From a virus: a stretch of DNA of 48,142 bases. The stretch covers positions 1-48,142 of IMG/VR virus record IMGVR_UViG_3300042922_001026, one strand, 5' to 3'. The notes below the pieces were generated by a model that made no database searches, was not told the DNA's origin, and worked only from the letters and a program-made list of their open reading frames with translations. Made by a program: the position numbers and the translations under genes. Shown here piece by piece: positions 1 through 48,142 of the stretch. Every line of letters starts with the position of its first letter. Position 1 is the stretch's first letter.

Positions 1-127
1 CGGGTCCACGGGCGGCTCGTCGAAGGTGCGGGCCGCGCTCGACCACTTGCGGGGGAAGTCGACGTCGCCACGGTCCAGCTCGGCGAGGATCTTGGCGGCG
101 GCGTCCGTCGGCGAGTGCACCTCGTCG
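1..127. repeat. 127-bp terminal direct repeat, left copy
   Basis: Bases 1-127 are identical to 48016-48142 and in the same orientation. The repeat lies inside a coding sequence (the membrane-protein gene spanning the junction), which reads through in frame when the ends are joined. This fits an overlap left by assembling a circular or permuted genome. A true short terminal repeat is not excluded. Confidence 0.97.
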
Positions 128-156
128 AAGGCTCGCGTCATATCTGAGTCGGTCAT
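1..156 (-). CDS. 5' part of four-helix membrane protein gene (continues at 48015 on the circle)
   Basis: Once the ends are joined, the gene at 47416-48142 extends through this segment to an ATG at 156-154, adding 12 residues (MTDSDMTRAFDE) before the Val-His-Ser of the right-hand piece. The complete protein is 251 residues. A second in-frame ATG lies at 141-139. There is no ribosome-binding sequence before the first ATG, and a -10 like TACACT ends 7 bases upstream, so the message may be leaderless. Confidence 0.8.
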   Translation of the reverse strand, partial: MTDSDMTRAFDEVHSPTDAAAKILAELDRGDVDFPRKWSSAARTFDEPPVDP

Positions 157-163
157 AGCTCAG

Positions 164-192
164 AGTGTATGACAGGAATGATGGACGTGCAA
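164..192 (-). promoter_or_regulatory. Promoter for the anti-defence/membrane operon, with CCTGTCATACA motif
   Basis: On the minus strand TTGCAC (192-187), a 17-base spacer and TACACT (169-164) precede the ATG at 156 by 7 bases. The -10 lies in the 13-base motif CCTGTCATACACT, which recurs with small changes at 18675, 28350 and 35871. The site separates the giant virion gene from the operon running to 44.4 kb. Confidence 0.6.
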
Positions 193-193
193 G

Positions 194-3100
194 CTAGCCG
201 CGCAGCTGCGTCTGCATCTGGACGTCCCAGATGTAGTCCCGGGTGTCCGAGATCACATCCGAGTCCGTGATGCCCTGCTCAGCCAGCTTCCGCTTGACCT
301 CGTCCCGCAGCTCCCGCCTCGCCCGCTTCTGCCCAGCCTCCGTGGTCGCGTTCTGGATCTTCAGGCCGCCGGTGAAGTTCAGCAGGTATCGCAGCCGCTC
401 CTGCGCCTGCTCGGCCGGGGGCTTGTTCGCGCCGGTCGAGTCCGGGAACAGCTCGCTGTACACGCTCCGCTCCGCGCCGGTCTCCGGGTCCGTCGACCCC
501 GACGGCAGGAACCGGGCGAGCGCCGTCGGCGTGCCCGCCGACTCGGCGAACAGCTCACCCAGACCCTTCCCGCCCTCACCGAAATTCTGGTACTCGGTGA
601 ACGCCTCCAGCGGCGCGGCGAGCAGCGGGTTCAGCACATCCGAGCCGAGCTCCATCGCCTGCAGGCCGGCGCGCTGCAGCTGCTGGTCCGGCGTGCCCGG
701 GGTGACGTTGAACGTGCCGAACAGGGTGTCCAGGGTGTCGATCTGCGGGCTCGACAGCGACATCTGCCACAGGTTCTCCGGCCCCTCACCGTCGTTGCGG
801 AACAGGCCGCCGAGGAACGACTCGCCGCTCTGCGTCGGGCCGAGCAGCGCGTTGTCGACGTACGACGGCGTGCGGGGGTCGTCGGTCATCGGGCCGCCGA
901 TCGACTCCGGGTTCAGGCCGCCCGCCTCCGCCATGTTGTACTGCAGCTTGAACGGCATGGTGACGAACCCGGGCTGGTCGAGCGCGGTGCGGATCACCCG
1001 GGAGATGGCCTGCCGCACCCAGGTGTAGAAGAACACCAGGCGCCGGGCGTACTTCTGCTCGAACCGGCTCAGGGTCCGGATCGTCGGGTGGTAGTCATGT
1101 ACCCGGGTCGCGGCCCGGCCGACGGCGTCGTCGAAGCTCGCGTAGGTGCCCTTCTCCAGCGCGTCGATGAAGTGCGTCAGCCGGGTCACGTTGTCGCGGT
1201 GCGCCGAGAACCGGCCGAGCGCCTCGTCGCCGCGGCGCAGCAGGTTCCACTTCGCCTGCGGCCGGAGCGAGCCACCGAGCTCGTCGACCATGTCGCGGGC
1301 GGCGGTGTGCGTGAGCGCGACGCCGGAGTTCGCGGCCCGTCGCCACACCTCCTGCATCGGCACCTGCTGCACGTCGTAGCCGCCGCGGCCGTTCTTCACC
1401 ACGACACGCACCGTGGTTCCGGCGTACTTCTCGTCGAGCTCAGCGCGTCGGGCGTTCTGCCGAGCACCGCGGACGCTCAGCCCCTTCACCATCTCGTCGA
1501 GCTTCGACAGGTCCGCGTCGAGCAGTCCCCCGCCGGCCCGGATCGCCTGCACGCCCCGGTACGCGTTCGCCGGGTTCACGCCGGCCATCACCAGCATGCC
1601 GAGCTCGCCGAGCACGTTGGTCACGTGGTGACCGGGCCGCCAGATGGTGTTCGACGACTTCAGCACGTGCGTGATCGGGTCGTAGAACCCGGTGATCAGC
1701 TTCCCGGCGATCGTGTTCGGGTCGAACCCGCGGCTGGCAGCGAGGAACTCGTCCAGGTAGGGCAGCTGCTTCAGGATCTCCGGCGGGAAGTAGGCGTCGG
1801 GGTCGACGAACTTGCCCACGTTGCGGGCGTTCGCCGTGTCGACCTTTCGCCAGCCGGCGGCGTACAGCGCCTTGGTCGACTTGCCCGGCGCGAGCGCGGT
1901 GTGGCTGAACATGGCGGATACCGAATGCCCGATTTGCTGCGGCACGAGCGCCGCCTGGATGGCCTGGTGCGTCTTGTTCAGCACGTCCAGCGGCGAGCTC
2001 GCGACCGACGCCCACGCCCGCCACTTCTGCGCCTGGTCGACGAGCCGCTCGCCGGGGTCGACGGTGAAGCTCGCCAGGTCGTCGCGCAGGTACCGGCCGG
2101 ACGCGTCGGCGAGGTCGGCGGCGGCCAGCCCGGACCGGCCGAGCAGGCCAGCGTCGCCCGGGTTCCAGACGTGGTCGACGAACTTCCACAGCTCCAGCGC
2201 CAGCATCGCGTCCTGCTCGCTGAGCGCGTCTACCACGCTGAACTCGGTGAGCGCGGTGCCCGACGTGTCCGGCGTGGCCCGGCCGGTGGTCAGCTCGGTG
2301 TACAGGCGTCCGCGGCTCCCCCACGCTTCGGGGCTGGTCGCGGCGAGCGCGCGGAAGATCGGGCCGTTGATGTGATCGATCGCCTGCGCGGGCGTGCGGC
2401 CCGTGCGCTGCGCCACCGTCTCGATCCAGTCATGCATCGACTTGGTGTATTGGGCAGCCTGCGCGAGCGTGCCTTCCTCGGCCGCGGTGCGCACCCCCCA
2501 GGTGTCGGTCATGCCGGTGCGGCCCGAGGTGCGCATCGCGAGCTGGTCGAGCATCTTGGCCGACACCCGGGCGTCGAACTCGCCGAACAGCTGCTCCGGC
2601 AGCTCCTCGCGGGTGTACCCCATCTCCGTCTCCACGGTGCGGACGGCGGAGGCTTCCGCGTCGGCGACTTCGCGCTCGGCGGCGCGGGCGATGGTAGCCC
2701 GGTGCGTGACGGCCGGGTCAGGCCGGGAGGTGACGTTCCCGGCGCTGGGGCGCGTGACCGGGCGGACCCCGGCGAGCCGCGCCGCCTCGCGCTCTGCAGC
2801 GGCTTGCTGGCGGGCCGCGGTCTGCGCGGGCGAGGGCTCGTCGAACGCGCGTGAGAACGTCCAGTCATGCTTGACGGTCAGGTAGCCGTCCTCACCGAGG
2901 ATGCCCTTCACGATCGCCGAGTTCAGCCGCTCCGCGACGGACGCGGAGATGCGGTCTGATTCGAGCAGCGCCGGCCGGGCCGCTTCGGTCGCCCACGCCA
3001 TCTGCTCGTCGAGTACGCTCATGAACGTGCCCCGGTCGGGATTCTCCCGCAGCACCGTGGTGAGCCGTTCGCCGGCGCGGGCGACGACGCCGTCGATGTA

Positions 3101-6100
3101 GCGCTGGTTGATCGCCTCCGCAACCGGCTTCACCCGGTCGGACAGGGCCCGGACCTCGTCCAGGTAGCGGGGGTCGGTCATCGCGTCGGCGAGCTCGGCG
3201 AGCGCGGCCTGGCCTTCCGGCTTCTCCACGAACGACTTCACATAGCGGTCGGTGCCGCGCTGCATGCCCTTCGAGGCGCCGATCGCGCGGTCCGCGATGG
3301 CCTTCGCGACCACGTCCGGGGTGCCGCCGGCGAGCGCCGCCTTCAGCCCGGTCATCACGTGGTTCGGGTACAGCGTGAACCCGTTCACGTAGCCGATCGC
3401 ACCCTCCGCGGCCTGCGTGCCACGGCCGCGCACCGGCGCGAACATGGCCCGCTGCACGATCTCCTGCGGCAGCATCGCCAGCGCCTGCGTGGATGACGCC
3501 CAGATGTTGCCGGTGCCGTACGTGTTGTCCACCAGGTGCGGCCACATGCCCTGCCCGCGCGCCCACGCCTCAACGAGGTTCATGGACTCCAGGTAGCGGG
3601 GCAGGAAGCGCTCGCCGCGGGCGTCGCCGGAGGACTTCAGGTAGCGCTGCTTCAGCTGTGCGACGACGGCGCGGTGCACCGAGGTGGAGACCTGGTCAGT
3701 GTAGCTGGTGAGCGTGTTGCCCTTCGGCGACCCCTCCGCGGCATCCTTCAGCAGCCGGCCGAACGCGCGCACCCCGTCGTAGGCGGCGCGGCCGACGAGC
3801 TCGACCATCGCCCCCTCGACGTCGGCCGCGGTGAACTCGGCGGGCTGCCGGGCGGGCGTGACGGGCTTCCGCTGCGGGCGCGGCGCGGGCGCGTCGATGT
3901 CGGTGACCGCGGCGTCCGTCGCGCCGTCGAGCTCGGCGGCCACGTCGTCGGCTTCGTCCATGGCCTGGTGCGGGTCGATGGCGCGTGCCTGCTCGATCAC
4001 CTCGTCGGTGACGTTGAACATCTCGTGCACCTGCTCCGGGGTGGGGATCTGCGCCACCGCTTCGTCGTAGGTGGCGGCCCCCTGCTCGCTGAGCAGCTTC
4101 TGCAGCGTCTCCGGCTTCGTGGCCCGGGTCTTGATCCCCAGCGCGGCCACCATCCGGGTCATGTCCTCGGCGGCCAGCTCGCCGCGCGCCACCCCGGCGA
4201 GCGCGTCACGGAACGTGGCGTACCCCTCGCGGTAGTCGCGGCCGATCGCGCGCTGCAGGATCGCTTCCTGGCGGGCCGGGTCGCCTTCGGCGCGGCGCAG
4301 CCGGGCGGTCAGCTGGTGCAGCTGGCGACCGGAGACGCCGAGCGCCTCCCGGGCCCCAGGCAGCACCTGGTCGACGGCGGCAGCGAGCGCGCCGGAGGAG
4401 ACGACGGGGGTGGCTTCGCTGCTGCGCATGGCAGGCAGCTCGGCGACGGCACGCTGGCTGGGCCGATGCCCGCGCAGCGCCGCCTCGACGATCTCGCCCA
4501 CGGTGACCCCGTATTCGGGGACGGCGTTGCCGAGCATGGGCGAGGTGGCCGGGTCGGCGCGGAGCGTGTCCATCGTGGCCTGCACGGCGCGCGTCTGCTC
4601 CGCCGCGGTGCCACCCTCGCGCTTCAGCCGGATGATGCGGCTGAGCGCCGTCTCCACGTTCGCGGCGGCGTCCGCGGTCAGCAGCGGGCGGCCACCGCCC
4701 GCGGGCGCGGCGCGGCCGGCGTCGAGCAGGCTCGCGGCGTCGAACTCGGGGGTGACGGTGCGCTGCAGGTCGGGCAGCAGCTCGTCGGTGGCGCGCACCA
4801 CGGGCTGTGCCTGCCGCGCCGCGGCCTGCACCTCCTCCACCGAGCCGACCCGCTGCCGGTAGTCGGACGGCGTCGCGGGCAGCGCGCGCTGCGCGGCGAC
4901 CTCGTCGGTGAGGTCCAGGTTCCGCGGCTCGAACGTGCCGGTGCCGGCCTCGTCGGCGACGAACGTGCGCTGCGGCTCGGCGGCCTCCTCCACAGCGTCA
5001 TCCACAGCCTGGGGAGAACCCGCTTCCAGCTCCAGCTGCCGGGTCGCTTCGGGGATGCCGCCCCAGCGGGCGTCGAACTCCTCCGGGCTCAGCCGGGCCG
5101 CGTCCTTCCGGACGGTTCGCGCCAGACGGCCCTGCTCGCGGGCGTCGATCAGCTCTCCAGCGCGCTTGAACCCGCCCTCGACGCCACCCTTCACCGCGCC
5201 GCCGACGCCGCGCGCCGCCTTGCCGAGGAAGTTGGACCCCTCCGCCGCTGCAGCGCGCGCACCCGACGCGGCACCGCGAGCGATGCCCGTCGCGCCGAGC
5301 GTAATGTAGGTCGACGGGTCGAGGCCGATGTCCGCAGCGGTGCCGACGGCTCCCTGCGCAACGCCGCCCCACTCATCGCCGAGCGTGTCCTTCAGCAGCT
5401 TCTCCGTGCCGAGGTCTTCGAGGTTCTGCCCCCACGTCTTCGGCCGCTCGCCGTCGAACCGGGCCCCGAACCCTTCCGCGACGCCGCGCGCCGCGCCGCC
5501 GATCGCGTCCACCGCGCCCTTCGCGAGCTCGCCCGCGCCCGCGAGCGGGTCCTTCGCCTGCAGCGCCCGCTCGCGGCCCTTGATCAGCGACTCGCCAGCG
5601 CGCGCCGTTGCGTACGTGCCGGTGCCGAGCAGGTTCACCAGCCACTGGCCGACGTTCTGCGGAGCTTCGGTGGCCCCACCGTTCTCGAACAGCCAGTCGG
5701 CCACGCCCGGCGCGTTCTCGGCCATGTCGGCGGCGCCACCGAGCCCCGCCTTCCGCAGCGTGTCAGCACCCTGCTGCCGGCCCGCCTCGGCGGCGTTGTC
5801 TGAGCCGCGGCGACGCTCGCGCTCCGCCTGCTCGCCGGACGCGCCGGTGGCGGCCAGGTTCGCCTTGCCACGGGCGACGTCAAGGTCAGCCTGCGACACC
5901 TCTTCCTGGGTGGCGTCCGGGTACAGGTAGGTGCCGCCGCCGCCCTTCTTCGGCCGGAAGACTTTCGTCGGGGCCTCGCGGTCGCCGAACGTCAGGTCGC
6001 CGCCGACCCCGTCGCCACCCTTCTGCCACTGGGTGTCCTGGCGTTCCTGTTCCTTGCCGAACCGCTCCAGCACCTTCTGCTGTCGCTTCGCGAGGTCGCC

Positions 6101-6157
6101 GAGGTACTTGTCCTTCGCTCGCGCGTTCTTCTCGTCGGTGGTCAGTCGCTTCGCCAT
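194..6157 (-). CDS. Giant virion protein (1987 aa), probable DNA-ejection/internal protein
   Basis: This is by far the largest gene, and it ends the virion module. The N-terminus (about 1-130) is highly charged and Gly/Gln-rich. About 165-330 has long Gly/Ala-rich amphipathic stretches that could enter membranes. The centre (about 350-800) is Ala/Glu/Arg-rich and helical. About 1480-1760 is more structured, with a hydrophobic Leu-Gly-Met-Leu-Val-Met segment and an aromatic region around FFYTW. I see no lysozyme or peptidase motif I trust. Its position after the nozzle and two small ejection-type genes, and its size, match the large internal proteins that short-tailed phages inject with their DNA. 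That role is inferred from order, size and composition. A tail-associated protein is the main alternative. Confidence 0.65.
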   Translation of the reverse strand: MAKRLTTDEKNARAKDKYLGDLAKRQQKVLERFGKEQERQDTQWQKGGDGVGGDLTFGDREAPTKVFRPKKGGGGTYLYPDATQEEVSQADLDVARGKANLAATGASGEQAERERRRGSDNAAEAGRQQGADTLRKAGLGGAADMAENAPGVADWLFENGGATEAPQNVGQWLVNLLGTGTYATARAGESLIKGRERALQAKDPLAGAGELAKGAVDAIGGAARGVAEGFGARFDGERPKTWGQNLEDLGTEKLLKDTLGDEWGGVAQGAVGTAADIGLDPSTYITLGATGIARGAASGARAAAAEGSNFLGKAARGVGGAVKGGVEGGFKRAGELIDAREQGRLARTVRKDAARLSPEEFDARWGGIPEATRQLELEAGSPQAVDDAVEEAAEPQRTFVADEAGTGTFEPRNLDLTDEVAAQRALPATPSDYRQRVGSVEEVQAAARQAQPVVRATDELLPDLQRTVTPEFDAASLLDAGRAAPAGGGRPLLTADAAANVETALSRIIRLKREGGTAAEQTRAVQATMDTLRADPATSPMLGNAVPEYGVTVGEIVEAALRGHRPSQRAVAELPAMRSSEATPVVSSGALAAAVDQVLPGAREALGVSGRQLHQLTARLRRAEGDPARQEAILQRAIGRDYREGYATFRDALAGVARGELAAEDMTRMVAALGIKTRATKPETLQKLLSEQGAATYDEAVAQIPTPEQVHEMFNVTDEVIEQARAIDPHQAMDEADDVAAELDGATDAAVTDIDAPAPRPQRKPVTPARQPAEFTAADVEGAMVELVGRAAYDGVRAFGRLLKDAAEGSPKGNTLTSYTDQVSTSVHRAVVAQLKQRYLKSSGDARGERFLPRYLESMNLVEAWARGQGMWPHLVDNTYGTGNIWASSTQALAMLPQEIVQRAMFAPVRGRGTQAAEGAIGYVNGFTLYPNHVMTGLKAALAGGTPDVVAKAIADRAIGASKGMQRGTDRYVKSFVEKPEGQAALAELADAMTDPRYLDEVRALSDRVKPVAEAINQRYIDGVVARAGERLTTVLRENPDRGTFMSVLDEQMAWATEAARPALLESDRISASVAERLNSAIVKGILGEDGYLTVKHDWTFSRAFDEPSPAQTAARQQAAAEREAARLAGVRPVTRPSAGNVTSRPDPAVTHRATIARAAEREVADAEASAVRTVETEMGYTREELPEQLFGEFDARVSAKMLDQLAMRTSGRTGMTDTWGVRTAAEEGTLAQAAQYTKSMHDWIETVAQRTGRTPAQAIDHINGPIFRALAATSPEAWGSRGRLYTELTTGRATPDTSGTALTEFSVVDALSEQDAMLALELWKFVDHVWNPGDAGLLGRSGLAAADLADASGRYLRDDLASFTVDPGERLVDQAQKWRAWASVASSPLDVLNKTHQAIQAALVPQQIGHSVSAMFSHTALAPGKSTKALYAAGWRKVDTANARNVGKFVDPDAYFPPEILKQLPYLDEFLAASRGFDPNTIAGKLITGFYDPITHVLKSSNTIWRPGHHVTNVLGELGMLVMAGVNPANAYRGVQAIRAGGGLLDADLSKLDEMVKGLSVRGARQNARRAELDEKYAGTTVRVVVKNGRGGYDVQQVPMQEVWRRAANSGVALTHTAARDMVDELGGSLRPQAKWNLLRRGDEALGRFSAHRDNVTRLTHFIDALEKGTYASFDDAVGRAATRVHDYHPTIRTLSRFEQKYARRLVFFYTWVRQAISRVIRTALDQPGFVTMPFKLQYNMAEAGGLNPESIGGPMTDDPRTPSYVDNALLGPTQSGESFLGGLFRNDGEGPENLWQMSLSSPQIDTLDTLFGTFNVTPGTPDQQLQRAGLQAMELGSDVLNPLLAAPLEAFTEYQNFGEGGKGLGELFAESAGTPTALARFLPSGSTDPETGAERSVYSELFPDSTGANKPPAEQAQERLRYLLNFTGGLKIQNATTEAGQKRARRELRDEVKRKLAEQGITDSDVISDTRDYIWDVQMQTQLRG

Positions 6158-6187
6158 GCGCCGCAGTCTATCGACTGGGTGACAAGA

Positions 6188-6916
6188 TCAGCGGTTGCGC
6201 CAGGCGGTCGACCCCTTGAACGTGGAGCCCTTCGGTCGCGTGTTGTCCGTGCCGGATTTCTTCAGGCCAGCCCGGACCCGCTGCGCGTACGTCGCGGGGG
6301 TCTTGTTCGCTCGGGCCTGCTCGTCGCGGCCCCGGTAGATGAGGCCGCGGATGACGCCGTCGGTCGGGCCGACGCCCTGGTCGACCTTCGGGTACTCCAG
6401 CAGTCCCTCATCGCCACCACCGGACCCGCCGCGGCCACCGCGACCACCGCCACCGCCGTAGCCGCCGGAGGCCATCATTTCCGCCCAGGCACGGTCCAGG
6501 TCGGACTGCATCTGTCGGCCGGATTCCTCCATGGCCTGCGCAGCGGCGTCGTTGCGCTCCCGGGCAATGCCGCCCGTGGTGCTGAGGAACGTGCCCCAGC
6601 CGGCCGCGGAGCCGGCCGCGTTCTGGCTGAGCAGGTTGCGCAGCGCGTCGGCGCGCGAGTTCGGCACCGGAGGCTGCTCCAGGCCGAGCTCGCGGGCGGC
6701 GGAGCGCATGCCGCCGAGCTGCGCCTGCGCCTGCCCGGCCATCGCCTGCTGACGGGTGGAGTTGTCGGCGGCGAGCTGCTGCGTGAGCGCCGCGTACGCG
6801 GCGTCGATGCCGGGCGCGCGGCCCCGGATCTGCCCGGCAGCGGCACCATGCCCGGCGGCGAGGTTCGCCTTCAGCGCATCGAGCTCCGCCTGCGAGGCGG
6901 GCATGGTGAGAGCCAT
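6188..6916 (-). CDS. Probable internal virion (ejection) protein, 242 aa
   Basis: The first 150 residues are Ala/Gln/Arg-rich helix with few aromatics. A Gly-rich linker (GGYGGGGGRGGRGG, near 150-165) follows, then a basic tail ending TAWRNR. This long helix plus flexible basic end is typical of small ejection proteins of P22-like and T7-like phages, but no family is recognised. The gene lies 30 bases before the giant gene and 9 bases after the previous one, so the three are probably co-transcribed. Its N-terminus (MALT) matches that of its upstream neighbour, and both are Gly-rich. Confidence 0.6.
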   Translation of the reverse strand: MALTMPASQAELDALKANLAAGHGAAAGQIRGRAPGIDAAYAALTQQLAADNSTRQQAMAGQAQAQLGGMRSAARELGLEQPPVPNSRADALRNLLSQNAAGSAAGWGTFLSTTGGIARERNDAAAQAMEESGRQMQSDLDRAWAEMMASGGYGGGGGRGGRGGSGGGDEGLLEYPKVDQGVGPTDGVIRGLIYRGRDEQARANKTPATYAQRVRAGLKKSGTDNTRPKGSTFKGSTAWRNR

Positions 6917-6925
6917 CAGGGGTCC

Positions 6926-7597
6926 TTAGTTGATGCGCCCGGCGGCGTAGTCGCCGGTGAGCTGGGTGTAGCGGTCGTTCAGCGCGCCGCGGCCACGCTG
7001 CTGCAGCGCGAGTCGACTGGAGCCACGGTCACCGAGGAACGAGCTGAGCAGCTCGGCGATGCTGCCCTCCCGGCGCACCCCCTCCGAGTTGATGCGGTCC
7101 TGGTTCTGCAGCAGTCCACCCGAGTACAGCAGGCCGCGGCCGGCGAGGTCTTCGGCGGAGTCGACGGACATGTCCTGCAGGTCGGTCTGCAGCTCGTCAC
7201 GCCGGACGGCCTGGTCGCGCTCGACGTCGCCGCGGAGCCGGCTGGTCTCGGCGTCGAACTCGCGCTCCTGGCGGGCGTTCTCCTCCTCGATCTGGCGGCG
7301 CGCGAAGTCTTCGGCGATGACCTGCTCCAGCGAGCGGCGGGGGATCGGCGCGGGCGCGGCGGCCCCATATCCGCCGCCTCCGCCACCGGAGTAGTCGCCT
7401 CCGCCAGTGCCGCCAGCGACGGGCGCGGCGGCGGCGATCGGGGTGCGGGCGGCGGGCGAGCTCGCCGGGCTGACCCGGGGGATCGCGGTGCCACCACCAC
7501 GCTGCATGTAGGCCGGGGTGACGCTGCCGCCCGGCGACTTCAGGATGCCCTTGCCGGTGTAGTTGCCACCGCCGCCTCCGCCGCGAGTGAGTGCCAT
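6926..7597 (-). CDS. Probable internal virion (ejection) protein, 223 aa
   Basis: The N-terminal 80 residues are low-complexity with Gly runs (RGGGGGGN near 5-12, GGGGGGYG near 70). Then comes a charged helix (about 88-150) rich in Glu, Arg and Gln, and a compact C-terminal part (about 150-223). Composition and position suggest a packaged protein released with the DNA. The function is inferred from context only. A TATACT -10 like sequence (7632-7627) lies 29 bases upstream of its ATG, so it may start its own transcript. Confidence 0.6.
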   Translation of the reverse strand: MALTRGGGGGGNYTGKGILKSPGGSVTPAYMQRGGGTAIPRVSPASSPAARTPIAAAAPVAGGTGGGDYSGGGGGGYGAAAPAPIPRRSLEQVIAEDFARRQIEEENARQEREFDAETSRLRGDVERDQAVRRDELQTDLQDMSVDSAEDLAGRGLLYSGGLLQNQDRINSEGVRREGSIAELLSSFLGDRGSSRLALQQRGRGALNDRYTQLTGDYAAGRIN

Positions 7598-7626
7598 GAT
7601 CGTGACCCTTTCGTAAGTCTGGCGTC

Positions 7627-7650
7627 AGTATAGGGCGCTGATCAGCGCCC
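7627..7650 (-). promoter_or_regulatory. TATACT -10 box beside a perfect 18-bp palindrome
   Basis: On the minus strand TATACT (7632-7627) follows GGGCGCTGATCAGCGCCC (7650-7633), a perfect palindrome that overlaps the end of the 85-aa gene and fills the normal -10/-35 spacer. It could terminate the upstream transcript, bind a regulator, or both. The -35 position has no consensus match. TATACT also precedes the coat and portal genes. Confidence 0.45.
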
Positions 7651-7899
7651 GCTGTAGGTGGACGCGCCGAGGCCGGCCCCGCCGAGCGGGGTGGAGCCAC
7701 CCGCAGCGACGGCGAATTTCCGGGACTCGATGCGCTTGCGCGCGCGCTTGCGCATCTCCCGCTCCTCGTAGCCGGCCTTCTCGACCGGCCCGGTGGTGGC
7801 GGCCGTCGACCGGCCGGCGCCGTACAGCTTCGAGCCGGTCGCGGCGGCGTTGGCGCGCACCGCACCGGACAGCGGATCGCGTGTGACTCCGAATGCCAT
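7642..7899 (-). CDS. Small virion-region protein, 85 aa, unknown
   Basis: A short basic protein with a Lys/Arg-rich middle (MRKRARKRIESRK, near 49-61) and a Gly/Ser C-terminus ending TYSGR. It sits between the nozzle gene (11 bases downstream of it) and the ejection-type genes, so it is probably a minor virion or assembly protein. No family is recognised. Confidence 0.6.
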   Translation of the reverse strand: MAFGVTRDPLSGAVRANAAATGSKLYGAGRSTAATTGPVEKAGYEEREMRKRARKRIESRKFAVAAGGSTPLGGAGLGASTYSGR

Positions 7900-7910
7900 G
7901 GTCTGCTCCT

Positions 7911-9467
7911 CTACGTGACCTGCTTGGAGACGCCGCCCTTGATGCGCACGTACGGCGTGATCGAGTAGATCCTAACGGGCGCGGTTCGCGCGGTACCGTC
8001 GCAACTCAGCGAAACCTGGTAGTACATGCGCATCAGCCGCGAATCCTGCCCCGCTTTGATCAGCGCGCGGACGGGGCTCGCGGCCGGGAACGACACGTCC
8101 GTCTCGTACTCGGGCAGGATGATCAGCGGGTTGTCGTAGTTGCCGCCGTCGAGCACATCGTAGGTGACGAGGTCCATGTCGTCGTAGGTGACGAGCTCGG
8201 TGGGGATCGCGGAGGGGAACGCGACGCCGGTGGCACCGTCGGCGGAGCGCACCTCGAACGTCCAGTAGAACATCCGCTTGTACTGCGCGGACTCGTCGAA
8301 CGCGTACGACTTCGTGCGCAGCACGCAATTGATGTCCTCGCCGGGCTGGCCGGCGGGTAGCACGTCGTCGACCACCCGGTACACGCCGCGCATGCTGGCC
8401 GCGTTCACCCCGGTCACCGCGAGCGCGGTGCGTGCCGTGCCGAGCAGCGAGGTCTGCGGGATCTGCAGGAAGTGACCGGCGTACGTCGTCGGCGACTCCC
8501 ACGTCGACCACGTGTTCGTGATGATGTCGTACGCGTAGGTGGCGCCGTAGTACCAGACCAGGCAGCGCGAGCCGAAAATCGACATCATGATCTCGCGCCC
8601 CGCGAGCACCGGCGAGCTCGTCGCCGCGCCCTCGAAGTTGATGCGCTTGTCGGACAGCGGGTAGTGCGCGTACTGAATGAACTGGTAGAACCGGCCCTGG
8701 CTGAACACCAGGTAGTAGTTCTCGTACGGGACCACGCAGTGCCGGTTCTCGGCACCGATCACCGAGTTCAGCTCCCGCAGCTCACCTTTGAACGGGGTGG
8801 TCGGGTAGGTCAGCCGCCAGGTGGAACGGTTGCGGAAGATGAGCAGCGAGTTGGGGTCGGACCGGATGTGCGTGATCCACTCGCCGTCCCCCTTCTCGAC
8901 GTCGATGTAGTCGCTCGCCGTGGTCCACGTCCAGATGGACGTCGGCGTCGAGCCTGCGGAGGTGATGTTCGAGAACCAGATGCGGTTCTGGTTCGACGCG
9001 CCGCGCGCGCCGTACGCCCAGAACCGGGACTGGTACAGCACGATGTCGGCCGCGAGCGGCATGGTGGGCGTCGACGTCCACAGGCCGGCCTCCCAGTAGC
9101 CGCCCGCGACCGCTTCGGAGATGAGCACCACCTTGTTGTCGAACTGGGCAAAGCCGGACGCCTTCGACGCCCAGATTTCGGTGAACGTCTTCGCGAGGAT
9201 GTCGTACAGCCACGTCTTCGCGTCGGTGGTGCACACCAGGAAGGTCTGGTTCGTGACGGTGACGTAGTAGCCGAGTTGGGTGAGGTTCTCACCGGCGACC
9301 GGGCTGGCCGCGTCGAGCACGACCGCGGGACGCGACCGGTACGAGCCGTCGAAGTCGAGCTCCAGGTTGCGCGCCAGGGTGACCTGGGTGTCCTCGACGG
9401 TCGCTTCCTCGGAGATGTTGTTCATGCCCGCGGTGAACGGGCCGAGCGGGTACGGCGTGCCGGGCAC
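7911..9467 (-). CDS. Tail nozzle/stabilisation protein, beta-propeller type (P22 gp10-like)
   Basis: The 518 residues are almost all beta-strand in appearance. The N-terminus has a GPFTAGMNN-type opening followed by ELDFDGSYRSRP, as in the beta-propeller tail proteins of short-tailed phages. Repeated blades carry Trp/Tyr-rich strands such as WLYDILAKTFTEIW and RFWAYGARGASNQNRIWFSN. In P22-like virions this protein caps the adaptor ring, closes the DNA channel and holds the fibres. The GTG start lies 3 bases after the adaptor gene stop, so translation is probably coupled. The family call rests on fold-like repeats, length and gene order. Confidence 0.72.
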   Translation of the reverse strand: MPGTPYPLGPFTAGMNNISEEATVEDTQVTLARNLELDFDGSYRSRPAVVLDAASPVAGENLTQLGYYVTVTNQTFLVCTTDAKTWLYDILAKTFTEIWASKASGFAQFDNKVVLISEAVAGGYWEAGLWTSTPTMPLAADIVLYQSRFWAYGARGASNQNRIWFSNITSAGSTPTSIWTWTTASDYIDVEKGDGEWITHIRSDPNSLLIFRNRSTWRLTYPTTPFKGELRELNSVIGAENRHCVVPYENYYLVFSQGRFYQFIQYAHYPLSDKRINFEGAATSSPVLAGREIMMSIFGSRCLVWYYGATYAYDIITNTWSTWESPTTYAGHFLQIPQTSLLGTARTALAVTGVNAASMRGVYRVVDDVLPAGQPGEDINCVLRTKSYAFDESAQYKRMFYWTFEVRSADGATGVAFPSAIPTELVTYDDMDLVTYDVLDGGNYDNPLIILPEYETDVSFPAASPVRALIKAGQDSRLMRMYYQVSLSCDGTARTAPVRIYSITPYVRIKGGVSKQVT

Positions 9468-9470
9468 GGG

Positions 9471-10133
9471 TCACCACCTGTCGTCGTAGGTGATCGCGGG
9501 GTAGTACGCGGTGGGGTCCATGGTGTCGCGCTGCAGCTCCATGGCGACGGCGTCCTTGTGCTGCTGCTGCAGCACCTGCGCCGCCTCGAAGTTCTCGTCC
9601 AGCTCCAGCGCGCGCGCGTTCACGTACGCGACGAGCGCGTTGTAGAAGCGGTCGGGCACCGGCAGCGCCTCAGTGAGCGCGACCATCGGCGTCGGCCAGG
9701 CGGTGTAGTAGATCGTCAGCCCGCCGACGACGGACTCACCCGGGGTGGGCCAGAGCGCGAGCCGGCCACCGTACTCGGCGGCGATCGACGGGGTGCGATC
9801 CTCCCCGGCGCGCGGCGTTGCGGCGGCCACCTGGTTCAGCCACTGCGCCCACGGGATGACCTCGACGAGGTTGCCGCCGACCGTGATCGACGAGTAGTTC
9901 TGCACCCGGTCGGCGTTCATGAGCGCGTTCAGGTCGTACGTCTGCTGCTCGGCGATCAGGTTCGTGTCGAACACCTGCTCGTTCCACGGGTTCGAGGCGG
10001 TGATCTCGCGCGCGCCGTTGTTGATCCAGTTGAGGATCATGGCGTCGTTGATCTGCACCGAGCCGACGTCGCCGAACTGGTTCTTCACCTCGGTGGCGAG
10101 CTGGGTGCCGGTGCGGGTGAACGTCTCGGGCAC
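9471..10133 (-). CDS. Head-to-tail adaptor (P22 gp4 / T7 gp11-like)
   Basis: The protein has 220 residues. An N-terminal helical part holds QINDAMILNWINNGAREI (about 27-44), the pattern of adaptor proteins that bind below the portal. A beta-rich middle and a C-terminal helix (about 160-195, RFYNALVAYVNARALELDE) follow. It would form the ring between portal and nozzle. The GTG start follows a strong AGGAGGAG sequence. It lies between a 160-aa gene (8 bases) and the nozzle gene (3 bases). Adaptor function is inferred from motif style and synteny. Confidence 0.68.
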   Translation of the reverse strand: MPETFTRTGTQLATEVKNQFGDVGSVQINDAMILNWINNGAREITASNPWNEQVFDTNLIAEQQTYDLNALMNADRVQNYSSITVGGNLVEVIPWAQWLNQVAAATPRAGEDRTPSIAAEYGGRLALWPTPGESVVGGLTIYYTAWPTPMVALTEALPVPDRFYNALVAYVNARALELDENFEAAQVLQQQHKDAVAMELQRDTMDPTAYYPAITYDDRW

Positions 10134-10141
10134 GGCTCCTC

Positions 10142-10624
10142 CTACACGTGGCGACGAACGGACCGGACCTCATCGCTCAGGATGAGGTCTTCGCCGTTGA
10201 TCTTATGGCGGATCGTGCTCTTCCCTGTGGAGGCGATGAACTTCATCTCCTCGCGCCGCGCCGCCATCTCCTCCTCGCGGTCCCGGATTTTCGCGAGCTC
10301 GGCGGCCTCGTGGCTGTCCTTCCAGAGTCGCATCTTCTCGGCGGGGGTGAGCTTCGTGTTGTCGCCGGCCGCGATCCGGGCCAGCACGTAGCCGGGGGCG
10401 AGTGGCGCCGTCTCCGGCAGCGTGAACACCCACTTCGTGCCCGCCGCGGAGGTCTCCTCCCACACGCCGAGCGGCATCTCCGGCTTGAACGCCGGGTCGC
10501 CTTCGGGGATGCGGCGGAGGCTGAGGTTATGGTCGTACTCGTTCAGCAGCCGGTTCAGGGTGCGCTCCGGTTCAGTGCGGAGCCCGTAGGCGTGGTCTTC
10601 GGCAGCACGGCGCAGGTTCGTCAT
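10142..10624 (-). CDS. Virion-region protein of unknown function, 160 aa
   Basis: The protein is strongly helical and charged, with a long coiled-coil-like segment (about 95-135, rich in Glu/Lys/Arg) and a basic C-terminus. It begins a new unit just after the coat-gene terminator. No ribosome-binding sequence precedes the ATG. Instead TATGCT ends 6 bases upstream, so the message may be leaderless. It occupies the slot between coat and adaptor, so a head-completion or assembly role is possible, but no family is recognised. Confidence 0.65.
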   Translation of the reverse strand: MTNLRRAAEDHAYGLRTEPERTLNRLLNEYDHNLSLRRIPEGDPAFKPEMPLGVWEETSAAGTKWVFTLPETAPLAPGYVLARIAAGDNTKLTPAEKMRLWKDSHEAAELAKIRDREEEMAARREEMKFIASTGKSTIRHKINGEDLILSDEVRSVRRHV

Positions 10625-10629
10625 GCGGC

Positions 10630-10660
10630 CAGCATACCTGTCATACGGTGCGCTATGCTG
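10630..10660 (-). promoter_or_regulatory. Operator-like inverted repeat over a possible leaderless promoter
   Basis: CAGCATA (10630-10636) and TATGCTG (10654-10660) are perfect inverted arms separated by 17 bases. On the minus strand the arms occupy the -10 (TATGCT, 6 bases before the ATG at 10624) and -35 positions. The spacer holds CCTGTCATAC (10637-10646) in the opposite orientation to the other copies of this motif. Confidence 0.5.
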
Positions 10661-10790
10661 GGGGCACGCGCTGCCAGCCGGTTCCCCCGGCGGGCGCAGC
10701 ACGTCGAGAGCCCGAGAAGGGCGGGCGTGCAGGGTCGCGACACCGACAGGCTGACGAGTCCGGCAGGACGCGGCCCCTCCTGGCACAAGC

Positions 10791-10826
10791 AACGCCCCCG
10801 GGTCCGTAGGGGAACCCGGGGGCGTT
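10791..10826 (-). terminator. Strong hairpin after the major capsid gene
   Basis: A perfect 13-bp stem (AACGCCCCCGGGT, 10791-10803, with 10814-10826) encloses a 10-base loop. It lies 18 bases past the coat stop codon at 10845 and has no T-run on the minus strand. It probably ends or attenuates the coat transcript. Confidence 0.75.
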
Positions 10827-10844
10827 GGTCTTGCGGCTGGAGGC

Positions 10845-12071
10845 TTAGACCTCGGTGATGCCGGTGAGCTTGCCGAACGAGTTGCGGCGGTAGACGCCCA
10901 CGTTCGCGTACTTCTTCACCGTCGCCGAGAGCGCGTCCTTGTTGGGGACCTGCTGCCAGCGCGAGCCGGTCTCGTCGATCCACTTCCAGTCGTCGATCTG
11001 GTTGAGGAACCAATCCTCACGGTTCACGCCGTACAGCGTGCCCTTGGGGCAGGCCCAGTCCATCGTGATCGGGATGTCCCCGAACAGGGACTGGAAGACC
11101 GGCGTGGTGACGCCGCCCTTCAGCTTGTCGGAACCGTCGTACCGACGCAGCCCCTGGAGCGTGTTCCAGTAGGCGTTCACCACCCCGTACGTGGTGAGGA
11201 TGTCGGTGATCTTCGTGCCCTTCTGGTGGATGCCCTGCGCGAGGTGCGTCAGGTCCACCTCCGCCAGGGTGCCGACCGAGTTCTCCACGTAGCCGGCCTT
11301 CCAGCGCGGCTCCGTGGAGGGGTTGATGTTGTGCAGCGTGCTGGTCGTCGAAACGATCGAGCCGAGGCCCTCCCATTCCTTCTTCCAGTTCGTGGTGCGG
11401 GTGGAGCCGATCGCGCTGGCGAGCACGACCGCCGAGCCGACAGCGCCGGTGACCGTGCCGCCGGAGACGGTGATGGTCGACGCGACGGGGTCGATCGCGG
11501 TGATCGTGAGCAGCGTGCCGGACACCATCGCCGAGGTGGGCGTCGGGTTGCCGAGCGACGCGGCCGTGAGCACGTCGATGGTCTGGTCCTCCTCGAACCA
11601 GAGCGTCGAGTCCACGGTGAGCGTGGTTGCGGCCGTTGCCGACGCGGTGAGCAGCGCCAGCGTGCCGGTGCCGTCGCCGTAGAGCTGACGGTTCAGGTCG
11701 CGCTTCAGCGTCTCGATGATGCCCTTGACCTCGCGGTCCATCCAGTCGACGAACGCCTGGGCGTTGGTCTTGACCTGGGCGAACACCTGGCCGGTGCCCT
11801 CGATGCGGCCGTACTGGTACCGGAGGTACACGGTCGCGCGGGCGTCCTTGTTCTGGCCGGCGGCGGGGAGGTCTTCGCCCTCACCGCGGGCACCGATGCC
11901 CCAGTTGCGACGGGTGTGCACCGCGAACTGCGCTTCCTTGTTGCCCGCCGTGATATTCTTCGAGCCTTTGGACATGAGGTTCAGCGCGACGGTGTAGCTG
12001 TCGAGCTGTTCGTGGATGTCGCCGTAGCCGACCTTGAGGACGGCGTCCGCGACGGTGGTGTTCGAGGGCAT
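10845..12071 (-). CDS. Major capsid protein (HK97-type fold, with inserted domain)
   Basis: The protein has 408 residues. The N-terminal arm (MPSNTTVADAVLK) is followed by an E-loop-like region (about 45-85), a long helix (about 95-130, ending TLKRDLNRQLYGDGTG), a beta-rich Thr/Val insertion (about 133-215) and a C-terminal P/A-domain-like part ending FGKLTGITEV. Position after the scaffold gene and a very strong GAAGGAGGGG site before this ATG support high expression. An in-frame start further upstream would lack such a site. Coat identity rests on synteny, length and architecture. The insertion resembles the I-domain of P22-like coats, but that equivalence is inference. Confidence 0.88.
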   Translation of the reverse strand: MPSNTTVADAVLKVGYGDIHEQLDSYTVALNLMSKGSKNITAGNKEAQFAVHTRRNWGIGARGEGEDLPAAGQNKDARATVYLRYQYGRIEGTGQVFAQVKTNAQAFVDWMDREVKGIIETLKRDLNRQLYGDGTGTLALLTASATAATTLTVDSTLWFEEDQTIDVLTAASLGNPTPTSAMVSGTLLTITAIDPVASTITVSGGTVTGAVGSAVVLASAIGSTRTTNWKKEWEGLGSIVSTTSTLHNINPSTEPRWKAGYVENSVGTLAEVDLTHLAQGIHQKGTKITDILTTYGVVNAYWNTLQGLRRYDGSDKLKGGVTTPVFQSLFGDIPITMDWACPKGTLYGVNREDWFLNQIDDWKWIDETGSRWQQVPNKDALSATVKKYANVGVYRRNSFGKLTGITEV

Positions 12072-12163
12072 GTGCCCCTCCTTCGTGCAGGGTGACTGGG
12101 GGAGAAGAACCCGCTGGCCCTGGCCCCGCACGAGGGGCTGTACTCAATCTCGATTCGGGCAGA

Positions 12164-12199
12164 AGTATACCGCCGCCTGGATGACAGACGACGGTATAC
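12164..12199 (-). promoter_or_regulatory. Probable coat-gene promoter with inverted repeat
   Basis: On the minus strand a TATACT -10 box (12169-12164) overlaps one arm of a perfect 8-bp inverted repeat (GTATACCG 12165-12172, CGGTATAC 12192-12199, 19-base spacer). The spacer contains TGTCAT on the minus strand. Transcription would give a leader of about 85 bases before the coat ATG at 12071. The arrangement resembles the site at 10630-10660. Confidence 0.5.
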
Positions 12200-12219
12200 G
12201 TTCTCGGCGTGTCAGCGCG

Positions 12220-13221
12220 TCAGTCGCCCGCGGCCAGCATCTGCTCGATCGTGGCGAGGCTGATCGCCTGGCGCTCCTCCATCGTGTTCGCCTTCGCGGC
12301 GGGAGCCTGGCCGGGCATCACGGGGCCGCCGGCGACGACGGGCGGGACGGCTGCCTTCGGCGCGCCGAACGTGCCCCCGGTCGACTCGATGAGCCGGCGC
12401 TGCGTCTCGATCGACTGCTTGATCGCATCCACCGGCGACATCCGCGGGTTCTGGTCGAGTGCGGCCCCGGCCCGGCTGGCGATGGTCTCCAGCATGGCGG
12501 GGTCGACGCCGGCCGACGCGGTGATCTGCCCGTTGGCGTGCGTGGCGAGCCCGAGCGGGGCGAGCTGGTTGCCGAGCTCGTTCCAGAACTCGCCGAGGAA
12601 CTGCTCCTCCGCCTGCTGCGCGGCTTCCTGCTGCTGCGCCTCCTGCTGACGCTGCTGCTCGGCCTGCTGGCGCTGCATCTCCTGCTCGCGCCACTGCTGC
12701 AGCTCTTTCAGCTGCCGCTGCTCCTCGGTGAGCAGCGGGTCGGTCTCCTCGTCGACCTTCTGCTGCGCCTGCTGCTTCATTTGGGCGCCCTGACGGCGGG
12801 TGATCTCGCCCGCCTGGACCAGCTTGTCGATCTCAGCGGTCATCGTGTCCAGGAACCCGTCGGGGTCGGTGCGCAGCATCGTGCCGAGCTGCTCCTGCGC
12901 CTGGTAGGCGGCACCGAGCTCGGCGGGGGTGAGACCCAGCTTCTCGGCCTCCCGGTACAGCTGCTGCCAGTCGCCCGGCACCGAGCCCTGCCGGGCCTGC
13001 TCGATCGCCTTCTGGGTGTGCGCCTCGGACTTGCCGATCGCCTCGACGAGCGGGCCGCGCAGCATGTCGGGGATGGGCGCGAGGGCGTCCTTCCATGCGG
13101 GGTGCGCAGCGTAGTCGATGGCCTCACCGCCGGCCGGCTGCTGATCAGCGGGTGCTGCGGGGGGCGCAGCCGGCGCGGCGGGAGGGGTCTGGGGGGTGGC
13201 GTCACCTGCGATGTCGGTCAT
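12220..13221 (-). CDS. Capsid scaffolding protein
   Basis: A 333-residue protein between portal and coat genes, the usual place of a scaffold. The N-terminus (about 8-35) is a Pro/Ala-rich disordered tail. The middle (about 145-230) is a long Gln/Glu-rich coiled coil with runs such as EQQRQQEAQQQEAAQQ. The C-terminal third has short helices ending ISLATIEQMLAAGD. Scaffolds fill the procapsid, direct coat assembly and leave before packaging. No protease is visible nearby. The MTDIAGD start is chosen because upstream residues are Arg/Pro-rich and uncharacteristic. Confidence 0.82.
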   Translation of the reverse strand: MTDIAGDATPQTPPAAPAAPPAAPADQQPAGGEAIDYAAHPAWKDALAPIPDMLRGPLVEAIGKSEAHTQKAIEQARQGSVPGDWQQLYREAEKLGLTPAELGAAYQAQEQLGTMLRTDPDGFLDTMTAEIDKLVQAGEITRRQGAQMKQQAQQKVDEETDPLLTEEQRQLKELQQWREQEMQRQQAEQQRQQEAQQQEAAQQAEEQFLGEFWNELGNQLAPLGLATHANGQITASAGVDPAMLETIASRAGAALDQNPRMSPVDAIKQSIETQRRLIESTGGTFGAPKAAVPPVVAGGPVMPGQAPAAKANTMEERQAISLATIEQMLAAGD

Positions 13222-13234
13222 GCTGGTCCTTCTC

Positions 13235-15532
13235 CTAGGCGGCGGCCGGTTCGAGTGCGGCCTGGTCGCCGCCAGCATACCCCGATTCGGGGCCGGACTG
13301 TGTGGCGACACTGCCGGACGAGTCTGGCTGACGGATAGCCTGCATGAGTTGCTGCCGACCGAGCTGCTCGTTGAGGCGCGCGATGTGCGCCTCGCGGTGC
13401 GCGAGCATCATGTCCTTCCGCCACTGCTCCAGCCCCTCGTACTGCTGGGACTTCATGGCACGTTCGATGACCTCGATGTGCACCATGTGGTTGTCGAAGT
13501 CGTTCACGGGCACCATCGACGGCGTCGGCACGGGCACCCCGGTCATCGGGTCGACCTTCGCCTCCGGCATGACCGGCTGGCCCGTCATCGGGTCCTGCAG
13601 GCCCTGCTCGGCCGCCCAGCCGTCGTACTCGACCCTCGTGATCAGGTCCATCATCTTCACGTTCTCACGCTCAGCCTGGTCCTCGTCGACCTGCATGGTC
13701 TTGAACAGCTTGCCGAGGGTGCCGGCCTCGATCGCTTTCAGGCCGATCTCCGGCGGCACGTAGCCCTTGTCCATCCACTCCGTGACGATCGCGAGCCGGG
13801 CGGAACGGGACTGCGGCAGGCCGGTGCCGACGGTGACCCGGATGTCGGTGCCGCTGGCGATCTCCGACTTGGTCAGCATCTTCGCACTGACCGACTCGGA
13901 TGGGCCGGTCACCTTCACCAGGCGCGGCTCGGCCCAGAACTGCACCATCAGCGCCACCGACTGCCGGGCCATGCCTTCGATGGCGGCCTCGATCGAGTCG
14001 ATGGTGTTCGCGAGGTAGTCGTCGTCGGCTTCGCGGAGGATCGAGATGGCGCTGGCCGCGGTGTCCGCGCCGGGCGAGATGGCGCGCGACACCTGATGCT
14101 GGCCGGAGATGTCATCGAGCGCGGTCTTGATCGCGTTGATCAGCTCCAGCACGTAGGACGGCAGCTGCGGCAGCGGCACCGCCTGCGGGAACTCGGCGCC
14201 GAACTGGACCGGGATGTACGTGCCCGGCCGGGTGCGGATGCGCTCCACGTTCACCGAGCCCTGCCGGTAGAAGAACATGGGCGCGGTGGCGAGGTTCTTG
14301 TACTCGATCAGCTGCGCGAAGATGCGGTTCAGCTCGTTCTGCAGCGGGATGATCGCTTCCAACACGCTCATTCGGTAGAACCGGCCAGTCTCGACGGTGT
14401 AGATGTGCTGGTACGGGAACTCGCCGTGCTCGTACGGCAGGCCATTCTTGGACAGCGCGACGAGCTGGTTATCGACGATGACCACCAGGCCACCCTCGGG
14501 CAGCCATGGCGTGATGCCGGGCTTGATCCAGGTCTCCGTGACCCGCACCAGGTCCGTCGTGGTGGTGCTCGTCAGCGACGCGCCGGGCGCGTTGATCTCG
14601 AAGATTTCGGTGGCGTCCACCGTGGCGGGGTCCCAGTCGGCAGGCATCGACGTGCCGTAGACCAGCTTCGCGCGTTCCTTCGGGATATACGCCAGCTGGA
14701 TCACGTAGGGCTGCTTTTGGATGTCGGGCTCGGCGAGCACCGGCACGTACAGGTGGAACGGGCTGACCGGCGTAGCGGTCACCTTCCCGAACACGGCGCG
14801 CGGCGGGGCCTGGATCGACAGCACCCCGAACGCACCGGGGAGCTGCTGGTTGGTCTGCTGCTGCTGGGTCCACGCGCGCATCGCGGCGGCCTTCGCGGCC
14901 GTGTCCTCGGCGGAGCTGTCGTAGAACGTCTTCATGAACCCGTTGCCGGTGATCGCACGCCAGTAGTTGGCCTGGTTCATGACCGTCGACTGGATCTTCT
15001 GCTCGGCGTAGAACCACTCCCAGGCGGCTTCCCCGGCACGGGCGGCGAGCAGGTCGGCGTCGTCGTTGGACGCCGGCTGGACGGAGGCCATCGGGTGCGA
15101 GCTCGACGTCTTCGCCATCTCGGTGCGCATCGTCGACTGGCACACGTTCATGGGGATGCGGACCCGGCCGTCGGGGAGGATCTCTTCCTTCATGCGGCGC
15201 GAGGTGGAGTCGTAGCGGGTGAACTGCCGCCCCTCGTACATGTCGATCGACTTCATCCAGATCGACTCGTACGGCAGGCGTGCCGACGCGCACAGCTGCC
15301 GCCAGCTCATGACCTGGCTGACCAGAGCCTTCACCTGGTCCTCCTCGCGCGCGCGGCGGAGCTCCTGGTCACTGAGCATGACCAGGAGCTCCATGTCGGT
15401 CGCGGTTTCCGCCTCAGCGGGCAGCGCGGTGAAGTCGCGCGACCGGATGCGGTCGACGATCTTGGCGAGGCGGCTAGGCACGCCCGCCGAGGAAGGTGTT
15501 GCCGGCGCCTGCTGCGGGGTAAGGCTGGTCAC
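13235..15532 (-). CDS. Portal protein (P22-like)
   Basis: The 765-residue length matches the large portals of P22-like short-tailed phages (siphophage portals are usually shorter). The N-terminal helical region includes SWRQLCASARLPYESIW (about 75-92). A mixed alpha/beta core follows, with PFHLYVPVL near 265. The long helices of the stem/crown (about 400-520) include MSVLEAIIPLQNELNR and ISGQHQVSRAISPGADTA. The C-terminus is Gln/Ser-rich and flexible. The portal forms the dodecameric ring for DNA entry and exit. The start is GTG with GGGAG 6 bases upstream, inside the last 59 bases of the preceding gene. Confidence 0.9.
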   Translation of the reverse strand: MTSLTPQQAPATPSSAGVPSRLAKIVDRIRSRDFTALPAEAETATDMELLVMLSDQELRRAREEDQVKALVSQVMSWRQLCASARLPYESIWMKSIDMYEGRQFTRYDSTSRRMKEEILPDGRVRIPMNVCQSTMRTEMAKTSSSHPMASVQPASNDDADLLAARAGEAAWEWFYAEQKIQSTVMNQANYWRAITGNGFMKTFYDSSAEDTAAKAAAMRAWTQQQQTNQQLPGAFGVLSIQAPPRAVFGKVTATPVSPFHLYVPVLAEPDIQKQPYVIQLAYIPKERAKLVYGTSMPADWDPATVDATEIFEINAPGASLTSTTTTDLVRVTETWIKPGITPWLPEGGLVVIVDNQLVALSKNGLPYEHGEFPYQHIYTVETGRFYRMSVLEAIIPLQNELNRIFAQLIEYKNLATAPMFFYRQGSVNVERIRTRPGTYIPVQFGAEFPQAVPLPQLPSYVLELINAIKTALDDISGQHQVSRAISPGADTAASAISILREADDDYLANTIDSIEAAIEGMARQSVALMVQFWAEPRLVKVTGPSESVSAKMLTKSEIASGTDIRVTVGTGLPQSRSARLAIVTEWMDKGYVPPEIGLKAIEAGTLGKLFKTMQVDEDQAERENVKMMDLITRVEYDGWAAEQGLQDPMTGQPVMPEAKVDPMTGVPVPTPSMVPVNDFDNHMVHIEVIERAMKSQQYEGLEQWRKDMMLAHREAHIARLNEQLGRQQLMQAIRQPDSSGSVATQSGPESGYAGGDQAALEPAAA

Positions 15533-16079
15533 TGGTCACTCCCGAGAGGTTCATGATCGAGCTCAGCGCCTGGTCAGCGAGAGCGATCCCCGCCTGCCGT
15601 TCGGCTTCCGCCTGCGCATCCGCCAAGGCGAGGTCTTCGGTCGAAGTATAGGGCCGGGTGGCGTTCGTCTCCGGTTCTGAGAACGCCGCGCCGCGAACCG
15701 TCTGGTACGCCATTGGGTCTTTCGTGGCGATGACGGCCTGCGAGGTGGCGAGCAGGTCAGCGAGGGTCTTCGCCGTAGAGGAGACTGAGCTCGTCGCCGC
15801 CGTCACCGCTTCCGAGGTCGTCAGCATCACCTGCTGCGTCTGCTCGTTCAGGTGACTCAAATACCGCTCCTGCGAGACCGAGTGCTGCTGCGAGTTCTGC
15901 TGCAGAAGACTGGACATGAGCTGGTTCTGCGCTTCCTGCTGCTGGCGCGTCGTCTCGGACAGGAACGTCAGGCTCTCGCGGCTCGACTTCAGCTGCAGCA
16001 ACAACACCACGAGCACCAGGCTCAGGACGCCAAGCAGCAAGACCGTCAAGCAGACGACGAACCAGGGGTTCGATTCCAT
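15474..16079 (-). CDS. Membrane-anchored coiled-coil protein, 201 aa, unknown
   Basis: A transmembrane helix at residues 6-28 (WFVVCLTVLLLGVLSLVLVV) is followed by a Gln/Ser-rich coiled coil (about 30-75), a Thr/Ser-rich stretch and an acidic-to-neutral C-terminus. The frame has strong G/C third-codon preference and a good GGAGG site 9 bases before the ATG, so it is the real frame here. It overlaps the preceding gene by 323 bases and the portal gene by 59. A membrane anchor between terminase and portal is unusual. A role in entry or packaging is possible, but no family is recognised. Confidence 0.75.
   Translation of the reverse strand: MESNPWFVVCLTVLLLGVLSLVLVVLLLQLKSSRESLTFLSETTRQQQEAQNQLMSSLLQQNSQQHSVSQERYLSHLNEQTQQVMLTTSEAVTAATSSVSSTAKTLADLLATSQAVIATKDPMAYQTVRGAAFSEPETNATRPYTSTEDLALADAQAEAERQAGIALADQALSSIMNLSGVTSDQPYPAAGAGNTFLGGRA
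15645..15650 (-). promoter_or_regulatory. TATACT -10 like box upstream of the portal gene
   Basis: TATACT (15650-15645 on the minus strand) lies inside the 201-aa gene, 112 bases before the portal start, preceded by GGCCC as at 7627. There is no clear -35. It may drive the portal gene, but the evidence is the shared hexamer only. Confidence 0.3.
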
Positions 16080-16389
16080 CAGCGAATTCCTCCATCTTCT
16101 CGGTGATGTACTCGGCGGGGGCGTTCCGGCCCTGCTGGGCGACGGCGAGCGCGGCGTTCAGGTCGGCGAGTTGCTCGTTGGCGAGGTCGACGACCTGCTG
16201 GTGCTCGTCGGCGCTGATCAGCCCGCGCACGCCCTCCAGCTCGCCAAGGCAGACGGAGCAGAGGTAGGCGATGCCGTACCCGGGGATGCCTTCGGCACCC
16301 AGGTCGATCAGGTCTTCGTTGCGCGGGCAGCGGATGCAATGCCCGGGCCGCTCGTCGGCGCGCAGAACACGTGCGAATGGGCGAACCAT
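15757..16389 (-). CDS. Zinc-ribbon protein with an out-of-frame overlapping tail
   Basis: The N-terminal half carries a CxxC pair (C18, C21) and a second pair (C44, C47), then a helix to about residue 104 (YITEKMEEFA). To that point third codon positions are G/C-rich. Beyond it the frame overlaps the 201-aa gene and third positions become T/A-rich, as expected for an out-of-frame reading. A TGA in another frame sits exactly at the next gene's ATG (TGATG, 16081-16077), the coupling style used elsewhere here. The gene may therefore once have ended at 16079 before a frameshift. It starts in a TAATG overlap with the terminase stop. Function unknown. Confidence 0.6.
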   Translation of the reverse strand: MVRPFARVLRADERPGHCIRCPRNEDLIDLGAEGIPGYGIAYLCSVCLGELEGVRGLISADEHQQVVDLANEQLADLNAALAVAQQGRNAPAEYITEKMEEFADGIEPLVRRLLDGLAAWRPEPGARGVVAAAEVEPREPDVPVRDDAPAAGSAEPAHVQSSAAELAAALGLAGAVFESPERADAAGDADDLGSGDGGDELSLLYGEDPR

Positions 16390-18014
16390 TAGCCCTCCAG
16401 GGATGAGTACGAACTGGCGTCGGTCGAGCGCCTGTCTGACGAGATTGTAGCGTGAAAGGCATCATCGTGTGTGGCGATGTAGCTGCCGGCCGGTCGCATC
16501 GCCGCGTACGCCTCAGCCGGGATGCCACCCTCGTCGAGGTCCTGGAAGCGCTGCGGGCGCAGGTCCGGGATCGACATGAACAGGTACTTCTCAGCGTCGA
16601 TCGAGTGGTTGTCCTTGTCGCGAATCTCCTCTTTCGGGTTCGCGACCTCCTGCTGCTTCAGGGTCTGCTTCGGCCGACGGGCCTTGCGCATCTCAGCCGC
16701 CAGCTTCGACGCATCCTCGGTCAGCTGCAGCCACGGTGCGCCGAGCTCGCCGGTCGACGCGGCAGGGCCGGCGGCGTGCGGGCGAGCCATCAGGTAGGTA
16801 CGGAACCGGTCCAGGCCGAAATTCTGGTTCGCCGAGCGGGCCTTCACGATGCCGTTCGTGGCAATGCCGATGCCGTGCATGGCGTACAGCTGCTGCACCG
16901 ACATGGCCGACGCGCCCGCGGCCTGGTTCTTCTGGCCAATCGCGGGGTCGCCGAACGTGCCCGCTGGCTGCCAGCTGGCGTCGCCGAGCGCGTCGCGAAT
17001 CTGCTGCCGCATCTCGTGCACGATCTGCGCCCACTGGGACACGACGACGTCGGCCGCGGCGATCACCTTGAACACCACGACCGAGCCGTCGTAGTGCGTC
17101 GCCGTCCAGTTCCACGACGTCGGGTTCGAGAGTCCGTAGTCCATCGACTCCCAAATCTGCCACCCCAAGTCAGGCCGCCACCGGGACAGCGGCTGCGACG
17201 GGATGATGTACGGGTACACCTGCCGGAACTGGGGGAACACGAGCGACTTGCCGAGGTACTGCCCCTCGAATCGGAGCTTCTGCTCGTCCTCGCTGAGCAC
17301 CTGGGTGAGCTCCTCGCGGGCCCCCTCATGCAGGTGGATGTTCTTTCGGGTGTCCAGCCTGGTGACGGACCATTCGGACAGGTGGCCGTCGGCGACCTTG
17401 TCGATGATCTCGTCTTCGATCCACTCCATCTGCTGGACGGGGGTCATCGAGATGGTCATGGTGCCACCGGAATCCAGCAGACGCAGCCGGGACTCGTCGA
17501 AGATCGGCTTCGGGGGCTCCTCGTCGAAGTGCACCCAGTCGAGCGCGACGATCTGGAACTTGTTCGGGTCCTGCTCGTAGCTCATGAACGACACCCGGCC
17601 GCCGTCCTCGAAGTAGAGCATCATCTCGGATGGCCGAAACGCCGTGTCCCAGGCGCCGCCGCGCAGCTTCGAGGGGGGCACCAGCTGTTGAAACAGCGGG
17701 ATCGCACCCTGCATCACGCCGCGCTCGAAGTCGACGCCAATGAAACGGCCGACCAGGGGGCGCTCGGGGTACAGGTGCTGCCGGTACGGGTGCCGACGCA
17801 GCTGCACGAGCACGTCGTCCGCGGTGGACGAGAACGTCTTGCCGCCGCGGTTGCCGCCGAGGATGAGCCGGTGCCGGGTCTGGAGCTTGTGGAATATCTC
17901 CTGCTCGGGCATCGGCTTGTAGTGGTTGATCGACGGTTTCGTGGCCGCCTGTTGGAGGCGCTGGCCGAAAGCACCCAGCGCCTCCTCCAGGGACGGGGGG
18001 CGACGACTAGCCAC
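16389..18014 (-). CDS. terL: Terminase large subunit
   Basis: The packaging motor and headful or site-specific nuclease. The 541 residues show the ATPase Walker A GGNRGGKT (53-60), Walker B VHFDEE (161-166) and a coupling motif near 188-192 (ISMTP). The RNase H-like nuclease acidic residues are D292 (MDYGLSNP), D356 (GDPAIG) and D473 (HSIDAEKY). The length is typical. The protein works with a small subunit (candidate at 37873, on the other strand) and the portal. The ATG overlaps the upstream nuclease gene by 8 bases. Confidence 0.95.
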   Translation of the reverse strand: MASRRPPSLEEALGAFGQRLQQAATKPSINHYKPMPEQEIFHKLQTRHRLILGGNRGGKTFSSTADDVLVQLRRHPYRQHLYPERPLVGRFIGVDFERGVMQGAIPLFQQLVPPSKLRGGAWDTAFRPSEMMLYFEDGGRVSFMSYEQDPNKFQIVALDWVHFDEEPPKPIFDESRLRLLDSGGTMTISMTPVQQMEWIEDEIIDKVADGHLSEWSVTRLDTRKNIHLHEGAREELTQVLSEDEQKLRFEGQYLGKSLVFPQFRQVYPYIIPSQPLSRWRPDLGWQIWESMDYGLSNPTSWNWTATHYDGSVVVFKVIAAADVVVSQWAQIVHEMRQQIRDALGDASWQPAGTFGDPAIGQKNQAAGASAMSVQQLYAMHGIGIATNGIVKARSANQNFGLDRFRTYLMARPHAAGPAASTGELGAPWLQLTEDASKLAAEMRKARRPKQTLKQQEVANPKEEIRDKDNHSIDAEKYLFMSIPDLRPQRFQDLDEGGIPAEAYAAMRPAGSYIATHDDAFHATISSDRRSTDASSYSSLEG

Positions 18015-18639
18015 CGAGCACGCCCTCCCGACGGTGCTTCGGCTCGGCCGCCGACGGCGTCGACTGCATGAACGTCTCGAACGAGACGAGCTCGCCGACC
18101 GTGATGGCCTTCTCTTCGCCGAACAGCAGATCGTTCGGGTTGGGGATGTCGAGTTCGACGGAGGTGGTGTCCATCTCGACGAGGGTAGTGGACGGGGCTT
18201 CCTGCCCCGGCACGAACCCCTGATCGGCGATCAGGTCGAGGAAGTCGCCGAGCTCCATGCGGGCGGTCGCGAACCGCCCCGGCAGGTAGAACCCGCCCAT
18301 GATCTCGGCGAGGTCGGCGAGCCCGATGTGCACCCACCAGCGGCGGGCATTCGGGCCGCCGACTCCGGCGCGCTGCAGGACCAGGACGCCGTACTTGACC
18401 CCGGAGTGCAGGGCTTCCTTCGTGGCCTGGTCCATCCATTCGGCGAGTAGGGCATCGCCGACCTGGTTGGTCTGCTTCCCACCTTTCACTTCGAAAATGA
18501 AGTCGCCGCAATGTCCGATGTCGCCGAGGTCCTGGTGACCGGCGAGGGCATTGCGGCTGGCTTCGGGGAAGTAGGGCGTGATCTGGCGGAGAACTGCGGT
18601 CTCGGCTTTGGTACCGATTTGCTTGGGCTTGTTGACCAT
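18007..18639 (-). CDS. PD-(D/E)XK nuclease, Holliday-junction resolvase-like
   Basis: The N-terminal 55 residues follow an archaeal-type resolvase/restriction nuclease pattern: E13 (GTKAET), D40 (DLGDIG), E50 and K52 (FIFEVKGG). The remaining 150 residues are less typical and end in an acidic/Ser-Pro tail. A resolvase beside the terminase would cut branches from replicating DNA before packaging. A Vsr-like or other single-strand nuclease is the alternative. Translation starts after a CTCAGAGAA-type leader, and a CCTGTCATACA site is upstream, so this is probably the first gene of the nuclease/terminase transcript. Confidence 0.75.
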   Translation of the reverse strand: MVNKPKQIGTKAETAVLRQITPYFPEASRNALAGHQDLGDIGHCGDFIFEVKGGKQTNQVGDALLAEWMDQATKEALHSGVKYGVLVLQRAGVGGPNARRWWVHIGLADLAEIMGGFYLPGRFATARMELGDFLDLIADQGFVPGQEAPSTTLVEMDTTSVELDIPNPNDLLFGEEKAITVGELVSFETFMQSTPSAAEPKHRREGVLGG

Positions 18640-18650
18640 TGATGGTGCCT

Positions 18651-18659
18651 TTCTCTGAG
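18651..18659 (-). promoter_or_regulatory. Start-associated sequence CTCAGAGAA
   Basis: This exact 9-mer (minus strand) ends 11 bases before the ATG of the resolvase-like gene, with AGG between them. It is one of ten similar leaders. Confidence 0.6.
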
Positions 18660-18674
18660 GGGGAACGTAGGGTG

Positions 18675-18687
18675 ACTGTATGACAGG
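18675..18687 (-). promoter_or_regulatory. CCTGTCATACAGT site, probable promoter of the nuclease/terminase unit
   Basis: TACAGT would be the -10 (18680-18675). The -35 position shows no good match. The motif lies in the 112-bp divergent region between the minus-strand nuclease and the plus-strand 106-aa gene. Confidence 0.5.
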
Positions 18688-18751
18688 TTAACAGGATGAC
18701 TCCCGGCGTGTGGGGAACATCGCACCCCCCGTTCTGGGGGAAGATGACCCC

Positions 18752-19072
18752 ATGGCGAATCAGGATGACCTCGGCGGCCTGACCGAGGATGGGATCAACG
18801 GCAAGACTCCTCCGTCTCCGAAAGTAGCGGACTGGCTGCACGGCCGGGTCTCCGTCGACAAACCGACCGATCTGCACCACCGGATCGGCACCGGCCAAGC
18901 GGACGCGGCCTCCGGCGCGCACACGCACGACGGCGCGAACTCGATGCCGCTCTGGGATGAGGGGGCCGACGTGCTCGCGAACCTGCCCGCGAGTCCGACG
19001 CTCGCGCAGGTGTCCACCGCGGTGAACGCGATCAACGCGCTGCTGCGCCAGAAGGGCGCCGGCGGGGCATGA
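18752..19072 (+). CDS. Orphan plus-strand protein, 106 aa, possible virion protein
   Basis: This is the only plus-strand gene amid about 36 kb of minus-strand genes. The middle has HTHDGANSMPLWDEG (near 61-75), a motif style seen in phage collar/fibre proteins. The C-terminus (about 84-100, LAQVSTAVNAINALLRQKG) is a helix like those opening many phage tail or decoration proteins. A GGGGGAAG sequence lies about 10 bases before the ATG. It converges on the LysM gene across a hairpin. Its function is unknown and a virion role is inferred from the motifs. Confidence 0.65.
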   Translation: MANQDDLGGLTEDGINGKTPPSPKVADWLHGRVSVDKPTDLHHRIGTGQADAASGAHTHDGANSMPLWDEGADVLANLPASPTLAQVSTAVNAINALLRQKGAGGA

Positions 19073-19075
19073 GGA

Positions 19076-19104
19076 AACCCCCCGGCGGATTACGCCAGGG
19101 GGTT
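19076..19104. terminator. Terminator-like hairpin between convergent genes
   Basis: AACCCCC (19076-19082) pairs with GGGGGTT (19098-19104), with an inner GGCG/CGCC stem. It lies between the stop codons of the plus-strand 106-aa gene and the minus-strand LysM gene and can serve both. Confidence 0.65.
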
Positions 19105-19128
19105 CCAAGTTCCTCAGAGAACTGGCTA

Positions 19129-20142
19129 CTAGTCTACGGGCTGGGGCTCCGGCTCCGCAACTTCCTCGTCCCCTTCGGTGACGACGTGATCGATGCCCTC
19201 GAACGTGTAGTGGTCGGGCAGGATGATCTTCTGCCCACGCTGGACGTTGTTGTCGCCGTTCCAGCGTCCGTTCACCGACCGCAGCTCGGTGAAGTCGTGC
19301 AGGCCAAGGGTCTGCGCCACCTCCACCAGGGTCGACTCGTCCTGCACGACGTACCACTGCACCGGACGCCGCTCGACGCCGTCGTCCTGGTGCTTGCCTT
19401 CGGCGAGCTCGGCGTTGCGCTGCAGCACGTCGTCGAGGGTCTTGCCAGGTGCGGCGTCGTAGATCGACTCGCGGATGCCGAGCTGGCTACCCGCCCCCCA
19501 TTCCTTCGACTCCGCCTCGGCGTCGCGCGACGCCTGGTTCGTCTCGCCATCGACCGCGGTGTCCACCAGGGGGCCGGCCTCCGGCGTGGTCGTCGCCGCG
19601 GCGAGCCGCTTCTCGAAGTCGGCCGCGGTCGGGTCCGGCGCGAACTCGGCGCCGCGGTGGGCGTCGCCGTTCAGCCGGGTGTCGATTCGCTCCTCGTCGC
19701 GCCGATCGGTGTCGTGCTTCTCGTTCGCGGGCAGCTCGCGGTACTCGCGGCCGTCGACCACCTGCTGCTCGGCGATGCCGACCGTGGGCGCGGACGCGGT
19801 GTCCTCGGGGTCGCGCCCCTCGGTCTCGGGCCGGTTGCCGTCGTCGGCGGGACCGCCGGGCTCGTCGAGCGCGCCGCCGCCGGCGGCCGGGGAGGCGACC
19901 TCGTCGTTCTCGGGGTCGGCGGGGTCCGGCTCGTTTTGAGTTTCATGCGGCTCGTCGCCGGGGAACTCAACCGAATCTTGAGTTTCCTCGGCGTTCTCGT
20001 CGCTGGCGCGCGCGGCGTTGATCAGCTCCGCCATCTGTGCCTTCGTGGTCGCGTCGTTGATGTCGACGCCCTCGTCGACGGCGATCGAGCGCAGCTCGTC
20101 GACGTTGTGCTTCTTCGGGTCGATGGTCTCGTGGTCAGCCAT
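19129..20142 (-). CDS. LysM-domain protein with acidic disordered centre, 337 aa
   Basis: Residues about 14-42 (VDELRSIAVDEG...KAQMAELI) resemble the short Rho-N/HeH/SAP helix-extended-loop-helix fold. About 43-255 is acidic and Glu/Asp/Pro-rich without clear structure. About 262-312 (WYVVQDESTLVEVAQTLGL ... GQKIILP) is a LysM-type domain that binds glycan chains or acts as an assembly module. LysM without a visible hydrolase domain suggests a virion or host-wall binding role rather than a lysin. The start is the ATG overlapping the upstream gene by 8 bases. Its place at the end of the replication region does not fix its function. Confidence 0.7.
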   Translation of the reverse strand: MADHETIDPKKHNVDELRSIAVDEGVDINDATTKAQMAELINAARASDENAEETQDSVEFPGDEPHETQNEPDPADPENDEVASPAAGGGALDEPGGPADDGNRPETEGRDPEDTASAPTVGIAEQQVVDGREYRELPANEKHDTDRRDEERIDTRLNGDAHRGAEFAPDPTAADFEKRLAAATTTPEAGPLVDTAVDGETNQASRDAEAESKEWGAGSQLGIRESIYDAAPGKTLDDVLQRNAELAEGKHQDDGVERRPVQWYVVQDESTLVEVAQTLGLHDFTELRSVNGRWNGDNNVQRGQKIILPDHYTFEGIDHVVTEGDEEVAEPEPQPVD

Positions 20143-20449
20143 GCGAGCTGTGTCCTTCCGTGATGTATTTCTCGTACGCGGCCGCACGTTCGACGACCTT
20201 CTCGGGGGTCAGGATAGCGCCGTCGGGATCGAACGACCCGAATTGCTGCGCGAGCTGCAGCGCATTGACACGGATGTCGATGGTGTGCTGCGCGGGCGTC
20301 GAACCGGTCAGCACCTGGGTGGCGCGATCGAGCGCGGCGCGCTCGCGCGCCTCCTGCTCGCCGGCTCGGCGCTGGAGCACGTCGATGCCCTCAGTCGTCT
20401 CCGTCGATGCTGGTGTCGACGTCTCCTCGGGCTCTGCTGTTTCGTCCAC
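20135..20449 (-). CDS. Small helical protein, 104 aa, unknown
   Basis: The acidic, Thr-rich N-terminus (VDETAEPEETSTPAS) is followed by a charged helix (LQRRAGEQEARERAALDRA, about 25-43) and a compact C-terminal region ending EKYITEGHSSHG. The GTG start is chosen for the GGAAG sequence just upstream. The gene then overlaps the HNH gene by 59 bases, which is long for this genome, so the start is uncertain. No family recognised. Confidence 0.55.
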   Translation of the reverse strand: MDETAEPEETSTPASTETTEGIDVLQRRAGEQEARERAALDRATQVLTGSTPAQHTIDIRVNALQLAQQFGSFDPDGAILTPEKVVERAAAYEKYITEGHSSHG

Positions 20450-21191
20450 GGGTCTTCCGTCCTCTCCTCTTGCGGTCGGCTGCACGCCGGGCTTCCTCGG
20501 CGAACAGCTCATCGGTGCTGGCTTCGCGCGCCGCGGTGGGCGCCCAGCCGTCCGGGTAGATCGGCAGCCACGGTGTGGCCTGGTCGAGCACCCGATCGTA
20601 TTCGGGGTAGAAGGCATCGTTCGCGGCGTGCGTGGCGTTGTGGCACTCCGAGCAGATGATGTGCGTGTTCTCGGTGGTGCCGATGCCGCGGCTGACCTTC
20701 TCGTTGTTGAGCGTGTTCTTGTCTGGACCATGGTGCAGGTCGGTGGCCGGGTTGTTCACGCAGCCGATGATGCCGACCGGCATGAACTCGCCGCCCGCGT
20801 TCGCCTTCCCCGCCCATTCGCAGACCTGGCCGACGGCGATGGGGAACATCTTCGCCTGCCGCTTGCGGCCGGTGGACTCGGGATCGACGAGCTCGCCGAT
20901 GTTCTTGGTCGAGCCCCAGGCGTCGGGGTGGATGTAGCCCGAGTCGCCCTTTTTCGGCTGGGGGCGCTCGCCGGGGTCATCCTGCAGGCCGGTGACCTCG
21001 GTGCCGGGGCCGAGCCCGTACAGCTCGGCGAGCGCGTTGTCGGCCTGGTGGATGGCGTACAGGGCTTCGCGGAGGGTAGCCTGGCCGCCACAGCAGCACT
21101 CCTCCTGGTCCTCCAGGATGCCGAGGGTGTGGCATTCGTCGTGCAGACCGACGACGCACCCCGGGCAGGCTTCAAGAATACTGACCGACAT
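20391..21191 (-). CDS. HNH-type nuclease-like protein, 266 aa
   Basis: The HNH part lies at about 120-190: C124, C144, the core DLHH (D151, H153, H154), then N175, a C180/C183 pair, and H184 and H188, consistent with a zinc-stabilised beta-beta-alpha-metal fold. The N-terminus is also Cys-rich (C9, C12, C20, C32, C33, C34). The C-terminus is a basic Arg/Lys tail. It could be a packaging-associated, repair or homing nuclease. Its place behind the primase-polymerase (20-base overlap) favours a replication or recombination role, by inference. Confidence 0.75.
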   Translation of the reverse strand: MSVSILEACPGCVVGLHDECHTLGILEDQEECCCGGQATLREALYAIHQADNALAELYGLGPGTEVTGLQDDPGERPQPKKGDSGYIHPDAWGSTKNIGELVDPESTGRKRQAKMFPIAVGQVCEWAGKANAGGEFMPVGIIGCVNNPATDLHHGPDKNTLNNEKVSRGIGTTENTHIICSECHNATHAANDAFYPEYDRVLDQATPWLPIYPDGWAPTAAREASTDELFAEEARRAADRKRRGRKTRGRNSRARGDVDTSIDGDD

Positions 21192-23763
21192 ACTGGCCTC
21201 CGTAGGTGGGGAACGGGCTCGGCACGATCGCCTGCCGGACGCCCCAGAAGAACTGCTCGTCGCCTGCGCGCTGCAGCTCGGGGTGGATGGTGAGCAGCTC
21301 CCGGGCGAACTTGGGTTCGGACAGGATCGGGAAGATGCGGTTCATGTTCGCCCACTGCTGGTAGTCCTGGTATACCGATGTGCGAGCCGTTGCCATGTCG
21401 CCCTCCATCACCAGGCGGGTGTCGACGTAGCGCGCCAACGCGTCCTCCTCGATCCGGTAGCGCTGGTTCGCGGCCCGCACCGAGTCGGGCACCTGCTCGC
21501 CGTGCGCGAGGTAGTCGGCGGTGCCGTCCAGCATCCAGGCCAGCACCTGCGGCCCCTCCTCGGCGATGATCATCCTCGCCAGGCCCTCCACCTGCCGCTC
21601 CTCGGGGACCGGGTTCGGCATGTCGATACGCCGGAACCGGCGCCACCAGGCGGGGCCACCGGCGGTCAGCCCGGGCAGGTGGTTGAACAACGCCATCAAG
21701 CTCGCCGTGGTGGGGAACTCGGAGCTGTTCTCGTACAGCAGCCGGGCCCGGGTGGTGCCGTCACCGGTGAGCGCCTTCACGAGCTCCTCGTTGAACTTCG
21801 CATTCCGGGGCACCTCGGAGGCGATGGCGAGCCGGACGCCGCGCAGCTGCGCGATCTGCTCCGGGTGCTGATCGGAACGGGTCTGCACCAGGAACTGCTG
21901 GCCGAGCTTCATGCCGTAGCCGCCGAGCACGCCGAGCGCGACGTCGGCCATCTGCGACTTGCCCTCACCGCCGGACCCGAGGAACACGGGGAAGTGCTGC
22001 ACGACCAGCTCGCCGATCAGCGCGATCCCGAACACGCGCTGCACGTACCGGATCATGGCCGGCTCGTGCTGGAATGCCCAGTCGAGCAGCGCCTGCCAGC
22101 GCGGTGCCGGCCGGGTCCAGTCAGGGGCGACCCCGGTGATCTTCGTGTTGCGGTCGGTGAGCGGACTGGCCTGCCGGAATATCCGGGTGCGCAGGTCGAA
22201 GATGCCACCGGGGGTGACCAGCTCGTACGGGTCGGCGTCCATCTGGTGCGGCAGCGCGAGCACCGCCGGGATCGTCTCCGCCCACTTCAGGGTCGCGGTC
22301 ATCCGGGCGCTGTTCAGCGACTGCTGCAGCCATTTCTTCTCCTCGACGTCCTGCGAGGCGGCCAGGCGCTGCGTGAACAGGTCCTTCAGCGCCTCCCGGT
22401 GCGTGCCGGCAGCGTCGAGCGCCCAGCGTGCGCCGTCCCACATGTGCCAGCCGATCCCGGCGACGTTCAGGAACCGGCCGGCGATGGACTGCGCGAACAG
22501 CTCCGCGTTGCCGGAGTCGGTGTGCGCGGAGAAGATGAGCCGCTGCTGCGCCTGCGGGTCGATCTGCAACGCCAGGGACCCGGCGGCGCGCGGGCTGACG
22601 TCGAGCCCCGGCGTGGCGACGGGCTGCTTGGAGAAGATCGAGATGACGGGCGCGTCCGGCAGCGTGGCGGCCGGGTCGGGCTCGACCGGGATGACCTCAC
22701 GGGCCCCGCCGAGGAACATCTCGGTGAAGTCGGCGTGGGTGTGCGAACGCATCTCGTCGATGAGCTTGGCGTTCGACCAGCGGCTGGCCTGCTCCGCGCC
22801 CCAGTGCATGGCGGCGGCGTACTCGTGCGGTTGCGGCTCGCGGACGGGGGTCTGCGACCGGCAGAGGTCCTCGTGCCGGGCTTCGAGCAGGGCCCGCAGC
22901 TCGCCGTAGCTGCGCTCGGTGAGGCAGCCGTACCGGACCATGCCGTGCAGCTGCGCGGCCCGGGCGAGCATCCACGGGTGCCGGGCGGTGACCTGCTGTT
23001 GGGTGATCTCGTGCCGGATGGTGCCGACGAAATCGCAGTCGTGGGTGGCCCAGTCGACGTCCGCCCATTCGATGACGGGGTCGGTGCCGATCTCCCGCGG
23101 CTGCGCGTCGATGCCCCAGTCGTCGAACACTTCGGTGAGCTCGGCGACGGTGAACGGTGCCCAGCCGTCGGGGAAGTCCGCGGTGACCGGCTTCGGGTGC
23201 TCCAGGTCCTTCCAGTTCACCGAGCCGGGCACCCGGAAGATGCGGGGCAGGTCGAACAGGGAGTCGACGACGCCGCCGTTTGCGGCGGCGAGCCGATCGG
23301 CGAGCACCTTGAACCGGGCGGCGATAGTGGACACGGCGGTGCGCGAGTCGGCGTCGGTAATGAATGCGTCGCTGATCGGCCAGTATGGCTGCAGGCCGTT
23401 GCCGGTGGAGACGATCGCGGCGGGCGGCACCCCGAGCGCGGCGGACAGCTCGGCGATGAGCTGCTCGGCGGCGGGGATCGACCCCATGCCGGTGTCTTTG
23501 AAATCGATGTCGACGTACAGCGCGTTGAGGCGGGTGATGTCGCGGGCGCTGGAGCGGCCGGCTGGCTTGGCGTAGCTGGTGGCGTTGATCTCGAACCAGA
23601 CGTGCCGCTGGGTGGCGGTGCAGTTCGCGATGAAGTCGGCGAGCTCGGCCCGGCCGACGGGCGCGGCAGCGAACGAGGTGGCGTCACCCGACGCGAGCCG
23701 CAACACGTCTTCGGTGCGGTCCAGTCGGGCGAGCAGCTGGTCGAACTGCGTCGGGTCGGTCAC
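21172..23763 (-). CDS. Primase-polymerase / SF3 helicase fusion, 863 aa
   Basis: The N-terminal archaeo-eukaryotic primase-like domain shows DID (D85, D87 in LYVDIDFKD), a motif II STGNGLQPYW (119-128) and a motif III region DLPRIFRVPGSVNWK (171-185). In motif II the usual His appears replaced by Gln125. The C-terminal D5/SF3 helicase has Walker A GSGGEGKS (596-603), acidic E650 (LAIASE), sensor N693 and a basic WRRFRRI (707-713). It would synthesise primers or short DNA and unwind the template at the replication fork. No other DNA polymerase was recognised. The start is GTG, 10 bases after a CTCAGAGAA leader. Confidence 0.88.
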   Translation of the reverse strand: MTDPTQFDQLLARLDRTEDVLRLASGDATSFAAAPVGRAELADFIANCTATQRHVWFEINATSYAKPAGRSSARDITRLNALYVDIDFKDTGMGSIPAAEQLIAELSAALGVPPAAIVSTGNGLQPYWPISDAFITDADSRTAVSTIAARFKVLADRLAAANGGVVDSLFDLPRIFRVPGSVNWKDLEHPKPVTADFPDGWAPFTVAELTEVFDDWGIDAQPREIGTDPVIEWADVDWATHDCDFVGTIRHEITQQQVTARHPWMLARAAQLHGMVRYGCLTERSYGELRALLEARHEDLCRSQTPVREPQPHEYAAAMHWGAEQASRWSNAKLIDEMRSHTHADFTEMFLGGAREVIPVEPDPAATLPDAPVISIFSKQPVATPGLDVSPRAAGSLALQIDPQAQQRLIFSAHTDSGNAELFAQSIAGRFLNVAGIGWHMWDGARWALDAAGTHREALKDLFTQRLAASQDVEEKKWLQQSLNSARMTATLKWAETIPAVLALPHQMDADPYELVTPGGIFDLRTRIFRQASPLTDRNTKITGVAPDWTRPAPRWQALLDWAFQHEPAMIRYVQRVFGIALIGELVVQHFPVFLGSGGEGKSQMADVALGVLGGYGMKLGQQFLVQTRSDQHPEQIAQLRGVRLAIASEVPRNAKFNEELVKALTGDGTTRARLLYENSSEFPTTASLMALFNHLPGLTAGGPAWWRRFRRIDMPNPVPEERQVEGLARMIIAEEGPQVLAWMLDGTADYLAHGEQVPDSVRAANQRYRIEEDALARYVDTRLVMEGDMATARTSVYQDYQQWANMNRIFPILSEPKFARELLTIHPELQRAGDEQFFWGVRQAIVPSPFPTYGGQYVGQYS

Positions 23764-23773
23764 ACAGACTCCG

Positions 23774-23782
23774 TTCTCTGAG
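23774..23782 (-). promoter_or_regulatory. Start-associated sequence CTCAGAGAA
   Basis: Exact copy ending 10 bases before the GTG start of the primase-polymerase gene, with CGGAG between. Confidence 0.6.
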
Positions 23783-23799
23783 GGGTAGGGCGTCCAGAG

Positions 23800-23836
23800 C
23801 GGGAGCGCCCGACCAGCATACGGTCGGGCGCTCCCG
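23800..23836. terminator. Perfect 15-bp hairpin between SSB-like and primase-polymerase genes
   Basis: CGGGAGCGCCCGACC (23800-23814) pairs fully with 23822-23836 around the loop AGCATAC. TTTCTT follows on the plus strand, so as a classical terminator it points against the local genes. For minus-strand transcripts it would be a hairpin without a U-run, perhaps an attenuator or RNA-processing site. Confidence 0.75.
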
Positions 23837-23858
23837 TTTCTTCGGATCGACCCGCTGG

Positions 23859-24836
23859 CTACGCCTGGGCGGGGGCGGTCACCGCGGCCTGGAGGGCTGC
23901 GATGTACGCCTGGTCACCGGCGCGGCCGGTGTGCTGCGCGAGCGACTGCGCCGCGGTCTGCGGGTCGAGCCCCTGGGTGACCAGCTGCGTGATCGCGGCG
24001 AGGTCCTCCTGGGTGAGCCCGGCGGCGGCGGGCGCTGCCGGGGGCTCGGGCTGCACGGCGGGCTGCGTCAGCGCGGCGATGGCGGCGGCTGCCGCGTTCG
24101 GCTGCACCGGCGCGATCGGCGCCTGCTGCACCGGCTGCTCTGCCCGCTGCGTCGGCTGGATCGGCTGGCCGACCGGCTGCGTGACGTGATGCACCTGCGG
24201 GGCCTGCGGCACCTGCGCCTGGGGCGGGAACTGCGCCTGGGCGACGCCCCCGCCGGGCACCTGAACCGCGGGCACCCCGGGCTGGATCTGCACCTGCGGC
24301 GCGGCCTGGGGGGCTCCGCCGTAGATGGCCTGATCCAGCTGACGCTGCTCGACCGGCACGTGCGGGACGAACTGCAGGACCTCCACCTGGAAGATTTTCT
24401 GCGGGTTGCCCTTGCCGGTGTTCTTGAACTCGACCAGCGTGACGCGGATGTGCGAGCCGATCCCGATGCGGTTCGGCGCGTACTTCTGCACCTCGGTGCG
24501 GAACGCGGCGAGCATCTGGTTCTTCACGTACAGGGTGCGCTTGCCGTCGTCGGTGGGGTCCGACTGGTCGGCGAGGTTGGTCTGCAGCGTGACGACCAGC
24601 TGCATCGCGGGGCGGCCGTCCTGGTAGAACACCGGCTGCTTCGTGGTGAAGTCCGTGATCTGGGTCTGCCGGAGGTCCTCGCAGATGATGCCCTCGTAGC
24701 TGGTGCCGACGGGGGCGTCGACGAACCGGCCGTACTGGTCGTTCGTGCCGAACTTCAGCGAGCGCGCTCCGCCTTCGAGCAGCCCGTACGGGTCCTCGAC
24801 GGCGGCGGCGGGGTTGATGCCTGTGAACTGAACCAT
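23859..24836 (-). CDS. Single-strand DNA-binding-like protein, 325 aa
   Basis: The N-terminal 165 residues look like an OB-fold: alternating beta strands with DYGRF/DQYGRF-type aromatic positions, AMQLVVTLQTNL (about 77-88) and HIRVTLVEFKN (about 129-139). The remaining half is a Pro/Gln/Ala-rich flexible linker with a short helical C-terminus (LTQEDLAAITQLVTQG). Many phage SSBs combine an OB-fold with such a tail, but this tail lacks the acidic end of bacterial SSB. Position between the primase-polymerase and the nuclease supports single-strand binding. The 96-base gap upstream holds TTATAG near the start, a possible weak promoter. Confidence 0.62.
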   Translation of the reverse strand: MVQFTGINPAAAVEDPYGLLEGGARSLKFGTNDQYGRFVDAPVGTSYEGIICEDLRQTQITDFTTKQPVFYQDGRPAMQLVVTLQTNLADQSDPTDDGKRTLYVKNQMLAAFRTEVQKYAPNRIGIGSHIRVTLVEFKNTGKGNPQKIFQVEVLQFVPHVPVEQRQLDQAIYGGAPQAAPQVQIQPGVPAVQVPGGGVAQAQFPPQAQVPQAPQVHHVTQPVGQPIQPTQRAEQPVQQAPIAPVQPNAAAAAIAALTQPAVQPEPPAAPAAAGLTQEDLAAITQLVTQGLDPQTAAQSLAQHTGRAGDQAYIAALQAAVTAPAQA

Positions 24837-24932
24837 GAAAATGTCCGATCTATAAGGTGGAACGATTGGATGATGGATTTGAATGATGACTTAGGCGGAT
24901 GCCTTTGTCGTGTGCAAGTGTAGCTGGTTTCG

Positions 24933-25910
24933 TCAGCCCGTCAAGTCCCGCATGAACATGACTTCCTCGATCGCCTCAAAGCCGTCGCAGTCCCAGCAGG
25001 GCGACCCGGTCGGCTGCGCTTCGATGGTGGCCGGCCAGCCGATCATCTCCGCCATGTCGATCAGCGACACGAGCCGCTTCAGCCCGTCGAGCGCCACCTG
25101 CCGGTCATACCGGAACAGCACCGGCTTGGAGGCGTCGAGGTCGTCGTCGCGGGGCAGCGCATGCAGGTCGACGTGGGTGGGGTGCAGGCCGTCGAGCTCG
25201 TAGCCGAGCCCGTACGTGTGCATCTGCGTCGTGTACGCCGCCCCCACTTGCCCCTTCGCGGTCTTCTCCAGCTTCGAGGGACCCTGGAACTTCCAGTCCG
25301 ACACCACCCCGATCTCGTCACCCGGCTGGTGGGTGCCCGGGTCGACGGGGATGGCGCGGCCGTCGGGCATCAGCACCCGCTCCTGGAAGTGCTTCTCGGT
25401 GAGCAGGATGCGGGTGAACAGGTCGCACGAGCCGTCGATCAGGTGCCCCTTGTAGTCGAGCACCTTCAGCTTCCGCTCCAGGTAGTAGATCGGCTGGCTC
25501 GCGGTCGGCTCCACATCCTCACGGGTGCGGGTCTTCCAGATGATCTGCCCGTTCGGCAGCTCCACCTCGACCTGCTCGAACATCCACGGGAACTTCTCCT
25601 GCAGGTGCCGCTCCAGGTAGTCGTGGCCCATGGTGCCGATCTGCGCCTTCCATCCGTCCGAGCTCGGCGGCGACGGCGGGTACAGCCCGGACAGCTTCCG
25701 GGCCACGCACTTCGGGCAGTCGCCGCCGATCTCGCTGATCCCGATCGTGGCCTTGCGGCTGCGCTCGGTGTCCATCGTGTCGAACACGAGCCGGTGCAGC
25801 CGGTGCAGGTGCTCGATCGCCGCCATGTCCGCGGCGACGCGGTGCTGCTCGGCGATCATCACCACCGGGGTGAACGGGCCGACCTGTTTACGCCTCAACT
25901 TGCCGGGCAT
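24933..25910 (-). CDS. Cas4/RecB-like PD-(D/E)XK exonuclease, 325 aa
   Basis: An N-terminal cysteine motif (C65, C68 in GGDCPKC) is followed by H96 (GTMGHDYLE), D163 (DGSCD), the catalytic D205-W-K207 (VSDWKFQG) and a QMHTYG helix (229-234). The C-terminal CWDC (C305, C308) completes a four-Cys set that could hold an iron-sulfur cluster or zinc, as in Cas4-like nucleases. It would resect DNA ends for recombination or repair. No CRISPR genes are nearby. It overlaps the zinc-ribbon gene by 23 bases and so belongs to the helicase transcript. Confidence 0.82.
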   Translation of the reverse strand: MPGKLRRKQVGPFTPVVMIAEQHRVAADMAAIEHLHRLHRLVFDTMDTERSRKATIGISEIGGDCPKCVARKLSGLYPPSPPSSDGWKAQIGTMGHDYLERHLQEKFPWMFEQVEVELPNGQIIWKTRTREDVEPTASQPIYYLERKLKVLDYKGHLIDGSCDLFTRILLTEKHFQERVLMPDGRAIPVDPGTHQPGDEIGVVSDWKFQGPSKLEKTAKGQVGAAYTTQMHTYGLGYELDGLHPTHVDLHALPRDDDLDASKPVLFRYDRQVALDGLKRLVSLIDMAEMIGWPATIEAQPTGSPCWDCDGFEAIEEVMFMRDLTG

Positions 25911-26100
25911 TCGTCCTCCAATATCGTCGCTCCTCTTCGGTCAGGGTGTCGGCGCAGTCGCGGCAGATGCCGGGCGGCCGGTACATGTTCACTTCACGCT
26001 CGACCCCGCAGCGCGGGCAGGGTCGCATCGGTCGCTGCCCCACCTCGGGGGCGCCGCCCGTCGGGCGCAGGGTGCCGTACAGTGGTCGCCAGCCCATCAC
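25888..26100 (-). CDS. Small zinc-ribbon protein, 70 aa
   Basis: Two Cys pairs, CPRC (28-31) and CRDC (46-49), form a compact zinc-ribbon/knuckle. The C-terminus is an acidic-to-basic helix (LTEEERRYWRTNARQ). The start ATGA overlaps the helicase stop, and the end overlaps the nuclease start. Coupled translation suggests it acts with one or both enzymes, perhaps as a DNA-binding clamp (inference). Confidence 0.75.
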   Translation of the reverse strand: MMGWRPLYGTLRPTGGAPEVGQRPMRPCPRCGVEREVNMYRPPGICRDCADTLTEEERRYWRTNARQVEA

Positions 26101-27677
26101 GCTGCCAGCCGCTCGAAGTCGCCGAGCATCTTCCGCAGGTACGCGACCCCCCGGGTGCCGTCGTAGCTCTTGCGCAGCGCCTGGTAGCGCTGGTCGGCCT
26201 GCGCGAGCACGTCGCCCATCATGGTGTCCTCCACGATGAGCCGCCAGTAGGTGACCTGGTGGATGCGGGACGCGCGGTGGATGCGGTCCTCGGTCTGCTC
26301 CATCTTGTCCGGGTCGTGCACCACGTCGGTGAACACCATGTCGTCGGCGGCGTCCAGGTTGATCGACGTGCCGATGTGGCCGGAGAACAGCAGCAGCCGC
26401 AGGTCGCCGCGCTGGAACCGTTCCTCGATCGCGAGCTTCTCGTGCAGCGGGGTGTCGCCGGACAGGATCGGGACGTCACCGAACCCGAGCGCTTTCAGCT
26501 CGTCCTTCAGCCAGGCGAGCACCTCGGTGAAGTAGCTGGTGATGATGACCTTCCCGAGGTCGGGGTTCAGGTTCTTCTCGTGGTGGCCGCGGGCCTCCAG
26601 GAAGTCTTCGATCCACCCGAGCACGGGGGAAGCGTCGGTGCCGGCGCGGCGGGCCCGCCATGGCCGGTTGTCGTACCGGTCCCACGTGCAGATCGACATC
26701 TGCCGGCCGTGCACGTACGCCGCCAAGCGGGCCGCGTCTGGGTCGAGTTCCTCGGCGGCGATCTTCGCCTCCAGCTCGGCGGCGAACGCCTCCTGCTGCT
26801 CGACCATGGCCGGGGTGATGGGCAGCAGAATCGCGCCCCCGTCGCCCGCCCACTGCTTCTCCGGCAGCCCGGCGTGCATCTCCGCCTTCGTGCGGCGCAG
26901 CATGTGCTGACGCTCGAACGCCGTCCACAGGGCCTCGTTCAGCGGGCCGCCGACATGCCAGTTGCCGTCGTCATCGAACCAGGTGCGCAGGTTGTGCCGC
27001 TCCCAGTTCCGATAGTTGCGGTACTGCTCACGCATCAGGAACTTCCAGTGCCCGTACCGGTTCTCGAACTTGCCGCGGTCGGGGGTTCCGGTCATCGACA
27101 GGCGCAGCCCGTTCGGCACACCCTGCACCTGGGTGAGGCCCCGCCAGAACTGGGTCATCTTCGTGATGTCGTCCTCTTTCGTAGGCAGCACCAGGTGTGC
27201 TTCGTCGATGACGATGGCGTCGTACACCACCGACCACAGGTTCGTCATCTTCGGCGGCCCCGTGGGTGGCCAGCGCAGCCCGTCGAAGTTCACGATCACG
27301 ATCAGCGGCAGTTCGAGCCGGGCCGCCTCGGCGATCTTCTGCGCCAGGTAGTCGTTGCGTTCGGCGACGGACGGCGGCGTCTTCCGCTTCCGGCCCAGCG
27401 CTCCGGTGAGGTCGGCGACCACGACGGCGTACTGCGAGGTGATACGGCGTTCGACCTCCAGCGCCCAGGTCAGCTGGCACGCCGTCTTCGGCGCGGTGAC
27501 GAGGATCGCGGATGGCCGCTCCAGCAGGCCGTCCAGCTGCCAGGCGAACATGACCTGCGCGGTCTTGCCCGCGCCGGGGTGGTCGGCGACGACGAGGCGA
27601 CGCTGTTCGCACATGCGCAGCGCGCCGGCGACCTGCAGCGGCCACAGCCCGTTGGGGAACGTGGAGACGATGCTCAT
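26097..27677 (-). CDS. SNF2-type SF2 DNA helicase/translocase, 526 aa
   Basis: The motifs are complete: Walker A HPGAGKT (33-39), DEAH box (158-161), motif III SMTGTP (194-199) and motif VI QTEDRIHRASRIHQ (461-474), in two RecA-like domains split near 240-370. The Gln-Arg-His-Arg-Gln arrangement of motif VI is that of the SNF2/Rad54 group. It probably moves on double-stranded DNA during replication or recombination. An 8-codon leader peptide ends in an ATGA overlap with this start. Confidence 0.92.
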   Translation of the reverse strand: MSIVSTFPNGLWPLQVAGALRMCEQRRLVVADHPGAGKTAQVMFAWQLDGLLERPSAILVTAPKTACQLTWALEVERRITSQYAVVVADLTGALGRKRKTPPSVAERNDYLAQKIAEAARLELPLIVIVNFDGLRWPPTGPPKMTNLWSVVYDAIVIDEAHLVLPTKEDDITKMTQFWRGLTQVQGVPNGLRLSMTGTPDRGKFENRYGHWKFLMREQYRNYRNWERHNLRTWFDDDGNWHVGGPLNEALWTAFERQHMLRRTKAEMHAGLPEKQWAGDGGAILLPITPAMVEQQEAFAAELEAKIAAEELDPDAARLAAYVHGRQMSICTWDRYDNRPWRARRAGTDASPVLGWIEDFLEARGHHEKNLNPDLGKVIITSYFTEVLAWLKDELKALGFGDVPILSGDTPLHEKLAIEERFQRGDLRLLLFSGHIGTSINLDAADDMVFTDVVHDPDKMEQTEDRIHRASRIHQVTYWRLIVEDTMMGDVLAQADQRYQALRKSYDGTRGVAYLRKMLGDFERLAA

Positions 27678-27700
27678 CGAGCACCTTGGTTCTGAGCCAT
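27674..27700 (-). CDS. Eight-residue leader peptide (MAQNQGAR) before the helicase
   Basis: A GAGAGGAG sequence lies about 10 bases before this ATG. The peptide stop overlaps the helicase start as ATGA, and the helicase itself has no separate ribosome site. The short frame probably loads ribosomes for the helicase or tunes its translation. It is too short to judge by composition. Confidence 0.45.
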   Translation of the reverse strand: MAQNQGAR

Positions 27701-27712
27701 GGGATGTGACTC

Positions 27713-27721
27713 CTCTCTGAG
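27713..27721 (-). promoter_or_regulatory. Start-associated sequence, variant CTCAGAGAG
   Basis: It ends 12 bases before the ATG of the eight-residue leader peptide, with the ribosome site GGAG immediately following. Confidence 0.5.
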
Positions 27722-27738
27722 ATAGCGTGTGGCATGGG

Positions 27739-27783
27739 CAGTCCGCCCCCGTGCACTTCGGGTGGTGTGTCGGGGGCGGACTG
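27739..27783. terminator. Perfect 13-bp hairpin upstream of the helicase
   Basis: CAGTCCGCCCCCG (27739-27751) pairs with 27771-27783 around a 19-base loop. With the next hairpin it fills the 175-base gap between the helicase leader and the 144-aa gene. It has no T-run in either direction, so it may be a terminator or attenuator. Confidence 0.55.
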
Positions 27784-27790
27784 ATTGGGG

Positions 27791-27864
27791 CCCGGGGTGG
27801 GTCACTCTGGGTGATGTTGGAACACGACCTCCAGATCAGCCACGCTCCCCACCCCGGGGGTCTT
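27791..27864. terminator. Large hairpin followed by TCTTTT on the plus strand
   Basis: CCCGGGGTGGG (27791-27801) pairs with 27848-27858, and GGTCTTTT follows on the plus strand. The classical orientation would stop plus-strand (antisense) transcription. On the minus strand it lies just past the 144-aa gene. Confidence 0.55.
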
Positions 27865-27875
27865 TTCGGCGTCGC

Positions 27876-28310
27876 TCACTTGAACAGCGCCCGTCGGGTC
27901 TCGGTGGTGGTGTACGCCCACTCGTTGCCGGGGATGTCGGGGAAGCGCGACTTGATCGCCTTCTGATCGAGGATGCGGGAGCTGGAACGCTTGTTCGTGA
28001 ACACGAGCGCGTTGTTGACCTTCAGCTCTTCGGCGTCGCCGAGCACGTCACGGAGGGTGTCCTTGATCTGCTCACGCTCGGCGTTGGCGGCCTTCGCGAT
28101 CTTGTCCAGCTCGTCGGCGCGGGCGGTGAGCTCGTTGACGACGATCGCCTTCTGCCCGGTCAGGTCGACGACGGTCGGGTCGTCGGTCGGCTCGGCGATG
28201 CCGAGCAGCTTGCGGGCCTCGTCGGTCTGCTCGGCGACGTTGAACACGGCGAGCTGGGCGATGATCTGCTGCGCCGCTTCGGCGGGCGTGAGGGCCTTGT
28301 GCTGGGCCAT
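27876..28310 (-). CDS. Coiled-coil protein, 144 aa, unknown (first gene after a strong promoter)
   Basis: A helical N-terminus (about 8-40), a coiled coil with KIAKAANAEREQIKD (near 70-84), then a beta-like C-terminal part with TNKRSSSRILDQKAIK and FPDIPG, ending TTTETRRALFK. This plan recurs in small phage proteins placed beside recombination nucleases, but I cannot name the family. It follows the near-consensus promoter at 28337-28379 and a CTCAGAGAA leader, and heads the replication/recombination region. Confidence 0.75.
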   Translation of the reverse strand: MAQHKALTPAEAAQQIIAQLAVFNVAEQTDEARKLLGIAEPTDDPTVVDLTGQKAIVVNELTARADELDKIAKAANAEREQIKDTLRDVLGDAEELKVNNALVFTNKRSSSRILDQKAIKSRFPDIPGNEWAYTTTETRRALFK

Positions 28311-28320
28311 GGTTACTCCA

Positions 28321-28329
28321 TTCTCTGAG
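28321..28329 (-). promoter_or_regulatory. Start-associated sequence CTCAGAGAA
   Basis: Exact copy ending 10 bases before the ATG of the 144-aa gene, followed by TGGAG. Confidence 0.6.
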
Positions 28330-28336
28330 GGGTGAA

Positions 28337-28379
28337 ACTGTATGACACGATTGTATGACAGGTATCAGCAAGCTGTCAA
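28337..28379 (-). promoter_or_regulatory. Near-consensus promoter of the replication region
   Basis: On the minus strand TTGACA (379-374), an 18-base spacer and TACAAT (355-350) form the best promoter in the window. TACAAT lies in CCTGTCATACAAT. A second, shorter TGTCATACAGT follows 13 bases downstream (347-337), so the site has a tandem motif, possibly two -10 boxes or an operator pair. Confidence 0.75.
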
Positions 28380-28651
28380 GCGTACCCCTTCGCTTTCAGG
28401 TCCGCCCGCAGCTCAGCATCCAGCATGCCACCCACACCAGGCGCGACGAACGCGATCCAGTCGAGCACCTTCGCCGGGTCATGCACGACCCCGGCCTTCA
28501 GCACCCGGTACGCGCCCCGCTTGCCCGCGATGGGGTGCCGCAGCTCGACCTGCACCCCCTCGGGATGCTCGGCCACATGCACGAGCACGGAGTGCCCGCC
28601 CTGGCCGACCTGCACCATCGGCGGCACCTGCATCAGCGCGAGTTCATCCAT
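28376..28651 (-). CDS. Small protein, 91 aa, unknown
   Basis: Starts MDELALM and has a beta-rich middle (GHSVLVHVAEHPEGVQVELRH in part) and a helical end (MLDAELRADLKAKG). The start overlaps the upstream gene by 8 bases with a weak ribosome site. It ends within the promoter at 28337-28379, so it is the last gene of the early cluster. No family recognised. Confidence 0.65.
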   Translation of the reverse strand: MDELALMQVPPMVQVGQGGHSVLVHVAEHPEGVQVELRHPIAGKRGAYRVLKAGVVHDPAKVLDWIAFVAPGVGGMLDAELRADLKAKGYA

Positions 28652-28994
28652 ACTGCACCCCCCGTGCTTCGGCCAGCTCGGCGAGAATCGCCGCCACCGC
28701 CTGCGACGGGGACAGCACCTGCCGGATGTCGGCCTCCAGGATGCGTAGCAGCGGGTCGATCTCGATCCGCTCCGCCGCATGCCCCGGCCACGAGGCGATC
28801 ACGGCGGACTCGCCGGGAAGGTTCGATGGGACGATCTGGATCGTATACTGCGGGCGACGCACGAGTGTGAAGGTGTACGGGCCGCGGTTCGGCGCGACAC
28901 CCGGGACCTGGAAGTCCTGAAAACCAAGTGCGGCGAGGCCGACCGCCAGTGAATGAGGCAGAGGGAGACGGACCGATCCAGTGACGCGCCCCAT
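28644..28994 (-). CDS. Small protein, 116 aa, unknown
   Basis: Begins MGRVTGSVRLPLPHS and is beta-rich to about residue 75, with YTFTLVRRPQYTIQIV. It ends in a helix (LLRILEADIRQVLSPSQA). The chosen ATG lies one base after the upstream stop, and an earlier GTG in the same frame is less likely. It may be a nucleotide or nucleic-acid binding fold, but no motif proves it. Confidence 0.6.
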   Translation of the reverse strand: MGRVTGSVRLPLPHSLAVGLAALGFQDFQVPGVAPNRGPYTFTLVRRPQYTIQIVPSNLPGESAVIASWPGHAAERIEIDPLLRILEADIRQVLSPSQAVAAILAELAEARGVQYG

Positions 28995-28995
28995 G

Positions 28996-29142
28996 TCACT
29001 CGGCCCCACTCACGTCAGGTTTCGGGCCGACGAGCCGCCGCCACCATGGGGCGTGCTTGGAGACGGGCTCGCCGCACCGGAGACACCGCCAGTCCCAGTA
29101 GATCGGGCCGGGCTCCGGCTGGTGCATGATGTCACGATCCAT
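28996..29142 (-). CDS. Small CxxC protein, 48 aa
   Basis: Residues IYWDWRCLRCGEPV show one zinc-type Cys pair (C20, C23). The ATG overlaps the upstream stop by 11 bases, and a second in-frame ATG at 29127 would give 43 residues. Tight packing with neighbours in the same direction supports it as a gene. Confidence 0.5.
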   Translation of the reverse strand: MDRDIMHQPEPGPIYWDWRCLRCGEPVSKHAPWWRRLVGPKPDVSGAE

Positions 29143-29308
29143 CGCTCAACCTCGAATCGTCGGATTCTGGGTCGTTCCAACTCCACCGAATTCCGGTACG
29201 CCTGTCGTGGTGCAAGCCCAGGTGGCCGGGTTCGCGGTCGCAGTTCAGTGCAGCCTCGCCAGTTGCCAGGAACCTCACGACGGCGTACTCCCGGCAACGC
29301 GCCGTCAT
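29132..29308 (-). CDS. Small Cys/His protein, 58 aa
   Basis: Begins MTARCREYAVV and contains CDREPGHLGLHHDRR (about 23-37), a C...C..H..H pattern common in small actinophage zinc-binding proteins. ATGA overlap with the upstream gene. Function unknown. Confidence 0.6.
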   Translation of the reverse strand: MTARCREYAVVRFLATGEAALNCDREPGHLGLHHDRRTGIRWSWNDPESDDSRLSDGS

Positions 29309-29538
29309 CGCTCTGCCCCTGACCCGTGCGTTTCCGGGTGACGCTCCCAATGGTCCTCGCCCATCACGAGGCAGTCCTCGCAGTAGTCCTGCCCGTCGAT
29401 GCGCATCCAGCCGCACGCCTCGGCGCGCATGAGGGCGTCGGCCTCCTCGGACCATGCGGCGTAGTCGTCGCCCTCGGTGGACTTCTCACCGCAGCAGTCG
29501 CACGTCAGCCAGTAGTAAGGCTTGCTCTGCACGCTCAT
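29305..29538 (-). CDS. Zinc-ribbon protein, 77 aa
   Basis: CDCC (13-16) and YCEDC (52-56) provide two Cys pairs. A helix between them (YAAWSEEADALMRAEACGW) gives the usual ribbon-helix layout of small phage regulators. ATGA overlap with the upstream HTH gene. Confidence 0.7.
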   Translation of the reverse strand: MSVQSKPYYWLTCDCCGEKSTEGDDYAAWSEEADALMRAEACGWMRIDGQDYCEDCLVMGEDHWERHPETHGSGAER

Positions 29539-30107
29539 CGTTCGTCCTCTCGTCCTGAAACTGTCGATACTGGGTTGACGTGGCCCCGCAGCGGCATGCT
29601 CAGCACGTCGGCGAGGTGGTACTCCACACCACGGCCCAGCGGGCGCACCCGCACGGCCGGGTTCAGCAGCCCGTCGACCCGGTTCTTGCGGAGCAGGGCA
29701 CGGGAATGGTGGTAGAAGGGGCTCAGCCGGGCCGCGAGCGACTCATCGACCCAGACGTCGACAGCTTCCGCCTCGGTAGCCGCCTGCTCGACGGTCACCA
29801 GGTCGAGCTGCAGCCGGCGCACCAGCGGCAGCCGGTTCCAGTTGGCCGTCAGCCCCGTCTGCTCCGCGAACGTGAGCACGTCGTTCGCGGACAGCCGGAT
29901 CGCCTCGTTCAGCAGCCCGGGCGGTTTCACGGCGGGCAGCTGCACCCGAGCCTCACCGACCAGGCGGCCACTGCGCACCCAGCTCCACACCGTGGAATGG
30001 GACACACCGAACGCGGCGGCCACGTCGGCCATGCCGAGCCGGTACTGCGCCGCGGTGGCTACCAGCTCGGGCGACGCCCCAGCTGGGACAGTGATGGGTT
30101 GGACCAT
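29535..30107 (-). CDS. Helix-turn-helix DNA-binding protein, 190 aa
   Basis: Residues about 22-50 (YRLGMADVAAAFGVSHSTVWSWVRSGRL) form a MerR/excisionase-like winged HTH: start helix, turn at GVS, recognition helix STVWSWVRSG. The C-terminal 130 residues are unlike known domains and contain a second Ser/Arg-rich helix (YHHSRALLRKNRVDGLL). It could be a regulator or an origin/recombination-site binder. The start lies 3 bases after the upstream stop. Confidence 0.7.
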   Translation of the reverse strand: MVQPITVPAGASPELVATAAQYRLGMADVAAAFGVSHSTVWSWVRSGRLVGEARVQLPAVKPPGLLNEAIRLSANDVLTFAEQTGLTANWNRLPLVRRLQLDLVTVEQAATEAEAVDVWVDESLAARLSPFYHHSRALLRKNRVDGLLNPAVRVRPLGRGVEYHLADVLSMPLRGHVNPVSTVSGREDER

Positions 30108-30110
30108 GAT

Positions 30111-30467
30111 CTACTCCTCATCCTCAATCTCGAACTGAACACCGAACATCTCGGCCAGTAGCTGCAGGTTGATCATCCCGGCCGGGATGACCAGCGCCTG
30201 CGGGGTCGCTGGCTCGACACCGGTGACATGCTTGCGGGCTCCGTCGATCGCGGCTTGCCACGGCGTCACTCCACTCAGGACGGCCTGCTCGGCGCGCACC
30301 GTGTGCACGGCGTACCCGCCCGCCATCTCGTGGATGATGCACCAGTCCCCCTTGGGGTCGCGGCGCACCAGGATCGGGCACCCCGACGCGGTCATGGTCA
30401 TCGCGACCCGGTCGGTGTCGAGCAGGTGGTTGCCGTCCTCGTCGACCTCGCTGGTGAAGACGGTCAT
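30111..30467 (-). CDS. Small acidic protein, 118 aa, unknown
   Basis: Begins MTVFTSEVDEDG and ends with an acidic tail (FEIEDEE). A beta hairpin-like part (CPILVRRDPKGDWCIIHEM) precedes a helix (TPWQAAIDGARKHV). The start overlaps the 59-aa gene as ATGA. No family recognised. Confidence 0.65.
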   Translation of the reverse strand: MTVFTSEVDEDGNHLLDTDRVAMTMTASGCPILVRRDPKGDWCIIHEMAGGYAVHTVRAEQAVLSGVTPWQAAIDGARKHVTGVEPATPQALVIPAGMINLQLLAEMFGVQFEIEDEE

Positions 30468-30643
30468 GACCGCACCTCCCCTGGGGGTTCGCCCACCTTG
30501 CAGATGTGATCGATGCACGACTGCCACGTGAGGTAGCGAGCTACCCGATTGCCCCGGAAGTACAGCGACCATCCGAGGTGTCGGCTCATCCGCCCGAGAT
30601 CGCGGTCGTATACCCGCTCTTTGCGGATTCGCCAGGCGCTCAT
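30464..30643 (-). CDS. Small basic protein, 59 aa, unknown
   Basis: Reads MSAWRIRKERVYDRDLGRMS to start and ends GEPPGEVRS, with Trp/Tyr/Arg-rich content and C43/C48. Both ends overlap neighbours as ATGA, which strongly supports the frame despite its size. Confidence 0.65.
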   Translation of the reverse strand: MSAWRIRKERVYDRDLGRMSRHLGWSLYFRGNRVARYLTWQSCIDHICKVGEPPGEVRS

Positions 30644-31203
30644 GACCGCACCTCACGAGCAGCAACCAGGGCGGCACGGGCCATCTCGCGCCAGACCTTC
30701 GCGCATTCGGCGCACTCGCATTTGTAGTCTGCGTCTTCGCCACCTGCGTATCGGCAACGGCTACCCAGGGCACACACGGACCCCCCGTGGGCGGACCACA
30801 TCGCGTGAGCGGCTGCCTCTTCCTCGGCGTCGGTCACCTCACGGGAACCGTGCGCCTCGGGCCACGGAACCTCGCGCCCCTCGCGCTTCGAGCACAGGTG
30901 GCAGTGCGACGGCCCGAGGTGGGGCACGCAGTCACATTCGATGTGCGCGACGTCTCGCGGGTCAGTCGGCTTACGGGACGCCTGCCGCTCTTCGAGTTCC
31001 CTGATCTGATCGATCAGGCCGAGTACCACGTCGGCGTGATCGTTCTCGCTGAGGTCGTCCCAGGCGCACATGTCGTCGAACATCTCGCGGTTCTCAATAC
31101 CGAGGAGACCGACGCCGCCACCCAGCTCCAACATCCGGGCGTAGGCCGCCGCTTGCTTCTCGGCGCGCACCCTCAGTTCGGCTCGTGTTTCCTCAGCGCT
31201 CAT
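30640..31203 (-). CDS. Cys-rich zinc-binding protein, 187 aa, unknown
   Basis: The N-terminal helix (about 5-70) contains AELRVRAEKQAAAYARMLELGG. The middle and C-terminal parts have many Cys/His: CDCVPHLGPSHCHLCSK (about 89-105), CALGSRC and CECAEC. Two zinc-ribbon units are likely. The start overlaps the upstream stop by one base (TGATG). Confidence 0.65.
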   Translation of the reverse strand: MSAEETRAELRVRAEKQAAAYARMLELGGGVGLLGIENREMFDDMCAWDDLSENDHADVVLGLIDQIRELEERQASRKPTDPRDVAHIECDCVPHLGPSHCHLCSKREGREVPWPEAHGSREVTDAEEEAAAHAMWSAHGGSVCALGSRCRYAGGEDADYKCECAECAKVWREMARAALVAAREVRS

Positions 31204-31856
31204 CAGCTCGCCCTCCGCATGTTCTCGTTCAGCCACTCAATGACCGCGACCACCGGGTACCGGATGGTGCGCGGGCTGGTCTTGTAGAAGGCCGGCCCGA
31301 TGCCCGCCTCCCGCCACTGCTGCAACGTCGCCACCGCCACCTGCAGCAGGCCGGCCAGCTGCGCCGGGGTGAGCCCCTGCAGCAGCCGCACCAGCTCCGC
31401 TTCGCCGAGCCCCACCTGCTGGGCCAGCTCCTGCCGCTTGCCCTCCAGCCAGGTTTCCACGTCGCCGATGGCCCGGGTCACGTTGTGCACGGTGAGCCCG
31501 AACCCGACCACCGCCCCCTCGGAACCGAGCTCGCGCACCGCCTCGAACAGGGCCAGGCGGCGGTGATGCAGGGCCGGGGAGGACGGCGATAGCGGGGTGC
31601 GTCGGAGCCGCTCCAGGAACTTCGCCTCCAAGGCGGCGTTGTTCGAGCGCTGCAGCTCCACCTGCCATTCCGGGTTCACGGTGAACAGCCCTTCGGCGAT
31701 GGCGAGCCCGAGCGCGGCGACCGTCTCCGAGTCGAGGAACTGCGGGCCCAGGTCGATGCTGCCGCCCGCGTTCGCGGGCACGAGGTTCCGCATCGTGACC
31801 GGCGGGAACGGGTAGTCCTCCGGCTCCAACGTGATCGGCGTCTCCTCGGCGCTCAC
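31203..31856 (-). CDS. Protein with C-terminal excisionase-type HTH, 217 aa
   Basis: The last 60 residues (LTPAQLAGLLQVAVATLQQW ... IRYPVVAVIEWLNENM) fit the HTH_17/AlpA-like fold used by excisionases and small regulators. The N-terminal part (about 1-150) is unrelated, with a helix FLERLRRTPLSP. The start is GTG in a GTGA overlap with the upstream stop. No integrase is present, so regulation or DNA bending is more likely than excision. Confidence 0.7.
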   Translation of the reverse strand: MSAEETPITLEPEDYPFPPVTMRNLVPANAGGSIDLGPQFLDSETVAALGLAIAEGLFTVNPEWQVELQRSNNAALEAKFLERLRRTPLSPSSPALHHRRLALFEAVRELGSEGAVVGFGLTVHNVTRAIGDVETWLEGKRQELAQQVGLGEAELVRLLQGLTPAQLAGLLQVAVATLQQWREAGIGPAFYKTSPRTIRYPVVAVIEWLNENMRRAS

Positions 31857-32239
31857 GGCTGCACCCCCTCGGACAGGACCTTGCCATCGTGCTGCAGCTC
31901 GCCGCGGATCTGATCGTCGTCCCACTGGTCGCGACCCCCCGTGTCCCGCCAGGGGTACACGCGATCCTCGTTGGTGCGCACGTAGGTACGCTCGGGGGCC
32001 ACGACCACCGCGCCCAGTCCAGTCGGGACCACGATCGGCTTCTCGTACGACACGGACAGGCCAGGGATGAGGCCATCGAACGCGGCGACGAAATTCTCCG
32101 GGGTGATGATCAGGGAGCTTCCCCTTCTCTGTGCCCCGTCGTTCCGTCGAGCCATCCAGATGTTGCCCGCCTGCGGCCCCTCGCCGGGGGATGTGGTCAG
32201 CTCCTGACCGAACTCGGCATTCACGATGCGCTCGACCAT
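31853..32239 (-). CDS. Hypothetical protein, 128 aa
   Basis: Mostly beta-strand in appearance with few Cys. A central SLIITPENFVAAFDGLIPG and a charged C-terminus (WRDTGGRDQWDDDQIRG) are its main features. The start lies 1 base after the upstream stop. No family recognised. Confidence 0.65.
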   Translation of the reverse strand: MVERIVNAEFGQELTTSPGEGPQAGNIWMARRNDGAQRRGSSLIITPENFVAAFDGLIPGLSVSYEKPIVVPTGLGAVVVAPERTYVRTNEDRVYPWRDTGGRDQWDDDQIRGELQHDGKVLSEGVQP

Positions 32240-32240
32240 C

Positions 32241-32498
32241 TCAGCACCCCGCCTTCGTGATGATGCAGGCCATCGGCTGCCACGGCGGCGGCGCCGGGTA
32301 CACCCGGAGCGGCTCCACGGCGGCGTTCGCCACCTGCCCGGGAAGGATGAACGCCATGTACGCGGCCAGCAGCAGGCAGCCGATCACCAGCACCCAGCTC
32401 AGCACCGCCAGCAGCAGCGCCATTCCAGCTGGGATCGGCCGGGGGGCCGGGTATTCGGGGTACGGGTCATGCGGGGTGGCGGTTTTGGTGGTGGTCAT
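32241..32498 (-). CDS. Single-span membrane protein, 85 aa
   Basis: After a Pro/Tyr-rich N-terminus (PYPEYPAPRPIPAG) a hydrophobic helix (about 26-50, ALLLAVLSWVLVIGCLLLAA) is followed by a Pro/Trp-rich tail ending ITKAGC. It starts in an ATGA overlap with the upstream gene. Function unknown. Confidence 0.65.
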   Translation of the reverse strand: MTTTKTATPHDPYPEYPAPRPIPAGMALLLAVLSWVLVIGCLLLAAYMAFILPGQVANAAVEPLRVYPAPPPWQPMACIITKAGC

Positions 32499-33052
32499 GG
32501 TGCGGTTTCTCCTTCGGTCTCTTCGGGGAGCAGGGTAGCGATGCGGTCGGCGATCTGCTGTGCTTCGTTGCGATACACGAATCCGACACCCAGGATGCGG
32601 TGCCACTCTTCCAGCAGCGCCCGCGGCACGGCGACGGTGTCGGGGGTGAGTAGGTCGGCGAGGGTGGCGGCCTCCACATCGGACATGATCAGATGCGCGG
32701 CGGTGACCTGCTCGTCGTCATTGTTCGCGGCTTCCGCGTCAGGGTCGAACACTTCGAGCCCCACCCAGCTTCCACCCGCGTCCACGAACCGGGACACCTC
32801 GTAGTCCCCGGCATGCGCGATTGGCACGCGGGCGTTCGCGGCGACGAGCTCGCGCAGCGTGTCGACCAGGTCGGACACGGTGAGGTCGGTGTCTGCCACG
32901 TCAGGGTTGGGATGGTGCACCCAGGCGATGATGTCGGGCAGGATGCGGCGCTGCCTGGACGGCTTCTCCTCGGTAGCGTACGCCTCCAGGAAAGCGTGCA
33001 CGCGACGCGCCGGTGCGGGCAGCAGGTCAAGGTCAATGGTCTGCCAAGTCAT
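32495..33052 (-). CDS. Hypothetical protein, 185 aa
   Basis: Acidic and mixed alpha/beta. Residues about 30-75 are charged and basic-to-acidic (EEKPSRQRRILPDIIAW), and the C-terminus has helices with DTVAVPRALLEEWHRIL. ATGA coupling to the next gene; 7 bases from the previous. No family recognised. Confidence 0.65.
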   Translation of the reverse strand: MTWQTIDLDLLPAPARRVHAFLEAYATEEKPSRQRRILPDIIAWVHHPNPDVADTDLTVSDLVDTLRELVAANARVPIAHAGDYEVSRFVDAGGSWVGLEVFDPDAEAANNDDEQVTAAHLIMSDVEAATLADLLTPDTVAVPRALLEEWHRILGVGFVYRNEAQQIADRIATLLPEETEGETAP

Positions 33053-33059
33053 GGTTGCA

Positions 33060-33497
33060 TCAGCTCCAGTCAGCGACGAGCGTGTGCTGGTCGCGGCCTG
33101 TTGTGCGGTGCTCGACCGGCACGGGCGGTTTGGTCCAGTCGACGAACCGGGGCGTGACCGTGTCGGATTCGAGGATGCGCAGCACCGCCTGCGTGAGCGT
33201 CTCGTCGCTGCGGACGTCGGCGAGCACTGCGGACCCGTACACGCGATTCGGGTGCACCGGGATGGTCAGGCTTGGCGGTTCACCGAGCAACGGGAACCCA
33301 CCTTCGCTGACGATCACGATGCCGGGCAGGTCGGCCTTTGTGACGGTGAAGTAGCCAACCTCGCGATTGGTCCAAGCGCGGTTCCATCCGGGGATGCTGA
33401 CCTGCACCGTGCATCCGGCGTCGACCAGTTCACGGGCGAGGTCACGCAGTGACGGTGCGAGCGCTGCGAGTGTGCATGTGGCAGTGGGTGTGTCCAT
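33060..33497 (-). CDS. Hypothetical protein, 145 aa
   Basis: Start MDTPTATCTLAAL chosen because it follows a CTCAGAGAA leader with GGAG; upstream in-frame residues are Arg/Pro-rich. Helix SLRDLARELVDAG (about 16-28) then beta strands. No family recognised. Confidence 0.65.
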   Translation of the reverse strand: MDTPTATCTLAALAPSLRDLARELVDAGCTVQVSIPGWNRAWTNREVGYFTVTKADLPGIVIVSEGGFPLLGEPPSLTIPVHPNRVYGSAVLADVRSDETLTQAVLRILESDTVTPRFVDWTKPPVPVEHRTTGRDQHTLVADWS

Positions 33498-33512
33498 GGT
33501 CCGGTACTCCGA

Positions 33513-33521
33513 TTCTCTGAG
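33513..33521 (-). promoter_or_regulatory. Start-associated sequence CTCAGAGAA with ACCGACC block
   Basis: Exact copy, 15 bases before the ATG of the 145-aa gene. ACCGACCCA precedes it, as in neighbouring leaders. Confidence 0.6.
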
Positions 33522-33544
33522 TGGGTCGGTGGGTGTGGGTCTAG

Positions 33545-34135
33545 TCAGGCTTCGGTGCGCTCGGGCGCACCGAGCGGGTAGGCGAATGCGCGGTACTCGT
33601 CGAGGTCGCGCGGCTTGTGCACGCCGCCCCATCGTGTGCTGTCGCTACGCCCGTACCCGTAGCGGCCGATCTGGTGACCGCGCTTGGTGTGCGCGGCGCG
33701 GCCGGACACGTAGGGGAAGGGGTCGCCGTAGGCGGTCAGCGCGGGGATGAGCCGCTCGGGCAGGTAGGTCCACGCGGTGCGGTCGTGGAAGTGCTCATCG
33801 TCGGTGTAGATCGGGTTGCTCGCCGATCCGACGTGCATGTACGGGTCCACCCGGTACAGGGCGGCGAGCAGCCATCCCCATTCGTCATAGGTGGCGGCGT
33901 AGCCGTCGCGCTCGGGACGCATCACGCCATAGCTTCCGGAGTTGCCCGCCCGCCGGCCGTTGTCACGCACGGCCGCTTCGAGCTGCACCTCGAACGCGAA
34001 TTCGTGGATGGTGGAGCGGTGCTGAACGAGTGTCTTGAACGTGACGTGATCGGCGATGCGGCCTACGGCCTGCTGCGAGGCGAGCGCGTCAGTGATGACG
34101 AGACGGTTGGGGATTCGCGCGGTGTGGATACGCAT
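33545..34135 (-). CDS. Hypothetical protein, 196 aa
   Basis: Aromatic and Arg-rich mixed fold: MRIHTARIPNRLVITDAL at the start, YAATYDEWGWLLAALYRVDP near 80-99 and a Gly/Arg/Tyr-rich YGYGRSDSTRWGGVHKPRD near 158-176. No family recognised. The next gene downstream starts its own leader. Confidence 0.65.
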   Translation of the reverse strand: MRIHTARIPNRLVITDALASQQAVGRIADHVTFKTLVQHRSTIHEFAFEVQLEAAVRDNGRRAGNSGSYGVMRPERDGYAATYDEWGWLLAALYRVDPYMHVGSASNPIYTDDEHFHDRTAWTYLPERLIPALTAYGDPFPYVSGRAAHTKRGHQIGRYGYGRSDSTRWGGVHKPRDLDEYRAFAYPLGAPERTEA

Positions 34136-34148
34136 GGCTGGGGTCCTG

Positions 34149-34157
34149 TTCTCTGAG
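34149..34157 (-). promoter_or_regulatory. Start-associated sequence CTCAGAGAA
   Basis: Exact copy, 13 bases before the ATG of the 196-aa gene, within a 45-base ACCCACCCACCGACC-type leader. Confidence 0.6.
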
Positions 34158-34202
34158 TGGGTCGGTGGGTGGGTGGGTGAGTTCTACTCGTGCAGCACGG
34201 GG

Positions 34203-34400
34203 TTAGAGCAGATGTGCGCGGCGGGCAATGCCGTCGATTGAGCCGTCGCAGTGGATGCATGAGCCTGCGAGGATTGCGTGGGTGGTCGGGTCGCCGGTCT
34301 CCCATTGGAAGCACTGCAGTGATTCGATGCGGAGCGCGAGCGCCTGGCGGGCCGGATCGGTGCTCGCGGTGCGGACCGTGGGGGGCGTCGTGGTGGGCAT
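34203..34400 (-). CDS. Small Cys-containing protein, 65 aa, unknown
   Basis: Ser/Thr/Pro-rich start, then LQCFQWETG and SCIHCDGSIDG, giving C30 and a C48/C51 pair that could bind a metal. The start is 3 bases from the upstream stop. No family recognised. Confidence 0.6.
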   Translation of the reverse strand: MPTTTPPTVRTASTDPARQALALRIESLQCFQWETGDPTTHAILAGSCIHCDGSIDGIARRAHLL

Positions 34401-34403
34401 GGG

Positions 34404-34739
34404 TCAGGCCTTCTGAGAGAAGGTGCGCGAGACATCGGCCATATAGCCATTGCCTACGGGGGTGATTGTCCAGTCGGCGGACTCCGCGATCGCTTCGGGG
34501 AACATGCCCGATTCGCCATCGTGTGCCCACACCACACCGGGGAGTCGGTAGCCACCCATCTTGCGAGCCAGCCACCACGTGACCGCGCCCATGCGGCCTT
34601 GGCGGATGTCGGCCTCTGCCATTGATCCGATGCCACCGGAGTGGGTGACGTGGTGTGGCTTGAGCTCGGGAACCTTATAGCCCTTGCCGCCGCTGAATTC
34701 GGCGAGTTTGGCGCGGAACGTGATGGTAAGCGATGCCAT
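34404..34739 (-). CDS. Hypothetical protein, 111 aa
   Basis: Beta-rich basic start (MASLTITFRAKLAEFSGG), then MGAVTWWLARKMGGYRLPG (near 50-68) and a Trp/Asn-rich C-terminus. It has its own leader. No family recognised. Confidence 0.65.
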   Translation of the reverse strand: MASLTITFRAKLAEFSGGKGYKVPELKPHHVTHSGGIGSMAEADIRQGRMGAVTWWLARKMGGYRLPGVVWAHDGESGMFPEAIAESADWTITPVGNGYMADVSRTFSQKA

Positions 34740-34753
34740 GAGCTGGGGTCCTG

Positions 34754-34760
34754 TTCTGAG
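34754..34760 (-). promoter_or_regulatory. Start-associated sequence, variant CTCAGAA
   Basis: A two-base deletion form (lacking GA), 14 bases before the ATG of the 111-aa gene. The flanks match the other leaders. Confidence 0.5.
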
Positions 34761-34801
34761 TGGGTCGGTGGGTGAGTGGTGGCGGTTCTAGTGGCGCGCG
34801 C

Positions 34802-35149
34802 TCACCAGTGCGCGTACCCGATGACGACGTGCTCGTCGCCGGTGTAGCTGCCGAACTCGTCGAACCAGCGGACGATGACTGCGGAGAACGCGGACTCGGT
34901 TTGCCAGGCGTCGAACCCGGCGGCGCGCACCCAGTGCACAGTGCTGGACCCGGTGCCGACGAACTCAGCGAGGTCGTACCAGGCGCCGCGGTACGCGACG
35001 AACCGGGCGGTGTCGCGGTCGGTCGGCCGCACGTAGTCGAACTCGGGACGCGCCGCCTCGGGCAGGTCCCAATAGGTGACGACGGGGCGGGCGTGCCCAT
35101 TGGTTTTCACGTGGACAGGGTTGCCTTCGAGGTCAAGGTGCGTGGTCAT
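34802..35149 (-). CDS. Hypothetical protein, 115 aa
   Basis: Contains RFVAYRGAWYDLAEFVG and AVIVRWFDEFGSYTG; aromatic-rich with acidic patches. It starts after a leader copy. No family recognised. Confidence 0.65.
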   Translation of the reverse strand: MTTHLDLEGNPVHVKTNGHARPVVTYWDLPEAARPEFDYVRPTDRDTARFVAYRGAWYDLAEFVGTGSSTVHWVRAAGFDAWQTESAFSAVIVRWFDEFGSYTGDEHVVIGYAHW

Positions 35150-35162
35150 GGCTGGGGTCCTG

Positions 35163-35171
35163 TTCTTTGAG
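35163..35171 (-). promoter_or_regulatory. Start-associated sequence, variant CTCAAAGAA
   Basis: One-base variant, 13 bases before the ATG of the 115-aa gene. Confidence 0.5.
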
Positions 35172-35194
35172 CGGGTCGGTCGGTGTGGGTCTAG

Positions 35195-35329
35195 TCAGGC
35201 GGCGACGTAGATGACGAACACCTGTCCGCCGGGCGTGCGCGGGTACTGGCGGGTGCGGGTAAAGAAGTTCGCACCTCTCGGGCCGAATGTGCGGCTGACG
35301 CGGTGACCGGGCTCATATAGGGCGAACAT
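35195..35329 (-). CDS. Small basic protein, 44 aa, unknown
   Basis: Starts MFALYEPGHRVSRTFGP and ends GGQVFVIYVAA. Arg/Phe/Tyr-rich middle (ANFFTRTRQYPRTP). Supported by its CTCAGAGAA leader with GGAG and by its length. Function unknown; possibly a short regulator or host-takeover peptide. Confidence 0.55.
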   Translation of the reverse strand: MFALYEPGHRVSRTFGPRGANFFTRTRQYPRTPGGQVFVIYVAA

Positions 35330-35341
35330 GGGGTGCTCCGA

Positions 35342-35350
35342 TTCTCTGAG
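35342..35350 (-). promoter_or_regulatory. Start-associated sequence CTCAGAGAA
   Basis: Exact copy, 12 bases before the ATG of the 44-aa gene. Confidence 0.6.
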
Positions 35351-35461
35351 TGGTGGTGCGGTGTGGGTCTCAATGTAGTTGCAGGGAGCGTCGATTGCAA
35401 GCTTGCTGTCAAAATATACTGGTAGTTTTCTGCTAGCTTCCAGCCAAGCAAAATGGCGCTG

Positions 35462-35803
35462 GACGCTTGATGCTATCTGACAGAAATTTGAGCTGCGAAA
35501 TGGGAGCTATCTGCAACTTTTTCGCATAATCCCGCGGGAGGTGTCAAGTAGCATCAAGCGCCCAATCGGAATCCTTCGAAATTCTTGGATTCCTAATAGT
35601 TGTTATCGGGCTAATGGCAATCGTAATTGCTTTGATAACTACGTCGATAGCTATTAGGTGGATAACAAAGTTGTTGTTGAAAATTTTGGAAGATTCGGAT
35701 TTGACGCTTGATGCTACTTGATACCAGCCGCGTGAATCCGCGAAAAAGTTGCAGATAGCGTCTATTTTGGGGGCTGGATTCTTGTCAGCTAGCATCAAGC
35801 GTC
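35462..35803. repeat. AT-rich 342-bp imperfect palindrome with four 20-22-bp repeats
   Basis: Repeats with core GCTTGATGCTA occur four times, alternating in direction: 35462-35482 (plus), 35542-35561 (minus), 35703-35723 (plus), 35783-35803 (minus). The halves match as inverted copies about the centre at 35632/35633, in exact register over roughly 120 bases on each side. The 20-mer at 35506-35525 is the exact reverse complement of 35740-35759. The region is clearly AT-rich against its GC-rich surroundings. No gene is confidently seen. Candidates: replication origin, plasmid-like control region, structured RNA, or a captured mobile element. See findings. Confidence 0.9.
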
Positions 35804-36110
35804 GAAAAGGTGAGGATTTATAGAGAATGAGCATTCTTTTATATCCGATATGCAGAAACCAGGCCCAATCACTGTATGACAGGACGGAGCATCGGAGATG
35901 AGGAGCGCCAACCTCCGGCGCTTGCACGCGTCGACCAGTATGCATTTGAGGGCCCCGCGTTCCGGTTCCTGGGTATCTTCCACGGAGCCCGGATATCCTG
36001 AATGCCGATATTCACGTATCCGAGATACTGTGCTCACGGTGCCCTTGGCCGGCTGCCCGGGCGCGCAGCTGGCCGGCCACGCGATCCACCCGTTACGCCA
36101 GGGGGCATGG
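35804..36110. other. About 300-bp control-like gap without a convincing gene
   Basis: Holds AT-rich sequence next to the palindrome, the CCTGTCATACAGT site at 35871-35883, and a GTATC-cga-GATAC inverted repeat at 36016-36028 near a GATATCC palindrome. The only long frames in either direction lack codon bias and a ribosome site. Likely regulatory. Confidence 0.5.
35871..35883 (-). promoter_or_regulatory. CCTGTCATACAGT site upstream of the palindrome
   Basis: TACAGT would be the -10 for leftward transcription through the palindrome into the early genes at 35.3 kb and beyond. The leader would be about 540 bases long. No clear -35. Confidence 0.45.
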
Positions 36111-36148
36111 CGGAGCCCCCGAGCGTCGTGGTCAGCTCGGGGGCTCCG
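36111..36148. terminator. Perfect 14-bp hairpin after the 36-kb operon
   Basis: CGGAGCCCCCGAGC (36111-36124) pairs with 36135-36148 around a 10-base loop. It lies 3 bases past the stop of the 23-aa reading frame on the minus strand. No T-run. Confidence 0.7.
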
Positions 36149-36151
36149 GTG

Positions 36152-36223
36152 TCAGTGCGGCAGAGTGTGCCAGATGATGAGGGCGGCGTAGGTCAGGACA
36201 CACCCGACGACGAGCCGCCTCAC
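36152..36223 (-). CDS. 23-residue membrane micropeptide
   Basis: GTG start overlaps the preceding stop as GTGA. The peptide is one hydrophobic helix (RLVVGCVLTYAALIIW) ending HTLPH. Translation coupling and the hydrophobic character support it, but its size limits certainty. Confidence 0.4.
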   Translation of the reverse strand: MRRLVVGCVLTYAALIIWHTLPH

Positions 36224-36408
36224 CAGCGAATCAGCTGGCCGCCGACGTCGGTGAACGAGCCCCCCTGCCCGTTGCCCTGGACGTCGGCGTACCAGGTGCA
36301 GTTGCTCGAATCCTCGGTGGCGCAGGGTTGGGCCAGCTTGACTCCAGTGAGGGCGAGCACGGTCAGCAGCGACAGCGCCGCGATGCGAGCCAGGATGCGT
36401 ACGTTCAT
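36220..36408 (-). CDS. Small exported Cys protein, 62 aa
   Basis: An N-terminal signal-like helix (RILARIAALSLLTVLALTG, about 4-22) is followed by CATEDSSNC and a mature part with ADVQGNGQGGSF. The pattern matches small exported proteins common in actinophages, of unknown role. Starts in an ATGA overlap with the 64-aa gene. Confidence 0.7.
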   Translation of the reverse strand: MNVRILARIAALSLLTVLALTGVKLAQPCATEDSSNCTWYADVQGNGQGGSFTDVGGQLIRW

Positions 36409-36599
36409 GCGTCACGTCCGTAGCCGTAGCCGTCACGCTCAGCGATGATGGCAGCGGCGGAATCCCTGTGGCAGTACAGGATCACCCCGCCCTCTTCCTC
36501 ATCCACGATGCCTACCGTGTCGCCTCCGTACGGCATACCCACGTCAGGCTGGTCCTGTACCACGCTGTCGTGAACCCAGAACCGGTCTACCTCGTTCAT
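36405..36599 (-). CDS. Small acidic protein, 64 aa, unknown
   Basis: Begins MNEVDRFWVHDSVVQ, with an acidic EEEGG near 34-38 and a Gly/Tyr C-terminus ending YGRDA. ATGA overlaps with both neighbours. No family recognised. Confidence 0.6.
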   Translation of the reverse strand: MNEVDRFWVHDSVVQDQPDVGMPYGGDTVGIVDEEEGGVILYCHRDSAAAIIAERDGYGYGRDA

Positions 36600-36739
36600 G
36601 CGTCACCGCCCATCGCCCGGTACTGCTCGCGTGCCTCGAACCATGACCGCTTCAGCTGGCGCTGCTGCTTGCGGGCCAGGGTCAGGCGCCGTGCCTCGGG
36701 GCCACGCTTACGGTCACTGTGCTTGCGGATGCTGGACAT
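36596..36739 (-). CDS. Small very basic protein, 47 aa
   Basis: Starts MSSIRKHSDRKRGPEARR and is Arg/Lys-rich throughout (LTLARKQQRQLKRSWFEAREQ), suggesting nucleic acid binding. An in-frame longer start upstream is less likely because this ATG follows a CTCAGAGAA leader. First gene of the four-gene operon. Confidence 0.6.
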   Translation of the reverse strand: MSSIRKHSDRKRGPEARRLTLARKQQRQLKRSWFEAREQYRAMGGDA

Positions 36740-36751
36740 GGGGTCCTGCCT

Positions 36752-36760
36752 TTCTCTGAG
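36752..36760 (-). promoter_or_regulatory. Start-associated sequence CTCAGAGAA
   Basis: Exact copy, 12 bases before the ATG of the 47-aa gene. A GGTAGC/GCTACC hairpin (36760-36776) lies just upstream. Confidence 0.55.
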
Positions 36761-36906
36761 GTAGCAGCAAGCTACCAGCATCAGGGCAGCAAGGGGGCAA
36801 GGGGGCCAAGCGATCCATTCGTTACCCCAGGTGGGGTGCGCTCTCATTCACATACTCACTCGATACCTACCCCTCCCCCTGGGGTGGGGGTGCACGTATC
36901 CATGTC

Positions 36907-36945
36907 GTCGGGGTCAGACCACCCCCCGTATATATATGCCCCGAC
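36907..36945. repeat. Inverted repeat around TATATATA
   Basis: Perfect 7-bp arms around a 25-base AT-containing loop in the divergent region, a possible operator over a minus-strand -10 box. Confidence 0.4.
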
Positions 36946-37019
36946 TCCCTGCTCCCACATTGACCCAGCCTCAAAGTAAGTGACAGGATCGATGCACAGC
37001 ACCCATCACTCATATGTGC

Positions 37020-37031
37020 TAGGATCGCAGT
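37020..37031 (+). promoter_or_regulatory. Leaderless-type -10 before the tandem HTH gene
   Basis: TAGGAT (37020-37025) ends 6 bases before the ATG at 37032, the spacing of actinobacterial leaderless transcripts. AGGA inside it could instead serve as a weak ribosome site. No clear -35 match. Confidence 0.5.
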
Positions 37032-37547
37032 ATGAGTACGAAGGACAACCCAGTGCGCCTGCACCGCCTGCGGGTGGGGCTGTCGATTGCCGAGCTGGCT
37101 CGCCGTCTGGGCGTGCACCGCAGCTCGTTGGTCGCGATCGAGGTGGGCCAGACCCGCCACCCGACCGAGGAGACCCTGCATGCCCTGTCTCGGCATTTTC
37201 AGGTGCCGAGTTCGCAGCTGTCCGCGGAGCTGGAGGCGTGGCATGCCCGGCAGGTCCCGGTGTGGACGATCCCGCAGCGCCGCATCCTGGCGCAGGGCGC
37301 CAGCCAAATCCCGTTGGCGTACCCGTCGTTCCGGGCGTGGCGTCAGCACCTGGGGGTACCGTACGCCCGGATGGCGGCGGCGATGGGCGTGTCCCGGAGC
37401 TCGCTCAGCGAGTACGAGGCGGGCCGCCGGCAGGAGATGCCCGACAGTCTGATGGCCGGCCTCATGCGGCTGGGTCTGCCGGCCGATGTGGTGCTCGCGC
37501 TCGCGGAGCTGCCGCCGTCGACGCCGGCCACCGACGAGGAGGAGTGA
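37032..37547 (+). CDS. Tandem XRE-family HTH regulator, 171 aa
   Basis: Two Cro/C1-type HTH domains: about 8-63 (LHRLRVGLSIAELARRLGV and HRSSLVAIEVGQTRHP) and about 98-155 (FRAWRQHLGVPYARMAAAMGV and SRSSLSEYEAGRR). A linker holds WTIPQRRIL. Tandem HTH proteins usually bind two half-sites or act as compact repressors. It opens the plus-strand block and sits next to an operator-rich gap, so it may control the early/late switch. The chosen ATG follows a leaderless-type -10. Confidence 0.85.
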   Translation: MSTKDNPVRLHRLRVGLSIAELARRLGVHRSSLVAIEVGQTRHPTEETLHALSRHFQVPSSQLSAELEAWHARQVPVWTIPQRRILAQGASQIPLAYPSFRAWRQHLGVPYARMAAAMGVSRSSLSEYEAGRRQEMPDSLMAGLMRLGLPADVVLALAELPPSTPATDEEE

Positions 37548-37549
37548 TC

Positions 37550-37876
37550 ATGACCCCGCTGGTGTGGTCGCTGGTGCTTGCCCTCTTCGGCCTTGTCGGC
37601 CTGATTCTCGCCGGCCGGCAGCTAAAGGTGGGCTGGCTGATCGGCGCGTTCGCACAGGTGCTGTGGCTGGTGTACGCGCTGCTGACCGGGCAGTACGGGT
37701 TCATCCTCACCGCGGTGGCGTACGCGGCCGTGTACCTGCAGAACTGGTGGCGCTGGCGCCGCAGCGAGCAGGCCGCGAAGGTGCAGGCGGCGCGCCGTGA
37801 GGATCTTGAGCTGGCGGAGGCGCGCGCCACGCTGGCCCGGATGCGGCGCCCCCGCCGCCTAGGCTCTGACGCATGA
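37550..37876 (+). CDS. Membrane protein, 108 aa
   Basis: Hydrophobic segments at about 5-24 (WSLVLALFGLVGLILAG), 30-48 (LIGAFAQVLWLVYALLTGQ) and 50-66 (FILTAVAYAAVYLQNW), then a basic C-terminal tail (ARREDLELAEARATLARMRR). A GGAGGAG site precedes the ATG, which is 2 bases after the regulator stop, so the two are coupled. Function unknown; holin-like topology is possible but the lysis genes lie elsewhere. Confidence 0.7.
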   Translation: MTPLVWSLVLALFGLVGLILAGRQLKVGWLIGAFAQVLWLVYALLTGQYGFILTAVAYAAVYLQNWWRWRRSEQAAKVQAARREDLELAEARATLARMRRPRRLGSDA

Positions 37877-38628
37877 GCGTGCTGTCGCTGCCGGAGTTCA
37901 CCCCGAACGAGTACGCCCGGATCGTGCAGGTGTGCGAGCGGCTGCACCGCGACGTGGGCGTGATCACGGCGGAGATGCTGCACGACGGGCTTGCCGGGCA
38001 GCCGCGGTTGACGGTGAACCAGGTGCGGGCGCTGCTCGGCACCGACCGGCTGGTGCGGACGCTGGCCGCCCGCGGCATCGAGTTCACGCCGCCGGACCAG
38101 TTGACGGCGAAGCAGCTGCACGCGCTCGCGATCTACGCCGACACGTCGGTGCCGATGACGCACCGGGAACGGTTGCGGGCGGCGAAGGTGACGCAGACGC
38201 AGTGGGACGGCTGGATGCGCACTCCCGTGTTCCGGGCGCACCTGGAGCGGGTCAGCGAGGAGCGGCTGTCGAACACGCTGCCGTTGGCGAACTTCCGGCT
38301 GGCGGAGGCCGTGGACCGGGGTGAGCGGTGGGCGATCGAACTGGAGTACGCGATCACCGGCCGGTACGCGCCGAACCAGAGCGGGCAGAACCCGCAGGAG
38401 CTGTTCGCGGCGCTGTTCGAGGTGCTCGACGAGGCCGGCGTGGACCCGCGGGTGATGGAGCGGGTGGGCCGGCGCCTGAAGGCCATCGCCACGCCGGGCT
38501 CTGCGCCGGCCCGAGTTGCGGAGACTGTTATGCTGACGCCGTCCGCCCCCCCGGCGGACCCGACCCCGCCGACGGTGATCCTGCCGGAGGAACCGGAGCT
38601 CGGCCCCTACGCCGTCCCCGAGGAGTAG
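37873..38628 (+). CDS. terS: Candidate terminase small subunit, 251 aa
   Basis: N-terminal helical part (about 1-75), then LTAKQLHALAIYADTS (near 78-93), a helix-turn-helix-like VTQTQWDGWMRTPVFRAHLE (about 109-128) and WAIELEYAITGRYAPNQ (near 155-171). The last pattern is typical of small-terminase-like HTH proteins of Gram-positive phages. The C-terminus is Pro-rich. Such proteins recognise packaging DNA and recruit the large subunit. It lies on the opposite strand from terL, about 20 kb away. ATGA overlap with the membrane gene. The identity is inferred. Confidence 0.6.
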   Translation: MSVLSLPEFTPNEYARIVQVCERLHRDVGVITAEMLHDGLAGQPRLTVNQVRALLGTDRLVRTLAARGIEFTPPDQLTAKQLHALAIYADTSVPMTHRERLRAAKVTQTQWDGWMRTPVFRAHLERVSEERLSNTLPLANFRLAEAVDRGERWAIELEYAITGRYAPNQSGQNPQELFAALFEVLDEAGVDPRVMERVGRRLKAIATPGSAPARVAETVMLTPSAPPADPTPPTVILPEEPELGPYAVPEE

Positions 38629-38631
38629 CCG

Positions 38632-39330
38632 ATGGGCACCCTGCCTCCCACGCCGACCCTCGGGCTGGTGCTCCCCGACCCGGGCACGGGGCAGCCGTAT
38701 TCGCGGGCGACGGAGAACGGCTGGTGGACCAGCGTCGACACGGCGTTCGCCGCCGACCGGGCGCGGATCGGCGTGGTGGAGGCGGCCACGAAGCTGGTCG
38801 TCCCGCCGTCCGTGGTGGTCGGTTCGGGGACCGCCGGAGTTGACGCCAACGGTCTGATCACGTTCACGAACGTGAACAACAACGCGGTGCGCATCAACCA
38901 GGCGTTCATGGACCCCGAGGGCGTGTACGACTACGTCATCGACGTGCCGGTCGTGACCGGCACCGACGCGACCAGCGACTTCTACCTCTCGCTGGCGGAG
39001 GCCGGTGTGGTGCGGGGCGCCCTGACAGGCCGCAACGAGAACCACACCGACACGATCTCGACGGGCGCATTCGCGCTCGGCGCGCAGATGAACATCATGG
39101 AGAATTTCGCTGCGCTGAACTCGGGCTTCCGGGTGCACGGCCGGGTGTTCGAGGCGGGCTCGAACCAGCATCGCACCCAGCTGCGCTACGAGTTCCTCGG
39201 CGGCGACGGCGGTGTGACGTGGCGCCAGGGGTTCATCATGAACACGGTGGGCCAGTACGACCGCGACTTCCGGTTCGGTCTCGTCACCGGCGTGATGACC
39301 GGCACGGTGAAGATCAGAAAGGTGTTCTGA
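38632..39330 (+). CDS. Probable tail or decoration protein, 232 aa
   Basis: N-terminal Pro-rich segment then PYSRATENGWWTSVDTAF (near 22-39), a pattern of actinophage minor tail/fibre proteins. The body is beta-rich, with ALTGRNENHTDTISTGAF near 130-147 and VTGVMTGTVKIRKVF at the end. Probably a virion surface protein, perhaps a C1q-like jelly-roll. GAGGAG site 3 bases after the upstream stop. Confidence 0.6.
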   Translation: MGTLPPTPTLGLVLPDPGTGQPYSRATENGWWTSVDTAFAADRARIGVVEAATKLVVPPSVVVGSGTAGVDANGLITFTNVNNNAVRINQAFMDPEGVYDYVIDVPVVTGTDATSDFYLSLAEAGVVRGALTGRNENHTDTISTGAFALGAQMNIMENFAALNSGFRVHGRVFEAGSNQHRTQLRYEFLGGDGGVTWRQGFIMNTVGQYDRDFRFGLVTGVMTGTVKIRKVF

Positions 39331-40427
39331 TGACGCGCACCCCGGCAGGCGCATTCGACTGGGCATGGAACGAGGCGCACGCGCCGACGATCCGTTCCAA
39401 CTGGGTCGGCTGGTGCATGGCACTGGTGTCCTGGGCGGGGCTGTTCCGGTTCTTCGAGTCGGCGATCGTCGGCGGGAACCTGTCCGGCCCGATGCGCGGC
39501 GACTACGCGAACGCCCCCCGCGGCGCCATCATCTGGTGGTGGGGCGTCGGCGGCTTCGGCCACGTCGCGTTCGTCGTCGAACAGGGGCCCGACCCGCTGC
39601 TGCTGATGGCCTCCGGTGGCTGCACCACCCCATGGGGGCACGGCATCGGCCTGATCCGGCTGTCCGAGTACCAGCGGAAGTTCGGCTGGCCGCTCAGGGG
39701 CTGGACGCTCCGGGTCGGCACCGAGACCCTCGATTTCTCCTCCACGCCATCCGGCGGCGGGGGCACCCCGATCCCCACCCCTGAACCGGAGGAAGACATC
39801 ATGGCGAGCATCGCTGAGCTCGAAGCTCTGCTGGAGAAGCGTTTCGGCCCCACCCCGGTGGAGCTGATCCGCGACGCGACCCGCCGGGAGCTCCGCTACC
39901 GGATCGTGTACGACCACGCCGGCACGGGCGCCGCGTTCGACGACCCGCGGGTGACGCGCGCCGTGCTCGCCCGGGAGGCCCGCGGCGGCGACCAGCTCGA
40001 CCTGATCGTGCTGGATGCCCGGCCGGCGGCCCGGACCGCCACCGTCGAAGCGAAGAAGCAGCTGATCCCGTTGCAAGTGCCGCCCGGTGAGCAGCCAGCC
40101 GGCATGCACACGGTGTCGTTCCTGCGGTTCGTCGACTCGATCGGCGGCAACCACCCGTGGGGCGAGTTCATCGAGAACGCGTTCGAGCTGAACGGCGGCG
40201 ACACGGTGCAGGTGCGCACCGAGGGCGAGCACCCCTACCCCAGCCGGCAGCATGTGTGGGCCGACGACCGCCCGGTGACGATCTACCTGGACGGCGAGAA
40301 GGTGCAACGCTTCGGCACGTTCAACGGCCAGAAGGTGGCCTACATCGGCGGCCAGCCGCAGCCGCTGACCGCCCAGCAGGTGGCCCGCGCCGACAGCCAG
40401 GTCGGCGGCGGCCAGGCCTGGTACTAA
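39330..40427 (+). CDS. Endolysin, CHAP-like cysteine peptidase with C-terminal domain, 365 aa
   Basis: Residues 20-110 form a CHAP/NlpC-like domain with catalytic C29 (WVGWCMALV) and H78 (GGFGHVAFVV). A Ser/Gly/Pro linker (about 139-155, PSGGGGTPIPTPEPEED) leads to a C-terminal domain (158-365) of unknown fold, probably wall-binding or oligomerising. The start TGATG overlaps the upstream gene by one base. A GGAGGA site precedes the internal in-frame ATG at 39801, so a 208-residue C-terminal product is likely. It would cleave peptidoglycan peptide bonds at lysis. Confidence 0.82.
   Translation: MTRTPAGAFDWAWNEAHAPTIRSNWVGWCMALVSWAGLFRFFESAIVGGNLSGPMRGDYANAPRGAIIWWWGVGGFGHVAFVVEQGPDPLLLMASGGCTTPWGHGIGLIRLSEYQRKFGWPLRGWTLRVGTETLDFSSTPSGGGGTPIPTPEPEEDIMASIAELEALLEKRFGPTPVELIRDATRRELRYRIVYDHAGTGAAFDDPRVTRAVLAREARGGDQLDLIVLDARPAARTATVEAKKQLIPLQVPPGEQPAGMHTVSFLRFVDSIGGNHPWGEFIENAFELNGGDTVQVRTEGEHPYPSRQHVWADDRPVTIYLDGEKVQRFGTFNGQKVAYIGGQPQPLTAQQVARADSQVGGGQAWY
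39801..40427 (+). CDS. Internal translation product: endolysin C-terminal domain, 208 aa
   Basis: GGAGGA (39788-39793) lies 7 bases before the ATG at 39801, in the endolysin frame at residue 158, exactly after the flexible linker. The sequence GGAGGAAGACATCATGG closely matches the site of the following gene (GAAGGAGACATCATGG). Known endolysins of other phages use such internal starts to add free binding subunits to the holoenzyme. Here the product is predicted from sequence. Confidence 0.6.
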   Translation: MASIAELEALLEKRFGPTPVELIRDATRRELRYRIVYDHAGTGAAFDDPRVTRAVLAREARGGDQLDLIVLDARPAARTATVEAKKQLIPLQVPPGEQPAGMHTVSFLRFVDSIGGNHPWGEFIENAFELNGGDTVQVRTEGEHPYPSRQHVWADDRPVTIYLDGEKVQRFGTFNGQKVAYIGGQPQPLTAQQVARADSQVGGGQAWY

Positions 40428-40453
40428 CCCTCCACCCCTACGAAGGAGACATC

Positions 40454-40753
40454 ATGGACGAGCCCCGCCCGGAGCCCGAGTTCACCACCTACACCGAGGA
40501 CCCGTACGCGTCGGGCGCTGAGAACCCGACCGTGAAGACGTCCGAGCCGACCGTCACGCTCGGCTCGGGCAAGGCCGTCGCGGCCGGCGCCACCGGCACC
40601 GCGGTCGCGTTCCTGTCCGCGCTGGGCGTCGCGATGCCCGGCGGGGTCACCGGCGAGGAATGGGTGGCGATCGCCCTGGCGACCGTCATCGGCATGGCCG
40701 CCGCGTTCGGCATCACCTGGGCCACGCCCACCAAGGTCACGTTCAACTCGTGA
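40454..40753 (+). CDS. Holin candidate, 99 aa
   Basis: Acidic N-terminus (about 1-30), then two hydrophobic helices (about 43-62 with AVAFLSALGVAMPGG, and 67-88 with WVAIALATVIGMAAAFGITW). Strong AAGGAG site 8 bases before the ATG. Position right after the endolysin and size fit a class II holin that permeabilises the membrane and releases the lysin. Confidence 0.75.
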   Translation: MDEPRPEPEFTTYTEDPYASGAENPTVKTSEPTVTLGSGKAVAAGATGTAVAFLSALGVAMPGGVTGEEWVAIALATVIGMAAAFGITWATPTKVTFNS

Positions 40754-40757
40754 GCGC

Positions 40758-40868
40758 ATGAGCGTCGCCCGCCGACCACGCCAGACCCGGCCCTCCGCCT
40801 GGGTCGACCTGGCCTGGTCGGCGGGCTTCCTCGTGTCGGTGATCACGATCATCCTGCTGACCCGGTAG
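40758..40868 (+). CDS. 36-residue membrane peptide, possible second holin or lysis regulator
   Basis: Basic N-terminus (MSVARRPRQTRPSAWVDL) and one C-terminal hydrophobic helix (SAGFLVSVITIILLTR). Only 4 bases separate it from the holin stop. It could modulate the holin as an antiholin, or be an accessory membrane peptide. Confidence 0.55.
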   Translation: MSVARRPRQTRPSAWVDLAWSAGFLVSVITIILLTR

Positions 40869-40919
40869 GCTAATCCCGCCAGGGTCCTTGTCTCTCTGGT
40901 CGTGTTGTCGGTCGGGTCA

Positions 40920-40952
40920 GAGCCCCCCGAGCCTCCGCGGTTCGGGGGGCTC
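40920..40952 (+). terminator. Perfect 11-bp hairpin after the lysis genes
   Basis: GAGCCCCCCGA (40920-40930) pairs with 40942-40952 around an 11-base loop. No T-run follows. It separates the lysis genes from the next virion gene. Confidence 0.65.
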
Positions 40953-40972
40953 AGCCATGTACGCTGACCAGC

Positions 40973-42052
40973 ATGAGCTACCCCGGTGAGTACGACTTCT
41001 ACGTCGAACGTGCTGGCCTGGACCGCACCGCCACGCTCGGCGAGGCCAAGCGGGCCTACTTCCTCAGCCAGCTGGACCCGGCCCCGGCCGGGCCGCTCAG
41101 CCTCGGCGAGCTGGAGTTCGCGTTCTACGTGCAGGAGACCGGCGCTGACCCGGCGCGCGGCTTCGCGGCGGCCCGGCTCGACTTCTACAGCTCGGAGGTG
41201 CCCGGCGGCCCGGCCGACGTGGGCGGGTTGATGGCGGCGTACTTCGCCAACCCGCCGATCGCGGGGCCCACCCTGCAGCTCTACGTGAACATGAACCAGC
41301 TGTCGAGCTGGCAGTCGGAGCTGTTCGCGGAGGCGTCCGGGTTCACCCCGGACGCGACCCCGGTCCCGACGGTCTGGGTGGCGGACGCGGAGGCCGGCCC
41401 CTGGACCGAGGTGGGCACGCTTGCCGAGTATGACCCGGGCGACGGGGGCGACCTGCTGCCCGGCTGGTTCTCGACCTTCTCGCTGGACGTCATCGGCGGC
41501 AAGTACATCCAGGTGCGCTCGACGCAGCAGGGCGGCTTGGTCTCGAACACGGAGTCGTACCCGCTCGGCGCTCGGAGGGTGTTCGAGACCACGTCGGTCG
41601 CTGAGGTGCCCGTGACTCCCGGCGTGTCGACGGCTCAGCCGATGACCATCTTCGCGACCCTGGTCGACGGCGTCACCGACGACCGGAGCGTATTCGCGAA
41701 CGGGTCCGATACGCATGTGATCTCGACGGGCCGAGCCAGCACGGGGACGACGTATTTCGGGCTGGTCACCCGCAGCACGGGGGCCAACGCCGGGGTCACG
41801 ATCACCCTGCCGAACTCGCCCATCGTCGCGCTCGCGGTCGAGCGCACGGAGAACGAGGCTCGGCTGCATCTCTACGAATCCAATGGGGACTATTATACCA
41901 ATGTTGTGGCGGTCAACGGCTGGCCGAGCGTCGGGCAGATCAACAAGCTCGCCGCCGGCGCGCACCGCACCCGGGTCGAGCTCTGGACCGGCGTGTTCGG
42001 CCCCGGCGTGCTGCTAGGTCGGCTGCGTGCGATCTGGAGCGATCTGCCCTAG
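40973..42052 (+). CDS. Probable receptor-binding/structural protein, 359 aa
   Basis: The N-terminus has repeated short helices with a conserved AYF/FYV...LG pattern (about 7-90), then a beta-rich body. WVADAEAGPWTEVG (near 125-138) and LRLSTQQG-type strands resemble sandwich domains. The C-terminus ends RAIWSDLP. It sits between lysis genes and the tailspike, so it is likely part of the host-contact apparatus. No enzyme motif is visible. Confidence 0.6.
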   Translation: MSYPGEYDFYVERAGLDRTATLGEAKRAYFLSQLDPAPAGPLSLGELEFAFYVQETGADPARGFAAARLDFYSSEVPGGPADVGGLMAAYFANPPIAGPTLQLYVNMNQLSSWQSELFAEASGFTPDATPVPTVWVADAEAGPWTEVGTLAEYDPGDGGDLLPGWFSTFSLDVIGGKYIQVRSTQQGGLVSNTESYPLGARRVFETTSVAEVPVTPGVSTAQPMTIFATLVDGVTDDRSVFANGSDTHVISTGRASTGTTYFGLVTRSTGANAGVTITLPNSPIVALAVERTENEARLHLYESNGDYYTNVVAVNGWPSVGQINKLAAGAHRTRVELWTGVFGPGVLLGRLRAIWSDLP

Positions 42053-42096
42053 CCTGCCTCCCTGGCCCGGGGACCTCGCTCCGTTACGCTGTCCGC

Positions 42097-44373
42097 ATGG
42101 CTGAGGTGATATTCAAAGGCGGGCTCGCGTTTGAGCGGGACGAGCACGAACCGGCGAACACTCGCCCCTACGAGGGGTCAGCCCCCGGCGGGGCACCCGC
42201 CGCCGAGAAGAACGCGCTCACCGGCTGGTACCACGCCGACGGGTTCGGCGCCGTCGGCGACCTCGCCGTCGACAACACCATCCCGATCCGGGACGCCATC
42301 CTCGCCGCCAACGGTGACCCCGTCTACCTGCCGGAAGGGCAGTACCGGATCGCCCTGTCGATCAGCGACATCTCGGTGCGCCTGTTCGGCCCGGGCGAGC
42401 TCGTGCAGGCCCCGGGCACCACGCTGCTGAACATCACGCAGCCGTTCGGCGACCCGTTCGGGGTGACGCAGGGGCTCGTCACGTTCGGGCCCGCCACCCC
42501 CGCCGTCGGCGACGACTCGCACCGGCTGACCACCTTCACCACCGACGACGGCTCGTACGCCCGGTTCCGGAACGGCGACGTGTACCACGTCTCCAGCAAC
42601 GACTACTACCCGTGGGCGTTCGCCGCGCTCGGCGGCAACACGGTCTGGAAGGCGTCGTTCGTCCCCATCCTCGGGGTTGGCATCGACGTCACCGGCCCGC
42701 AGGCTGCGCTCACCGAGGGGGCGACGATCGTCGGTGCGTCGTCGGGCGCGACCGCCGGCGTGCAGTCCCGGGTCACCATGGACGCCTCGAACGCCAAGGT
42801 GAGCATCGCATCCATGGACCGCGACTTCGTCGTCGGCGAGACCCTCCTGGTCGACGGGGTCAGCGTGGGCACCATCGGGGCGCTGTACGTGCTCGCCGCG
42901 GCCCGCCTGGAGGACTCGCACGCCACCGCGGCGCAGATGCGGAAGGTGCGCACCGACCTTCATGTCGACCTCGACGTGCAGGTGCGCGCGCTCGGCGACC
43001 CGGACGCGTTCGTCGGCACCGCGAGCCGAGCACCCATGGTGCGCATCACGGGCGCGTACAACGTGCGGATTCGGGGCATGGTCCGGTCGGGCTGGAGCCG
43101 CGCCTTCCAGCTCACCTCGTGCTACTTCGGCGACGTCGACCTGCACATCGAGGGGCTGCCGAACCACGCCCTGCTCGCCGAGCAGGGCTACGGCTACGGC
43201 CTGGAGGTGCGCGCCGCCACCGAGGGCATCCGGGCGCGGCTGTTCGGGCGGAACCTGCGGCACCTGTTCACGACGAACCCGACCGGCACCTCGTACGGCA
43301 ACAACGTGTACTCGTATGGCACCCCCAAGCGCAACACCGTCTACGACAGCGTCGGCATCAACTGCTACTCGGCACCCTTCGACACCCACGAGGGTGCCTA
43401 CTTCACCGTGTTCGACAGCTGCCGGGCTATCTCCTCCGCGAACGCCAACCGCTACCAGACCACGTCCGTCGGGTTCAACAACCGCGGCTTCGGCACCCTG
43501 GTGCGCAACTGCATCGCCGAGGGCTGCATCACCGGCTTCTCCGAGGCCGGCGTCGGCCTGCTCAGCACGTTCGTGTACCTGAACCGGTACGAGGGGTGCA
43601 CGGCCCGCGACTTCGGGTTCTGGGGTTACTCGCAGTCGGTCGACGCCATCGACGCGAACAGCCGGATCGAAATCGTCGACATGGACGTGCGCGGTGACGG
43701 ATCCGCCGCGAACGCCCCCTACTACCAGTACGGCTACCGGTTCCGCGGCGGGATCACCACGGTGCAGTACAGCCGGTGCTCGCGCAGCAACGGCGGCATG
43801 TGGAACGCGCTTGGGGCGGCGACCCTCACCCTCGACCACTTCACCGCCGACTACCGTGACACGAGCGGCGCGAACGTGATCGGCGGCCGGGTTGACGCCA
43901 CCCTCACCCAGCTGGACATCCTCGACTACACCGTCATCCCGGGGCCGGCGTCACCGGCCACGGTGTTCCGCAACGGGGCGGGGAACACGGCCTGGAACAT
44001 CGACGGCGTGCACTGCACGGCCGCCACGATGCCGCCGCTGTACGTCTCGAACGGTGGGGCGCCGACCTGGAACATCCGGGACCGAATGGCGCCGATCCGC
44101 CCCATCGGCTCGATCGGCAACGCGAACGTGACGCTGACGCCGCGGAGCTCGCAACCCACCCAGGTGTGCAGCACGCCGCTGACCGCCGACCGGACGGTGA
44201 CCCTGTCGACGACCGCGTGCGTGAACGGCGACTCGTTCCGGGTGGTGCGTACCGCGGCGGCGACGGGGGCGTTCACGCTGACCGTGGCCGGGAAGGCGCT
44301 CGCGGCCGGGCAATGGGCGGACGTGCAGTACGACGGGGCCGCCTGGCTGGTGGTCGCGAGCGGGGCCCTCTAG
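42097..44373 (+). CDS. Tailspike, right-handed beta-helix (pectate-lyase-like), 758 aa
   Basis: Residues about 45-90 carry the typical opening ([34 protein letters not shown]) of phage spike beta-helices. A long helix body follows with repeats rich in Asn, Gly, Tyr and Arg to about residue 610. The C-terminal part (about 660-758) looks like a trimerisation/stabilising domain with a beta sandwich ending LVVASGAL. Such spikes bind and often cleave surface polysaccharide. The active site is not evident. It is the last plus-strand gene, overlapping the collagen-like gene stop-to-stop. Confidence 0.8.
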
Positions 44374-44975
44374 GGGACGAGCACGCCGGGCGTGCAGGTG
44401 TACGTGTACGGCGGCGGGGTGCCGTTGATCTGGCAGGTGTAGGTCACCCCGAGAACGGTCATCTCCCACGAGTCGACCGCGCCTGACGGCCCCTGTTCAC
44501 CGGCGGGGCCCTGCGGGCCCTGGGGCCCCTGCGGCCCCTGCGGCCCCTGCGGGCCAGGCTCGCCGGGAGTGCCCGGGGTGCCGGCGGGGCCGGTCGCGCC
44601 GTCACTGCCATCTGCGCCATCGGTGCCGTTCAGGCCGTTGCTGCCCGCTGGCCCGGGGCTGCCGTCGTTGCCATCCTGACCGGCGGGACCGCGGAGGCCG
44701 GTGTCGCCGCGCGGGCCGCGCTCGCCGACGACCTTCTCCGGCGCTTCTCCCTCGGGCTCCTCGCCGAGCGCGACGAGCTGCTCGTACAGCTTCTGGGCGT
44801 TCGCCTGGGAGGCGTCGATCTCGGCGGCGAGCTCGGCGTTGATGGCGCCCTGCCGGCTGGACTGTCCGGCTAGGAAGATGACGACGCCGATGATCGAGAC
44901 GCCGACGAGCACGCCGACACCACGGGCCACCCACTCCCAGATTTGGGTGGCGTGCTCGCGGGTGAATCGGACCAT
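44370..44975 (-). CDS. Membrane-anchored collagen-like protein, 201 aa
   Basis: A transmembrane helix (about 20-37, [18 protein letters not shown]), a coiled coil (about 38-72), then 27 uninterrupted Gly-X-Y triplets (84-164, including five GPQ), and a 36-residue C-terminal part with C181 and C194. Collagen triplets form trimeric rods. Here the rod would be tethered to a membrane, unlike most phage collagen fibres. The stop codon overlaps the tailspike stop (CTAG). The start overlaps the upstream gene by one base (TAATG). Function unknown. Confidence 0.75.
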
Positions 44976-45376
44976 TATGGTACCCCGATCAGGTTATTCA
45001 GCTGGAAGACGACCACGCCCGAAATGATACCGAGCACCAGCCCGAGTGCGGCGAGCCCCACCGCAACCCAGGTCTTCGCCTTCTCTTTGCGCGCCTCTTC
45101 GAGCTGCTGCAGCCGGGCGGTGCGCTCGTTGTCGATCCGGCCATGCAGTTCACGGTGCGAGGCCGTCTTCGCCCCTTCGAGCTCCTGCTCGGAGCGTTTC
45201 AGTTCGGCGATCTCCGAGCCCTGGTCGCTGAACTGCTTCGCGGTGGCTTCCTGCCCGAGTCGGTACACTTCGACGGAGACGTAGCTGCGCTTGATGGTGT
45301 CGAGCTCGCGTTGGGTGGTGTCCTCGTGCCGCTGCAGCCGGCGGGAGAGTTCACCGAGGGTCACGTCGTCACTCAT
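44975..45376 (-). CDS. Coiled-coil protein with C-terminal membrane anchor, 133 aa
   Basis: An acidic N-terminus leads into a coiled coil (about 8-95, e.g. [20 protein letters not shown]), then a C-terminal transmembrane helix (about 102-124, [21 protein letters not shown]). The plan resembles XhlA-like lysis proteins, but it is longer and distant from the lysin. It is coupled to the collagen-like protein gene (one-base overlap), so both may work together at the membrane. Confidence 0.65.
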
Positions 45377-45409
45377 GCTGACCCTCCGGTTCTCACAGGG
45401 GAAACGATA

Positions 45410-45443
45410 CAGGCCGTGACCAGCGAATCCTGGTCACGGCCTG
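45410..45443 (-). terminator. Perfect 14-bp hairpin, end of the anti-defence operon
   Basis: CAGGCCGTGACCAG (45410-45423) pairs with 45430-45443 around CGAATC. On the minus strand TATCGTTT follows, a weak U-rich tail. It lies between the 67-aa gene and the coiled-coil gene. Confidence 0.7.
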
Positions 45444-45460
45444 TCCTCGTGTCGGGGGAC

Positions 45461-45664
45461 TCAGCGAGCCTTCAGTGCCACCGATCGCACCTCGGTGGGC
45501 AGCAGAATCTCGCGGATCCGACTGGGGGGCGCGTCGCTGTGGGCCGACGGGCGCTGCCAGGCGGGCCGCACGCGGCCGATCGAGCCCGCGGTGACACCGT
45601 GAGCCCGGCGTCTCCGTTTGAGGTCGGCAGCGGCCCGCCTCTGCTCTGCGACGTAGAAACTCAC
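45461..45664 (-). CDS. Small basic protein, 67 aa
   Basis: GTG start with GGAGGAG 4 bases upstream, overlapping the previous stop as GTGA. Arg-rich (AADLKRRRRAHG near 12-23) then SRIREILLPTEVRS. Probably nucleic acid binding; no family recognised. Confidence 0.55.
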   Translation of the reverse strand: MSFYVAEQRRAAADLKRRRRAHGVTAGSIGRVRPAWQRPSAHSDAPPSRIREILLPTEVRSVALKAR

Positions 45665-45774
45665 AGCTCCTCCAATCGGGGCCGGCCGGCCGCCACCCAC
45701 TCGTCGTAGGGGCAGCCGACCACGTACAGCGTGTAGATCGCCAGCGCGACGCCGAGCAGCAGCTGCAGCATCAT
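45661..45774 (-). CDS. Small membrane protein, 37 aa
   Basis: MMLQLLLGVALAIYTLYVV is a single hydrophobic helix, followed by GCPYDEW and a short tail. ATGATG overlaps the upstream stop. Coupled at both ends. Confidence 0.5.
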   Translation of the reverse strand: MMLQLLLGVALAIYTLYVVGCPYDEWVAAGRPRLEEL

Positions 45775-46214
45775 GCGAACTCCCTCCGCAGCCGCCCCAG
45801 CGCCTCGGTGACTGAGTCGTTCGTCATCGTGTCCAGGTCGGTCGTCTGCACGAACTCCTCGAATCGATCGAACACCCGGTCGATCTCGGCGTGCAGCACC
45901 CGCTCCTGCTCGGCGCCGATCTGGATCAGCGCGAGCAGCCGCTTCGTCTCGTAGTCGAAGTCGACGTCGCCGTCGGGCAGCTGGTAACCGCGCCCGATGT
46001 AGCGCAGGTGCACGAGGTCGACGATCGGCACGTCGTCATCGTACGTCTGCTCCTGGATCACCGAGTCGGAACCCTGGATACGGTCGAACACCTGGATGGC
46101 GCCGATCCGCGGGGCGGCCGGCGCATGCTCCAGCGCCGCGCCATCGAGCGTCGTCTTCCGCTCCACGGCGAGCACCGCGTACGCGAACCGCACCGGGCCG
46201 GGCTTCTCAGTCAT
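45771..46214 (-). CDS. Hypothetical protein, 147 aa
   Basis: Start MTEKPGPVRF is chosen for the GGAGGGAG upstream and the 8-base overlap. It has beta strands (AYAVLAVERK), acidic YDDDVPIVDL and a C-terminal helix (VLHAEIDRVFDRFEEFVQ). No family recognised. Confidence 0.65.
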   Translation of the reverse strand: MTEKPGPVRFAYAVLAVERKTTLDGAALEHAPAAPRIGAIQVFDRIQGSDSVIQEQTYDDDVPIVDLVHLRYIGRGYQLPDGDVDFDYETKRLLALIQIGAEQERVLHAEIDRVFDRFEEFVQTTDLDTMTNDSVTEALGRLRREFA

Positions 46215-46518
46215 CGGTCGCCACTCCCTCCGGCTCGACGAGCCCGGTCTGCAGCGCAACGCGCTTGCGCACCTCGGCGGCGGCTTCACGCGTACGATCC
46301 AGCACGATCGCGCCCCATTCACCGGACGCCAACTGCTGACTCGTGACAGCAATGCTGGTCTGCACCACGTAGCCGATGGTGAACAGGTAGCTGTCCGACT
46401 CCAGGTGCGGGGTGATTACCTGCACGTGCGCGCCGGGCAGGACCTCGCCGATGACCTCGTTGATCAGCTGCTCCGCCGGGCCATTCTGGGCGCGGCGTGC
46501 CGCGAGTCCGGCGCTCAT
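46207..46518 (-). CDS. Hypothetical protein, 103 aa
   Basis: Mixed alpha/beta with AEQLINEVIGEVLPGAHVQV (near 15-34) and a Glu/Arg helix (DRTREAAAEVRKRV). ATGA overlap with the upstream gene. Not recognised. Confidence 0.65.
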   Translation of the reverse strand: MSAGLAARRAQNGPAEQLINEVIGEVLPGAHVQVITPHLESDSYLFTIGYVVQTSIAVTSQQLASGEWGAIVLDRTREAAAEVRKRVALQTGLVEPEGVATDD

Positions 46519-47114
46519 GAGCGCTCCTCGAACTCGGCCGGGAACGCCTTGTCGTCGAGCACGCGGAACGAGCCGTCGTCGAGCTTCACGATCCAGTCAC
46601 CCGCCCACACGGCGGGGCCGTTCACGGCGACCATCTGCAGGTGGTCGGCTTCCTGGTCCGTCTCGGCGATGTACCGGAACGTGGCCGACCCGACCGCCCA
46701 GCGGACGATCTCGACGGCGGAGTCACGGCCGCCGCGGAACTGGATCGCCTCACCGTTGCGGGGCCGGGTGCGGACGGTGACCGCCGACTCGGGCTTCGGC
46801 ATGCTGGCGGCGAGCTCGCGGCCGTCGGCGACGACCTGCACCTGGTATTTGCCGGATGCGGTGATCACGAAATCGTCACCCCAGGTGGCGGTGACGAGGA
46901 TCGCGGGGATACCGGTGGGTGGCAGCTCCGGGATGGTGTTCATGACGGTCGCTCGGAACGGCTCAGCGACGCCCTCGCCGGAGATCATGACGGTCGACCC
47001 GGGGGCGATGTCCTCGAACTTCTGCGGGTAGTCGCTGGGCTGCTTGGCGACGCCGAGGCCCTGGACGGGGGAGATGCCGGTGCCGGGCAGCGGCGCGTTC
47101 ATGGCGAGGTTCAT
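46515..47114 (-). CDS. Hypothetical protein with phage 'GDWIVK' domain, 199 aa
   Basis: The N-terminal 100 residues are beta-rich. The C-terminal part (AIQFRGGRDSAVEIVRWAVG near 117-136 and GDWIVKLDDGSFRVLDDKAF near 173-192) matches a common phage module of unknown function, with a GDWI-(K/R)-G-type strand ending in a Glu-rich tail. Coupled by ATGA to the Acb2-like gene. Confidence 0.68.
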   Translation of the reverse strand: MNLAMNAPLPGTGISPVQGLGVAKQPSDYPQKFEDIAPGSTVMISGEGVAEPFRATVMNTIPELPPTGIPAILVTATWGDDFVITASGKYQVQVVADGRELAASMPKPESAVTVRTRPRNGEAIQFRGGRDSAVEIVRWAVGSATFRYIAETDQEADHLQMVAVNGPAVWAGDWIVKLDDGSFRVLDDKAFPAEFEERS

Positions 47115-47416
47115 TCGGGGGCTCCATTCATGGGGTGGGTGTCCTCGTCGACGATCGACCGAGCGTGGGGGGTTTCTTGGGGCGGCCGGGGCAGGCGCGA
47201 CGCCGCGTTGTCGGCGAGGATGATCGCCTTGTTCGTCCAGAACAGGGCTTCCTCCAGGTGGGTGAACGCGAGCGACTTCTCGCGCGAATCGGGCGCGACC
47301 TCGTCGATCATGTCGGCGAAGGCTGCGAAGTCGGCGCGCCAGCGGCGCATCTCTCCTGCGACCTCCTCACTGGGTGCCTGGGTCTCGAACCGCTCGCGCA
47401 GTCCTTTGGTAGCCAT
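47111..47416 (-). CDS. Acb2/Tad1-hairpin-like protein, anti-CBASS candidate, 101 aa
   Basis: The central hairpin region reads FAAFADMIDEVAPDSREKSL (about 30-49) and AFTHLEEALFWTNKAII (about 50-66). The SREKSLA.T.LEEA.FW.N.AI pattern is the hallmark of the Acb2/Tad1-hairpin family. Known Acb2 proteins sequester cyclic nucleotides and so stop CBASS signalling. The N-terminus is less conserved than in typical members, and the C-terminal third (about 70-101) is a Pro-rich extension. It starts 1 base after the membrane gene stop. Function here is inferred from family. Confidence 0.8.
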   Translation of the reverse strand: MATKGLRERFETQAPSEEVAGEMRRWRADFAAFADMIDEVAPDSREKSLAFTHLEEALFWTNKAIILADNAASRLPRPPQETPHARSIVDEDTHPMNGAPE

Positions 47417-48142
47417 CAGCGGGTGCTCCGTTTCTTCGTGGTGGTGGTCGGTTTCCGCGCCGCGGGGACCGCGGCGGGCTCGGGTCGCTCCGGCTTCACG
47501 GCGAGCCGGGCGAAGAACTTGAATGTGACGAGGGTGAGGATCGGCCAGGCGGCGATGAACGCCGCGCCGAACCAGTGCGCGAGCGCCGGCTCGGCGGGCA
47601 TCTCCTCGACGGCGTGCACGAAATTGATCGCCGCGGCGGCGACGGTGAGCAGGATCGCGACCGCCCAGGGGGCCATGGTCGACTCGTGCCGGCGCCGGAA
47701 CACGAGGATCATCGGGGTGAGCACGACGAGCGGCAGTTCCAGGATGCAGGGGATGATCCACCAGAGCTGCTCGGGCAGCGGGGTGTACACGCCGAACGCA
47801 CGCTGGAAGGCGAAGCTGGCGGCGAAGGTGAAGATCGGCAGCAGCAGCGAACCGGCGAGCACGCCGTAGAACACATGGATGTTGTCCGGGTTCACCCGGG
47901 CGGCAGCGCCGGTGCGGCGCTCGCGCGGCGGCTTCCGCTTCAGCTGCTCCAACTCGCCGCGGAGCTCGCCGATCGCAACGTCGACGCTGGCAAACGACGC
48001 GTTGTAGAGCAGCACCGGGTCCACGGGCGGCTCGTCGAAGGTGCGGGCCGCGCTCGACCACTTGCGGGGGAAGTCGACGTCGCCACGGTCCAGCTCGGCG
48101 AGGATCTTGGCGGCGGCGTCCGTCGGCGAGTGCACCTCGTCG
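47416..48142 (-). CDS. Four-helix membrane protein, DUF2637-like (partial at window end)
   Basis: The full 251-residue protein is read by joining to 1-156. A cytoplasmic N-terminal coiled coil (about 60-80) and basic linker precede four hydrophobic segments (about 99-121, 136-158, 168-186, 200-222), then a Pro/Lys/Thr tail. The topology resembles DUF2637/Spd-type membrane proteins of actinobacteria and their phages. It is the first gene of the operon that includes the Acb2-like gene, so it may contribute to superinfection exclusion or defence evasion (inference). Confidence 0.7.
   Translation of the reverse strand, partial: DEVHSPTDAAAKILAELDRGDVDFPRKWSSAARTFDEPPVDPVLLYNASFASVDVAIGELRGELEQLKRKPPRERRTGAAARVNPDNIHVFYGVLAGSLLLPIFTFAASFAFQRAFGVYTPLPEQLWWIIPCILELPLVVLTPMILVFRRRHESTMAPWAVAILLTVAAAAINFVHAVEEMPAEPALAHWFGAAFIAAWPILTLVTFKFFARLAVKPERPEPAAVPAARKPTTTTKKRSTR
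48016..48142. repeat. 127-bp terminal direct repeat, right copy
   Basis: Identical to bases 1-127. See the left copy. Confidence 0.97.

Follow-up and report, generated by a model that had tools for sequence, protein, structure and literature searches.

Mirror-symmetric repeats in the largest noncoding gap of an orphan phage

The window analyzed here is the whole of a 48,142-base virus record from an orphan tailed phage with a genome of 69% GC. Its terminase shares 27%-31% identity with the nearest terminases, those of Arthrobacter phages such as Jasmine, Cellulosimicrobium phage DS1, and Microbacterium phage Shocker, and searches of IMG/VR with the terminase, the primase, and a plus-strand gene returned no close phage kin. 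The largest noncoding gap of the window is also its most AT-rich, and oppositely oriented repeats are stronger there than in any other noncoding gap of this genome. It houses an imperfect palindrome with the following parts and surroundings.

35351-36148, unstranded: largest noncoding gap of the window, 798 bp, from a GC3-based coding scan (runner-up gap, 358 bp)
35372-35400, minus: weak promoter-like TTGCAA-17-TACATT directed toward the minus-strand genes starting at 35331, read from the sequence (8 of 12 consensus bases, under the scan threshold)
35462-35803, unstranded: whole element, imperfect palindrome of 342 bp, found by self-match to the reverse complement
35462-35583, plus: left arm, 122 nt, 78% complementary to 35682-35803 without gaps
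35462-35482, plus: box A1 GACGCTTGATGCTATCTGACA, proposed initiator site, matrix score 36.4
35506-35525, plus: box B GCTATCTGCAACTTTTTCGC, with an exact inverted copy at 35740-35759
35542-35562, minus: box A2 GGCGCTTGATGCTACTTGACA, proposed initiator site, matrix score 34.8
35584-35681, unstranded: AT-rich core separating the two arms, 98 nt, 37% GC; a proposed unwinding element on the basis of composition
35682-35803, minus: right arm, 122 nt, gapless partner of the left arm (78% complementary)
35703-35723, plus: box A3 GACGCTTGATGCTACTTGATA, proposed initiator site, matrix score 37.0
35740-35759, minus: second copy of box B, exact inverted match to 35506-35525
35783-35803, minus: box A4 GACGCTTGATGCTAGCTGACA, proposed initiator site, matrix score 35.3
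36113-36147, minus: strong GC hairpin read from the sequence, likely the terminator of a short group of minus-strand genes on the right

Each arm consists of a box A, the 20-mer box B (the same sequence in both arms), and an inverted box A. The core GCTTGATGCTA is exact in all four A boxes, whose orientation alternates (+ - + -) and whose spacing is equal in each pair (84 nt start to start). In a matrix scan of the window, the best-scoring site outside these four reached 16.5, which is the chance level. The inner A-box copies carry CTTGAT repeats with a 10-bp period, and the palindrome ends sharply at 35462 and 35803 in perfect 14-bp inverted termini. The original prediction, made from the letters of this DNA, had described the four alternating repeats, the exact inverted 20-mer, and an AT-rich region in a GC-rich genome; all three descriptions hold, the 342 nt having 44% GC. 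Its further statement that the halves match in register for about 120 bases on each side of the center, with almost no length differences between arms, applies to the outer 122 nt of each half. Beside the center, the inner 49 nt per side are weakly symmetric and require small gaps.

The AT richness extends beyond the element, since its flanks have 47% and 39% GC, and a second noncoding gap of this phage (24830-24940) has 47% GC; low GC is therefore not by itself proof of foreign DNA. To the left of the palindrome, a long series of minus-strand genes starts at about 35331.

Several other genes of the window deserve mention. A SNF2-type helicase (PF00176; 26097-27677, minus strand) finds its nearest relatives among Gordonia and Mycobacterium phage proteins at 31% identity, a kinship different from that of the terminase and thus indicative of a mosaic genome. 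The minus-strand gene at 47111-48061 encodes a 316-amino-acid protein in which a long N-terminal part precedes a C-terminal Acb2/Tad1 hairpin domain (PF24729, E 7.5e-17), an anti-defense domain resembling cyclic-nucleotide sponges. Two overlapping plus-strand frames each match a family: 36980-37876 a PnuC-like NMN transporter (PF04973, residues 195-273) and 37032-37547 an HTH_3 regulator. The two genes are probably consecutive, with the first starting later than 36980. A MerR-like protein is encoded at 29535-30107.

The palindrome is a real and rare structure

Aligned without gaps to its own reverse complement, the 342-nt stretch matches at 222 of 342 positions. Its self-complementarity score of 292 compares with a maximum of 52 among 100 shuffles of a 539-nt region, and an ungapped palindrome scan that gave 68 here found nothing scoring at least 26 in the remainder of the window or in a further 1.29 Mb of fetched viral sequence. 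The same type of scan found no such palindrome in three distant phages related through their terminases (27%-31% identical). Folding as RNA, a check suggested along with the original prediction, gave z = -16.8, as any palindrome of this kind would, with the plus strand folding better than the minus strand (-182.9 versus -155.7 kcal/mol).

We found no second copy of the element in this genome and no relatives by blastn against phage and plasmid records. Two-box patterns gave no match beyond chance in IMG/VR or GTDB, and box B as an exact 20-mer is absent from IMG/VR. With an 18-base box consensus, the two collections yielded either nothing or scattered matches at chance level; those in GTDB numbered seven, in unrelated phyla, against approximately seven expected by our own estimate. 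A 14-mer, too short a query, matched 119 stretches of IMG/VR, none with a second matching arm, and a relaxed 9-mer pair matched 82, of which 0 were palindromic beyond the pattern itself. These searches covered GTDB by exact pattern and IMG/VR by exact and relaxed patterns, so diverged copies would escape them. A literature search with the motif string returned nothing relevant. The palindrome is thus real, rare, and unique in sequence within the collections searched. An assembly or amplification chimera is an unlikely source, because the arms of a chimera would be expected to be nearly identical and here are 78% complementary.

Two known kinds of palindromic or paired sites were considered and set aside. 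A protelomerase telomere of the N15 type requires a perfect central palindrome, and the center is the least symmetrical part of this element. As for an integrase attachment site, the proteins scanned include no integrase; an excisionase-like HTH gave a weak match (E 0.005).

Several homologous helicase-primase genes are followed by two-orientation repeat clusters

The window encodes one protein that we propose as an initiator.

21172-23763, minus: helicase-primase of 863 amino acids with D5_N (Pfam, E 1.7e-20) and DUF5906 domains; PHROG 2478, DNA polymerase/primase, E 1e-159

The DUF5906 match in this protein is sub-threshold. The D5_N + DUF5906 combination was present in 7 of 7 primases scanned, namely those of phages A2, phiadh, GMA4, Fionnbharth, Amgine, MalagasyRose, and a Listeria phage. 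In the Lactobacillus phages A2 and phiadh, a replication origin is annotated just 3' of the primase gene, and these origin gaps contain 7 and 8 copies, respectively, of one 9-mer in both orientations. Comparable clusters follow the primase gene among the actinophage homologues, in GMA4, Amgine, and Milly, so that across the five phages 7-11 copies of one 9-10-mer occur in both orientations, above shuffles where tested (11 copies in GMA4 and 8 in Amgine, against shuffle maxima of 4-5). Clusters in Fionnbharth, MalagasyRose, and the Listeria phage are weaker, at 4-5 copies, and none was found after the homologous primase genes of Shambre1 and IndyLu or after that of the window.

Two of these stretches are of interest in their own right. 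The gap after the GMA4 primase gene (39131-39800) is unannotated and holds 11 copies of GTGGCACCC in both orientations; the cluster singles it out among all noncoding gaps of GMA4, and it is likely the origin of that phage. In phage Milly, eight copies of the 10-mer AATCTGTCCA, again in both orientations, lie directly after the primase gene (from 22401 onward) where gene 73 is annotated, and the sequence there resembles an origin more than a gene. Upstream of the window primase gene, a short gap contains a perfect 15-bp hairpin with a 7-nt loop (23800-23836).

Experimental precedent for such an arrangement comes from Cch2, the D5_N helicase of SCCmec, which binds direct-repeat iterons located after its own gene through its C-terminal domain, as do the Rep proteins of SaPIs (PMC7581432).

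A candidate replication origin and its alternatives

We consider the palindrome a possible cis-acting replication origin of this phage, a variant of the iteron type, and assign this reading a probability of roughly 0.42. It draws on the repeats and the distances between them, on the AT-rich core, on the location in noncoding DNA, and on the homology that the helicase-primase shows. In the mechanism we envisage, oligomers of the D5_N helicase-primase (21172-23763), or a helper protein, would occupy the four GCTTGATGCTA boxes, of which each arm carries two. Between the arms, which face each other, the 98-nt AT-rich core would be melted, allowing helicase and primase to load and forks to start. 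Box B may be the site of a second protein.

Among the four options offered by the original prediction (an origin recognized by the primase-helicase, a partition-like site, a structured noncoding RNA, or a captured transposon-like relic), the origin is the best supported, in that homologous primases are accompanied by two-orientation motif clusters in noncoding gaps; elsewhere, however, those gaps adjoin the primase gene, and here the element does not. Because no cluster follows the window primase gene, an origin of the A2/phiadh kind would be expected at another place in this genome, and the palindrome, which is noncoding and AT-rich and has long identical boxes in pairs that face each other, is the outstanding candidate. 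Weighing against an origin are its distance of about 12 kb from the primase gene, which all the comparison origins adjoin, and the presence of merely four boxes in alternating + - + - orientation rather than in a cluster. The examples of Shambre1 and IndyLu indicate that the rule of a cluster after the primase gene is not universal. GC skew gave no decisive origin signal in the window. DnaA boxes are no more numerous in the window than expected by chance, and the element has a single near box, at 35657; a DnaA-dependent origin, which requires a cluster of such boxes, was accordingly rejected. The partition-like site found no support either, since the proteins scanned include no ParA/ParB-like match.

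The sharp ends at 35462 and 35803, the perfect 14-bp inverted termini, the 122-nt arms, and the absence of a transposase gene would also fit a decayed relic of a small non-autonomous MITE-like element that landed between genes, with the arms as terminal inverted repeats containing inner repeats and the core as filler or what is left of a small gene. The contrast between an AT-rich element and a GC-rich genome, the lack of a member in the three phages related by terminase, and the state of the arms (about 22% diverged, with mismatches weakly clustered: runs p = 0.08, longest run p = 0.11, lowest 22-nt window p = 0.007) are in keeping with this history. The transposon-like relic of the original prediction thus retains its terminal inverted repeats, but the flanks share nothing beyond AAAA, which amounts to no target-site duplication, and no further copy came to light in the genome, in phage and plasmid records, or above chance by pattern in IMG/VR or GTDB. 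Nor does the composition need a foreign origin, given the GC content of the flanks and of the other gap. We regard a relic as unlikely. A different possibility, which we think rather improbable, is that a repressor or activator of the phage (for example, a Cro/CI-type HTH protein such as that encoded at 37032-37547) recognizes the four boxes, which would so control the minus-strand early genes from 35331. The site has the likely terminator (36113-36147) on one side and, on the other, the point where the long minus-strand gene series begins. The gene of an HTH_3 regulator is found at a distance of 1.2 kb, and the boxes are of a size suited to protein binding, with the 10-bp periodic CTTGAT in the inner copies. 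An operator or looping region would account for the position and the box size but not for the extent of the symmetry: regulation has no need of 122-nt arms, an exact 20-mer in each, and a 342-bp mirror layout. In addition, no box above chance occurs near the gene of the HTH regulator itself, and the adjacent promoter is weak by consensus.

The remaining explanations concern transcription of the element and involve an open frame across its center.

35548-35720, plus: stop-free hydrophobic frame VASSAQSESFEILGFLIVVIGLMAIVIALITTSIAIRWITKLLLKILEDSDLTLDAT, ending at a stop codon, with no standard start at its 5' end and an ATG at 35614

The plus strand could be transcribed as a hairpin, with or without translation of this frame into a small membrane peptide that may be toxin-like and sequestered, or may serve in exclusion. 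The best 25-residue mean hydrophobicity in the frame is 2.84, a value reached by 0 of 500 shuffles and by 24 of 3,000 natural viral windows with similar GC content (0.8%). The more stable folding of the plus-strand RNA points in the same direction, as do the transitions that break the symmetry, which keep G-U pairs in that RNA in 14 cases versus 5 (p = 0.03, one test among several). This G-U bias, however, equals the plain G+T excess of the plus strand, and Rfam gave nothing near the gathering score; the structured RNA option keeps a weak signal, confounded by strand composition. The original prediction had noted hydrophobic peptides near the center and seen no ribosome site for them. The plus-strand frame is indeed very hydrophobic and has a Shine-Dalgarno-like GGGAGGTG ahead of it (35536-35543). 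A standard start is lacking, however: the in-frame codon 6 nt past GGAGG is GTA, and the sole ATG (35614) has no Shine-Dalgarno sequence. Measured against type I toxins, the frame thus offers a transmembrane-like peptide (2.84) and lacks a start codon with a ribosome site. The peptide matches no family, tblastn found no relatives better than E 3, and most of the changes that distinguish the arms are non-synonymous in the hydrophobic frame. The promoter-like CCTGTCATACA (minus strand, approximately 35873-35883) that had been proposed to drive transcription through the element did not survive a consensus promoter scan of 35150-37100, which found none. A transcribed hairpin therefore strikes us as improbable, if less so than the idea that the palindrome is an undescribed mirror-symmetric element whose transcript would be a hairpin RNA of 342 nt with a membrane-peptide frame inside it, and in which folding, binding at the DNA sites, and peptide expression are linked; the latter we treat as a long shot.

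If the palindrome is a replication origin, phages with D5_N helicase-primases can keep their origin far from the primase gene, as one large mirror image of paired sites. Loading of an initiator on two facing sets of sites would become directly testable, and the arrangement could serve as a marker for locating origins in phages without known relatives. If the element is instead a relic, it is a minor curiosity.

Comparison with known systems

MITEs resemble the element in being short and AT-rich, with long inverted termini and no transposase inside; they differ in that here there is no target-site duplication and no further copies were found. The iterons of SaPIs lie on both sides of an AT-rich stretch and are oppositely oriented. 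The origins of SaPIs and of SCCmec, the latter through Cch2, further offer iterons bound by a self-loading initiator helicase, as we propose for the boxes of the palindrome, and both Cch2 and the Rep protein of SaPI5 are annotated with D5_N (PMC7581432). These origins differ in lying directly downstream of the rep gene and in their shorter iterons. Streptococcus phage Sfi21 carries, in its replication module, a 302-bp origin-like noncoding element (PER) that was reported to be active when supplied in high copy (PMC6356513). The likeness, drawn from its description, is that of a short stretch of noncoding phage DNA serving as an origin, as proposed here; the host and the sequence are unrelated.

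The GMA4 gap at 39131-39800 belongs to a Gordonia phage with a full-length homologue of the window primase (34% identity) and likewise presents one motif in both orientations, but it has 62% GC, adjoins the primase gene, and is itself a predicted origin. The origins of A2 and phiadh differ from the palindrome in following directly after the primase gene, in their 9-10-nt motif in 7-8 copies, in having no long in-register palindrome, and in their unrelated sequence. Common to both are a noncoding gap (390-510 bp in A2 and phiadh), one short motif in both orientations, and a cognate, homologous D5_N + DUF5906 primase in the genome. On this evidence, the element may work like an A2/phiadh-type origin, as a candidate member of that type which departs from it in the defining adjacency to the primase gene.
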